Positions 1 through 64,000 of a stretch of 64,000 nucleotides of DNA are shown here, one piece after another. The translations under genes were made by a program, and so were the position numbers. The DNA is from Buxus sempervirens (lineage: Eukaryota; Streptophyta; Magnoliopsida; Buxales; Buxaceae), in NCBI GenBank assembly GCA_947561395.2, contig OX387187.1, forward strand, positions 28,997,829-29,061,828. The letters run 5' to 3'. The number at the start of each line of letters is the position of its first letter. Position 1 is the stretch's first letter. Below the pieces are notes generated by a model. It made no database searches, had not been told where the DNA came from, and saw only the letters and a list, made by a program, of their open reading frames with translations.

Positions 1-1340
1 GCATGTTTTAATCTTTAATTTTCATATTTTTCTTTTTTTATAATCTAGAAAATTTAAAATCATAAAAATACAATATGCTATTAGCATGGAAAAGATTAAT
101 ATGAATGATATCTAAGTTTATATGTGAAGATAAATTATTTAGAATTTAGCCACTACTCCTAGATGCTTACATATAATACATATGCATATAATCTTTATCT
201 TATTTTCTTAAAAATGATCACATTTTAAATTCGATCTATGTTTTTTTAAGTACATTTAATATTTTCTCTTTATTGACCCTTATGGATTTAATATTTTCTC
301 TTTATTTACCCTGATGGATCGATCTTTTAAAAAAAAAAAAAAGGACCAAATCAAAATCTTGTTAAGAAAAGATATTAAGTTGAACTTTTTTATTATTTTT
401 TTTACATGTAATGTCTTGCTAATAATGATCAAAAGAAATGCTCCAACTCTACACTTATAAGCCAATAGATTAGATTTAAAATTCCTTTTATTGCAGCCTC
501 TGTTGTTATTTTTATTTTTCTCTTTAAATCGCTATTACTTGAAAAGTTCCTTTTTCCTTTCTATAATCTCTTTAGTAGAACTAACTCCAATGATAAAATC
601 TTACCATGGGGATTCTTAACAACAATCAATCTCATATAATGATGTGTGACAAATTGATTTGACATATATATTTTTGGGGCAAAGTTATTATGAATATAAT
701 ATATAATATATATGTAGAGGGTCATATGTTAGTTGGATGATATTTCCAAATCTTCCCTTTAAATAACCCAACTGATATGTTTTGGAAAAAAAAAACTAAC
801 AATAACAAGTTCAAATTGTTTTCCAGTTTTTGAAAATAAGTGACAAGAAACCCATTTGGTAACAAATCAATGATATAGGGTCACTAATCAATTTCATGAC
901 TTAATATTAGTTGGAGCATGAGCTCTTTAGTTTACTATAACCAATGGTGAAATATGTGGACACGAGCTCCTGCATACGCATTTATCGTAGGGCAACCAGA
1001 TCTTATATGGAGTAGCTCCGACTGATATGCTTTCATTTTTTCATTGATAGTAAACCCCATCATTTACGGCGCCAACCACAAAACGCCGCGTCGATAAGAC
1101 ACGAGACTTTCGTTCATGTGTACGCTGCTGAACCAATACGAACCGTAAACCAATTTCCAAATACAGTAAGCAAAATATTCCATGGTGAGATGAAAACAAT
1201 TTTTCTAAGAAGCAAGCTTAGTGTGCTAAATTTGCAAGAGTGCAAGCCAGTAATAGAGTACAACCTTAAATACAAATAAAAAAAACCAAGCATTTGGCCA
1301 CAAAATAAAGCAAATCAAAGCCACGACAAAAAAAGAAAAA
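1..1340. other. AT-rich spacer, no gene seen
   Basis: No convincing coding exon on either strand. There is a tandem duplication of about 32 bp around 240-310 (a TTTAATATTTTCTCTTTA block occurs twice). At 800-875 a segment ending in CCCATTTGGTAAC resembles, in reverse orientation, repeats near 54170-54270, so part of this stretch is probably old transposon sequence. Confidence 0.5.
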
Positions 1341-1360
1341 TTTCTGCTCCCCTCTCTACT

Positions 1361-2502
1361 TCAGTCTGCCTCACTTCCTTCATCGTCGTCATCCTCGTCA
1401 TCATCCTCGTCTTCATCCTCGTCTTCATCCTCTGCACCCTCGTTACGGTGCAGTTGAAGTTGCGACACTGCTCCCTGTAACTCTGAAAGCTGCCGGCCGT
1501 GCGTCTCTTGGGTAGATCGGATCAGCGCCAGTTCTGCACGCGATTGTTGCTGGACTTCATAAATCCTTGACAAATAATCCATAACGGCAGGTGGATCAAA
1601 TGAAGGAGCAGCCGAAGATGAACTAGAATGAGAGGTTCCAGCCTGGGAAGATGATTGACGCCGTGGACGAAGAGCACCAGCCCGAGTAGCAGCATTAGCA
1701 TGCACAACACTTTGTGCTAGGTGGTAGGCCTAATAGGCGGTGGAAGCACTAGAGGTCGCTCAATTTCTGGGATTAATACGTCAAGTCCTTGCAAGAGTCG
1801 GGTAATGACGCAAGGAAAAATAAGTTTCCGCTTCCGTTTGACGTGCATTATAATGTGTAGCATGGAACGAATCATTTGAGAAGGAAGGTCTATTGAATGA
1901 CCTTGGAGTAATGCATAAAAGAAGCTAAGTCTCTGGAGTGGGAGGGTATGTAAATGAGCCACTGGGCATATGTTGGTGCTCATAATCCGAAGAACAACTG
2001 ACCGATGAGTTGGAATATTATCAATCACTAGATGTGTTCCATAGAAAGGGGTAGTACTGCCTAACACAAAAGATGCCATAACAGTAGGTGAAGGGGTGTC
2101 TGTCTCATGGTAAGGATATCGAGGCTCAGGCACTCTTGGTATCCCTAATATCTCAGAGATGATACCAGGGGTGATGGAAATTGTTTGACCGCGAAAATAC
2201 ACTTTGAATCTGGGAGGGGTAAGGGACCAATCATGCATGTTTGCATAGAACTCCCGAACAAGGATGGCTTGGGGTGCAGGAAGATTTATGAGCAAAGGCT
2301 CCCAACCCCTAGAAGTAAAAACTGAAGTAATCTCGGGATCAAGCTCGCGGATTATTACCTCCCGCTCTAACAGGAGACTCTGGTTGTGCAGGTATTGACG
2401 AAACCTCATTTGCGCATGGCGGTCAATAAAATATTCGGTATCAAAATCATGAGGTTGTACGTTAGACGTAGACCCTCGAGTGCGTCTTTTAGGCATCTGC
2501 AT
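1361..2502 (-). pseudogene. Plant transposon-type protein (putative plant transposon protein domain), frameshifted
   Basis: The ATG is at 2502 and a 261-codon frame runs to a stop at 1717-1719. It starts MQMPKRRTRGS and contains the family-like segments FDTEYFIDRHAQMRF, SRGWEPLL and SEILGIPRVPEPRYPY. I recognise this as the 'putative plant transposon protein' domain found in many plant mobile-element genes. A second frame (1705 down to 1361) continues with a serine-rich stretch, a likely coiled coil (YEVQQQSRAELALIRSTQ) and an acidic Asp/Glu tail. That order is normal for this family. The two frames differ by one register, so a small indel or an unseen intron near 1705-1720 separates domain and tail. 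A leader exon probably lies upstream, ending near 3330 at an AAG|GTATGT donor. The function of the family is unknown to me. Confidence 0.6.
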
Positions 2503-3500
2503 GAACAGTATAGTATTAGATCGCGATGAAAAGAAAGGTTGAGATGCACATATTCAAGCAATGGAAGAAGGAGAAAGGAAATATAACAAAAATAAAATAA
2601 ATTTGAAAAGATACACCCCACGTGAAGTCAGATTGGGCCTAAATAAAGGTCTCAATGTAGTGCAATGAATCTAGTGGAGGGAATAAATTTTTTAGTCTTC
2701 TTTTGACAAAAAGAACACTTATCAAATATAGTCATATTACAAGGAGATTTAATTTCCTTCATTTCAAAAGGATATCTTCTTTCTAGATCACCTTTTCAAT
2801 GATTATTAGGCATACAACATATTGCATTTTAGTCAACTACTTTCAGTGAGTTGAGCACTATCTCATTGAAAGATTTGCTTCATTTTTATATTAAAATTTT
2901 CAATATCAATATTCTTTGCTTGAGTTAAAAAACATTTTCTCAGACTTAAAGAAAAAGACCTAAGTACAACAACTATTTCCATTTTCTAACCAAAATAATA
3001 TATTTATTAAATTCGATTATCAGTTTTATTAAATAGTAAGGCATAAAAATAAAAGTATAAATACCTAAAACCATAAACTACTAACCAAAGCATATATGAA
3101 CCACTTTAAGTGTTTGTTTATTTCCACGTATCTAAGATACATTACTTAAATTTTCTATTTCAAACGTGTCTATCTATTTAGAGTTCGAATTTAGTAAAAT
3201 AAACCTCAAGAAAAAAGGAAACGTATAATCCATGAAGAAGATGACAAGAGTCGTCTTCTTCAACGTATAATCCATCCTAAATGAAATCTTCAAAGCATGA
3301 AATAAATTTTAAAAGATACACCCCACATACCTTGGACGAACGCAAAAATGCCCTTGATCCAATCCCAAGCACAAATTCAAAAATTCCTGACGAAATCACT
3401 GCCAATAGTGAAAGGGGTGGCGGGGGCGGCGGTTTGAAGGTTGCAATAGGAGAATAGAAGGGCGCGCGCAAGTATTTAGGGTTCGTGGTTTTTTTGAAAT
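2503..3500. other. AT-rich intron or leader of the transposon gene
   Basis: No other gene seen. The phrase AGATACACCCCAC occurs twice (about 2609 and 3315), once next to the putative leader-exon donor, so this stretch may be a 5' intron containing an internal duplication. Confidence 0.35.
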
Positions 3501-3506
3501 TTGCGC

Positions 3507-3780
3507 CTTGACGCTCGAGCGGGAAGAAAACGCGTAGAACGCGTCACGCTCGGCTTTTTTGAGTTTTTTTAAAATTTGCCTTGACGCTCGAGCGGTCGAA
3601 AACCACGCAGAACGCGTCACGCTCGGGTTTTCTGAGTTTTTTACCTTTTTCCTTGACGCTCGAGCGGGTGAAAAACGCGCAGAACGCGTCACGCTCGGTT
3701 TGCCTGTGTATCTGAAATTTGCGCTTGACGCTCGAGCGGGCGTAAAGCGTTCCAAAATCGTCACCCTTAGTATTTTTTTC
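3507..3780. repeat. Four-copy GC-rich 72-bp tandem repeat
   Basis: CTTGACGCTCGAGCGG starts at 3507, 3580, 3652 and 3724, giving periods of 73, 72 and 72 bp. Each copy centres on the perfect palindrome CGCTCGAGCG. The first three also carry a second box, AACGCGTCACGCTCGG, about 20 bases later; in the fourth copy this box has decayed. The block is far more GC-rich than its flanks and lies just upstream of the transposon gene on the minus strand, where a promoter or terminal region would be expected. Confidence 0.85.
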
Positions 3781-3794
3781 TCATCTTTTACGAA

Positions 3795-5098
3795 TTGTAA
3801 GTGGGTAGGTTGGACTTGTAAGTGGGGTAGGTTGGACTTGTAAGTAAGGTAGGTTGGACTTGTAAGTAGAGTGGGGTAGGTTGGACTTGTAAGTAAGGTA
3901 GGTTGGACTTGTAAGTAGGGTAGGTTGGACTTCTAAGGTAGGTTGGACTTGTAAGTAGGGTTCGTTGGACTTGTAAGTGGGGTAGGTTGGACTTGTAAAT
4001 AGGCTAGATTGGACTTGTAAGTAGGGTAGGGTAGGTTGGACTTGTAAGTAGGGTTCGTTGGACTTATAAGTGGGGTAGGTTGGACTTGTAAATAGGGTAC
4101 GTTGGACTTGTAAGTGGGGTAGGTTGGACTTGTAAGTGGAGTAAGTTAGACTTGTAAATAGGCTAGGTTGGACTTGTAAGTAGGGTAGGGTAGGTTGGAC
4201 TTGTAAGTAGGGTTCCTTGGACTTGTAAGTGGGGTAGGTTGGACTTGTAAATATGGTAGGTTGGACTTGTAAGTGGGGTAGGTTGGACTTGTAAATAGGG
4301 TTGGTTGGACTTGTAAGTGGGGTTGGTTGGACTTGTAAATAGGGTACGTTGGACTTGTAAGTGGGGTAGGTTGGACTTGTAAGTGGGGTAAGTTGGACTT
4401 GTAAATAGGCTAGGTTGGACTTGTAAGTAGGGTAGGGTAGGTTGGACTTGTAAGTAGAGTTCGTTGGACTTGTAAGTGGGGTAGGTTGGACTTGTAAATA
4501 GGGTAGGTTGGACTTGTAAGTGGGGTAGATTGGACTTGTAAATAGGCTAAGTTGGACTTGTAAGTAGGCATGGTTGGACTTGTAAGTAGGGTAGGTTGGA
4601 CTTGTAAGTGGGGTAGGTTGGACTTGTAAGTGGGGTAGGTTGGAGTTGTAAATAGGGTAGGTTGGACTTGTAAGTAGGGTTCGTTGGACTTGTAAGTGAG
4701 ATAGGTTGGACTTGTAAGTGAGGTAGGTTGGACTTGTAAATAGGGTAGGTTGGACTTGTAAGTAGGGTTCGTTGGACTTGTAAGTGGGGTAGGTTGGACT
4801 TGTAAATAGGCTAGGTTGGACTTGTAAGTAGGCCTGGTTGGACTTGTAAGTAGGGTTTGTTAGACTTGTAAGTGGGGTAGGTTGGACTTGTAAATAGGGT
4901 AGGTTGGACTTGTAAGTGGGGTAGGTTGGACTTGTAAATAGGGTAGGTTGGACTTGTAAGTAGGGTTCGTTGGACTTGTAAGTGAGGTAGGTTGGACTTG
5001 TAAATAGGGTAGGTTGGACTTGTAAGTGGGGTAGGTTGGACTTGTAAGTAGGCATGGTTGGACTTGTAAGTAGGGTTTGTTGGACTTGTGGGACTTGT
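3795..5098. repeat. 22-bp minisatellite array of about 1.3 kb
   Basis: Tandem units built on TAGGTTGGACTTGTAAG plus a variable linker (TGGGG, TAGGG, or AATAGG-type) repeat every 22 bp, with occasional 5-bp linker duplications (GTAGG). A 440-codon minus-strand frame (3781-5103) spans the array. It has a 22-residue period because three 22-bp units equal 66 bp. The minus-strand unit has no stop codon in any of its three phases, so this open frame is a by-product of the repeat and I do not call it a gene. Confidence 0.93.
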
Positions 5099-6589
5099 AA
5101 CATGACAGTGCTTCATCCTGTTCTCACTACAATGGTGGTGTTGCTTCGTAATGATAATTTGGATTACCAGAAAATTATATAGGAAAAAAATGGGGATATA
5201 ATGAAAATTATATAACCTAAAATTATGTACAAATATTGTAATTTTACAATTGTTTTCCTCTCACAGATAGAGACCGAAATTTACAACCATCTTCACTCGT
5301 TAGCAAAATAAATTTACAAACAATTTAATGTACAAGTTTTCTATACACAATCTTCCGTCCTACTTGGATATTTAAGACGTCCTTCAGCTTCTTCACCTTG
5401 CTATCGAGCCAGGAATGCTGGAGTTGTGAATCATACCTATAAACAATGCAATCATAAGTTTATGTATGCACCTGAATGTTATTAGTTTCAAATCACCTTG
5501 TTATTGAACATGTGACAGGTACGTCTTACCTCTTCGGCTTCTTCACCTTCACTAGTCTCCGCCTCAGTTGTGTTTGCTGCCTTAGACAGAACTATGTCCC
5601 GCACTTGGTTAGAAGGGTGCTTAACGAGGTCAATAAGGAACTTATCCCTAAAATGTGCCATATAACTCTGAATTCATAGAAGATGTACTTGTAAGACCCT
5701 GAATTTTGTGAGTATTTATTTATTTATTTAGTTATTTATTCTGATGTATAAACTGTGTTTATCAGGTTATTTTGTGGTTTGAGGGTTTAGCCCATACTCA
5801 TATGTACAGGCGTTATATAGCCATTTTTCCGAAAAATCGTAGTATTATCATTGGTATTATTAAGGTGTAGTTATGTGATTATTAACGCGAATAGATGCTG
5901 AACATGTAGTATCTTCGGTGGGCGAGCATGCATAGGATCAAGGGGTTAAAAGGGTTGATCCACCGGCGTATACATCTCGCAAGGTAAGTGTTAAATGAGA
6001 AAATAAGGGAAAGTAGGGTTTTTAGTTTTAAACGAAATACGCGTATACTTACGGAAACATTTTCGTTAAGTCTGGAGATCAGGCGAACTCGCAATTTCGG
6101 CTGGAGTGGCGACTAGGGCTTCTGTTCGTGAAGAACCATAAATCGCAAGTGCTGGAAGAAGGAGTTCGGAGCTGAAATTCATTGGGTTATTTCTCTCTGC
6201 TCGAGAAGATTAGTTTCGGTAGACTTTTCATTCGCGTGCGTGGCCGGAGAAGTGATCGGCCGAGGTTTTTACCATTCGAGAATAAGCACAGTCAGGTGAG
6301 TAGCACTGATTTACAACTGGGGTTTTGTGTTTTATGTTTTCTCGAGCTTATTCTGATGCATGGTTTGTATATTAAGTGATAGTATGATGTTTTCTGGTTT
6401 TCGGAAAGTTAGATGAACAGAGTCTCCGGATTGAAATTATAATTGAAAATGAAAGTGTTTAGATTAATTTCAAATATGGTTGGGAAGTCTTCTGGGAGTA
6501 TTAGGAGTGTCCTGGAGTAGTCACAGACCTTCACAAACCGGCCAGTCATGTAGATCTCAAAATAACAGAGAAATGAAAACCACAGGGGG

Positions 6590-6850
6590 TATCCGCTCAC
6601 CTCGCGCTCACCGGCGTTCACCTCGGAGGTAGGCGCCCCGTTAATAACGACCTACCACCGATCCCGCGCCCACCTCGTGCGAAGTAGAAAACGAGGCGCC
6701 CATCTCGCGCGAATCTCGCGCCCACCTCACGCCCATCTCGCGCTCATCTCGCGCTCACCTAGCGTCGGGTGAGCGGCAGGTCGATTTTGCCCTTTTTCTT
6801 CACCGCCGACCGGCGCTCACCTCGCGCCCACCTCAATAGGTGAGCGGCAG
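6590..6850. repeat. GC-rich degenerate minisatellite inside the solo LTR
   Basis: Short units related to CTCGCGCCCAC and CTCGCGCTCAC recur about every 10-13 bases, and GGTGAGCGGCAG occurs twice (about 6768 and 6839). The block is strikingly richer in G+C and CpG than the rest of the LTR. Confidence 0.7.
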
Positions 6851-7455
6851 ACCTATTTTGCTTACCGAAATGGAATTTCTGATTTGACCAAGAGTATTTG
6901 CATTACTTAGGGGTTAAACCACTTCACTATTCACTTGGTTAGGAACCTGGGAAACCATTTTGCCTATGAAATTAATAGAGGAAAAATTTGTGAACATCTT
7001 ATGAGTTTTAAGTTGAGTTTAAGTTACTTATGAGTATTGTGCCAGACACCAAACTAGTAAGAGTTACCAGTTATTTTTCCTTGTTCTATATACTGTTTTG
7101 ATTGAGAAGTTCTTGTATTTCTGGTTTCACTTGTTGGAAACTTTATACGTATTGAAAGGTTTTCTTTGGTATGAATGGATTGAGTTTTACTTTCATATGA
7201 CTTGTGTTATGGAAATGAGAAAATACTGAATGTACTTGAGGTACTGCTTGGTCCAGAGGGACAGGTGATGAATTGTGATGAGTTCTTACATGATGTGGAA
7301 TGAATGGTTTTGTTTTGATATTGAAATCGAGATTATACGATGTTTACTGTTTTGGTCTAGCTTGTCCTGGATCCAGATGTTTAAGCTTAGTAATGTGATG
7401 TTATTGTTGGTTGTTGGAATTGCATGGCCTTGTGGGTTGCCACGACCGGTGTAGA

Positions 7456-7583
7456 GCAGCCAGAAACCCTGAGTAGGCCTGGTTGTCAATGCAGAAACCC
7501 GGGGAGTAGGCCTGCATTGGATGACGAAACCCTGAGTAGGCTGTCATTTCAGAGTATCCGAAACCCTGAGTAGGCCGGAACTG
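7456..7583 (+). repeat. Four tandem hairpins with one conserved loop and covarying stems
   Basis: The loop AAACCCTGAGTAGGC occurs at 7464, 7527 and 7561, with a variant AAACCCGGGGAGTAGGC at 7495, spaced 31, 32 and 34 bases apart. Each loop is bounded by a different but complementary stem: GCAGCCAG/CTGGTTGT (7456-7463/7479-7486), TCAATGCA/TGCATTGG (7486-7493/7513-7520), GGATGAC/GTCATTT (7519-7525/7543-7549), and TCCG/CGGA extended past a bulge by GAGT/ACT (7554-7560/7576-7582). Several outer pairs are G-U in the plus-strand RNA. Neighbouring stems touch or overlap by one or two bases. Confidence 0.85.
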
Positions 7584-10500
7584 TGTACATGGAGGTGTGG
7601 AGTATCTACTTGGCATGTTTAATTTATCAACTAAACGATAGTCATGACATTGACCAATCGATGTGTTATTGTACTTAACTGAGATGTGATTTGTTTGATT
7701 TGAACTTGGGAAATTGATGTTGGTTGTTTAAGCGCATTGTAGTGTTGTCGATGCATAGTTCTAAAATGTGATTCAACTATTTCTGCATGCATGTGCTACT
7801 CGCTGAGATATTCGTATCTCACTATGTTGTTGTTCTATTTTTTCAGATACTCGTGGTGAGGCGATTACTGGGGTAGATCCTGCTGAGGCATATAGGGAGG
7901 AAGACTACTATTACCTTCCTTAGACTTGTAGGTTATCTGTTCCGAATTTGAGAACTTGAATTAATTGAGATGTATTAAAGAAATTGGGGATGAACCATAT
8001 GATTTCAGTTCAGTTTAAATGTTACAATTTTGCATAAATGGAAATGTGCACTCTGTTAGGTTATAGATGTATGATTATCCAGCGATCATAAATTGATTAA
8101 CGATCCTTGCCTAACCTCCGTGAGACGTGTTATATCTTTAATGAACAACACGGATCCGGGGCGTTACAGTACTTGTGTGTTACTAGCGACGTACTTCATA
8201 ACTATAATTATAAATAAACCATTTAAGTTATATGTGCACCTGATCAAATTCTTCAGACAAGGTGCTGCCATCCCACACCTCCATGTATTTCATCATGAGA
8301 ACACCACAATCAGACCTGACGGTATATAATCACATCACATCACTTGTAAGAAGCTAACATATGTATGAAGCAAAACAAAACGAGTGTCAAGCAAAACAAA
8401 CCTAACGGCTTACCCGTTGGTTTGGTGTAGGACCTTAACCCGCCGCAACTCCCACAGTAGAAGTGGAAATTGATCACCACCTCCGAAGTCACGTAAGATC
8501 TTATCCAACATCTGGATCTACAAGTGACGAACCATGGGTCAATATGCTAAGTGTTGTAAATGGTATGAGAAAATTTCATTAATAAAAAAATTACCTGCGT
8601 TTCAATTATGGATTGATGTCCCGCACGACGCCCCCCATCCATTGAGTCAAGCACATCCACTCTCCGCTCTTTTAGGTTTAAAACTAAAAGAAACCAATGA
8701 TTGCGCAGACACATGGGAACAAAAATCTACATACAAGTAAGACACCCTTATAAGTAAAGAACGTACTACAGACTGCTAAGTAAGTAAGGATACAAGCATA
8801 AAAAATCTGAAACTAATCATTTGTGAAGGTGGCACATTGAATCCCAAGGAACTTACAAGATTGCATGCAAGCACAGAATACCCTAGTCGCCCTGGATCGA
8901 AGTAAGGACGCAAGGATTCAGTGGAACCACGATCACTTTTCATCATCCACTCCTACATAATATATGAAAGGAAATTTTAGTCATTACTCTAGCCTTGAAC
9001 AATAACATTTGTATAATCATAACGACTAATAGTGCTATCACAAAAAGTGCTTACACAAATATATGTGGGACAATAATGTCGGCTAACTTTGCGGCTAGTC
9101 GACAATTGTTGGTTCTTCATAAGACATGCTCCAAAAGCATTGATAGCCTATAAAAAAATACCATGAGCGATGACATGCACAATTGAATAAACAATATATT
9201 ATTCACAAGATAAGCTTTGCATACCACACTATTAACATGTTTGTTGTCTAACAAACACGCCAATTCAGTTGCCGATGCAAAGATGGAATCAAATTTGAAT
9301 ATTATTTCACTGAAAAACACAAGCAGGAATTATTCACTACGAATTATAATACATAAATAACATTTACAAGTTAGTTTAGGAATATTATCTTACTCAGAAT
9401 GTTTGTTTCCGCGAATGTATTGTAGGATTGAGCTTGCTTCTGGGCCCAATCGAGGACGCAAGCGATGGCCAATAAATGGGGTGCGATAATGTTTCCCACG
9501 CGTCTTCTTGCGTGACCCTCTTCGAGGTTTGGTTACCTCGGTCCCGATGCTGCTTCGAGACGGAACTATCACCACCTCATCCTCTTGCATTTTATCTTTT
9601 TCTACCTCCACAACCACCGCCGTGTCGAGATCGGTGGTATGATCACCGCTCTCGTGGGTGCTATGATGGGAGGGTGCCATCCTTGCTTCATCAGGAACAT
9701 CAGGCATGGAACAGTCGGGAGTATCCATATGAGCAAGGCTCTCACATCGCATGTGGATATCGGAGGGGTCCACGCTTTCCCTTGACCTCACATGATTTAG
9801 CATCTCGGTATACGTGTCCAACATCCTCGTGAGATGACCTTGAATAACCTGGAATACACAACACCCAATCATAAAACATGCGGAGGTGTTCGTAATAAGA
9901 AAACTAATAAAAAATAAATAAATAAAACCCAATCTTACAGGATCTGGATCTCCACGAAATTGCCGAAGATCAATGAAATTTAATTCATGGGATTCGCCTG
10001 ATGCCTCATCTTCGACACAGCTGTCAACACGATGCTCAATCACCTACAATATTTAACGTGTATATTAGTCAGTACATAGAAATGTTGAATTATTTGCAAA
10101 ATTGACAACAAAACCTACAATAATCAGTTCAACTCAAATATATATATATATATGTATACCTTCCCATTTCCATATCCACCGAGCGCCATTTCATCTTTCT
10201 CCCTTTGGAAAAGCAATGCATCTGTCCACACTGCCATACGTGGAGTGGTAGGAGGTGTTGCTTGACCAACGATCATCCGATCGTAATACAAATACTAAGC
10301 AACGATCAAAATATCATTAGACGCACTATAATAATGATAAGCTAGGATAAAGAAGCTAATGCATCTTTTAAATACTATACATACCTGTAAAAATAATAAG
10401 CAGCCATTGACGGATTTCCGTTTCCCCTTTTGAAACTTGGCTACGTGATGTATCAATGTGTCTAAAAGGTACTTCCCCCAGTTGTAACCTCCTATCCTCT

Positions 10501-11649
10501 CTACATCGACCAACAAGGGAAGATAGGATGCACTCACATCAATCATTGAAGATGGACTTACTAAGGTCGTCAACGAATATAATACAAACGAACGGATCCA
10601 CTCATGATCGTTCTCTAGCTCTTCAAGCTCTTCTCGACATTCTCAATAGGGATGCTTCCATTGCGTACCCCGTAAAATCTATGCAACTCTGTCGTATCGG
10701 GGATTTCTGATTTAGATGTATCAACATCTATCCCCTCTATGGGTAACCCAATTATAGTCTTCACGTCGTGTGTGTCAAAGAAAATATTCTGGGACCCAAC
10801 TCTGATACATCTCTTCTTAGTATCTACATTCGGAAGAATCCAATGACAGAGTCGCCGATAAAGCTTCGTCGCGTGTAAATTCAGTAGACAGCGAAAGCCA
10901 CTATCTCTAAGGCACTGCTCCTGAGAATCCGTGAATGAAAGACCGTGCATAAACGTAATGAAACGTCCAGGTGAACAACGTGTCTTTATCTCAGCCTACA
11001 AAAAAGAAAGGTAAAACGAAATAATATATCAGTCTCAACTAATTATCCACAATAATTCCAATTATAGATAAGATATTTTACGAACTTGTTGTTTCTTTCG
11101 CGGCTCTTGCTGTGGGATAGCCCTCTTGTATTCGTCCCACTCAAGCCGTGATGCTCGCTTAAATTCTACTTTCTCAGCTTGATTCATCGACCTCCATGCT
11201 CCAGCAGCATCCGCAAATAACTAAAATGCAATAACTAAATAGATTAATTCATTTGCATAGGATTGACGAAGTGCAAAATAAATAAAATTAATGCTGTTCC
11301 TTAACCGGTACCATTGATAATGCCTACCTGCTGCTTCGTCGGGATTTGTTCACCTTCAATACGATTCTTCATTCTTTCGTTTACATAATATTCCCTGAAA
11401 GAACAAAAGGAAAATCATGGTCAATAATATATTCAGAATTACAAGGATGCAAAAGGAATTAAAATAACCGTCATCTTGACAACCATAACCAAACTTATAC
11501 AAAGAGAATGATCCAAAATATTGGATTGCTTCCATGCTTACTTCTACAATAAAACAAATAAATAAGTGAAGGAAACTTTACCTAAAGTGTAGCCAACTGT
11601 TGCGCGGTTGTTTTTGTCCTGTTAATGATGATCCAACAGTTTCCATTGT

Positions 11650-13310
11650 AGTAGTCAAACTTTTCCTGCACATTAACAGAGGAAATTTCACAATTTATAT
11701 TTCCAGCTTCAAGCAAAAAACTCTCATTAAAGCCAACAACATCACGTAACAAAGGAATTTTAAAATAAAGACAAAACTCTCATTAAAAGCCTTTGTATTT
11801 ACATAGGGTTATATCAATGATAAGTGTTGATCACATGGCATTACAAGTTAATAACTAACAACAAAAGAGATGACTAACATTTCCTTCAAGTACCTGAACA
11901 AAAACTAACCAAAAGTTTACATTAATGTCTCAACCCCTTTCAGACCTGAATTCATTACAAAATTAATGACCTTACAAAACTTTAAACAATGTGAAAACCA
12001 TAATCTTTTACTCATAAGCAAAATCATTAACACAATTCAATTCTTGTTCTTTGGCTTGCACAGGTGGCTTGGTGGAGTTGTTGTAGCATTAATGGAAAAA
12101 CAAACTATCAAAAAAAAAGACTCATGAATTCTGGTGATAAAATTGACATAAATTATATAGTAATCATACATAGATTGATTTAAGACTTAAAAGCAAAAGT
12201 TCTTAAAAATCATATTTGTTTGTAGCACAGCTCATACCATCTCAACTGAACTCATCTCCAATGGAGCTACTTGTAGCCCCATAAAATAAGTATTTTTCTT
12301 ATCTGTTTTGTTCTTCTTCTATGCACATGTAACTATGTAAGAAAAAAAATAGCAATGAAAAGTAACAAGAAGAATATGAATATGGCATGCATTCTTTAAG
12401 AAACAACATGACAAACCGAGGCGTTGGTTTATTGAGAAATCTGAGCATGTTCATCAGCAAAACATAGGAAATCAAAGAAACTATGTGTATCTCCGAAGAT
12501 ATTAATATTCAAAATATTTTACTTAGCAAAGAACAAACATTACCACAAGAACATTAAACCAGTTGTTTTTCCTCTCTATTGGGTTGAAGATAAGTTGGTC
12601 TTCTATATCTATTTTATTTTCCCTATTCCTGTGTGGTATTATATTTAAAATTACAAAACAATTAAAAAATTATATTTTAAATACAATAAAATGTAATTAA
12701 AAATTACAAAAAATTTAAAATTATGAAGATATAAGATTGAATTGCTGTTTATAATTTTAAATTAACTAGCTTTTCGTTAATTATAATTTCTTTTGTATAC
12801 CTGGAAAACTTTTGGTTTCCTCCAAAATCTCATTTTTTAAGAGAACACAATCATTCAATAACGATAAATCCATTTCAAGACAAAAATTCATGAGTCTTTG
12901 GATTTTTACAATGCTTTATTAGAGCAAAATTTATACACTTTTTAATTTGAAAATATTTGGGCATAGGAACCTTGACAAGGTGGTTACCTAACTCTATTCC
13001 GCCAGTTTCCCTATTTTCGTTTTTTTTTTCCTGGAGTGTTTTAGGATATTTAATCAATTCAAATATAATATCATCGGCAACATCCATTTAGGGGAAAATT
13101 CCCTAGAGTTCCCCAATGAGAAGCAATGGGGGAAATATGTGGTTCTCTTTTCTTTTCCTTTTTTCTCTGACTTTAATTCATGTATAATGTATATATGGGT
13201 GTGGAAAAATTCGAAACATAGAAATGTATGTATCAGTCATTTCATGAATATTGCATACAAAAAAACAAGGGAAATGAAATGATACTAATCAAGTCAACAC
13301 TTACAAATCA
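11650..13310. other. AT-rich stretch, no recognised gene
   Basis: Upstream of the C48 gene start. A 70-codon minus frame starting at 13087 (MDVADDIIFELIKYP) has no similarity I recognise and no supporting splice context, so I do not call it. The stretch probably contains the promoter or 5' leader of the C48 gene. Confidence 0.4.
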
Positions 13311-13317
13311 GTTAAAG

Positions 13318-13470
13318 ATGCAAACGTTGGAGAGGAAGGAGGTAAACCAAGAAAGATGCAAACGTTGTTTCTCCTTCGTTGGAGAGAAAGGAGGTAAACC
13401 AACAAGTTTGGTGCCCTTCGTTCGTTGGAGAGGAACAAGATAAACCAAGAGGCTTGCAAATGTTGATGAG
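13318..13470. repeat. Degenerate short tandem repeat
   Basis: The phrases GATGCAAACGTT, CGTTGGAGAG and GGTAAACCAA recur two or three times within 150 bases at irregular spacing of about 45-60 bp, which indicates a decayed local duplication. No coding meaning is evident. Confidence 0.55.
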
Positions 13471-13744
13471 GAAGGTGGTTTTGTATACGTTGAAGGATTT
13501 TTTGAAAATCCTCTGCCTCTCGCGCTCGTCGGAACAGGTATTTGGGCGTTCGTCGACTTCGTTTGAATAGGCAGAAGAATGCCTGAGCGAACCACGGTCT
13601 AATGCCTCTTTGGTCTAGTGGTTGAGACTGGTTCGGCCGAAAATCAAAAGTAACGGCTCACGGCTGAAAACGTAAACTAACGGGGCTATTGCGTTAATCG
13701 CCGTTCGGCGTTTTCGTTTTAAAGGGGAGCACGCGTCGCGTTTA

Positions 13745-13772
13745 GGTCGTTCGAATGACCATTCGAACGACC
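13745..13772. repeat. 28-bp near-perfect palindrome
   Basis: Arms GGTCGTTCGAATG and CATTCGAACGACC are exact reverse complements (13 bp each) around a 2-base centre AC. It sits at the edge of a GC-rich patch (about 13500-13775), directly before copy A of the retroelement repeat. Confidence 0.9.
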
Positions 13773-13792
13773 GTTGAAAAGAGAGGTTGCGG

Positions 13793-15310
13793 GCTGTTAT
13801 GTGGTACCCCCAAAACTTCGTGACCCCAACAAACTAACCTTCCAATTTGTTAAATTCAAGACATGTACATCACAGGGACAGCATTGGAAATTAAAATTTG
13901 TATTATGGTTTTTGCTTGGAGGAAGAATAAAAATAGAAAATCAAATTTCTCTACGATTTTGTTGATTGGGAAAAAAAAAATGTCACAGAGATTTAAAAGT
14001 TATTACAAAGAAAAAGAAATAAATGTTTCCTTTTTTTCTTTTTTTGCAAGGGAAGAAGACGCCTCGCTTCCTCCCCTCCTTGTGAACAGTTATTACATAG
14101 AAAAAGAAATAAATGTTTCCTTTTTTTCTTTTTTGCAAGAGGAAGAAGACGCCTCGCTTCCTCCCCTCCTTGTGAACAGGCCCCTCTCTCTCTCTTTCCG
14201 CAAAAGATGAACAACAAATAAGATTTGCGAGCGATTCTTTGAAATCAATGTGTGAGGTCTCGAAATCCCACATTGCTTGGGGAGAAGAAAGTGAATATCC
14301 ATATATATAAGCTTGTGGCTCTCTCAAGCGACCAATCCTTTTGAGATAAAAACCGAAAACAAAACCGCAACGCTCAATATTGTTGCTCGTGGGATTGGGG
14401 CATTACAAAATGGTATGAGAACCATACCCACAATGGTCCAAGTGTGATATTTACTCCCCTTTAACATGCCAGACATTCACCCTACTACTTATCGATGCAT
14501 GAAAAAATTAATAAAATTCAAAAGTTTGGTTGGTTGAAGAACACGAAGAAGAAACCGAAGAAAAGTCAATGTCAATATCATTAATCCTTTATTTAATCAA
14601 CACGTTAAATTAAACAAGGATGGGGAACTCATTAAGGCGACAAAATAACTTGAAATTCCAACTGGATAAGAGAGACAGACACCAGACACATTTTGGCATA
14701 TTAATGAATTTTTAGACACATTTTGGCATATTAATGAATTTTTAAACACCAAAGAAAGAAAATTAACTAAAAATTTCAAAGGACAACCAATTAGACCTTT
14801 CTTCATAGATAACATCGAAGACTTGACGTGACCTCTCAAGATCAACAAAATTTATTTAGAAAAAGACAAATAGTTAAGTTATTAAGTAAGGATAAGTAAC
14901 TCATTCAAATAAAAATAAGTAATAATAAACAGAAACAAAACAAAACGCCTACGTAAGCAAGTTAGGTGTAAGAAAGCTAGATGGGAGGCTACTTGATAAC
15001 AATTTTTATAAAAACAATTTGAAAATAAAAAACTTTAAAAATTATTTTTGTGTTTTTGGAGACAAATGAAGAAAAAAAACCCATTTGGTAACATTTAGTT
15101 AAAATCAATTATGATTTTAAAAATCAGCAAAAATGTGTTTGGTAAAGTTTCTAAATAATTTGTAAGCAAAAATGTGTTTGGTAAAGTTTTTAAAATAATT
15201 TGTGTTTATAGTAATTGTGTCAGCTATGGTTATATGGCAATAATTGATGTTAGTGACAGTGGTTGTGATAATGTTAATAGTGGATGTGATGATGATGATG
15301 TTGTAAATCA
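13793..15310 (+). mobile_element. Retroelement-derived repeat, copy A (with short LTR and primer site)
   Basis: Shares long near-identical segments with copy B (25831-26854) in the same orientation. It includes a 157-bp LTR-like block, TGTGAGGTCT...GGGGCATTACA (14251-14407), followed at 14411 by TGGTATGAGAACC, a degenerate initiator-methionine tRNA primer site (normal TGGTATCAGAGCC). This is the arrangement of the 5' LTR of a small Copia/TRIM-like element. No downstream LTR or coding domain is present. Compared with copy B, copy A has about 400 extra bases (14597-15005). It ends in a GAT/GGT-rich tract near 15300. Confidence 0.65.
13999..14178. repeat. 90-bp tandem duplication within copy A
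   Basis: A segment starting GTTATTACA and ending TCCTTGTGAACAG occurs twice head to tail (starts 13999 and 14089). Copy B has it only once, so the duplication arose after the copies separated. The apparent ORFs here (for example minus 13983-14327) are by-products of this duplication. Confidence 0.85.
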
Positions 15311-15914
15311 GGACATAAAATAGAGGGCAGGATCTACCAAATGACAATCCCAAATAAAAGAATCAAAGGTAGCAATGATCAAATTACTATCAATTAAATC
15401 AAAGTATTGAAATCAAAGGGAAGATGAGAAAAACTTATCAAGACCGAGGCAACAAGAAATTCTCTGTACCTAAAATCTTAATCGCCCCCTATTAGATGGT
15501 TTCCTAAGTGCACAGGGTGGATCGCAGTAGACTTCCAACATTCAACGATCTAACACCACTTCAGCAGATTGCACAGGTATACTTAAGGAAAACGAACTAA
15601 ACTTGGAGTGCCACTCAAATCAATACAAAAAAAATTTTCAGCAAGAACAATGATAGCAATTGAGATTCGATTACAAGAGACTTTTAGATGTTTTTCATCA
15701 CTTATTTCGAGTGAGAAAAACCCCCAATAAATAGTTCATGAACCATTACAAAGGTTCAAGAAGCAACCCTTCGAAAAAACAGTTCAAAATGAAGTAAAAC
15801 GGTCAAAAATTGTTTTTCAAGCTCAAGCTTTGGTAATGCGCGGGACTGGCCCGAAGGCAAAATACTAACAACTGTTTTTCAGGCTCAAGCCTAGGTAAGG
15901 CACGAGACTGGCCC
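15310..15914. repeat. Repeat-like spacer with a 63-bp duplication
   Basis: No gene seen. At 15809-15914 two units with the phrase GTTTTTCA(A/G)GCTCAAGC and GACTGGCCC follow each other at about 63-bp spacing. The second unit breaks off where the CACTA-like left end begins. Confidence 0.5.
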
Positions 15915-16081
15915 CAAAACAAAAAATTAGATTTTTTGCGGTGTTCATAAGAATGCCACAAAATCTAAAATGAATGTCGCTATAGCTATTCACAACGAAC
16001 ATTGCAATGAACTTACTTTTATCGCTAAAGGCCGTATCGCAAATAATTTACCGACGTTCTTTGAGTTCGTCACCAAAGCTA

Positions 16082-16116
16082 AACATTTGCGACATTCTAT
16101 GAATGTCGCTATGTTT
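16082..16116. repeat. Subterminal hairpin of the CACTA-like element
   Basis: GCGACATTC and GAATGTCGC flank TAT. The outer bases (AAACAT...ATGTTT) extend the arms to about 16 bp with one mismatch and one bulge. It uses the same GCGAC word that recurs through both subterminal regions. Confidence 0.75.
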
Positions 16117-16479
16117 GCCACTGCAAATGTAGTACAACAACACCGATATAAATGCCGCTATTTATTTTTTTTAACTACACACATATGAACACCACAATTT
16201 GCTTAATTTAGTGACATACTTGTGAATGCCGCAATAAGTGTTATTTAACGACGAACAAATGCACGACATTATAGATTTAAATTCTCTCTTTTTTTGAAAA
16301 AAGTTCATTTTGTAGCTTCCTTTGAACCTGTGTAAGAATTAATTCTCTTTTTTCTTAGCCACATCCAGCAAAACTTGCAAAACATTCCAATTACATAATC
16401 AAAAACAAACTTGACGAAATTCTTGAAGAACATTCCAATTTCGTCATAAAAAACAGAAATTACTAAATTCAACCAGCTG

Positions 16480-17731
16480 CCATTTCTCCATATCCCTTGC
16501 AAGGCTTCAGCAAATCTGACAAGCAAAGATTTCAAAGAATTCTCAGAACTCAAATATCTAAAAATGCGAATATAATTATGTAAAGCAGCATGTTAATATT
16601 GTACTTACCCCAGCTCTGAGAGCTTCATATGAGCTTTTGCATAGTCAGCAAAAAAGACATCCTCATCCTAGAGCCAAAAAAAGACATTTTAGACATTTTC
16701 AAACAAAATAATTCACGGTATAAGATTTAACTTTAATTTCATGAAAGAAAGTAATAGATTGATCTGTAATGCAAACCTTAGCGTATTTCTCAACAAGTGG
16801 GCAAAAGACTGGATCCCCAAGAAGAGCCTTGTCAGATGGAAGTTGGATAAGATCTTCATTCTCACCACTCAGAAGTTCCCTATCAAAAAGAAAATAATAT
16901 TAATTACAACAAAGCAATTCAATTGCACTGTAAATTTTTCCCTTTAGTTGTTCTCCAGAAGATAAACAGAATGAACCTAGAGAAGGGGCAATATCAAAGA
17001 TGGGGCAATGAGCTAATTGTATTGTTAAAGCAACAAAAAATGGATGGAAATTCCGACAACGATATATAGAAACTAACTTGAAGTATGAATTATCAAAGAT
17101 TAGCGGGTTGGTAGTCCAAGCTTCATCGAATCCAGAGCGCTCCTTGTGGCACCTTCCCTGATATCAATATACCAATTTTAACCACTATCAAATTAATTAC
17201 CTAGAAACAATGCAATAACCAAATCATTTTCTCCAAAAACAATAAATAGAAACAAAAAACATATACACTAGTTAGCAGTGGTATTATGAACAGACCAGGG
17301 TATGACGGCCAGAGAGAGCAACAATATCTTTATCACTGAGACCCATGTGGTGGCCAAACACATCCCTCAAATGGTCCGAGCCTGAAAAAATTGTAGCAGA
17401 AACAAAACATTGAGAAAGTGGTACAGTAATTTTTAGTTTGCTACTGATTCTAGACATGTATAACTGTTTTTATGTTTCTTCTTGTTTATTAATTTCTGTT
17501 ATTGTTTTGACACGTTGATTACCATACCAAATGCTTTGAATAAATACATAACAAGCACACATATGGCATTTAACGGATTAAGACAGACAAATAAGGTTCA
17601 TTTTGCCAGCCAAGCAAGTTTACATAAGACTAATTGTAACCATTGTTGTGTTGTATTAGAATAGGTGGCATCGTTTACCAACCTTTAGTAGCATCAGGCA
17701 AATGGCCTTCAACGGGTGGTTCAGGCTTGTC
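16480..17731 (-). pseudogene. APX: Cytosolic ascorbate peroxidase, captured 3' half
   Basis: Six exon-like blocks match the C-terminal half of plant cytosolic ascorbate peroxidase in order: PEPPVEGHLPDATK (17731-17683), [20 protein letters not shown]...SGRHTL (17381-17296), [18 protein letters not shown] (about 17157-17082), [16 protein letters not shown] (about 16879-16776), DEDVFFADYAKAHMKLSELG (about 16669-16606) and FAEA (about 16509). The haem-binding loop is altered from the usual SGGHTLGR (SGRHTL here). The final FAEA is followed by a sense codon where the family stops. The N-terminal half with the distal haem pocket is absent. It lies inside the CACTA-like element, so it is a captured, non-functional fragment. 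Confidence 0.87.
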
Positions 17732-17930
17732 CTGAAATCAACACATGGTGAATTATCATTGTGAAATCAATACCCATAATCATTTGATGGGAGAAACAGC
17801 ATAAAGCATCACAATTACATCATGACAACGAGTAAATATACAAAACACAGTTCCGACCATTGTTGCTATACATTTACCAACATATAGGTTTGATACTTCT
17901 GTACTATAATTTGCTTCTTTCACAGCATAC

Positions 17931-18022
17931 CTTCCCAGAACGGAGGTAAGAATCTGGTGGTGTGAATCAGTGACGAGCTTGGGATCCTCGTGCTGCCTCT
18001 TTCCCATATAAACGATGTGAAC
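17931..18022 (-). pseudogene. Subtilisin-like protease propeptide (inhibitor I9) exon, captured
   Basis: A single 92-nt exon bounded by CAG| and AAG|GTATGC encodes VHIVYMGKRQHEDPKLV...HHQILTSVLG, the start of the I9 propeptide domain of plant subtilases (SBT family). No catalytic domain follows. The next exon downstream on the same strand is the APX exon at 17731. Phases do not match: this exon leaves two spare bases and the APX exon starts in phase 0, so a direct splice would read APX out of frame. Confidence 0.82.
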
Positions 18023-18716
18023 CTGTGTGACTTTCTTATTAGAAATGTTCAAACTACCAAAATAATTTCTGGGCAAGCTAGCTTAGAGCAGAAGAGAAGT
18101 TAGAGGGTGGCTACTTACATTGCTACCGGCAATAAGAACTAAGTATACAAATGAAGGTTTGATATGTCACATTAAAATGGTTTTGAGGAGTAATAAATAT
18201 GCCAACATGCTTCCAATTAATCTAACAGTAAAACAACTAAACAGACCAAAAAAGAAAAAAAAAACACTATGAAGTGACACTAAATTGTATTCAAGGAGTC
18301 CAAAGCTTGCATGAAAATTTATTCAGCTTCCAGGAAAATTAGAAGGCAGAAACTAAAATAGCAAGCATACAATTACAGTCTTGGAGATAATACATTTCAA
18401 TAGGGTCGTCTTTGTGGATTCTAGTGAAGTGTGAAAATTGGGTTTGATTTGATTTGAGATTTTGTGGTTTAAGTGTCACCTTTGTGGATTCAGTGAAGCA
18501 TGGAAATTGAGTTTGGTTTGATTTGTGATTTTGAGGTTAAAGTGCATTTTTCAGCATTAACAAAAATTCAAAACATGGTACAAAAAGGATTTTTTATACA
18601 AAGGCCACTTTGTTCCCTAATCCTTCAAGCATATTTCCAATTTATCAAACATCGTAAAACAAAACAAAAAGAATAAAACAAAAGAACAAAATTATAACAA
18701 CATGCAATACAGTTAC

Positions 18717-18976
18717 CTGTAGCAAGAACTGGGTCCAGAAGCAGGATATGCCGTTCTGAAATGTCCTTTGGTAGTTTCTCATATATGAGCTGAATTAAGA
18801 GAGAGGAAAAAAATGTCAGAACCAATTGAATGCAATGCTATCAACCACAAGGGGGGAAAAACTAGTGAATAAAGTTTCACCTGTTTCCCATTGTCTCCAA
18901 CACGGTGTATCAGGATTTTTCCTATTTTAATACCTTTACAACATGCACGCAATGCGTTCTCCATGCTTTCACCACT
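18717..18976 (-). pseudogene. Uracil phosphoribosyltransferase (uridine-kinase-like) exons, captured
   Basis: Two adjacent exons match the UPRT domain of plant uridine kinase-like/UPRT proteins: ENALRACCKGIKIGKILIHR with GDNGKQ (about 18976-18881, donor CAG|GTGAAA), then LIYEKLPKDISERHILLLDP with VLATG (18789-18717, donor CAG|GTAACT). The PRPP-binding region of the family begins at DPVLATG and the rest is missing. It sits in the CACTA-like element between the subtilase and VAC14 fragments. Confidence 0.85.
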
Positions 18977-18999
18977 TCAACAGAAAAGCAAAATTTTTG

Positions 19000-21550
19000 T
19001 CAGTCTTATTACAATAATGAAAAGATACATGCAATAAGAATAAAAACAAATTCTGGTGTGAACAGAATATATCTACTTCCAAATCCAACTAACATTTCTT
19101 GAAAACAAGAAATTTGATTTGCAATGTGCTTAAAACCTGAGAATTTAGTCTGGGCCAATACTAAAAGTCGAGTTATCAATCAGTCATAAAAGTGCACATA
19201 CTTATACTTCCAATCCATTAGTCATCATAGATCACCTAGATTAACAAGAACAGGGTAATTTAAGGTTGATATTAGGAAGAAAATTACAGTTTAAAATGAG
19301 ATTTTAGGGAGAAAAGAAACAATTGAAATGAAACCTCTCCAAATTTCTGATCCTGTCAAACATAATATTAAAAAAAAAAATGTACAGCTTTTCCTTGATT
19401 TTAATTTAGTAACACACAATCTTGCTGAACAGGGATCATAACTTGATATGATGGTAATTTACTCTTAAGTGCAGCCACTTGCATAAATATCACAGGACCC
19501 GACTTATGTCAGACCTGCACCTGGTTGTGGTCCTTCCATAAACTCACACTCGGGATGGTGGAACAGGACAGTGTTGCGACTTGAGATAAAGTATTTGTTA
19601 GTGTGACTTGTTTTTCATCAAGATCTTTAGGGACATTTTATAATCACATCCTAGGCACCCATTGGCTACTGATGAATCAGAACCAGAAAAATCCAGCATA
19701 TAACCAGTTTGATCAAGAAGTGTAACTTTGTGAAAATAAAAGAATTGTTCTTGTGTTTTTGGAGCAGTGTTGGGGGTTTATGTAAGCCAAACTTAAAGAA
19801 ATCAAACAAAAGGAAAAGCCAGGTGAGTGCTTTAGAAGATATTAGAAAGCTTTCCATCGTTGGCTTTACAAACAGGATCCATTATTAGAATACAACAGTT
19901 CTAGATAGTATATTACAGCTGCTGCTTCGTATTAGTGTATGCATACCTCTAATCTGCAAAATGACTTATGGCATGAGAAATAGTACACAAGGACTAGAAC
20001 AAGAACGAGATAAAACACGAAAGGCTGAAAGTTCACCTTTTGCAAACACAATGTCTCTCTGACAAAAATATAAGCCTCACTTTACTACAGTAAATGCCTT
20101 TAGTTTCCCTTTTGTTCTTTTAATATTTTGTTTTTTAGAAGTTTACTCCTGAAGCCAGGGAAAAATGCCAACTGAGAAGAACTTCCTTACAATCCTAGTT
20201 GTTTAAACCCATTTTTTTCCTTGCTCTTACCATTTCTGCACCAATGCATAACCTTGGGAATCCATGAATACAAACAGAAAGAGAGAGTACATTGAAGTAA
20301 ATGACATGGTTCTTGTGAGGTTTTAAGGGGAAGACTTTTCTGTCTCATCTCATGCCCCCTCATTCTTCTTCCTATTTTATATTGCACCTCATTTTCTTAA
20401 AAGCATGGGTGTTAAGTGGGACAGAAAGTATTAATATGGAAAAATGAGATAGAAATGAAAAGGTAAACAGTAAAAAATTTTATGCAGGTGAGTACACAAC
20501 TTTTGTGGTACAACAGTCAACAGAGGAATTATAAGAGGAAAGACCAACAAATGACGCAGAAAATTGATCAAGATCATCACTTCTTGAGAGAGTGATTTGC
20601 CATTATCTCAATGAGAAAATATAAAGTTTGATGTTGGTTAAAACATGCAGCTATTGGAAAAATTGCCTAAATTAGTTTAGTGATTGGTAGATTAGATAAT
20701 TAGCCATACTTGAAGTAAGCATTATGAAGATCCAACCAAGATGTCCTCTCTTTATGTCGTAGAAAGTTGTGTTCTTCTATTGATAGAGATAGGATGGCAT
20801 GGCAGTGCATGTAAACAGTCCTTAAAAATTAGAATTTCAGTATGTTCTTCCTATTCCTACAATTTTCTACATTTCAAGTGCTTGCAGAATAAATTATAAA
20901 CTATTGAAGCTCACATATCATAATGCATTGATGCTTCAGCCTCAGATATTATGCCCAAAGACCTTGACAATGCATGCAAACTTCAAAAACATTGCACAAA
21001 TATCATGCTATGATAGGACACCAAACATATCCTTCTTCTACTCAGAATTATGGTACAAAGCAGAAATCAGTAATATGCAAACAAATGATACCTGGAAGGT
21101 TGTTTGAATAACATACACACTGGGATATATTTTGCACAAATTATGCTGACCAAGCTTTGTGCGGAAAATCCAATACCTATAACTTCATAAGAAACTAAGA
21201 ATCTGATGAGAGAACAAACTAAAAATCTAGACATGGCTTGGAAGTCATCCTGGGGGAAAACAATGTAACAAGTGAGGAAGTCATCTTCCTAACTCACTAA
21301 TTGAACTCATAGCACTCGAGATATAACCGAGATTAACAGTAAACAATTATTAAAATTCATTTAACAATACACGAAATTAAACCTAGACATGGAGACAAGG
21401 ACGCTCAAAAACCATCCTCGGATAAACCAATATAACCAGTGAGAAATAATCCCTCCAAATCAGTAACCCAACTCATCACAATAAGGAGACAATAGAGGTT
21501 ATCTAAAAGCCATTATAGATACAACCAATATAAATACACACAAAATGTTG
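19000..21550. other. Interior of the CACTA-like element, no gene recognised
   Basis: About 2.5 kb of AT-rich sequence between the UPRT and VAC14 fragments. Open frames here are short and I recognise no protein in them; the stretch may be captured intron sequence. Confidence 0.4.
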
Positions 21551-21556
21551 AGCTTA

Positions 21557-22670
21557 CCCATGTAATGGCTGTCAACCGAGTAAATTCAACCAGACAAGCT
21601 GCCCTCTTTACCAATATTCCTACCATGCAGCAATAATCTACAGACTTCAGAGTAATACTGCAAGTCAGATAATTATAAAAAAGCAACGAGAATATTCTAT
21701 CAGAGTTTACTAATATTCTCCGTATAAATTATTGGTTATCACAATAAATACTTCAAATTGAAAGTTAAAAACAGATCCATCCTACAACTGAAAATTTAGA
21801 AGGAAAGAAAATGTCGATGTCTAATCTTCCAAGAACAAGGTATGTGAATAGGATAAATAACTACTAATAAATTCAGAGGGTATCTATGCTTTCCACATTG
21901 AGAAAACACTTACTGAAGAGTTCCTGATCTCTAGGACAAACACAGAAAGTTCTGAAACTGCTTTTTGCCGAATTTCAAGGCTAGAATCACTTAAAAAGTT
22001 GAACAAACCTGAAAGTTTTATCATATTGATAAATGAACAACAGGTCACATGAGATGTCTCCAATTAATTTGTTACGAATAACCGATTACCATCAAGAAAC
22101 TCTGGAAGAAATTTCCGTATTTCAATCTGTGGGATACCATCCAAAAAAGTGATCCATCCTATCAAATCTTCATCCTTGATAAGGAATAATGCCGGCACAA
22201 ATAAATTATACAGACAAATAGATTTGTTTACCTTTAGCAGCTGGTTTAGAAGATGGGAAGCCTTCTGCACATTTGTATCTAAGTCTGCTAAAAGCTTACA
22301 GAGAGCATCAAAGATTTGATTAAAGAATATGATCCTTCTGCACATTGGTATCTAAGTCTGCTGAAAGCTTACAGAGAGCATCAAAGATTTTATTAAAGAA
22401 TATGATCCTTCTGCACATTGGTATCTAAGTCTGCTGAAAGCTTACAGAGAGATCAAAGATTTGATTAAAGAATATGATCAAATCTCCTCTTACAAACTAC
22501 AATGCAACTAGAGAGAATTTGTTACATCAAGAACAAAGAGAAAAGGCATCCGAATTAAAGTTAAAAGACATGTTATGGATACACCACCCATAGAGTCTCA
22601 CCTTTGCTAGTTATAAAGAGCTTCACAAGCATAATAACGAACTCCACTATCTTGGTCAGACTAGGAAATC
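21557..22670 (-). pseudogene. VAC14: VAC14 (PIKfyve-complex scaffold) exons, captured
   Basis: Exon-like blocks follow plant VAC14 order: DQDSGVRYYACEALYN (about 22655-22605), IFDALCKLLADLDTNVQKAS (about 22315-22240), LIGWITFLDGIPQIEIRKF with LPEFLDG (about 22180-22090), NFLSDSSLEIRQKAVSELSV (22012-21914), and ILVKRAACLVEFTRLTAITW (about 21658-21557). VAC14 is a HEAT-repeat protein that organises the phosphatidylinositol 3-phosphate 5-kinase complex on endosomes. Missing pieces, substitutions and a local triplication show this copy is a relic inside the CACTA-like element. Confidence 0.82.
22262..22480. repeat. Three-copy tandem repeat of about 72 bp within the VAC14 fragment
   Basis: A block running from CCTTCTGCACATTGGTATCT through the GAATATGAT phrase is repeated about every 72 bases from 22262, 22334 and 22407. 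The third copy has lost one base (GAGAGATC against GAGAGCATC). The copied DNA includes part of the VAC14 exon, so the duplication followed capture or helped inactivate the copy. Confidence 0.85.
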
Positions 22671-23369
22671 TACACGTGTATGCCATATCATGATAAGGCT
22701 CTCTGATCTCAACAAATATAACTATTCCTTTTAAAGTATCTCGTATAAAATCATTGAATAGCCGTTATTTGTATAAATCTTCAGAAAAAGATAATAAAAT
22801 CCATGTATGACTTGCCCTTTTATAAATTTCCAAGTCAAAAGAATTATTGATAACCTCTGTCTCATTTAAATAAGACCTCCGTAAAGAATGAAAATGTGAA
22901 ATAATTCTATAAAAAAAAAAGGTAGGATGAACAATTAAGAGAACCGGCTGCAAATCTGTGAAAGCTTTCAAAATTTTCTAAATAACCCTACACTTTTCTA
23001 TCTCAAAGATTTAAATACATAAAAAAAATTTATGAATTACTAAAACCTTATAAAATATATGAAACACTGAAACCATAAAACTTTCCATGACAATCGAACG
23101 ACTGATATGCAGTTCACAGCTTCAAATTGAATGCAACGATTCGGAAAAATTCGATCTCAACTTATCATGAACGTTAATTGAAAGATTCATAGGGACAAAA
23201 GAGAGAGAATAGTAGAACAGAGATAAACAAAGATGCACAAACCATACCTTTCGATCGACTAAGAATGGCAGGCGTGCAATCTGATCGATGTAGTGTAGCG
23301 GCCGAAGGAAGACGTCCAGTAGACGCTGAATACACACGAAAAATAAAGAGGGCGAGACCAGTCGTTATT

Positions 23370-23580
23370 TCTATGTGGGTTTTGATCAGAACGAAAAGAG
23401 CGCAATCCGATCAATATAACAAAGAACAAAAAGAAATGGTACAGCCGCACCTTTTGATTGGATCGTTATTGTTCTAATGGAATGAGTTGCTCTGTAGGTT
23501 TTGATTAGAACGGAAAGAGCGCAATCCGATTGATATAACAATGACAAAAGAAGCCACAGCTGCACCTTTTTATCGATCCA
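23370..23580. repeat. Degenerate duplication near the right side of the CACTA-like element
   Basis: The phrase AAAGAGCGCAATCCGAT followed by ATATAACAA and a GCACCTTTT end occurs at about 23393 and again at about 23514, an imperfect duplication spaced roughly 120 bp. CAATCCAATCGACT words recur just after it. No gene is seen between 22700 and 23800. Confidence 0.6.
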
Positions 23581-24439
23581 CTAAATAATCAGGCGTGCAA
23601 TCCAATCCAATCGACTGAATAATCAGGCATGCAATCCAATCGACTAAGTTTCAAATTATGAGCGAGATCGATTGAGGAAGCATTTTCCCCCCAATAAAAG
23701 GAGTTGCCCTAGATAGGGAGGTGATCAAAATGGAAAGAGCTAGCTAGCGCCTTTGTTTGATCGTGGGTTCCAACTTCCAAGTTTCTCAGCGGCGCGGGAA
23801 ACAAAAGGCGGGTATTTGTGGTGTGTTATAGCGGCGAAACTTAACAAGTGCCGCAAATAATTTTTTAAAATACCACAAATACTTTTTTAGGATTTTTTTT
23901 ATTAATGCAAATTTTTTTCTTTAGCGACGAACATTCAAGTACGTCACCATATAATATGTATCGCGACATATATTTATGTTCGTCGTAAAATTTGTGTCGC
24001 TAAAAAATTAATTTTTTGTAGTGATTAAGCTTAGGAAAAGGATTATATATCTATTGGTTTATAAGCTATTTAATATAACTGAATTACACTCTACTTGTTC
24101 AGAGTTCATTTTTTAGGCTCTCATGTTGAGTTGTGTGAAGCCTGATATTACTGAACACTCGGCCATAGCTTTTGCGAAAATTGACAATAAGAGGGTATTT
24201 CAGGCATTTTCATTGTGTTAAGGTTATATTTCCCTAGTTGTTTATCCTTGTTAAGCTTTTTCCATTCAAAAATATAGTGAAACAACCAGCGGCTGTGGAC
24301 GTAGCCCTATTTTGGGTGAACTATGTAAAAATCTCTGTGTTTCTTCTTCTTGTGTAATTCTTTCTATGGTTTTTTATCTCTAGAAATCAGGTCAGATTCT
24401 TAACATCTCATGGCTCAAGGTCAAACTTCTGATGGTGAA

Positions 24440-25400
24440 TGAGGGGCTGTGTTCAGCAGTTCAATTTATATGCAGAAGGGGTAAGAGAGAGGGCCATGGC
24501 CTGTTGGGAAAACAATGACCGTTGGACCCATATATCATAAGAAATGGATAAACTGCTGTAAGAAATAGATCAATATCCTGAAGAGAACAGTAATGAAACG
24601 GATACAAAGAACAAGAAGGAGATAGATACAAATTTATGTGGTTTTGCCTTAAATGTCTACATCCACAGTCGTAGCACAAGTGAAGTTATTCCACAAGAGA
24701 ACAAGACGAATAAAATCCAAGCGCCATCACTACGCTTTCGGAAAACCTAAACCTCTCTCGAAACAACAAAATGCAACATGCAATGAAAATGATCTAATTT
24801 CCTTCCTTATATAGCACCAAAACTTCGTGACTCCCATTGTTAAATTCTAGACATCGACATCACAAGGCCAGCATCAGAAAATTCAAATTTGTCTTGTGCT
24901 TTTTTTATTTTTATTCGTTTTGAAGGCAAAATACAAACAAAAAATCAAATTTTTCTCTGGTTTTATTTGTTGGAAGGAGCTCAGAGATTTAAAACTTAGA
25001 AGTGATTACAAAGAAAAGGGTATAACTGTTTCTACCTTTTTTTTTTCTTTTCCTTTTTTTAGGAGAATAACGTAGCACATAAAATATATAACAATAAAGT
25101 AAACACTGGTGGAGCTACTCCATGAAAGATCTGTTGGTCCAACGGTAAAGCATGTGTGTGGGGTAGCTTCATATGCGAACTTGTACACGTGTTTCATCTT
25201 TGATTAATCAAAATAGTCAATGCTCCAAGTGATATTTAATCCCCTTTTTCATCCCACTACATATCGATGCATGAGAAAAATAATAAAATTCAAAATTTTG
25301 GTTAGTTGAATAACATTAAAGAAAAGTCATATATCATTAATTCTTTATTTAATCAACACATTAAATAAAAACAAAATTGCAAGTAGGTGAGGCATATAAA
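24440..25400 (+). repeat. Retroelement-derived repeat, partial copy C
   Basis: Follows the first half of copy B (25478 onward) with many substitutions: the same order of GAGGGGCTG, a GCCTTAAATGTCTA phrase, AACCTAAACC, CACCAAAACTTCGTGAC, and a poly-pyrimidine stretch. It lacks the short LTR and primer site. It lies directly before copy B in the same orientation, suggesting an old tandem or nested arrangement. No coding domain seen. Confidence 0.6.
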
Positions 25401-25477
25401 ACAAAAAAGATGGACACCAAAAGAGATCACATGATTTGATCATTTACTTTTTTGGTAAAAAGATATTATGTTCTATG

Positions 25478-26854
25478 AGGGGTTGCGTTCAGCCGTTCAC
25501 TTTATCTGAAGAAGGGGCGGGAGAGAGGGCCTATTGGGGGACAATATCGTAAGAAATGACTAAACGGCCATAAGAAATAGATCAACCGCCAAGTAAAAAT
25601 GCCAATAGACCAACAGTGAAATGGAAACAAAGAAAAAGATGCAGAGACAATTTACATGGTTTGGCCTTAAATGTCTATGTCCACGGGCATTTAAGGTGAA
25701 GTTATTCTACTAGAGACCAAGGCGAATACAATAAGATCATCTAAGCACCATCACTTCTCTCTCACAAAACCTAAACCTTTCTCAAAACCATAAAATGCAA
25801 CATGCGCTGAAAATGACCTAATTTCCCCACTTATATGGTACCCCCAAAACTTCGTGACCCCAACAAACTAACCTTCCAATTTGTTAAATTCAAGACATAT
25901 ACATCACGGGTCCAGCAATGGAAATTGAAATTTGTATTATGGTTTTTGCTTGGAGGAATAATAAAAATAGAAAATCAAATTTCTCTATGATTTTGTTGCT
26001 TGGGAAAAAAAATAAGGCACAAAGCTTTTAAAGTTATTACAAAGAAAAAGAAATAAATGTTTCCTTTTTTACTTTTTTTGCAAGAGGAAGAAGACGCCTC
26101 GCTTCCTCCCCTCCTTGCGAACAGGCCCCTCTCTCTCTTTCCGCAAAGGATGAACAACAAACAAGATTTGAGAGCGAATTTTTGAAATCAATGTGTGAGG
26201 TCTTGAAGTCCCACATTGCTTGGGGAGGAGAAAGTGAAGATCTATATATATAAGCTTATGGCTCTCTCAAGCGAACAATCCTTTTGAGATAAAAACCAAA
26301 AACAAAACCGTGAGGCTCAGTATTGTTGCTTGTGGGATTGAAGCATTACAAAATGGTATAAGAACCAGACCCACAATGGCCCAAGTGTGATATTTAGTCC
26401 CCTTTAACATGCCTGACATTCACCCTACTACGTATCGATGCATGAAAAAAATAATAAAATTCAAAAGTTTGGTTGGTTGAAAAACACGAAGAAGAAACCA
26501 AAGAAAAGTCAATGTTAATATCATTAATCCTTTATTTATAAAAACAATTTGAAAATCAAAAACTTTTAAAATTATTTTTGTGTTTTTGGAGACAAATGAA
26601 GAAAAAAAAACCCCCCATTTGGTAATATTTAGTTAAAATCAATTATGATTTTAAAAATCAGCAAAAATGTGTTTGGTAAAGTTTTTAAAATAATTTGTGT
26701 TTATGGTAATTGTGTTAGCTACGGTTATATAGCAATAATTGATGTTAGTGATAGTGGTTGTGATAATGTTGATAGTGGATGCGATGATGATTATGATGGT
26801 GGCAGTGGCGGTGGTAGAGGTGCTGGTTACTATGGTGGTCGTTATAAAGGAGGT
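25478..26854 (+). mobile_element. Retroelement-derived repeat, copy B (with short LTR and primer site)
   Basis: Near-identical to copy A over most of its length. Its LTR-like block TGTGAGGTCT...AGCATTACA (26194-26350) is also 157 bp and is followed at 26354 by TGGTATAAGAACC. It runs into a GGT/GAT-rich tract (26740-26850) that could be read as glycine-rich but has no supported gene, and is cut there by the hAT element. Confidence 0.65.
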
Positions 26855-26958
26855 CAGTGGCGGAACCAGGACTCCGAATCAGGGGGGGCAAAATAATATA
26901 TCAAATGACTTAATTGAAAAAAGAAATTCTTACATTAAAAATACTACATTACAAAGTA

Positions 26959-29319
26959 CTACAAAATCACCCTCCGTGATTGCATATTTTGATAATACTC
27001 TATAATGTCTTCATTGGGAATTTCACAAAAAACTTCTTTCTCAATATATGTGATCAAGCAATCATTAAGCCACTCATCTCCCATTCGATTACGTAAACGG
27101 TTCTTGACAATCTTTATAGCTGAGAATGCTCTCTCTACTATTGCAGTTGCAACTGGTAAAGTTAATGCTAATGTGATAAGTCTATAAACCAATGGATAGA
27201 CTAAATGATATCTTTCTGCAACCATTTTCTCAGCAAGGCCTGTAATCCCTCGAACTGCTAAAAACAATTCATTTGAGCGCATATCAAGAATATAGTTCTC
27301 AAGTTGATTCCCAAGTGCCACAATCTCTACAGCGGAGAAATCATTTGCATATAACAGAGCAAGGTAGATCAATTTTTCTTTCTTAAAAGCAGCAAATGAA
27401 TCAAATGGACTTAGACATCCCACACAAAGAAGCAGCTCCGTGGTGGTCTCCGAAAAACGATTATTGAGCTCTTGAAGTTGCATATCTATGATGCTGTAAA
27501 ATAACTCAACTTGATAGTGGTCCAAATTTGTCATTTCTTCAGCTCTTCGCCTTGGACGTCCACGAGCCTTAAACTAATCATCCATAGCAGGAACAATAAT
27601 TTCAAGTTTATTGCAAAAACAAGAAACCTCAATTAACAAAGAATCCCATCCTCCATCTCTCATCATTTGCAACCTCAATTTGCATACCCGTACCAACCTC
27701 ATAGCATTCTCAATATCCTGATTTTCCCTTTGCAATGCTTGTGACAGTTCATGAGTAACTCCAAGAATGTTTATCATGACATGCAAGGTGAAGATGAAGT
27801 CAAAAGATTGCATAATATCTAACAAAACACTAGCATCAACTGACTGTGGATCATTCACCCCATCTTCCATAACAATCTCAAGTACTTCAATTACAGAAGA
27901 ATACATGGTCATGAGACTAATTAAAGAGGTGTAATGAGAGCTCCAACGAGTGTCACCTGGTCTCTTTAAGTTAGAATCTTGATTCAAGCCCCTTCCACTA
28001 ACTAACTCTCCAATCTGGAGTGCTTTAAGAACTTTGTCATGTTGGATGGCTTCGAGAGTATCACTCTTCTTACAAGATGCTCCAACGGTATTCAAAATTC
28101 TTGAAACAAATTCAAAAAGTGATTTTAATTGAAAGTGGTTCTTTGCAACAGCTACTAGAACCAACTAAAGTTGATGAGCAAAACAATGCACATAAAAGGC
28201 AGAGGGATTGTCCCTTAGGATAAGTGCCTTCAAGCCATTAAATTCACCTTGCATATTACTTGCTCCATCATAGCCTTGACCACGCAATTTTGATATGCTC
28301 AACTGATGTCTAGCAAATAATTCCTCCAAAGCAAACTTAACAGCAGTAGTGGAGGAAACATGCTGAATACCTATAAAACGCTCAATAACATGTCCATACT
28401 TGTCAACATATCTCAAAGCTACAGCCATTTGCTCCATGGTTGACACATCACGAGCCTCATCAATTAAAACAGAGAAATAAGAATCACCCACATCCCTCAT
28501 AATAGCATTCAAGGTCTTAGCTGCAGCAGCACGACAAATTTCCTTTTGCACCTTTGGTGAAGTCATCTGCAACCTCTCAGAAGCATTAGCAAATGACACC
28601 TTCTTGACTTCTTCATTGTGATTAGCAAGGAAGTGGAAGAGTTCAAGATAATTTCCTTCATTCAATGATTCTTCAGACTCATCATGACCACGGAATGGAA
28701 GACCTTGGCACAAAATAAATCGAACACATTTAACAGCACCAGTTAATAAAACTCGATATTCCATCTTATCCTTGGTGGTCTTACTAATGAATAATGAAGG
28801 AATACTTTGTGCTTGATTCATCAAATTCTCACATTTCTGTCTTGCTAGATTGTGAGAACTATTGTGCTTTCCAATATGAGAACCAATTTTTTCTTTTTTT
28901 TTCCAATTTTTGAATCCTTCATTCACAAAGGAATCACCTATGATTTGAGAAGAAATAGCTTCAAATTGTGGTTTGAAGAGATAACAATACAAGCAGAAAA
29001 CGACATCTTTGAATACGCTATACTCAAGCCAAGTACGATACTCAATGAACCAATCAGGATTGAACTTTCTTTTGAAGTTCCCAAATAATGTAGTAGGGAA
29101 ATCATGAGCATGAGGTTGATAAGGACCCTTTTGAAGGTAAGACCTTCGAACTTCGTCCCTAACATTAACATCATAGCTCCAAATTGAAGGTCTAAGCCCA
29201 GGATCCGCAGGAAGAGTTGATAAATCAAGTTCTACATTAGTTTTTTTTGAGTGAGCACCATCTCCCTCAATGGGTTGAGATGATTCACCTCCTAACTTTC
29301 TTTTGAAGTATCTATCCAT
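26959..29319 (-). pseudogene. hAT transposase (TTF zinc finger / DUF4371 / dimerisation domain), two in-frame stops
   Basis: One continuous frame of 787 codons from ATG 29319 (MDRYFKRK), broken only by stops at 28165-28167 (after CFAHQL) and 27574-27576 (after PAMDD). Domains in order: TTF-type zinc finger (FCLYCYLF, then GFKNWKKKEKIGSH and SSHNLARQK); the hAT catalytic core with the first Asp in SVLIDEARD, GQGYDGASNM, FYVHCFAHQL and GDTRWSSHY; and the C-terminal dimerisation segment LPVATAIVERAFSAIKIVKN and NRMGDEWLNDCL. In functional relatives this protein cuts and pastes the element. The first stop is TAG where relatives usually have a Gln, consistent with a C-to-T change. Length is normal for the family, so decay is recent. 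Confidence 0.92.
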
Positions 29320-29329
29320 AAAAGAAAGT

Positions 29330-30200
29330 ATGTCCTATAAACAATGAATTTAATTAGCAAATATTATAAACATGCTCTATTTATTCCATCATTAAATAAA
29401 AATATAAACAAGCTCTATCTATATGAACTTTTCAACACTAGTTAATATATCAATAACTAGCGATTCCTTATTATGAACTTTGTTCTTCTATGCATAACCA
29501 TTATATGTACATTTGGGGGTTCTATTTCCTAATTTATAATTTTTCTTATTTGGCAATTTCACATAAGCCAAACTTCCCCATACCTTAAGATAACCTAAGT
29601 TTGTGATTGCCTATCAGGAGTCTCCAATCTCTATGATGAATGACATATTGCTCTCTTAAAAAAGAGTTGATAAACGTATATAAAGGAAGAATGGATAGAG
29701 TACTCTTATCAGATTCACGAGACTGGTCAACCATACTCATTAAAAGCTGTAAAGATGAGATTTTACAAGAACTTCAAAGGGACAGGGGTAGAGCAGAAAA
29801 GCTCTCAAGTCACATTCCCACTAAAAGGCTCCATTCCATAATCAGACAACTCTCACAAATTTGCACAATGAGGGTTTTGAACTACTTAGTTTATGATAAA
29901 TAGCGTATCAATTGAGGTGTCCCACCCAGTTGTGTCGTAAGAACATTCACAAACTCATGACAACTTTGAAGGTTCACTAAAACAAAGTACAATGATGGAA
30001 TGAATTGTCATAGTAAACATCTCTGTCTCATATGGGTTGATTTAGTTTAATAAACAGAAACTACAGAGCATTTTCTAGAAAGCTAATAGTTCACAGGATT
30101 ATAGGCAATAAGATGGCATAAAACAATCTTTCTATTTCATAAAGATCAAGAATAACGGATATCATGCTGAAGAAGAGTGATGAAAAGTACCACAAAAGAA
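29330..30200. other. hAT element 5' region, no gene recognised
   Basis: Sequence upstream of the transposase start. Open frames are short (for example plus 29640-29903) and I recognise nothing in them. Confidence 0.4.
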
Positions 30201-30203
30201 GTT

Positions 30204-30307
30204 TTAAAAATCCAGAAGTAGTTGTGGAAGTATCCTCTCCAAATGAGTAGCTTCTATTCTATTCACACCTTTAGCTTCAGCAACCATAGCAGCACGTTGC
30301 ATTGCCT
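30204..30307 (-). pseudogene. CENP-X/MHF2-like last exon inside the hAT element
   Basis: A 104-nt exon after an AACAG| acceptor encodes QRAAMVAEAKGVNRIEATHL and ERILPQLLLDF followed by a stop. This matches the C-terminal helix and tail of plant centromere protein X (MHF2), a histone-fold partner of MHF1 in the Fanconi/centromere pathway. I found no earlier CENP-X exon nearby. The exon is open and ends in a normal stop, so it could serve as a terminal exon of a chimeric transcript, but a captured fragment is the simpler reading. Confidence 0.8.
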
Positions 30308-30492
30308 CTGTTTAAACAGCAATAAATTTTAGCAAGCCAATTTAAGCATAAATCTCTATGCAAAACTACCAGGAAAATTTTAATCAAGAAGAAGCAAAAA
30401 GGTCTCTAACTCATATCAATGCACCTGTGATAAAGACACGAAGAACTTGGGTAGGCCATTTTATCTTTTCATACATCTTTAAACATCCTTAA

Positions 30493-30540
<48 letters not shown>
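30493..30540. repeat. (CT)n microsatellite
   Basis: About 22 consecutive CT dinucleotides. Confidence 0.95.
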
Positions 30541-31180
30541 TCCTTATAAAAAAATATAAAAGCTTGGGTAGGATCACTTTCAACCTTTAATACAATCTTG
30601 AAAAATTCTTGATGTTTCAAGAAAAAGTATCCTTTAAGTAGTGATCTGGAGATAGAATATGTGTACCCCTATACTCGTTAGAAAATCCTTACTAATGCTA
30701 AGACTCAATTTGTGGACACTTTATCTAAGAATTTCACTAACCAGTGTCAAAAAAGAATGAGAATAATAATCCCCAACCCTCAAACTGCTGGATGAAGGGA
30801 AGTGACCTCTGAAAACACCATCGAGGTGAGGACTAAGGACAAAAACACCTCACCAAGGCACCTTAATCCAATTTCTCCACTTGAATGAAATCCCGATTGT
30901 TTTAGCATTTTGCCAAGTGAGTTTTACTCAACCCAACACCATTTACAAGTCTTAGTTTGAAAACAAGGCTAGGATTACCAAATCTGAACCTCTACAAGGG
31001 AAATATTTGTTTGACTCAAAAAGTTAGAAAAAGTAGAATAAAGTAGCATGAATTTAAAATGTAAATGATTTAACTTCTCTTCCATGTGCAGGTTATGAAA
31101 TATACGCAAATTGCCACTGTCATGTGCATGGAACAAAGGTGAATGATCTTGACAAATGGCATGTAATCTTCATATCTTAC

Positions 31181-31240
31181 CTTTGTGAACTCCAACAGCT
31201 GAGACCAAGTGTCCCTTGAGATAGCTTTGTTATGCCGAGC
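31181..31240 (-). pseudogene. DCN1-like (cullin neddylation) exon inside the hAT element
   Basis: An exact 20-codon exon between TTTAG| and AAAG|GTAAGA encodes ARHNKAISRDTWSQLLEFTK, matching the potentiating-neddylation domain of DCN1-like proteins (usual form HNKAISRDTWSQLLEF). DCN1 helps load NEDD8 on cullins. No other DCN1 exon was found. It shares strand with the CENP-X exon and the transposase. Confidence 0.8.
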
Positions 31241-31249
31241 CTAAATTGA

Positions 31250-33090
31250 GAAGCATAAAAAATTAGAAAGAAAAAAAAAACGACAACATCAAAAAAGTAA
31301 AAGTTGTTCAAAACAACAAGAGAAAAGAGACCTAACTTTGACCTAAATTAAAATCAGATAATCATATGAGAACCTAAATGCAAAGATTCATGATCATAAC
31401 ATCAATGATAAAAAGAAAAATGAAACGGATTGTTTGGTGAAGGTAAGGGAAACAATGGTCATGCATATAATTATTTCTCTATATGAAATACCCGTATTTA
31501 ATGCTCAAAATATATTGCACAGATTTGATACAGGTTCATTTATGTCATATAGAATTCTTATAATAAATCAAATTCTAAAATCTTCTGTTGTTAATACATC
31601 TTTTAACGTTGTTTTTAACAAAGACTTGAATCTCATAGAAAATAAATCAAACTAGGACAACTGCCACAAGCAGAAAAGTATTAAGTCATAAATCATAATG
31701 CATAACAAAAAAGTCACTAGCCACTAGGGCCCCTTACTTGGCTCACGCTTCTGCCCAGATTTGACAAATAGGATTCAATAGAATGAGCCATTTGCTTGGG
31801 GGGAAACAGTCTCCAATTTCTTCAAGCAAATCTTAAAAATCATAGCATGCCACTAGTTTTTCCCCAAAGAAACCCGGCAAAAGGAAAGCTTCTTTTAAGG
31901 AGTAGTTGCCCCCCTAACTTGACTACTTGGAACTCCTTACTAGTATATACCAAGACAGCAACAACTGCCTTAATGCTAAATATGGGATAAAATGGTAAAA
32001 AACTACTATCTCCCTCAAATCGGAGTATACATATGTTCAAACATCAATTACCAACTGCTTAATACAATTTCAAGATTCCCTATGCACAAACCAATACATT
32101 CAAACCTTCTTAATCACCAAATCACACTCAAAAAGCAACAGGACAGTGAGAAGTTCACTAGCTAAGTGAATACTGCTATTACCCACAATGCATCTATCCA
32201 GGATAAAAAAACTTCCTCAATATCAGATTGTCAACTGTCAGAATTTCATCTAATGCTGTTGTAAATGTGAAATGTGCCAACTTGGATACCATCGGAGAGT
32301 GCCAAACAGACTGGACTAGCTCAGAATTTTCTCCTAGTTTCAATGATGCTTATAGCTTGTGTGGCACTCCAAAATTCATGTCAGATCCTACTTACATTTT
32401 TCCATCTTCGTGTGTTTCAATTTTCAATGGAAAAGACAAGATTCATATGCCCACAACATAGATGAGAGCTTCATCTTTAGACAAGATTCATATGCCAACT
32501 CCAGTATCTTAAATTCATGGTTGAAAAACTCAAAATCAATTCCCCATTTCAACCCCCATTAAACCCAAACTAACTTCTTGTATGCCAACCTTCAACCAAC
32601 TCCAGTATTTTAAGTTTTTAACCAAAACCAAGAAGAGAGACAGCAGGGGAAGACCAACAGTGTCACGAGAGACAGCAGGGGATTCGGGGAAAACCAACAG
32701 TAGTATGAACCTGAGATTCTGAGAATAAACAGAAATTACCTGTGCGTGGGCAGTGGGCTTCCTTTCATTTCATGGCGACATCACCAACGACTGGAAGAAA
32801 TGGCGAGCTTGACTTCTCCTTCGATATGAGGCAGCTGAATCGAGGACGAGACACTGCTGATTGTTGAATCACTGCGGCTCTAGGGTTAACGATATTGAGA
32901 AGAGACAAGAGAATCGCGATATTGGAGATGAGAGCTAGGGCAAGACTGAGAGAGTTAGGGGTGGAAGTTGGGGTGGTCGAGAGAGAACTCATTTAGGTGG
33001 GGGTGGGAGCAAATAAATATTTTAGGGGGGGGCAAAAAAAATTTTAGGGGGGGCAAATAAGATATTTCATATAAAAAGAATTTTTTTTTT
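31250..33090. other. hAT element distal region, no further gene recognised
   Basis: A 75-codon minus frame at 32765-32992 (MSSLSTTPTSTPNSL) lies near the element end and may be a leader exon of the transposase transcript, but nothing else supports it. G-runs followed by CAAA near 33020-33060 mirror those at the left end. Confidence 0.4.
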
Positions 33091-33093
33091 ATT

Positions 33094-33180
33094 ACCGCCA
33101 GTGGTGGTCATGACCGCCAGTGGTGGTCATGACCGCCAGTGGTGGTCATGACCACCTCCATGACCACCACTGGCGGTGGT
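33094..33180. repeat. Tandem and inverted CCGCCAGTGGTGGTCATG repeats
   Basis: CCGCCAGTGGTGGTCATG occurs three times at 19-bp spacing (from 33096, 33115 and 33134). It is then followed by its exact reverse complement CATGACCACCACTGGCGG after a short spacer, which would fold into an 18-bp hairpin. It marks the provisional right end of the hAT element. Confidence 0.88.
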
Positions 33181-33434
33181 CATGGAGGTTGTTGTGGTGT
33201 CGGTCGTGGATGTGCTGGTGGTAGTGGCTCAATTTCTCCACTCATAAGGGAATTCCAAAGAGATGTAGATACTAAATTACCCAATTGCATTCCATTGATG
33301 AAAATATAGTTACTTGTATTACAAGAATGTCTAATAGAACATAATTAAATCTTTTTCGAATATGGTACAGCATAAAATGAGGAATCCAGAAGAGGGTAGC
33401 TTAAAACCATGCAAGCAGTAACAAGACATAACTT

Positions 33435-36400
33435 CTACCAGCTCAATGAATTCTTCGACTGTTGAACTTTTGCATTATATGAAGCTTCCATCTCCTCCTG
33501 CAGCAAGTAGAAACCCACCAAATTTCATTCAACAGAAACTTTTACCCATTTTTCAGTTTGTCAATTGTTTTCTTTCCTAGATATCAAAATGTTATGTACT
33601 GGTACATAATGCCTCTGCAACATCAGGGCTATTTGCATTTTAAGTGACTTTGTAGGACTACTAGTTTATTACAACAAATACTCAAACATAAAGAAATTGT
33701 GAGGTAACGGTGACCTTGCAAGATTTCAGTAGGGGTTGCAGGAATGCTGATCTGAAAAACCTTACTGATTTGTCTAGTGAAGTTTTCTCCCATTCTGCCA
33801 TCAAACACAAAAATTTGTAACAATATAAGGTCATAAAGCAAATTTCATGTATCCATGTCGGTGTTGACTATGCTAGTAAATGTGTAACACTTATCATGGG
33901 AAATCTAAGACATCCACTACAATAATGTAGTAGTGAAGTATGTGCAGGGCCTGGAGCAACTCCTTTGATAGGCCATACCAGCAGGATCTCCAAGACTGCC
34001 TAAGAATATCCAGCAAGATAATGACAATCCAGGAGAAGATTGATCCAGGGATTTGGTCTGGACAGAAAGCATGTTTTGGTACTTAAATTATGGAAGAAGA
34101 GTCACACCCTTGCCTGTGGCCCTGGGTGTCGGTCAACTGCTTGAGTTTTGCCATTTAAAGGCATGCCCCTAAATAACAAATAAAAAAAACAACAGTAAAA
34201 TATCCTAGTTTTCTGTCAACATACCATCACCCTTATCGCCTTTCAAACCCCCCATGTTGAGTTCTTCCAAAAGCTGCAGATTAACAAATATTAACACAGA
34301 TTTCAAAAGAACAAAACTGAATCACAATATCATACTTGAAACAACAGCTCACAGGCAGAAATGTCCGAAAAATCAAACCAAAGTGCTACTCCAGAGAGAT
34401 TCCAAACCTGACAAGCAAGCATAATTTTAACTATATGGCAACAAGATAATCTACTGAATTGCAAATCATGTGACTAAGATCCGGCACACCTATTGGATGA
34501 CCTATGTCCATTAGCAAGTAAACCAAGAGTCCAAAGCGAAAGGAACCGTAAGTGCTAAAATTGTGTGATATTCATAGGCCACTAGCTTAAGATAATAAAC
34601 TCTGCTACCAACAACCAATTAAAAATAATTGTATGACAAAACCTTTAATACTCTGTGGTTCAGAGTTCCACGTCTCTTAATACTAATTTATCAATTTAGA
34701 TAACACAGCAAACTTGCCTGCAAGGAAAGAATTACCGGATTTATAACAGACTTAATACGGGAGCCAACTAGTTCTTGTGCAAGTAGTGATGTCTGATGGT
34801 GGAAAACCAACAGAAGTGTTCTCAAATCCCTTAACCAATGCAAGCAAACCACCACCAGAAAGGCTTATTATATGAGTCTAACTGATCAATTGCATTTTTG
34901 GTTTTCAGAAGAAGAAATATTGTAGAATAGAAGAGAAATAAGGAAGGAAAAACAAAAAAGTAAAGAAAAAGATTTCATGCTTTAAACAGATCATCTGATC
35001 AAGCAGCTAGTTAAGTTTATGATGGCTAGATATCTCAAATTGAAACCTCCCATTATCCAAGAGGTGCATAGCAAAATCCCACTCCTATATTCATCAATAA
35101 ATGCTACCATTCATGTTTGACATTCTATGAACGCCTTTTGCAGAAGCGGTAGTGGACAGAAACACATAATATAAATATTAAATGTGTATTTACTGAAATT
35201 TCAACACGCATTTATGTGGATTTACTGAAATTTTCTCATCATTTGCTAACTTATGAGCAAAAAGCTTACCTTGGAAAGGGTTGGCACATTTGTAGGATCA
35301 AATTCCTCACGACGGTCAGGATCAATTGGAACACAAACACGGCCTGATGAAAATAACAAGAACTTAGCAAACATTTAGAAGCATACAGCTCCGTCTGACT
35401 CCAAGAACAGAAGATGCTTGAGAATAATAATTATTTAAGTTTTTTTTCTATTAGCATGCCCTTTCTTCTGGACAACGATTATTGTCTCAATGCCATCAGT
35501 GAACTGTAACTAAATATTGGCAGCACATTGTTGATATTTCAGAAGTCCCGACTCGCTCAAAATGGTTTAAATTGTAGCAGCACGATGCAGTGTACCATGG
35601 AAATTTAGCTAGAAATAATTTTTTTTGTTTTTTTATTACAGAAGAAGCGTATAATGATTGTAAATTAGGAATATCATTCATAAGCATAATCATTCATAAC
35701 TGAGTGACATAATAAGAATATAACCATTCATGAGCATAAATAAGAAAATATCAAACACATTAGTAAGGAAAACATGCAACAAATTGAGCAAGCCTAACAG
35801 AAAATGGCAACCAATGGTAGCTGGTAAAAAAAACACATTTTATCTCATATATACTAAATTGAAGTAGTTATAACTAGATTAGAGCCTTAAAAATAGAAAT
35901 AAACCAGGATACTGAAGAATCATGTTAATTCACTCATGAAGGGGTGCAACTCGGTTATTTTCAGTCTGGGTTGACCTCAACCCAAAACCAAACCAAGGTC
36001 ACAGACTTTTAACCTAAAATCAAACCGAACCAAATGGAAAACCCAAAGCCAAACCAAAGTTAATTAGGGTTGGTTTAATGTAAAAAGTTATATTTTAAGC
36101 TGGGTTCAGTTCGGTTCAATCAAAACATCAACCCAAAACGAACCAAAGTTAATTCAGTTTAGAGATTTTCAAACCAAAACCAAACCCTATGGTTTGAAAC
36201 CCAACCCAAACCAGCCCAAAGTCTGTTTCTGTTTGGGTTGGTCAGTTCTCGGTTTTAACCAAGCCGAGTTACACCCCTACCACATTATTCAACCAACTAA
36301 AGCTAACCTAAGATCTATTCACCCAGTGTGTTTTTCTTCATCCTCATATTCTCCATGTTTCCCACGATGCAAAATTGCTTTCCAAGGTCAGTGGTCTTTA

Positions 36401-39400
36401 ATAAAATCACGGATTCTCAGAAAACACAATCTGATGCACCTAATTCCATATCAAACATATTCACAATCAGTTAATTGCTTTTACCCACAAGGCATCAACT
36501 AATCAGTCAACCAAATTCCTTATCCCATGGATAAACTCATAGCATGACATATTCTAATCTTTACAGTGAAATGCACTTTAACTACCAGGAAAAAAAATTA
36601 GCCTTTTTAAAATCATATTTGGTTCCCACATCTACAGACCTGTTTTGGGGTGCACACAGAATGGTGCCTTCAGCAAATGATTCATATGTTTTGAAACCTG
36701 AAATAAACCAGATGGATTTCATGAGAATATGATTCACATCCGCAGATTCCTCAGCAGAAAAAGGGTAGGGGAAGGGGTTGGTCCTTAGTCAATGTATTCA
36801 TCACTGTGCTTCATAGATCCACAGTATTGGATGCTTTACAAGATTTGCACCAGAAATCCTCAGAACAATCTGCGGTTTGGACCTTACAGGAGATGCTCCA
36901 TTGGACACCAACATTTAAAAGAAAAAGAAAGAACAAAAGAGCGGTTCAGCAAACCTCCATATCAAGTCTGGGGTATGTGTATGTAAAAATAATCTCTTCC
37001 ACACACCTACGAAGCCCTTGTGCCTGTAACATCATTTGGCTATCATAAGAAATATATATTCTTTCTGGTTAACAAAAACAATATTAGATTCACATAGAAA
37101 ATAAGATGATCCTTGCATAATGTACAATGAAACAATTTGTTGACCTCAAAAATTCCAAGAAATCCAACAGACGGGCAATTATGTCTTTCATTGATACAAA
37201 GCCTATGAAAAGGGAAAACATTGTAGAAAAATAGAAAATAAAAAGAAAAGAAAACATTGATGAGTACACAGAGTAAGATTTGTATGGAACATCCAATCAG
37301 AAACATAAGAAAAGAAAGCTTAAGCACCTTGCTGGGAACCTGTCAAGTTGATCTACATATATAATATAAACAATAAAATATGCTAAAAGATGATAGCATG
37401 AACCATCATCACCTATTCATTTACATCGTCTCTAAGGCTTTATGGCAATCCTTGTATAATTTTACTAGCATTCCAATGTAAGAAGGGCTATATCTTCCAT
37501 TAACATGACTGACTTCAAATCAGTTGTGCCATTTCATTTCAAGGTCCTTCACCCTGTATTAGAGTGCTCCCTCTAAATCTCAGTAAACTTCGGTGCACAA
37601 GATCCGCTCTTATCTACAACCCCTGGGATCAATTTCTAGGATCCTAAGATGTATACGTTTATTCTTGCAGTCTTGTTGTTCCTTAAGCTTAGCATTCTCA
37701 TACAAACTATGCTCATCCAACGTCAATATTTTTATTTCCTCGATTTTCTAATGTATTCTGTTTCATAAGCATATTTGGACATTTCTAATCAAGTTGGGTG
37801 AAAATAAGCTCATCACACAGCACCGCAGAAACATGTATCCAATTCAGACACTAAGCTTTTGACTAATGGATGCGGCCTTATGGTCGCTGAAAGTTTTGCT
37901 ATCAATCTGAACCATAACTGGAACCAAAATTTCTTCAAAACTTCAGTGGAAGAATAGCCACATAAAAAATGAAAAAAAATAAAAATAAATTTAAGAAAAA
38001 AAAAGAAAGAAAGAAAGAGAGAGGAAAGCAAATGGTTACAGTCATCAATCATCATGTCTGTATAGTCATCAAGAATCTCCAGAATTGTTCAATGTGGGGA
38101 CAAACCCATTTAAATGTTCACAAATAACACAGTTGGTAGATTACTTAATTGCTTATAACAAGTAGAATTGTATTCCTCTCAGTTTTTCTGCACTACTCAT
38201 GTTCCTATTTGTTTGTAAACCACAAAGCTACTTATTTTCTTTGTAAAATTTAAAGGTTGCTACTTTTTTAGTGTTTTGTTATTTATTTAACATCGTACCT
38301 TCTGTTTTCCAGACTGCAGCAGATGTTTTAGTTGATTCCACCGAATAAAATTAGGGTCTTCTTTGGAAATTGAGGACCTACGATTGTCCTGCCACTTTCC
38401 ACGAAGCTCAGAAGTAATAGCTGCATGGATTTCATGTTTGGGTTAACATGCCAATACTGTCTGACAAAAAAATAGTAATAATAGGAGAAGCTATTATGCT
38501 TCTCTGAGTAAAATCAACATACATTCATCAGGAATCATCTCAAGGATCATCTCATATCTTTCCTCAGTTGCAAGCAGTTTTTGACTACAAAGCATTTTAT
38601 CTTCAAAGAATGCCTTCAGAACTTCTGTATAAGATCTTCTGTAGAGCTTGAATATGAGTTTCCCAATTAAATAACAGGGTTATTTAAAGAAAAGAAATAT
38701 ATTATAGCATGTTATAACTTACGCAAGAAAAGGATGAAGAACAGAACCAGTCAAAGAAACCTTCTTATTACTATTTTCATTTCCCTAAAACAAAGAGCAG
38801 TGTCAATAACTTCCATGATTAGATATTAGGAAACGTCTTCCACACATCAGGCAAAATAATTTTGTCACCTTAGAGACCCTAAAGTAGTCTGCAATTGCAG
38901 CCCGCTGTTCATTTGTCAACCTGAATGGAACAATATTCAAGAATTTAGAGAAATAGAAAGAATATCAAATGAATTGAATTTTCCAACTACCATCACCTTC
39001 TTGCTCTCCCATCACAAACCCAGCAGTGAACTCCACGCCGGCCACTAAACACCCACAGAATGTGATTAAAACCAAAGTCATCTGTATTCATGTATGAAAA
39101 AGAAAAACAGTGAATCACACATTGACCACAATTTTATGATTGTCAGTATAATTTTAATCTAGATATTTATAGCTATGGTGTCCTTATTCATTACTCCTCA
39201 TTACAGAAGAAAATTGCTAGACAATAAGCCCAAAACTATGTATAAACATTGTCTGATTACATAATTAATATGCACAATCATCTTTATATTAAAAAAAATT
39301 CTCTGGGAATGCAAAATCAGCAGAAGTAAGATACTTGAGGAGATAGAACAAACCAAGCACTGAACAGATAAAACCTGTCCTAGTAACAGTGTTAATGAGT

Positions 39401-40135
39401 GCCAAGACTACATTGAAAGTGAAAATAGACCCAATATGGAAGGTTTCAAAAGAAGTTTATGTGATAGAATACCCACATGATGTAGCAGCAGAGTGGCAAG
39501 ACATGCAGGGCACATGCAGCAGTGCACAACCAGCCCTGAGACATTATATATCAAAAACCTACCAAATAAACAAGATGAACTTTTCTCCAGTTGGTGGGCT
39601 ATATTTTCATACATCCATAATTGGATGTTAAACAAATTCTGAATTATTAATTTTGTCAGTCAACCAGCAATTGATTAATATTAATCAGTCATGAGCACGT
39701 ACATAGTCTGGCATGAGTAATCCATAAAATATAGGCTTAATGTTCTTGCATACGCTCAACATGTCCTCCACATTAACATATATCAAAGAATGCCATCTCT
39801 TTGTTTGTACTACCCTGTACGGCTGATCATATTGAAGCTTAGAATTCCAAGACTTTCATGGAAAAACCAAGGCCCTCTATTTCCTATGTTAAATCTTCCG
39901 GAACTTCTCCTCTGCCTCCTTACCATAGCTGCCAGCCCACTGAAGAAATATCAGATGGTCTCAGAAAGAGAACACTCAAGCCACTGCTCCATTGGCGATA
40001 TGATCCCAATGGGTTCTAGGGCTTGATCTGACGCATTTTGTCAGCTCCATGGGCTTTTGGTGTATTGGTCAGCTTCATTTGGGTATCAAAGTGAGCGTCC
40101 ATGTCAAGAGACCTGCTTGTGCACAATGTGAACCG

Positions 40136-40174
<39 letters not shown>

Positions 40175-43100
40175 GAGAGAGAGAGAGGCGCTACCTGCTG
40201 GTAAAGCATAAGCAAATATAGAAAGAGATATTTGGATCAAAGTTTGAGACACTGAAATGGGAAAAAGGGTTACTCGCTCCATAGTGAAAACTACCTAGAA
40301 TGAGTACAGAAAATGTTGTTCGTTGGGAAGCACGTGGTATCTTACTATTCCAAAGTATTTTAAGGCTTGATTTCACTCACACAAGTCATACTTAGGATTT
40401 CTGGCATACTGAGTCAAATTTTTACTATTTTGTTTATCATTGGTTAGGAAGTTCTTTTACAACTATCCCTTATGACATGGATTAAATAATGCGTTGTAGC
40501 TTACAGGAATCTGAAAGAACATTAGTCCCTAGGGTTTCCACGCCAGATTCCTTTCTTTTTCATTGTTTCTGGCCAGGGAACTGCATATTATTTTGGCTTC
40601 ATGGCAACAATCACATCAAAGGCGACCTTTTTATTTATTGAACGATCACCAAACTTCAAATCAAGCCCACAACTGTTGTTAAAATAAAATAAAAAACTAC
40701 TGTCGAATGTTGCCCTGTGGATCACTTTGCCACAACTTTTGGTATATTTTACCAGGATCATTACCTAACATCAATTGAAAATGTCATAGACAAGGTCCCA
40801 AACAGTGGCCTTACTATGCATCTAACTCAAGCTAGATTTGCCAGGGTTTGGATAATTGTTCTTTTGAAAGAAAGTCGTGAGAGGATATGGCAAAGTGCAA
40901 TAAAGGAAGATGGCAGAAAGTCCTCTCCCAGAAATATCTGTGATACTGCAAATTGTTGCAAACAAGTCCATGAAATATGACCATAATTATTTCTATGGGG
41001 ATAATTCTCAATTCCCTTTTGTTTTCCAATTATGAAAGAGGGAAATGAGAAGGAAACTTTCAAAGAAGGATCGGGCAAAAAGTAGAATTGTTCTCAAAGT
41101 TAATAATGCAGAGGTCAAGAACCCAAGATAAAAGCGATCTAATATCTCTCCTGTCTTTAGCAACAACATAACAAAGTGCTCCCAAGCAGTCAAGGACTTC
41201 AAATGATGAAACTGAACTTATCTCAGAACCTGCCAAGATATTAGAAATGGAGTTTTAAAAGCTTATTGAGTCTTGTGCCTTGAGACTTAACCTTGAGGCT
41301 CAAATACTATGGTTTTCACATGAAGTTCACACTTCATGCCTTAAGGTTCTCCTTATGTTTGAGTATTGAACCTCACACAAACCGAGGTTCTCCATTAAAT
41401 CAGCAATTTTGCAGCAAATTTAAAGTATCGAACCTCATACAAAACGAGGTTCTCCATTAAGGCATTTCACAACTCATGCCTTAAGGTTCTCCATTATGTT
41501 TGAGTATTGAACCTCATATAAAACGAGGTTCTCCATCAAAATCAGCAATTTTGAACCTCATACGGAACGAGGTTCTCCATTAAAATCAATAAAGGTCCTC
41601 CATAAGGTTCTCCAACTAAATCAGCAATTTTGCAGCAAAACAATACTGCAATCTTTAAAAAATTAATATTTTATACTTCTTATGATAAGTTTATCATTTT
41701 CTAAAACCTTTTGGAGAATCAAAGATCCATTATAGATATGGAAGGGATTTGATTTTGCATTTTAATAGCTTTGTGACCTGGATGCGACTATCCCATCTAA
41801 AACTTTCAATTTGAAATGACGACCAACTATTGTTTAAAATTTCCATATGAACAAAAGTTAATCATAGCTTCTAGAAGTTTGAGAACTTCATATGATAGCT
41901 CGTTTTGAAACTAGATAGCATTCATGAAATATGTTCTTGTATATTTTGGAATTATAATTTTTTTTTCCCACTGCACCCGAAATTTCTTATTCATGCTGCA
42001 TATATTATATTATATTGTATGTACTTATTCAGTTCTTTGCCTAATGAAAAATTCACGCTCAGGAGGCTTAAGCCTCATACCTTAAGGCTCCAACATCACA
42101 TGTTAATCAAGTGAAATGCAGCAAATGCCTCGCCCGTGCTTTAGCTTTTGAAAACCTTAATTAGAACTATATAATAGGAAAATAGTACAAGAAGGAATAG
42201 GAAATGCTCACAATATAAAGAAACCATACAATTTGCACCCATAACAACTCCAAGAGTGCAAATTTTGATTCAAACAAAAACTGAAATAGATGGTAATGGA
42301 GCAACCTATAATATGCAATAAACGCTATGGAATCAGATTTTAAAACCAAATTTCAGAAAGCTAATAAGGAGACACATGCATAAATTGGAGAACATAATGA
42401 AGGAGCTCATAGTGGAATTTCAGACAATAAACTAATAACTTATTGCCTGTGACTTCCAATCCAAAAAGAACAAAAAGAAGAAGAACGAGATAGCAATGGC
42501 TAATTGCCAAAACAAAAGAAAGAATACTAAGATGGGGGACTTAGTGCAATGCGGTTTAAGCAATATGGTTCATCTTGCCCTGTTGCATCGTGACGTATAA
42601 TACCTAGAGAAGGGTAAGATTTCATCTTTCTATGTGCGAAACACCCATATCGAAAATTATAAATCTTCCACCCGCTGGTAGAATCCCTCTTAATTAAATT
42701 TTATTTTAAAAGTGGACCTTTGATGCCCAGATTGAATTTTATAAAATGAGCCATTTAAAAAGCAAAGAAAAACGCACTAGTTCCTACCTCTTAGGGTGGT
42801 ATCAATCACTTTAATGGCAATAGTCATTAATGGCCAGCAGTCCAAGCAAATATCAGCTCCCGAGCAACAATATCGGACATCATCATAATCTGTCATGTCC
42901 TGTACAAGAAAATGTGTTAGGTACACATCAAACATCTAATAATCAGACAAAGGCAAATAAAATACATGTTCAATTGCAAAGGTGGATGATCAGCTTACTA
43001 TATCAAAAATTAGCTCCCTTTCGACAGGAGTGAAAACATTATCACCAGCTTGTGCATATGCATGCCTCTTAGCAGGCTGCAATAAACATGATCCAAAAGA

Positions 43101-44987
43101 TAACTTAACAGGTCAATAGGCAAGCCAAACAGGCAACCATTAAATGGAAGAAAAAAAACACACTTAAACATGATTCCAGAAACACAGCTAATTATCAGCA
43201 TGAAATATTCTTACAAATGCCATGAGGCCCACGACTCTTATCAAAGTAAAACAAAAAATAAATTAGTCAGCTGATTCATACTCAGCAATAGCCACTAGGG
43301 GACTACAAAATTAAGAGAGACATATCTCTTTAAAAAAAATTTCTTAATTAAGATCATGATATAAAATCAGAACACCATAGCAGGGCCAGGAACATTAGCA
43401 GCAATGATTTACTTCACTTAAATGCACATTTACATACAAGTTCTACATACAATAGACATGCATATCCAAGAGAAAAAACTTCATATTTTTCTATCAATGA
43501 GCAAATGTTAAAAGTAAAAAAGAATTCCTCTTTTTAGTCACCAGTTCAAACTGCTTTGTCAAGCTTTTCCTTGTAGAATTTTCAATTAAAGTCATATGCT
43601 GATAAATCATACTTTTAGCACTAAAAACAAGTATTCATATCATACATCAACACTGTAAACAGGTCCAATGTCAATTTTAAAGGGGCACTTTTCTTTGATG
43701 GAATTTTCCAATTCTGCCTCACTGTTGAATGACTGGAAGCGCAGGTAAATATCATTATCAAGAGTGAAGGAAAATTCTCTTCGACCAAAGTATGACTGGT
43801 CACAGGCAGGGTGCTTCCCATCTACAAACAAGGAACCAAGGGACAATGTTATAAGTGAAAAGGCTAATAAAACTGAAAGAGAGAAAGCGGAAATTATAAA
43901 GAAATAGATGATAGTATCATACTATCAGGTTCATCAGGAAACTTGAATACCATTTCCATAGGACATCCATTTAAAAATCTCAGTATGAGGAAATAGCTTC
44001 CCTGTCACAAATGAAACTTGCTGTTAGCTGACCAAAATTATAGGACCCTTGTACCAGAAATGGGACTATGCAATTTAATGTAGACATAGCAAACGTCATA
44101 TATGGTAACTGATCCAGTTAAGGTGGTCGCAATATCATATTCTTCATTGTACACAAACTAATATACAAACACATAAAAAAGGAGGTGGGATTCCAAATCA
44201 TTAGCCTTTGTGCTAACTTCATAATCCCCCGACCACCATTCAATCATGGAAAGGCATTTTATGAGTCAAGATTTTCAGCTTATCCATTCATTTTGGGACT
44301 AGAACTAGATTCATTTCCTTTTTTTTAGTTTGATCTTCTTTTTTTTGTTTTTTTTGTGCTCTTGGAGGTAGGCAAGCCTGGTGTTTATTGTGTAAAGCAG
44401 TTAATTGGTTTGGACTGATTTCAAACCTTATCGGCATCATGAATAGATGCTGCAAATAACAAACTGAAAGATACATGGACAATGGAGCTTCCTTAATGAT
44501 TACTCGTGTAACAAAACACAGAATGTGTATTATTGCACTGCTCATTTTAGAAGAAGAGCTTTCACTGAGTTCAGCCCATCTTAAGGAAAAGGGAAGGAAT
44601 GGACAGCTAGTGTAAAAGAAGATTCCCTTCAAGAATCTAATCAGTACATAAAGCTTATGACACATCTAGAACATGTCCTCAATTCTAAGAAACAATGATT
44701 AAGCAAAAACTTCCATGTTAGGAATAAAAACATCCATGTATATTCCTAAAATGGTATAACAACTCAAGAGGACATCAAATCATTTAAGAAAAATGAGTAA
44801 CAAGAATTAGACCAAAAGAATGCCAGGGTAACAAGCGAATCATCAGATCTTAGAGAACATTACCATAATAAATTCTGAGATAGTTAGCATCAAATCCTTC
44901 AGGAACAGCATTCCCTTGCCCCTGTTCAGCCTCATGCCCATCAACTAACATATCATCTCTTCCATTCTCAACTTCTCCCTTGGCCAT
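33435..44987 (-). CDS. PRIM1: DNA primase small (catalytic) subunit
   Basis: Makes RNA primers in the polymerase alpha-primase complex in the nucleus. Sixteen exons, all with GT-AG junctions and consistent phases: 44987-44864, 44001-43951, 43821-43646, 43076-42999, 42899-42788, 39081-38997, 38920-38869, 38784-38723, 38638-38523, 38420-38299, 37023-36955, 36697-36640, 35343-35270, 34273-34225, 33794-33715 and 33497-33435; total 1371 nt, 456 residues, normal length. Key residues present: catalytic Asp142 and Asp144 in [12 protein letters not shown]; zinc ligands Cys154, 155, 161 and 164 in [25 protein letters not shown] (193-204) for NTP binding; and the third catalytic Asp376 in GRVCVPID. The start [11 protein letters not shown] is the first ATG in the exon, and the protein ends KNSLSW. 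I see no damage, so it is probably functional. Intron 5 (3.7 kb) carries repeats. Confidence 0.96.
40136..40190. repeat. (GT)n(GA)n microsatellite
   Basis: About 15 GT dinucleotides followed by a GA run in intron 5 of the primase gene. Confidence 0.95.
41355..41580. repeat. Four short inverted-repeat units in primase intron 5
   Basis: GAACCTCACACAAACCGAGG, GAACCTCATACAAAACGAGG, GAACCTCATATAAAACGAGG and GAACCTCATACGGAACGAGG are each followed by TTCTCCAT. Each forms a 7-bp stem (GAACCTC/GAGGTTC) around a nine-base loop. They alternate with copies of TCAGCAATTTTG, so this is a decayed tandem array. Confidence 0.8.
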
Positions 44988-45194
44988 ATCTCTGTATTAT
45001 GATTTACCTTAAACAGCAAAATACAAATTCAGGTTAGGAAAATATACCTTGTAAGCTAGACAAAACATTTACAAATAAAAAACTTTTGTTATATCTCTGT
45101 ATTATGATTTACCTTAAACAGCAAAATACAAATTCAGGTTAGGAAATATACCTTGTAAGCTAGACAAAACATTTACAAATAAAAAACTTTTGTT
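44986..45194. repeat. 105-bp tandem duplication ending at the primase start codon
   Basis: The block beginning ATATCTCTGTATTATG (44986) is repeated from 45091 with one base lost. The proximal end overlaps the complement of the start codon, so the duplicated DNA is the immediate 5' leader, including a likely acceptor (TGCTGTTTAAG|) for a leader intron whose donor (CAG|GTATTC) lies at about 45998/45997. Confidence 0.88.
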
Positions 45195-45725
45195 ATTTTT
45201 TTTTTTAATAAGTAATTGCAAATCAAAAACTTAACTACATAAAATGGATCAAAGGAGACAATCTTGTTTGGTTGGCCTTTTAATTGGAATATTTTTATAG
45301 TTATTACATTGATTAGCGTAACGGAATAAGTTTCAATACAAAAAATAATAAATCTCATCGCAAAGCAAATAAAAATGTTGTTTGGCTCTTGGAACGTGCT
45401 TATTAGTTGGAGCTTATTAAAACTCAATGCCCATTAGTTGGAGCTTATCAAGAAGGACAATGCCTATTAGTTGAAGCTTATCAAGTAGGTGGAATGAAGG
45501 ATGAAAATGAGAACTTTAATATGAGGTTGAGTACATGGGGACGAACCTTGAGATGGTATTCAAACTTATCCAAATGGAGGAAACTAGTTGGTGCAAAAGA
45601 TCAAATGGTCTTTCGGCTGAAATTCGGCGATGATAATATGAAGTTATTTTATTTCCCTTTTGTCTCTTTTCTCCCATTTTAGGGTTTCCCTGTTTGCTTT
45701 TCTTTTTTTCTCGAGATGGGTCATT

Positions 45726-45794
45726 GGGAGATGCAAGGAACTTGGATTCGTGACTTTCAGCAATGACCAAGCAATGAGGGATGCTATCAAAGGG
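45726..45794 (+). pseudogene. Glycine-rich RNA-binding protein RRM fragment
   Basis: The plus strand encodes GRCKELGFVTFSNDQAMRDA followed by IKG, a match to the RNP1 region of plant glycine-rich RNA-binding proteins (usual GRSKGFGFVTFS.EQAMRDAI). The conserved RNP1 aromatic is replaced (KELGFVTF against KGFGFVTF) and nothing else of the domain is present. It lies in the presumed leader intron of the primase gene on the opposite strand; a relic. Confidence 0.7.
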
Positions 45795-45997
45795 GGATTC
45801 CTGAGTTTCAGCAATGACCTAGATTTAGAGGAATCGTCTCAACCTATAGCTTCCAAAAGAAAATATGAAGTGTTTTATCAATGCTCATCATAGAACGTAC
45901 AGCTCAATCGTTAGGTGCCCATCTGGTTCTTAGAACGTAACAACCCCAAGAAGCCAAGAGAGAGGGAGGAGAGAGAGAGAGAGAGGGAGGAGAATAC

Positions 45998-46110
45998 CTG
46001 GTATGCTGTGGAAGGAAGAGGTTTGAGGAAGATGAGAACTCGTGAGAGTCAAGAGTCGCACTCTTTCAAAACCTCCTAGAAACTATATTGTGCGATTGTC
46101 TGTTTTAAAC
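45998..46110 (-). promoter_or_regulatory. Possible primase leader exon and promoter-proximal region
   Basis: On the minus strand the sequence ending ACAGCATACCAG is followed by GTATTC, a usable donor about 1 kb upstream of the primase ATG. No ATG-initiated protein is apparent here, so it would be a non-coding first exon. This is inference from splice-like sequence and position; I see no clear TATA box. Confidence 0.3.
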
Positions 46111-46502
46111 CCTGAGAATCGACAAAAGCCCATATTTTATGGCTTTTGGTTTTTGCTTAGGTTTTAACCTCTGATTTTAAAAACCACCTTTCAAAATCCC
46201 TGCCAAATGGATAATGTGAATTCTGAATTTGGATTCTATCGGAATTCAAAATCTGAAACCCTACCAAACGACACCTTAATTTGCCACTTATAGCATTTTC
46301 TTGCCATCAAATTAATCACTAGCACCACATCAACTCCATGTTTCCATATGTAACACTTAAGTTTCAGACCCAGAGAAATTTTCCACTTGGCAGCAACCTC
46401 ATCCAAGAACTAAAATCTTTCCAGGTCTAAAGAAGCATTAAAACATCATAAACATCCACTCGGACTAAAGATTTTGTCCACCGGTCAAAATGGATGCTCT
46501 AA

Positions 46503-49117
46503 GGCTCCGTTTGGTAACGATTTTGCTTTTATGCTTTTAAAAGCAAAAGAGAAAAAAAGCAATTTTATGCTTTTCGACTACTTTTTTCTTGAAGCAAAAC
46601 TGTTTGGTAAACTTTTGCTTTGCTGCTAAGAAGCAAAAAAGCATGTTTGGTAATTGCAATAGCATAGAAATTGTTTTTTTGCTTCCATAGAAGTATTGTA
46701 AACAATTGATGCACTGTACTTAGAAATATACCCAACAATATAAGTCTAATATTATAAAAGTTTCATAAAATTAGTTATTTAATTACATTCAAATAGCTAA
46801 ACAAGTAACTAATATCACCACTGTGCTAATCCATATGCACTAGCTAGTCTAAGTGCAATCAAATCTCTTAATTCTGACATCTCTCGTCGAGATTGAGCTG
46901 TCACATCAATATCTATTGGTTGTTGTGAACTTGAACCCACTAGCTCATCTTCGACCACCATTCCCTTCTTCACTTCATCTACCATCAACTCAATAAAAGT
47001 TGACCATCAACTCAATAAAAGTTGTCTCTTGATCCCCTATCCAATTTGCCACTGACTCTTCGGCATCTTCAAAAGATATATTTGTAGTAGGAATGGTTGT
47101 GAAAGCACAGCAATCCAATTTGAATAATTATCCCTGAGGTTGTGGTCACAAGTCTCATTTCTAAGTTTATTTCCCATAGCAACAACAGACCTGAGCTAAC
47201 TGTTTCCACAGCAAGTTTCCTCAAAGCAATATTGTATGGACTCCGGTGCTGTTAATGTACTAAGTGTTAATACATCTAATCTATTGTCTTGCTAAGTAGC
47301 ATCAAAACACTGCATTATCTATAAAGAAATATATCCTTATAGTAAATTAGAACAAGTCTACCAGGGAAAGAATGGAACAGTTCCATAATAGGCAACAGGG
47401 TACCATATGCCAAGTCCAAACAATATGGATCTTTGTTACTGCATGCACATTTGCATAGAGCTCATTGGAAACATTCCTGAAATGAGAAACAAGTTTTTCT
47501 AGTTTTTTCAAGTTTCATACTGCCTAAATGAAAACAACAAGCATGAGAACAGAGACATTTGGTGCCTCTGCATGCACCACCTGTTTTTTCTAGAATTGTT
47601 CATTATTTTTCTAGTTTTTCCAAGTTTCATACTACCTAAATGAAAACAGAGACATTTGGTAGTTTTTTTAGTAAAGATACTGCACGATATCAAGCCACCT
47701 AATATCACTTCATTCCCTCATGAAAATAAATCAAAAGAACATTGTTAGGTTAAACATAGAATTATCAAAGACATTCTGATAATTCGAGACAGGGTCTTGA
47801 AGTTTCTTCATCTGAATGGCTGAAACACACTTCAATGCCACATGATATGCTACAAATCTGAAGAGGGGTACCAAGGAGCTATTAAAGACGTGTTGTTTTT
47901 TATATTGATTGCTGTGTAATTTATACAAGTCAAACTCCTAAGTGAAAATCAAGAATCCTTTAAAACCAAAATGGCACGCCTATGAAGTGGCTCTCCACTT
48001 ATTTACCAAGGACATTGAAGGTTTTGATAACAATAAAAACCATTCAAGGAGTGCACAAATCTCAATACATAATTTCAAACTCTCTACTTTAGAATCGTAA
48101 ATTATTCTTACTTGGGGGTGGACACATAAGATGATCCAGGATTTGTTATTTTAGCAGAAAATTTGAATAAAATAAATAAATTTCATATACCCATAAATAA
48201 ACCGTAATCAGAGAAACTTAAAGCAAACTGAAAATTTTAAAAATCAGAAAAGGTTGCAAACAAAGATGATCATGAAATAAATACCACATGATGAAACGTT
48301 ATCACGGATAATAGTTGCACAAGAAAAACGATATTTTCATCTAACGAGAGCCCTTAATAGATCAGCTCAATGAGAAATGTCAACAACAATCACCATACGA
48401 CAGAAGAACACCACCGCATGGCTTGATGAATCCCTAGTTTATCCTTCTAGAAAGATAAGAAATCAAGAAATCCTAGAACAACATCACAAAGATCGTGGGT
48501 CGATGAAACCATCATCACTTCGATTTCCAACGATACGGAAAGATAAGAAATCAAGAAACCCTACAATTACATCGCAAAATCGGCTTGCTTACCATTTTCG
48601 CTTCTTGGAAGTAATAACAAGTTCGGAGTTTCAAGAAATCGAAATTTAACAAGAAGTTGGAATAGGGTTTTCTAAAACCATTCGTTTAACAGCGAATAGA
48701 AGCAATCAACGGAGAAGTAGATGAAAGGTAAAAATCTCTTACCGGCACCGGAGAAGATACTCAATGCAAGCAACGAAGAGTCGCCGGAGAAGAAGCCCGC
48801 CGCCGACGAGGAAGAAGTTCGTCTTCGGGTTGAAGGCAGCTTGACTCCGACGAAGGACGACCGTAGTTACGGATGCCAAAAGCTTGCTATCGGGGAGGAC
48901 GTTAGAAAATGTCGAGTGTTTTTAGAAGCAATAAAGCAATTCCATCTATAAAATGAGAAGCAACATTTCTTCGCTCCTCATGTAAAGCATTTATTGCTTT
49001 ATTACTTCTAATAAATTGCTTTAGGTGTGCAAATCCAAACAGTGCTTTTGCTTACAAAATCACTTTTTTGCTTTCAAAAACAAAAAAGTACTTTTAAAAA
49101 ACATTACAAAGGGACAC
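46503..49117. mobile_element. PIF/Harbinger-like non-autonomous element
   Basis: The left end GGCTCCGTTTGGTAACG and the right end (minus strand GTGTCCCTTTGTAATG) are imperfect inverted repeats. The element is flanked on both sides by TAA (46500-46502 and 49118-49120), the preferred target duplication of PIF/Harbinger elements. Within it, minus 46890-46820 reads REMSELRDLIALRLASAYG followed by a stop, resembling the C-terminal motif of the Myb/SANT-like protein of such elements. No nuclease gene is present. A 76-codon plus frame at 48721 is not supported as a gene. Confidence 0.62.
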
Positions 49118-49120
49118 TAA

Positions 49121-49988
49121 ATTGGCCAAATCATTCTTCCACATGACACATTCTGATCTGTCGCAACAGCCAATTAAAAGCTGCTGCGACAGAACATAAC
49201 CCCTTTCGCCTCACATATATAGCCACCACCAAATGGGCGGAGGCTCAAAGCTCGAGCAACTGTGTAGTTCCCATTTTAACAAATAACAACATATGCCCTT
49301 AACATTCTCTCTCTTCTTTCCACCATGGCTTAATTTTCGTTTTGTTTCCGCAATTCCCGCCGAAGCATCTCACTTCTAGGCCACTTGAAACAATGAGCAC
49401 AGGCGATTTCGCCCAAATTCCCCAAATCTAAACGTAAATAAACAGAGTGAAATAAGGGATAGAGGCATCGAAGCAAACCAGTGTCCGGCACTCTTTCTTC
49501 TGTGTGTTTTTGCGTTTCCCGCCTTAGGGCATCCTTCAGTCGGCTTGTGGACTCTTTCTTCTTTTCGTGATCGTGTTTCCCGCCTTAGCGCTTACATGGG
49601 ATCTTGTCGTTTAGTTGAGAATGGGCTGTTAAACATGACTTTTTTTTTTTTTGTAATGAGCTGTTAAACATTACAAAACGGAATGAATGGATGGACATCG
49701 TCTGCAGCAGAAGCTGCATACAGCCTCACATGAAGGCTGTGGGCCCCCCAAATGAATGGTGGGACCCACCCTCTGCATGTGAGAGATTGTATGCGGCCTC
49801 TGCTGCAAAGGATGCGAGTCCGGATGAAATAGTCTCCAGCATATAGTCTCCAGCATTTTACTGCAGTAATCTGTGCATGTGAAGAGAGATGTTGCCGCGT
49901 GTACCATTTCCCAGGGGTTTTTTTTTCTTTTTATATTTTCATATGCAGTACGTTACAACAAGTTGATATCGTCTTCGCCTGTGGCATA
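49121..49988. other. Spacer, no gene recognised
   Basis: Contains GCATACAGCCTCACATG-type words and GC-rich patches around 49700-49820 that look like old repeats. No exon recognised. Confidence 0.4.
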
Positions 49989-49989
49989 C

Positions 49990-50129
49990 CCTGCAGCATC
50001 GTGGGATGCTACCATGTGTAGCACCCCATAAATGCTGTATTTTTCATATTAAAAAAGGTGAAATGTCACTTAAATGGACATTTCACTTTTTTTAAAGGTG
50101 AGTTAACAGCATCCATGGGATGCTGCAGG
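49990..50129. mobile_element. 140-bp MITE-like element
   Basis: Perfect 11-bp terminal inverted repeats CCTGCAGCATC (49990-50000) and GATGCTGCAGG (50119-50129), extended by further imperfect pairing. An internal hairpin GGTGAAATGTC...GACATTTCAC lies around 50057-50087. No coding capacity. It ends exactly where the next LTR begins. Confidence 0.72.
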
Positions 50130-52530
50130 TGTAAGAACCTCATTTTTGCACCCCTTGGAAAGCCAGAAATGAAAGCCTTGAAAGACAGGTCAAACCCTAG
50201 GAAGTAGAAATTGACTTTCTAATCAAGCTGGAATTGGCTGCCATACCCTATCTCAATAGACAAGAAATCCCGACACGATTTCAACGCCACTGAGTTTGCC
50301 AAAATCAGAGTCCAAATGAAGGAGATATGAGCATAACAACCCTAAGGGGCAAAATTGTAAATAAATGCAGAAATTATGTCCATGTGGCAAAAATGTCCAC
50401 ATGTCCCTTCATTACTTCTTCATTTTCCTCTCTAAGATGATGCTCCTATGGTAAGGGAAGAAGGGTGAGGTAAATGGGAGGATGAGAGGGAGCAACAACA
50501 TCACCTAGAGAGTCATCCTAGATCATTGTTAACTTTTACATTTAAAGGAAGAGCTTGTTCTTCCCTTCTCCATCTATTGTACCCTTTAAAAACCCCCATT
50601 ACCTTTCTTTTATTTGCTTGGTCTTCTAGTTTACATCGTAGCATCATTCATCCCATGTTGTGTAATTGCATGAATTGGTGGTCTTGCATGGGTATAAGAG
50701 GTATATCATGGTAACATTAGTAGGTTTGCTTACTCCATGTCTTTAGTCAAATCTCTTGAGATTTCTACACTCAATACAAGCATATTGCACATGTATAATT
50801 TTATAATCTAAAAGTATGTGTCTCCTAAAGTTTTCCACTCTTTCCCACACTCCCATGCATATTCCATGTTTGCACCCACACACATAAGTCTCCTCTAAGG
50901 TATTTTAGATTACATGTTGACCATATTAATGCTTAGTTAGTTTTTATTTTTTGAATATGTAAATGGTGTGGTCAGTTGGACTTTGGCAAGACCTATCGGG
51001 TCCCTCTTTCTCTTCTTATTTAGAAGAAAACGAGTAGCCACTTTACTGTAAAAGAAACACCTTCTGGCCTCTTTTGGTTGCTGGGATTTCATCCCAATAA
51101 GGAGGGGAAGGCCCCTAGCCTCGTCCCCTCCTCTTCCTTTGCTTAAAAATCAAGATCATTAGTAAACTAGATCAAAACCCCAATCTCAAACCACTGCGGG
51201 CTTGCCCCAGGGCCCACAGAAGATCTGGTTACCCCAAGAGACCAAGGATCCCAAACCCTAACTGAAAATTGCAAATCTTGGTATTTTCATACTTGACCGA
51301 AAACACAGTTCAGTCAAGCAAATTTTTTTTATGGAATCAGTATGACCGAAATATAATTTCGATCATGAAGAATTAGGGTTGGGGCAAACTGTCTTTTCGG
51401 CCAAGCCCAGAAAAATCAGAAAATGCAGATTTTGTTTTCTTTTAGTTATTTTTAGTCCCTTTTAATTAAATCAAATAAATCCAATAAGGTTTTGGGCTCT
51501 CTCAAAACCCAATATAGGCCTTGGGCCCAGTGGCCCCTAATTGAGTACAAATGGACCTTCCTACTGGGCCCACCCATCCCAACCAACTCTCTTTGATTAA
51601 TTAAACAAATCTTAATTAAGGGCCATACCCTTTGAGACACAATTAAAGCCCAATAAAATACATGCTTGGATAGTTTAGATGGTTTGGCCGAGACATTGGG
51701 TGTGGGCCTATCGGGCCCCATCTCTTTCTTTAAAGAGAACCCATCCAATAAATCGAGAGATGGAAGGGATACACATCCCTTTAACCCTGAAAAGTCTTAG
51801 GTCTTCAAGCCTAAGCCTGGGAGATGGGTCCCAAGCCCATCCCTAGTCCAACTAAACCTAGATCATAACAAAGATAATAAAACTAAAGAAGGTTACAGTG
51901 AGGCCCACAAATCATCTAGGCCCACTGAATGTCATAAATCTTAATCTTAAACCCTTTTTTAACCTCAATCTAATAAAATCAATCCAACTTAAAATCCAAA
52001 ACCTTAAAGGGCTTCTAGGTTTAGACCAAGCCCAAATGAAGGACATGTGGGCTACATACTAGTCCATCTGGGATCCCGCAGGCGTTCCAACAGCGCCCGC
52101 CCAATCAAACCAAGATCACTTAAATAAAGAAGATAAAATCAAATGAAAGGGGACCTGCACCATTTAAGGGGTCCCCACATAAATCTAAAATAAAGAGTGC
52201 ACATCAGATTAGGATCGGGCGAGGTAATTAAGTTGACTTTTAACTAAGATGACTCATGGGACCCATCACCCGATAGGGCGGACTGGGGTGTCTACGGACT
52301 TCCCCGGATAGTAATCGATAACTTATTTGGAATCTCAAGCCGCATATCACCTAATATACAAACACTAGACACAAAGGTGTTTGCTTGCAACTCGTCAAAC
52401 AGTGGCGACTCCCCATCCCCCATTTCCCAAAGAGATCCCAACCTTGGCGTGCGGCCCATGGATCGACGTGCGCATAGCAGGGTCTGCCACAGGATCACTG
52501 CGGCAGACAATTTTATCCTTGTTACAACAT
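50130..52530 (+). mobile_element. LTR plus primer site of an Ogre/Tat-type Ty3/gypsy retrotransposon, truncated
   Basis: The LTR runs from TGTAAGAACC (50130) to AACA (52401), about 2.27 kb, TG...CA. It is followed at 52403 by TGGCGACTCC, an arginine-tRNA-type primer site as used by Ogre/Tat elements. Only about 120 bases of internal sequence follow before similarity ends. No gag or pol. Flanking five-mers do not match (GCAGG left), which fits truncation on the right. Confidence 0.68.
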
Positions 52531-52534
52531 TAGA

Positions 52535-54510
52535 AGCTATTTGGTAACGTTTACAAATTCAATTTTGTTGTTTTTGAGAGTGTTTGGTAACGTGTTTGAC
52601 ATTGTTTTTAATTTTTTAAAAACAAAAAACCGAAAACTTGTTTGTTAGTGAGAGTTTTCAAATCGTTTTTCAGAAAAACGGTTGAAAAACAACCCCATTT
52701 TTAAAAACCACAATTTTTTGTTTTAAAAAACGACGAATCGTGTTTTAATTTGATGGAATTTTTGTAATATCTTATTTCTTTTCTCTTCGGCAGTTTTACC
52801 TCCCGTCTCTATTCTTTAAACCAAACTCTTCTTCCTCACAAGCACGACCAGACATCAGAGAAGAAGCAGAAATGGCATTGTTTCTCAGACCAACTCAAAG
52901 CTCTCATCTATATCAATTTGTTGTTATGATTTCATTGATTACATTCATGCTGTTTTGTTACGATCTCTTCTTTGAATTTTCTGTTATTCGATGCTAATAG
53001 ACATGGGGTTTCGATATCTCCAATGTCTCCCAACAGAAAATGGTTAGCATTTATAACGCCTGTATGGATTGAAATCTCTCAAGGTCCTCACCCGATTGGA
53101 GCTATGAAATCTCTCAAGGCCCTCACCCGATTAGAGCTGAAAACCCTTTTTGTTGCTAAAGATGTGGAGAAGGCATTGGAATCCTTACTATCTTGCTTTG
53201 AACCATCTCTCAACACCTATAATTCTCATCATCAAATCTTTAGAAGGTGTAAGAAGCATCTTGTATCGGTGATTTTTGCAATCCTCACTGGAGGAGGTCA
53301 TGGATGTCAAGCTATTAGCTTCTGGTGCATGCCGGCACCTGCAGAAGCTTGTAGAACCAGAGTACAAGGACTTGATGAAAATCGTCTGAAAAACATGTTC
53401 GGAAGGGAACCTTGGTTTTTAATGATTATTTTTAAACATAATTTAGATCTCGTCATCCAATTATTTGTAATTAAAAATTGGTGATACTTTTTTCAAGTAA
53501 TTGAGAACAAGTGTCATTCACAAAGACTTTCTTCAGAAGTGACCTTTTCAACCTTTTGTAATAATGGTTTGTTTAAAATATTTGAACAAGTTTATAAGTC
53601 TTTTCAGGTTTTTTTTGGAAAAGAACTCTATGAAGTACAAACAATAATAAATGATACTTGTTCTCAATTGTTTGAAAAAAGTATTGCTAATTCGTTACAA
53701 AAAAAAAAAGTATTTCTAATTGTCAATTAAAAAGAATTGGACTTGGAGGGAATAAGGAAAGAAGACCATAACCACTACAAAGTTCAGTTTTTTTAGTGCA
53801 AGATTTCAGCAAAATGGCACGCAAGGCTCTCATCAAATCATCACCAAGCTTTATACAATTTGTCCTTCATTAATACTTTTATCTAGAATAACAAAATTAT
53901 AAAGATTTAAACGATTAAAACAGCTATGATTTTTAAATTTGTTACTACCGTCTTTAAACTGTTAACAAATAAAAATAGCTAATGGTGTGAGAGTTGTTTA
54001 TGATGGTAGGTATAGGAAGGGTTGATGGCATTGGTTAGTTTGTAATCTGTGGTATGGAATTTTGATTTGCTTATTTTTTCATAGCAACTTTATTATTGTT
54101 TAACAGCCTTTCATGTTGTATAGTAATGCATTTTTGTTGATTTTGAAAACTTTAATCATTTTTCTTAAATCAATTGTTGCCAAACAGGTTTCTTGTCACC
54201 CATTTAAAAAACCCAAAAAACAATAATTGTTACCAAACAAGTTTCTTGTCACCTGTTTTCAAAAACCCAAAAATAGTTGAAAGTGTTTTTAGTTTTCAAA
54301 CTGTTTTTAAAAAAAACAGTTGAAATTGTTTTTAGTTTTCAAATGGCCTCTTTGAAAATAGGAAACACAAAATCGTGTTTGGCATACGTAGTTTTCAAAT
54401 TGTTAGAAAAAAAAAGAGAGATTGAGAACCAAGATTGTTTTTAAAAGCCGAAACTTCCACTTTTTAAGAAACCACAAATCATGCGGCATTTTTGCAAATT
54501 TTTTTAGTTA
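52535..54510. mobile_element. Non-autonomous transposon-like block
   Basis: The left side (GCTATTTGGTAACG, then GTGTTTGGTAACGTG and A/T-rich GTTTTCAAA words) and right side (GTTACCAAACAAG, GTTTTTAGTTTTCAAA, CGTGTTTGGCATACG) are related in inverted orientation. This pattern of nested TTTGGTAAC words is common at plant element ends. The exact ends and any target duplication were not determined. Phrases such as AAGTTTCTTGTCACC are duplicated at 54190 and 54240. Confidence 0.42.
53023..53484 (+). CDS. Unrecognised ORF inside the transposon-like block
   Basis: From ATG 53023 an open frame of about 153 codons reads MSPNRKWLAFITPVWIEISQ, then HPIGAMKSLKALTRLELKTL, LESLLSCFEPSLNTY, FRRCKKHLVSVIFAILTGGG and PAPAEACRTRV. 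The composition is protein-like (balanced residues, periodic leucines suggesting helices), and its start is in phase with an open frame extending upstream to 52972. Two nearly identical phrases, CTCTCAAGG(T/C)CCTCACCCGATT, lie inside it. I do not recognise the family. It could be a captured host exon or a transposon protein; whether it is expressed cannot be judged. Confidence 0.35.
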   Translation: MSPNRKWLAFITPVWIEISQGPHPIGAMKSLKALTRLELKTLFVAKDVEKALESLLSCFEPSLNTYNSHHQIFRRCKKHLVSVIFAILTGGGHGCQAISFWCMPAPAEACRTRVQGLDENRLKNMFGREPWFLMIIFKHNLDLVIQLFVIKNW

Positions 54511-54514
54511 ATGT

Positions 54515-56970
54515 GCTCGAACCCAAGTTCGAGCCTCTCTATCTCAAAAGCAAAAAAGGAAAAGCTGGAGTTGAGAGAACAGGCAAATACAGTTTGGATG
54601 ATTTCGTTGGAGACTCTAATTTTACTCTGATCAACAATATCAATCAGCCCACGCCATGTCCGTCCCACAAGCTTGCCCTAGTTTTCCATGAATCTTCTGA
54701 ACAACTTCTCTAAAAGAGCTAAGAATTCTCACCTTTTTTCAATCTCATTGTATGTAGTATCTTGAATTTTGAATAATAATAACTTATATAAAACTAAAAA
54801 TTATTTAAAGAGGCTGTCGATAATTTAAAGTGTATCTTATGTATAATGATAAGGAGGATTAATATGGATGGTTTGATGAAGATCCAATGGTTGGATTATT
54901 TTTATGAATGTGATAGTTAATTAAATATTTTCTTTTAATCCAATTGATTGTATTTTATGAGTTTTGGTGGTGTGGCATAGTTAGCAATCATGAAATTCTA
55001 ATAGAAACATTGGGACTTGTTAACCTAATTTTGAGAAATTTCCTTATGCTAAAACTCTATTGTGGTCATGTGTGCTATTGTTTTGGGGGAAAAAAAATCC
55101 TATCGCATTGTGCTACTTTGGACGACTAAACCTAGAGAGGAAGAAAAACCGATGTTAGAGGCTGAAAGACGTGGGGATCTTCGTCTGGGTTGGTGTGTTG
55201 ATCATAGAAAGAATTGCTAAAGATCTTGGTTCGAGTATGGATTGAGTTGGTAGGTAAGTAACAATCCTTTAAAGGAAATCTATGCATTGTTTTATAGTTT
55301 AAGCAACAAACATTGGTTTTTTGAATGGATTTGATGATCTATTTGGGTAAATGTATATTGTTTTGAAAGGTTTTGAATGAATAATTTTTAGTATTCTTGG
55401 ATGATTATGCTTAAATTCTATTGTTTATGATGTTGAATTGATAATGGATGATTAGGAATGTATTGGAGATGATTTGAAAGGATTTTCAAAGAGTTCTAGA
55501 TCTGTTTTGATCGTAGAAAACCTAGAAGGAATGACTATTCCATGAAAATCCATAAATTCTTAGATTTTGCCTTCACACCAGCCTGCACTTCAACCACTAT
55601 CAAGCATAGCATATTTTTGTGTCTTCGCGCCTGTCTCGCACCTTTGCGTTAACATTGAGTGATGACTATGTTAAATTTTTAGAACTCGATAGCAAGTTTC
55701 CTACGCCTAACCTGCACCCAATGTCCCACTCTAATATCACTTGTGTTTAGTTCAGCCTTTGAAATTGCACCCTACCCACACTCGTGCAGTCGCGCGTGAA
55801 CCATTTTGTTATTCAACCGCTGTAGACACCCTAATTTGGGCTAAACTCCTTAAGAGCAAGTTTACATTCACCAAAACCCCCCTTTGCCATCCCCACTCTA
55901 AAGTCTAAACTCTATCGGCTTTCTAATCCCACTCCATTGTGTGCTTAAATATGGGCCGAGTTCAACACTACTCCAGCGCATGATAAGATATGGATTTTGG
56001 TGTAGTTGAGTTTATGAATTGGTTATTCAAAGCGAAGGCAGACAAGATGTTATATACCCCCAAAGAAAGTCCACAAGCAACTTTGGCATAGAGAAATGAC
56101 AATATTGGGAGAAAGAATCACACAATAGATGGCAAGATATTATGGTATATGGGTTATGTAGGATATGAGTACTACGATAACAGTAGTTAGACCCATTAAA
56201 ATAGTTATTATCCTTTTTTAGTAATAATACAGTTATAGTATTGTTCTTTTTACGCTTCTTAATGAAAATGATGGTTGGACCTTATAAAAGGCATTATGCA
56301 TCATTTTGTACGGTCTTAATAGAAGGCTTTATGCAGTATATGATACAAGTAAGCAAAATAAAATTTTAATTATTACCAAACACATTATATTTTTAAAATT
56401 GTAATTGAATTTGTCTTAAACAGCAGCCTTTATACAGAGGATCCATCTGATATTTAATTGGACTAGGGGGCCCTGCACGTGCAAAATAATTCAGTCACTA
56501 ATCACTATACAACTTGAAATGAGTGTTATGTGTTTAGGCCTTGTTATATAACCTCGAAATGGTGAACACATTTTTAATTTCTTGAAATCTAAGTAACTAA
56601 AATGAAGGGGTTACTAATTTGCAGGCTTCGGTCCTTCACTGGCTATAATCTAGGCCTTATAGCAATCTGGTTTGGCAAGACTTAAAATGAATTAGATTCA
56701 AGTTGCAAAATAAAGTAGAGATATATCAATAACAACAACCTGCCTAAAACATCCTTGCCAACCCCAATACATTACCAATTTCAGTTAAAATGCAACAAAG
56801 TTATTCTAAGAAACTTAATTTGTGATCTCCAATAGATATTTTTCCCCTGTTTAGGTTCTGCAACTTGCCTTTTGTTGAAGAAAACCATAAATAATAAAAA
56901 GCAGAAGTACAAAATAGAATCTATTACAGGATTACAATTGCCATAATTCTATACTATCACATGGTGCATG
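54515..56970. other. Mixed spacer, no gene recognised
   Basis: Contains a possible truncated LTR start TGTAGACACCCTAATTTGGG at about 55823, a type seen at the start of Ogre-like LTRs, but no partner end. No exon recognised. Confidence 0.4.
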
Positions 56971-56984
56971 ACGATCAATCAGAT

Positions 56985-57130
56985 GCTCAACTGGTCCCGC
57001 TGCATGATGTTCTCATCAGTTGAATCAAGTGTAGAAGGATCAGATGGGTCTGAAAACTTTGACCAGCATGTGTTAACCAAGTCAACATTCCACCAATTTG
57101 CCTTATCAAAGCTCCAGTTCCCAACACTAA
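56985..57130 (-). pseudogene. Terminal exon of an unrecognised protein
   Basis: An open minus frame rich in Trp/Asp/Asn reads NWSFDKANWWNVDLVNTCWS, then SDPSDPSTLDSTDENIMQRD and ends QLSI stop. The tryptophan-rich sequence and clean stop look like the conserved C terminus of a real protein. No matching upstream exon was identified within 3 kb, so I treat it as a fragment. Identity unknown. Confidence 0.4.
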
Positions 57131-57139
57131 ACTCCAAAC

Positions 57140-60100
57140 CATAGTGAAACTCCCAACATTATCATAGAGGGATATAATCTAGGGCTTTTTATGTCCATAA
57201 TCATGATATTTCTCGTTCCACTCCCTTTGCCAGAAATAGACCTATAGAAGTACAAAGCACTTAATCCCATCAAATAATAAAAGCAATCACAACTGAAAAT
57301 GAAAAGAAAATCATCTACCAACAGGACAACTGCCTGTTCAGCTATCTTGCGTTTGAGGAATTTGAAGAGAAGAATATAGCAATGTGTTTGCAAGGAAGAC
57401 TATAGCCAATACGAATACATACATAAAATATTTATCAAATTTGTTTATGCATTACATGAATGCTGAAGAATTATTTCAATCTTTAACCTATAGGGATGGA
57501 CCGGATTCATTTTACTGACCCTAGCTAGTTAAGATAGGGCATTGGCTATCAATTGATTGATTGATCAAAATTTATTATGCATAACCATTTCTGACTGATA
57601 GTTCCCATTCCTAATCCTGCATTTGAACCTACTTGCAACAACATCTAAAAGATATAGACTAACAAGAACATGTTTTCTGCTTATGTGTGAATAACTTCAA
57701 ATTTGGTACAAGTAATTGTCATAACCTGACATAAGATGGTGCTCCATGTATAAAAAATCGAATCTTATTATGCACCGTCACCTATTTGAATCCATGCCAA
57801 GCTAAAACTACAAGTTTATCTGGGTCTGGGTTCTCAAATTAGAGAATTTGGTTCTGAATTGGATCGGTTACAGGATGGGTTGGTTTTGCAGATGTTTTAG
57901 ACCCTGAGTTTGGAACTGGCTTGGCATCAAACCCACCCAAACCAACCTGAGTTTAAGGAAAGTTCACTATTTTAATCATTACAAAGTTAAATCTAATTTT
58001 TTTTCCCATAATTCACATATAGAAATGAGTTCTTAATTAGAAGAACAAAGACCTCAGACAGTGCAGTCACTGTCAAACAAGATTTTATAATGTTTTCAAA
58101 GTAGTTTCTTATGTACTCATACAACGTTTATTCATCTAATGAAAAACTTGGTCCGAGGTTAATTCAAATCTTTACAAACATTTCATGTACATACACAAAT
58201 TGGAGCAAACCCATAATCATAAATCTCATTTATCAAGTTTGACGTATCCACTTTTTTTGTATATACTGAATAATAGAAAATTTCTGTTCAAAAGGATAGT
58301 TAATGTTTATTATGATGCCTAACATTTGACATAAAAAAATTTGTGTAGGATATACCTCTCTCTGGAAAACGAGTTGGAAATCTCAGTTATGCTCAAAACA
58401 GTGCTGCTCTATATGGTGTCTAATTGTCCTTTTATATGATCAAGATCCACTGAAAGAACACGAATCCTAACAAATCATATTGCATATGACACCTTATGCG
58501 GTTAAAGGAACCAGCAGAAAGTTTGTGTTACATAATATCCATGGGGTCTACTCCTTCCATAATTTGATCAAGAGATTTAATGATCAGTAATATCCGCTAG
58601 AATAACCAGAATCCAAAGATGTACTCAAATGACTATCCTCGAAAGGAATTAACTCAGACAGAAGACAAAAAGGTGAAAACCTACCAGAAAGACAAATGTG
58701 AACACCTGATCTGAAGTAGACCCTTGATTACACACTGTTTTCCCCCTTCATTTAAAACTGAATTACCTAAAGACAACATGAAACCTAAATTGAGGATGAC
58801 TCGATTACCTCTCTCATAACTCTACCATTTTACACACCTCTCAAGAACCTAGATACTAATTAACATGAAATCACATTGAGGAAACCACTACTGAACTGGT
58901 TCAGTCATACAAAAATTATATGATCTTAAAAAAATCAAAAATACTTTCAAAATTTTAAATTAAGTACAATAAAATTATAGTAATACAAAATGATACCATT
59001 TGATGAGAGAAACAGAACAACACACACCACAACCCCCCACCCCCCCCAAAAAAAAAGAACACACTGGAGTTAGTCAGATACAAATTGGATACTCATAATA
59101 ACAGTGAAGACACAATTTTTGACATGTGGTGGAGAAACAAGGTCCATATTGACAACCATACATACATGGGATAAATACTTTGTTATTTTTGTTCCTTCTG
59201 TATTTAAGCAGAACAATATTATTCTAGCTATTGATGCAAAAGCATCAAATAACCTGAGATTTTTGAGTCAAACAAGTTAGCCACCTGGACTTGTGCCCAA
59301 TCAAGAGACATTTCCCACATGAGAGAAAAAGATAAGCTTCTACATAAATTTTGCTCATGTCAAACAATGAAGGAAAATTCAACAATAAATAGACACCAAT
59401 ATATAAAGTCAAATCTTATATTTCTAATTTCGATGCTCATAAGAATCTGATCACGTAAAGCTTAAGAATTTTTGCATAACATAGAATTGATTCACATTCT
59501 TACAGAGAAGTGGAAAAATAACATTTTCTAAATGTTAGCAAAAATAAAAGGTACAAACTTCCATAGAAGACTTATCATTATTCATTAGTGCCATATGGCC
59601 CACAGTGAAAGCAAAGTAATAATATTAAACAAGAAACTTGCTGCACTTGACAAGGATAAGAAACATGCACTTGACAAGGATAAGAAACAAATGCGAATCT
59701 TTTCAGAATAATCAAATGGATAAGTAGTTAACTGACAATTGAAGTATTACTTTGCCTTTCCCTAAAACATGAAAGCCATACACTGAAGAGAAAAAATGGA
59801 AAAAAGAAATCCAGGAATGAGACGGTCAGTACTAAGTAACCCTTCTAGATCATGATACAAGAGACAGAAATATTAAACAGAACTCCCCAAAACTTCAGCA
59901 ACCATGTGTTCATCTCCAAACAAGATAGAAAGTGATGAACATAAAAGAAGTCAAATGAACCCGTTCTGCTCTCCTATGGCCTTTTAAATTGATAAATTTG
60001 CTTTCCTCTGAATGGCAGGGAAGAGAAACAGAAAACCTCTACTCTCCTTGTTCTCTAGCATTTTGACTTTCTTTGTCTGGCAGATCTACTTTTGAATTTT

Positions 60101-60570
60101 CTCTTTTCCATCAAAATCTCTCTTTGTCATTTGAGCTTACAGTTTCAAAGCAATACTTCAATGGAAACTCTTGGAAAGCAAATAGACCAAGATGCAATAA
60201 AAAGCTTTGTTTAGTCGAAAATGAAGACATCATTAGGAAGACATCAAGAAGCAGATAGACACTGAAACAGTTCATATAAATAACTGGATGCCTGATACTG
60301 AAGACATCAATTAGGATGTACACAAAAATCATCATCTTGACAGCTAGATAATGTATTCTCATGGCCCCATCAACTTCCAAGTATATGTATATATTAGGAG
60401 ATACTCTGACTGGAACTTTGATGAAGTAAAATATTAATGTTAAGTGTTTTTACTCCCCTGAAATTATTTTTTTTAGACCACATCATCACTTGATAACGTC
60501 ATATGAATGGAAATGATAACCTCAAAGACTTTAGAAATTACTGATGCAATATTATTTGGTTCGGTCATGT
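57140..60570. other. AT-rich spacer, no gene recognised
   Basis: No exon with recognisable similarity. A short tandem duplication (GCACTTGACAAGGATAAGAAA twice at about 59645-59690) and a GGTTCGG/CCAAACC-type low-complexity patch (57820-57960) are the only structures seen. Confidence 0.4.
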
Positions 60571-60573
60571 ACC

Positions 60574-61060
60574 CCCTGGTAGAAACCAACTGCAACTCCA
60601 AAGTACACTGTCATAACTTGATTTGCACGTTCATAGATGTGAGCCAAAGGAAGATATGATATGTAACTGCCCACAAGAAAGAGAGATAGAGTGAGAAGGA
60701 GGAGATGCCAAGCAGCTTAATTAAAAATAAAACTCAGAAAGAGATAAAGCACTAATTCCTCTACATCATATAAATGTACAATCTGAAAAAATAACTTACA
60801 TCTGATGGATAGAACTTTGTAGTAAGAGTGGAACAAGCAATATTTGCAATAAAATTTCCATGGGTCAGCATAACTCCCTTGCCATAAGAACAATACACAC
60901 TTCACATAGTTAATATAAGCAACAAATTCATTCCAATGAGAATACTTGAATTAAAGTATCTTTATAGTACCATTGGTGTCCCTGTTGTCCCACTTGTGTA
61001 GCAAATGGTGGCAAGATCATCAAGTTTTGGGGAGCAAAAAGGCTGAAGATCATTGTGGCC
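60574..61060 (-). pseudogene. Long-chain acyl-CoA synthetase (peroxisomal LACS6/7 type) fragment
   Basis: Three exons match the AMP-binding domain: 61060-60971 (DDLATICYTSGTTGTPM), 60877-60800 (GVMLTHGNFIANIACSTL) and about 60666-60574 (ISYLPLAHIYERANQ then GVAVGFYQG). The enzyme activates fatty acids with ATP and CoA for beta-oxidation. Faults: the P-loop lysine is Met (TSGTTGTPM where the family has TPKG), and exon two ends in phase 0 while the next exon's reading frame starts one base out of register after its GGCAG| acceptor, so the frame breaks. All upstream and downstream LACS exons are missing. It is a relic. Confidence 0.85.
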
Positions 61061-61641
61061 CTAAAAGATATTGGGGAAAAAAAAAAGATACGTCCATAAA
61101 ATGCAAAGATATGTCCATAATCAAATGCTAGAAATACTTACATGTCATGTACCATCTTCACTACAAACAACTTAAGCTCCAAGAAATTCAGGAATATTAC
61201 TCTAAACTGTTATAGAATTATCTCAGTTCAATTGGTTCTACGCTTGTAATTTTTTTTCCCCTTTCATGATCAATTTATGCTTCCATAATCTATTTCCTGA
61301 CCTACAATGAATATGCAAATATGCAAGTTATGCTTCTATAAGGAATTTACACCAACTGTAAGGAATAAATTGTTAACAAAGGAATATGCAATTATGCTTA
61401 GATAAAAGAGTAGACATACATCTTGGATAACCAATTAATGCAGCAGAGTACTGCACATGACATTTATCACAAGATTGATTCACTGTAATCAGAAATCCAA
61501 AATTAATCCATCATAATTATCACCAAGGAGAAACTTTTAAATGTGAAAATGCATGTCGATTCCCTTTATGCATCATGCTAATATGCCTAGCTGCAGCAGT
61601 AAAAAGCTGATAGAATTCAGAACTTAAACAAATGTTAACCT

Positions 61642-61725
61642 TTTCCAAAAAGAGCTTTGAAGTGAATACTGTTCATGGATATTCCTTCAGCTTGAGCTAT
61701 AGCATCTACCATCTCAAAACCCACC
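61642..61725 (-). pseudogene. Isolated exon, protein not recognised
   Basis: Acceptor CCAG| then an open exon reading VGFEMVDAIAQAEGISMNSI followed by HFKALFGK and an AAAG|GTTAAC donor. It looks like conserved protein sequence with intact splice sites, on the same strand as the LACS exons, but I cannot place it in LACS or name a family. Confidence 0.35.
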
Positions 61726-61989
61726 TGGAAAAAATCCATCACACAGTATTGTAGCATGAAAACAAAAAGGTTGAAATCTGTTATTTACAGGCTATGGCTT
61801 TCATTTACAGGCTATTAAATTAACTATACAAGTACAGAAAAACATGACAAAGTACAAAACATCCACAGCGAAAAAAAAAGGTTTTACCCCACATTGGGAA
61901 ATTGTTCTCAGACCAATAAGGAATTTTATTTTACTAATGCACCATAAAAAAAAATATAACAGAAGTTGATATAGAACATATAGAGCATG

Positions 61990-62127
61990 TGTGCAGGGGA
62001 AGAAAGTGTACCCAGTGCCCTATTTTCTGGTCTCTTCAAATGTTCAGATTTGGAGCAGTTTGCAGCTGACAAGTTGCCAATAAGGGACCTGCATATTCAG
62101 GAATATGTTTCTTCAGAGGGGCAAGTA
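61990..62127 (+). pseudogene. Isolated plus-strand exon, protein not recognised
   Basis: The plus frame encodes ESVPSALFSGLFKCSDLEQF then AADKLPIRDLHIQEYVSSEG, with a GT-starting candidate donor (GTATTTG) after GGGCAA. It appears protein-like and is opposite in strand to its neighbours, which suggests another captured fragment. Identity unknown. Confidence 0.35.
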
Positions 62128-62453
62128 TTTGTTGTTTGTTTTGCTACATTTAATCTCTCCTTTCTCTCAAATAGACCCAATCAGCGTGCATGCACATGCA
62201 ATGTTTAAGTTTGTTATAGATATGAGATATACGAAACCATGAAGCAAATAAAATAAAAAGCAGAGTAAACTTACTGTTGATTTGCACACTCCGAATGAAA
62301 GCATTTTATAAATCTGTAGCAGCAAGTGATAAATTGCTCTTTGTATTTTTCTAACAAGATATTTTGTTCTTTTTTCTGAAATTTATTGTGCTTAATGTAA
62401 TTACAAATAGATGTAAAAAAGGCGAGGTTCTTATTAACTTATGAAAGAGGTAT

Positions 62454-62560
62454 TTACAAGATTACATACAGATATAACAAAAAAAGAGCAAATTGCTGTT
62501 TGCTCGTATGTATAACAAAAAAAGAGCAATTTGTTACTTGCATGTATCTATTACAAAAAA
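62454..62560. repeat. Short tandem duplication
   Basis: ATAACAAAAAAAGAGCAA occurs twice (about 62473 and 62513) with related GCT/TGC-rich tails, an imperfect duplication of about 40 bp. Confidence 0.6.
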
Positions 62561-62748
62561 GGCAACATTCTGTGATGTAGTCATACTTATGAAATAAGTG
62601 CACGGCAAAATGTGCTAGAACTATCATAAGGACAGTAATTACAAACAGTAGCTTTGACCTGATCCATATGTACAAAGCATATACAGCAGGTGTGATAAAA
62701 CAAAACCAACTAATAGTAGAATTCACCTAACCAAACAAATCTGTTCCT

Positions 62749-63209
62749 TCAAATATCCATTTGTTCAAGCCTTTCAGCTAGCATCTGGTTCTCGTTCATA
62801 TATTCTAATATTGTTTGATTCGAATCTTGGATTTTTGATTCCAATGCCATTACACGGTCTTCATTTTTTTGTAACTTTTCTTCTAAATAACTCACATATT
62901 TCTTAATTTCAGAAATTTCAACTCTAGCTTCATTCAGTTGCTTTTTCAAATCAACAATGACTGGATCAAGCATACTGGAAACTCCTTTTGAATTTAATAC
63001 ATCAACGGCAACATCTGCCGCAGATTTTCAGCTTCTTTCTTATTTTTGTTCCATGCTCCTACATATGAAACTTCACCCACAATAATCGTTGATTGGAAAA
63101 ACAGTTGGTGTGCATCACCTTCTGTAATGTGATTGTAAACTGGTAAATTGATCTTATACTTCTGACACATTTCTTGGAGGACGTTCTTTGGGCTGAGTGT
63201 ATTTTCCAT
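62749..63209 (-). pseudogene. Double-stranded RNA-binding domain plus coiled coil, one frameshift
   Basis: ATG 63209 opens MENTLSPKNVLQEMCQKYKI, then LPVYNHITEGDAHQLFFQST and GEVSYVGAWNKNKKEAEN, matching the order of a DRB-type dsRNA-binding motif (first helix, beta strands, KKEAE before helix two). The helix-two sequence continues in another frame as SAADVAVDVLNSKGV, so one base is missing near 63024. The second frame leads into a predicted coiled coil (LKKQLNEARVEISEIKKYV, LEEKLQKNEDRVMALESKI, NQMLAERLEQ) and a stop at 62749. Without the slip it would be about 153 residues. No introns are seen. It could be a host DRB-like relic or a mobile-element gene. Confidence 0.68.
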
Positions 63210-63214
63210 ATCTA

Positions 63215-64000
63215 TAATTTATCATAAAAAAGAAAGAATAAGAGAATATAGAATTGACAAGAAGGATCTAAAAAATAAACTACAAATGTTGTTTTCCATA
63301 TCAATTTAGATGTTTGTGCTTTATGGCTAAGGTTTTAGTTTGGTGTTGTTTAATTGAGGTTCCAACCCAAAACTAAGTTGATCTAATGTTTCAGTATTTT
63401 TTATAGAAGAAGAAGTAAAAAATGACAAATAACTGTAATATTTAATCCATAACAGTTGACACTATATAAATACAAAATAAAACTGATCAAACATCATTTT
63501 TTGGTTTTCGGCTAGGTCTATGGTTAATCTGAAAAGATTTAGCTTCTTTTTAGCTTCAACATTGTGGTTTTGATTATTTATTGGTTTAGTTTGCACTTTG
63601 TTTTCTTATATTTATAGTTAATAAAAAATGACACTACATAAAATTGAAGCACAACATGTAAACGAACAAACAACAGTAACTCTCTTCCTATATTGAGCTG
63701 GAATTTTTACGAAATCCTAAAATGGAAGTGTCACTAAATTTTAAGTATTTTATGCATTTTGAGCTTCCTTTATCCTACAAATATGGCTCTGATCCTTCTT
63801 TTTTTCTCCCTAACTAAGAATCTTATTTATATATGGACAGATAAATATTAATATTGGCAATATGTGTATCAGAAATGGCAATAACTGATTGATATTGATA
63901 CAGATACTGTAAACAATGTCGAAGTTTCATCAACAACAAAACAACTAAAGATGAAAGTGAAGTTACTTTCTTGCACTCAAATTGGTTTTTCGCAGTTCCC
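63215..64000. other. AT-rich spacer, no gene recognised
   Basis: Nothing recognisable to the window edge; presumably upstream region of the dsRNA-binding relic. Confidence 0.45.

Follow-up and report, generated by a model that had tools for sequence, protein, structure and literature searches.

The question raised by this locus is whether four neighbouring hairpins in an LTR of Buxus sempervirens, which share a loop but not their stems, form an RNA structure maintained by selection and, if so, what might recognise it. They lie in the window, i.e. the whole stretch of 64,000 nucleotides that was analysed.

Four hairpins with a common loop in a solo LTR

The hairpins are located at 7457-7582 on the plus strand and share the loop AAACCC..GAGTAGGC, repeated at spacings of 31, 32 and 34 nt. 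The form GAAACCCTGAGTAGGC is present at 7463-7478, 7526-7541 and 7560-7575, and the variant GAAACCCGGGGAGTAGGC at 7494-7511. The AAACCCTGAGTAGGC loop is preceded by a G at 7463, 7526 and 7560, and the G at 7494 precedes the form that is longer by two bases. These are the features that an earlier note had described as four tandem hairpins with a constant loop, one variant of it, and a repeat of 31-34 bases. Hairpin 1 (7457-7485) pairs 7457-7463 with 7479-7485 (CAGCCAG/CTGGTTG, 7 bp, one G-U) around the loop 7464-7478. Hairpin 2 (7487-7519) pairs 7487-7494 with 7512-7519 (CAATGCAG/CTGCATTG, 8 bp) around the loop 7495-7511 (AAACCCGGGGAGTAGGC). Hairpin 3 (7520-7548) pairs 7520-7526 with 7542-7548 (GATGACG/TGTCATT, 7 bp, two G-U) around the loop 7527-7541. 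In hairpin 4 (7553-7582) the left arm consists of 7553-7555 and 7557-7560, the right arm of 7576-7582 and the loop of 7561-7575; four base pairs (TCCG/CGGA) are followed by a bulged A at 7556 and then by three more (AGT/ACT). Besides the sequence, hairpins 1 and 2 are documented by covariation in relatives; relatives of hairpin 3 have no double-changed pair, and hairpin 4 was read in the sequence.

The flanks of each loop match their own partners. The summed stem score of the own pairs is 44, and the best of the other 23 assignments of left to right arms scores 33. Random flanks from the same LTR give a mean of 10.7 (sd 5.7), and none of 20,000 draws reaches 44. Some single foreign pairings are fair, such as the left arm of hairpin 2 with the right arm of hairpin 3, which scores 10 and equals the own pair of hairpin 3. 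The proposal that own flanks pair over 7-9 bp is borne out, although hairpin 4, with its bulge, is weaker than proposed. Could this be chance pairing around a duplicated 16-mer? The fold of the region as a whole, being unexceptional, is in line with such an origin: a 181-nt region has no extra stability compared with dinucleotide shuffles (z -0.46; 67 of 200 shuffles fold as well), and all four hairpins appear in its centroid but not in its minimum free energy structure. However, the random draws, together with the covariation and the second family described below, refute chance pairing, to which we attach practically no probability. Surveys that score stability may miss such arrays, this one scoring like shuffled sequence. 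A search of 7300-7800 against Rfam gave three matches, all far under the gathering scores, and no match to a ribozyme.

As had been claimed, the array is inside an LTR. This LTR (TGTAAGACCC...GGGGCGTTACA; 5690-8168, plus strand) was read directly; it is 2,479 nt long, has the ends TGTAAG..TTACA and is bordered by a GTACT target-site duplication at 5685-5689 and 8169-8173. It is a solo LTR, since a BLAST comparison of 6801-8200 with the window revealed no further LTR there. The array occupies LTR positions 1768-1893. Within the otherwise AT-rich LTR, GC-rich short repeats with a unit near GCGCCCATCTC are present at 6590-6840. Searching the host genome (676.5 Mb, 247 contigs) for the array gave 1,320 first-look places, the best 40 of which were scored and are all 99-100% identical. 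Some of the places are paired about 7.35 kb apart on one strand, as expected of the two LTRs of an element; L011 and L012 are both LTRs of one such pair and are 97% identical to the window.

These full-length relatives carry gag and pol between their LTRs and assign the family to the Ty3/gypsy chromoviruses. In a single element, L010, we found a gag with a zinc knuckle, a protease, a reverse transcriptase (RT), an RNase H and an integrase in chromovirus order, followed by the weak chromodomain of the integrase. Retrotrans_gag, RVP_2, RVT_1, RNase H, Integrase_H2C2 and SH3_Tf2-1 exceeded their cut-offs; rve, at 30.1 bits, fell short of its cut-off of 32.6, and Chromo, at 22.9 bits, of its cut-off of 25.1. 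The LTR in L010 is followed by TGGTATCAGAG, which resembles a primer binding site (PBS), and a purine tract precedes the LTR in L011. Together with the TG..CA ends and the target duplication, these are the borders of a chromovirus. The length and architecture of the LTR suggest to us, as an assumption, membership of the Tekay/Del clade. The array has the same orientation as gag-pol in L010.

Covariation among relatives and in a distant family

Relatives of the array were taken from the genome-search sets and from a search with the 17-letter pattern GAAACCCNGAGTAGGYR. At a position that must be a pyrimidine for the closing pair to form, this pattern has a purine, and it therefore selects against structure in the matched unit. 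It was found at 68 places in the genome, versus none with a reversed control; 30 of the 68 were read and comprise several diverged subfamilies. Loci L046-L075 were picked in this manner, by a purine after one loop, i.e. against an intact closing pair, and a two-unit pattern with a purine after each loop had no match in the genome. Before selection there were 82 clusters, 49 of them distinct and some due to chance, from which 33 rows were retained; 26 of these are first arrays, six are downstream arrays and one is L059. Manual addition or delimitation was used for L052, L066, L060, L067 and all six downstream arrays. Excluded were six downstream (B) arrays lacking the third loop, the recombined or deleted L039, L047, L049, L064, L068 and L073, the cut-off L034, the degenerate L055, L062, L070 and L072, the upstream array of L075, and exact duplicates. 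Model R1, run on 12 sources, returned 54 matches, of which 53 are known array units and one is at chance level.

When hairpins are compared with each other, using three window units and two L006 units (five in all), 94% of 50 cells are paired and the covariation score is 0.63, versus at most 0.14 when slid. In the 33 array copies, 94.8% of 863 stem cells are paired (91.3% shuffled, 21-40% slid) and 33 cells are double-changed (12.0 shuffled, at most 4 slid); none of 500 column shuffles reached the observed percentage paired, number of double-changed cells or covariation score. Two further measures over the 33 rows were not significant, namely the number of pairs with a double change (5 versus 4.2, reached by 207 of 500 shuffles) and the number of pair types (23 versus 20.4, reached by 42 of 500). 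The column pair 52-72 of hairpin 2 illustrates the changes, with AU in 13 rows, CG in 13, UG in 5, UA in 1 and one row unpaired, as does the pair 19-38 of hairpin 1, with AU in 21, CG in 7, UG in 2, UA in 1 and two unpaired. The closing region of hairpin 2 is CAG/CTG, CTG/CAG or CCG/CGG among the copies, and hairpin 1 has CCAG/CTGG or CACCG/CGGTG; in 7 of the 33 rows an extra A in one arm of hairpin 1 is matched by an extra U in the other. Hairpin 3 is nearly invariant among relatives and the inner CC/GG pairs are invariant, and they say little on covariation because they hardly or never vary.

In a tree-aware null, the substitutions of each branch were redistributed over columns of the same source base, using a FastTree tree of the array itself; this single tree is an approximation because blocks of the array seem to recombine between families. 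The 33 double-changed cells compare with 5.7 expected, a value of 33 being reached in none of 1,000 nulls. Double changes on the same branch number 7 (mean 1.3, largest 6, none of 1,000 reaching 7), although in three of the seven CG became UA, a change that a pair of C-to-T decays could equally explain. The covariation score (0.162 versus 0.103) was reached in 3 of 1,000 nulls and the percentage paired (94.8 versus 86.4) in 1 of 1,000. Neither outcome named beforehand as refuting was thus obtained in these 33 copies: the arms change in concert and stay complementary, and covariation exceeds the phylogenetic background in a test other than the proposed R-scape.

The G-U pairs, which had been pointed out as working only in RNA, are partly a feature of the family. 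The one in hairpin 1 is fixed in 30 of 33 rows and the outer one of hairpin 3 in 32 of 33, and a fixed G-U is present in all 12 copies of the second family described below. In contrast, the innermost G-U of hairpin 3 is a minority state: 29 of 33 units have CGTC on the loop side and 4 have TGTC, the window copy included, which looks like CpG decay. The fixed pairs favour, if weakly as the stems were defined in the sense strand, sense RNA as the folded strand.

Covariation can also arise without selection, when one arm is overwritten by a copy of the other through quasi-palindrome correction or template switching. Both arms are then altered in one event, which matches the double changes on single branches, and the inverted repeats of the LTR could invite such correction. 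Correction would nevertheless convert the fixed G-U to Watson-Crick pairs, and it leaves the constant loop and the extra conservation of the array unexplained. In addition, five loci (L039, L047, L064, L068 and L073) have a unit whose left arm belongs to one hairpin and whose right arm belongs to the following one. This is the trace expected of exchange between identical loops, and since these units keep unmatched arms, the matching of arms is no automatic by-product. We regard a mutational artefact of this type as quite improbable.

A subfamily (L005, L006, L013, L019, L026, L028, L029 and L034-L045) has a second array, array B, about 190 nt 3' of the first. In 8 copies of array B the third hairpin has lost its loop, the arms being kept with two bases left between them. 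The fourth hairpin of array B is AATATCCG/CGGATATA, versus AGTATCCG/CGGAACT in the first array; there are indels in both arms, yet each forms 7 bp. In 8 copies that were not chosen by array B, this array shows no clear extra conservation (94.9-98.9% versus 89.9-100% elsewhere).

A distant family has the same loop on other stems. L050 contains the loop AAACCCAGAGTAGGY twice, with stems unlike those of the window, and its LTR aligns with the window LTR only at the array, the acceptor region discussed below and the LTR end. A search for this second family gave 410 first-look places, 40 of which were scored, at 86-100%; twelve loci from these 40 were read, and the resulting set of 12 copies consists of L050 and 11 of them, the twelfth (L076) being L050 itself. 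In L078 the first hairpin is GCGAAG-u-CCG/CGGCUUCGU (9 bp) and the second GGUGACCG/CGGU-u-CAUC (8 bp, 10 in the fold). Within the 12 copies 92.2% of 204 cells are paired, versus 91.9% when shuffled (226 of 500 shuffles), and the other measures are likewise not above shuffling, so that these copies add no covariation. The evidence from this family is the difference between families, i.e. the same loop on unrelated but paired stems. With the covariation in the first family, it supports the view that stems which diverge and stay complementary reflect selection on structure. Conserved stem-loops whose pairing is kept by covariation, as looked for in a packaging signal, are present here except inside the second family. 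That the array consists of paired, covarying hairpins is, taken by itself, highly probable.

The array as a putative leader RNA element

The window LTR was compared by BLAST with the 30 pattern loci. The bins 1701-1800, 1801-1900 and 1901-2000 aligned in 27, 28 and 21 of them and bin 2101-2200 in 24, versus 0-12 for bins 1-1700, 8 for bin 2001-2100 and 5 to 8 for the last three bins; selection by one 17-mer within the array gives some advantage to the array bins, though none to bin 2101-2200, and the loci extend about 1,500 nt on each side, the first LTR bins lying beyond their reach. We relied on this comparison instead of a conservation profile of 13 copies, which is biased as these had been picked by the array. 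Within the LTR, the array and the region of the acceptor stand out as conserved islands and are the parts most often aligned between families. The mosaic LTR of L026, with 98% identity to the window family over 1124-1969 and 75% upstream, suggests that the array module is exchanged between families by recombination.

Signals for transcription and splicing were counted in 20 copies, which had been chosen by the array. A candidate TATA box (TATATA, LTR position 125; 5814-5819, plus strand) is kept in 19 of the 20 aligned copies, L008 not being covered, and the array is about 1.6 kb 3' of it. Transcripts probably include the array because this box is kept; another TATATA nearer the array, at LTR 1398, would give the same. 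A weak candidate splice donor (CAAG/GTAAGT, cut at the slash; LTR position 295; 5984-5989, plus strand) reads GGTAAGT in 7 of 20 copies and GGTAAAT in 3, the other 10 being different or unaligned. The candidate acceptor (TTTTTTCAG, LTR 2157; 7838-7846, plus strand) has CAG/AT in 19 of 20 copies, L020 being unaligned. Just 5' of its polypyrimidine tract is a separate conserved hairpin, TGAGATA-TTCG-TATCTCA (7804-7821, plus strand), which is varied yet paired in several relatives, e.g. GGGACTTTAAGTCTC in L031 and TGAGATTTTTATCTCA in L050.

We propose that the row of hairpins is a cis-acting element of the sense-strand RNA of a plant chromovirus. Each hairpin would offer the same loop of 15-17 nt, AAACCC n GAGTAGGY, which a CC/GG mini-helix may pinch, and its stem would be free in sequence as long as pairing is kept. 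Being 3' of the conserved TATA-like box, the array should fall in the genomic RNA leader. Adjacent repeats in which the loop is constant and the stem free would suit several copies of one RNA-binding protein. This protein could most likely be the Gag of the element itself, which has a CCHC zinc knuckle and would choose the genomic RNA for the particle. A sense-RNA array of protein-binding sites in the leader, most likely a putative Gag packaging signal, is the reading that we tentatively adopt, giving it slightly less than an even chance. Retroviral packaging stem-loops in the RNA leader have similar loops, which a multimeric Gag or coat protein recognises, and their stems are less constrained than the loops. 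The present array, known here from sequence, resembles these multi-site signals in having several stem-loops, like loops, a presumed leader position and freer stems; it differs in its larger conserved loop and in being far from the PBS and gag, the usual retroviral signal being nearer the PBS and the start of gag. We count against this reading the lack of extra stability, the two null measures, and the null results of the second family and of array B.

The main rival to Gag packaging is control of export or splicing. Here the same loops would be read by a host RNA-binding protein, for export of unspliced RNA or to restrain splicing or translation, the array being in a putative intron from LTR position about 295 to 2157. 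The conserved acceptor with its own hairpin, about 260 nt 3' of the array and in a bin that aligns in 24 of 30 loci, speaks for such a role. Several identical RNA sites also fit an element of the constitutive-export type, as in retroviruses. The constitutive transport element likewise repeats identical RNA loop motifs, but as internal loops of one long hairpin, unlike the separate tandem hairpins of the array. Against a host reader is the candidate donor, present in 7 of 20 copies with 3 near-matches, and we consider this explanation possible but rather unlikely.

Chromoviruses account for a large fraction of many plant genomes, and we know of no well-mapped packaging, dimerisation or export element in their genomic RNA. 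If the array, read as a packaging or export signal, proves to be one, it would to our knowledge be the first defined for a plant Ty3/gypsy lineage. It would also provide a code that can be found by pattern, as several AAACCC n GAGTAGGY loops on complementary arms, and the array gives a named loop and stem pairs to test. Whether plant chromovirus LTRs regularly contain a conserved multivalent RNA recognition element of this kind, with a constant loop and with stems that are free in sequence yet paired, appears to us an evenly balanced question.

Comparison with described LTR structures

According to the passages of PMC2829016 drawn on here, the LTRs of Sirevirus (Ty1/copia) contain repeated motifs that are palindromic, keep their arms constant and lie upstream of the promoter. 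These RM boxes are similar to our array as clustered inverted repeats that can form hairpins in a plant LTR and are conserved amid a diverging element (PMC2829016, in the same passages). However, in these boxes the arms are what is repeated, flanking short spacers and having a CGG-CCG core in all but one, whereas here the loop is repeated and the arms covary; they are upstream of the promoter (PMC2829016, as far as drawn on), and the array is at LTR 1768-1893, with TATATA at LTR 125 and 1398. The domains of L010 are Ty3/gypsy, and the arms differ between hairpins and covary. In both respects the array differs from the RM boxes.

Alternatively, the array could act as DNA, i.e. as cis-regulatory repeats for a transcription factor, or as silencing hairpins that feed small RNAs. 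The cis-regions of LTRs are often arrays of repeats, sometimes palindromic (parts of PMC10760457 and PMC2829016), and the Sirevirus palindromes attract small RNAs, being tied to them in maize (PMC10760457, in part). Yet constancy here is in the loop and variation in the arms, opposite to the Sirevirus boxes, fixed G-U pairs would be meaningless in DNA, and the array is 3' of the conserved TATA-like box, although the TATATA at LTR 1398 is nearer. We judge a DNA-level or silencing role unlikely, though less so than a mutational artefact. According to the portion of PMC10760457 consulted, a maize survey found Ty3 elements to be generally without an obvious structure peak.

Retrozymes with hammerhead ribozymes (PMC4918200, in part) are another case of structured RNA in LTR-type repeats of plants; the region 7300-7800, as stated above, matched no Rfam ribozyme. 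In the open-licence PMC literature, mostly judged by titles and the beginnings of abstracts, we recognised no tandem covarying LTR hairpins, and the loop sequence as text had no match there. The consulted part of PMC3601003, on LTR structure, contains no such element. In the viral collection the exact loop had one match, L001, which lacks an array and was judged to be due to chance; the two-loop pattern had none, and none of the 4 pattern matches to an RT piece was a relative.

Other repeats are present in the window. A 22-bp unit (TTGTAAGTAGGGTAGGTTGGAC) is repeated in tandem about 58 times at 3795-5089, where several frames are open, and this stretch is adjoined by a 72-bp tandem repeat at 3488-3746. 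On the other side of the LTR, at 9390-10995, are open frames on the minus strand that look to us like a gene of the transposase or plant-mobile-domain type.
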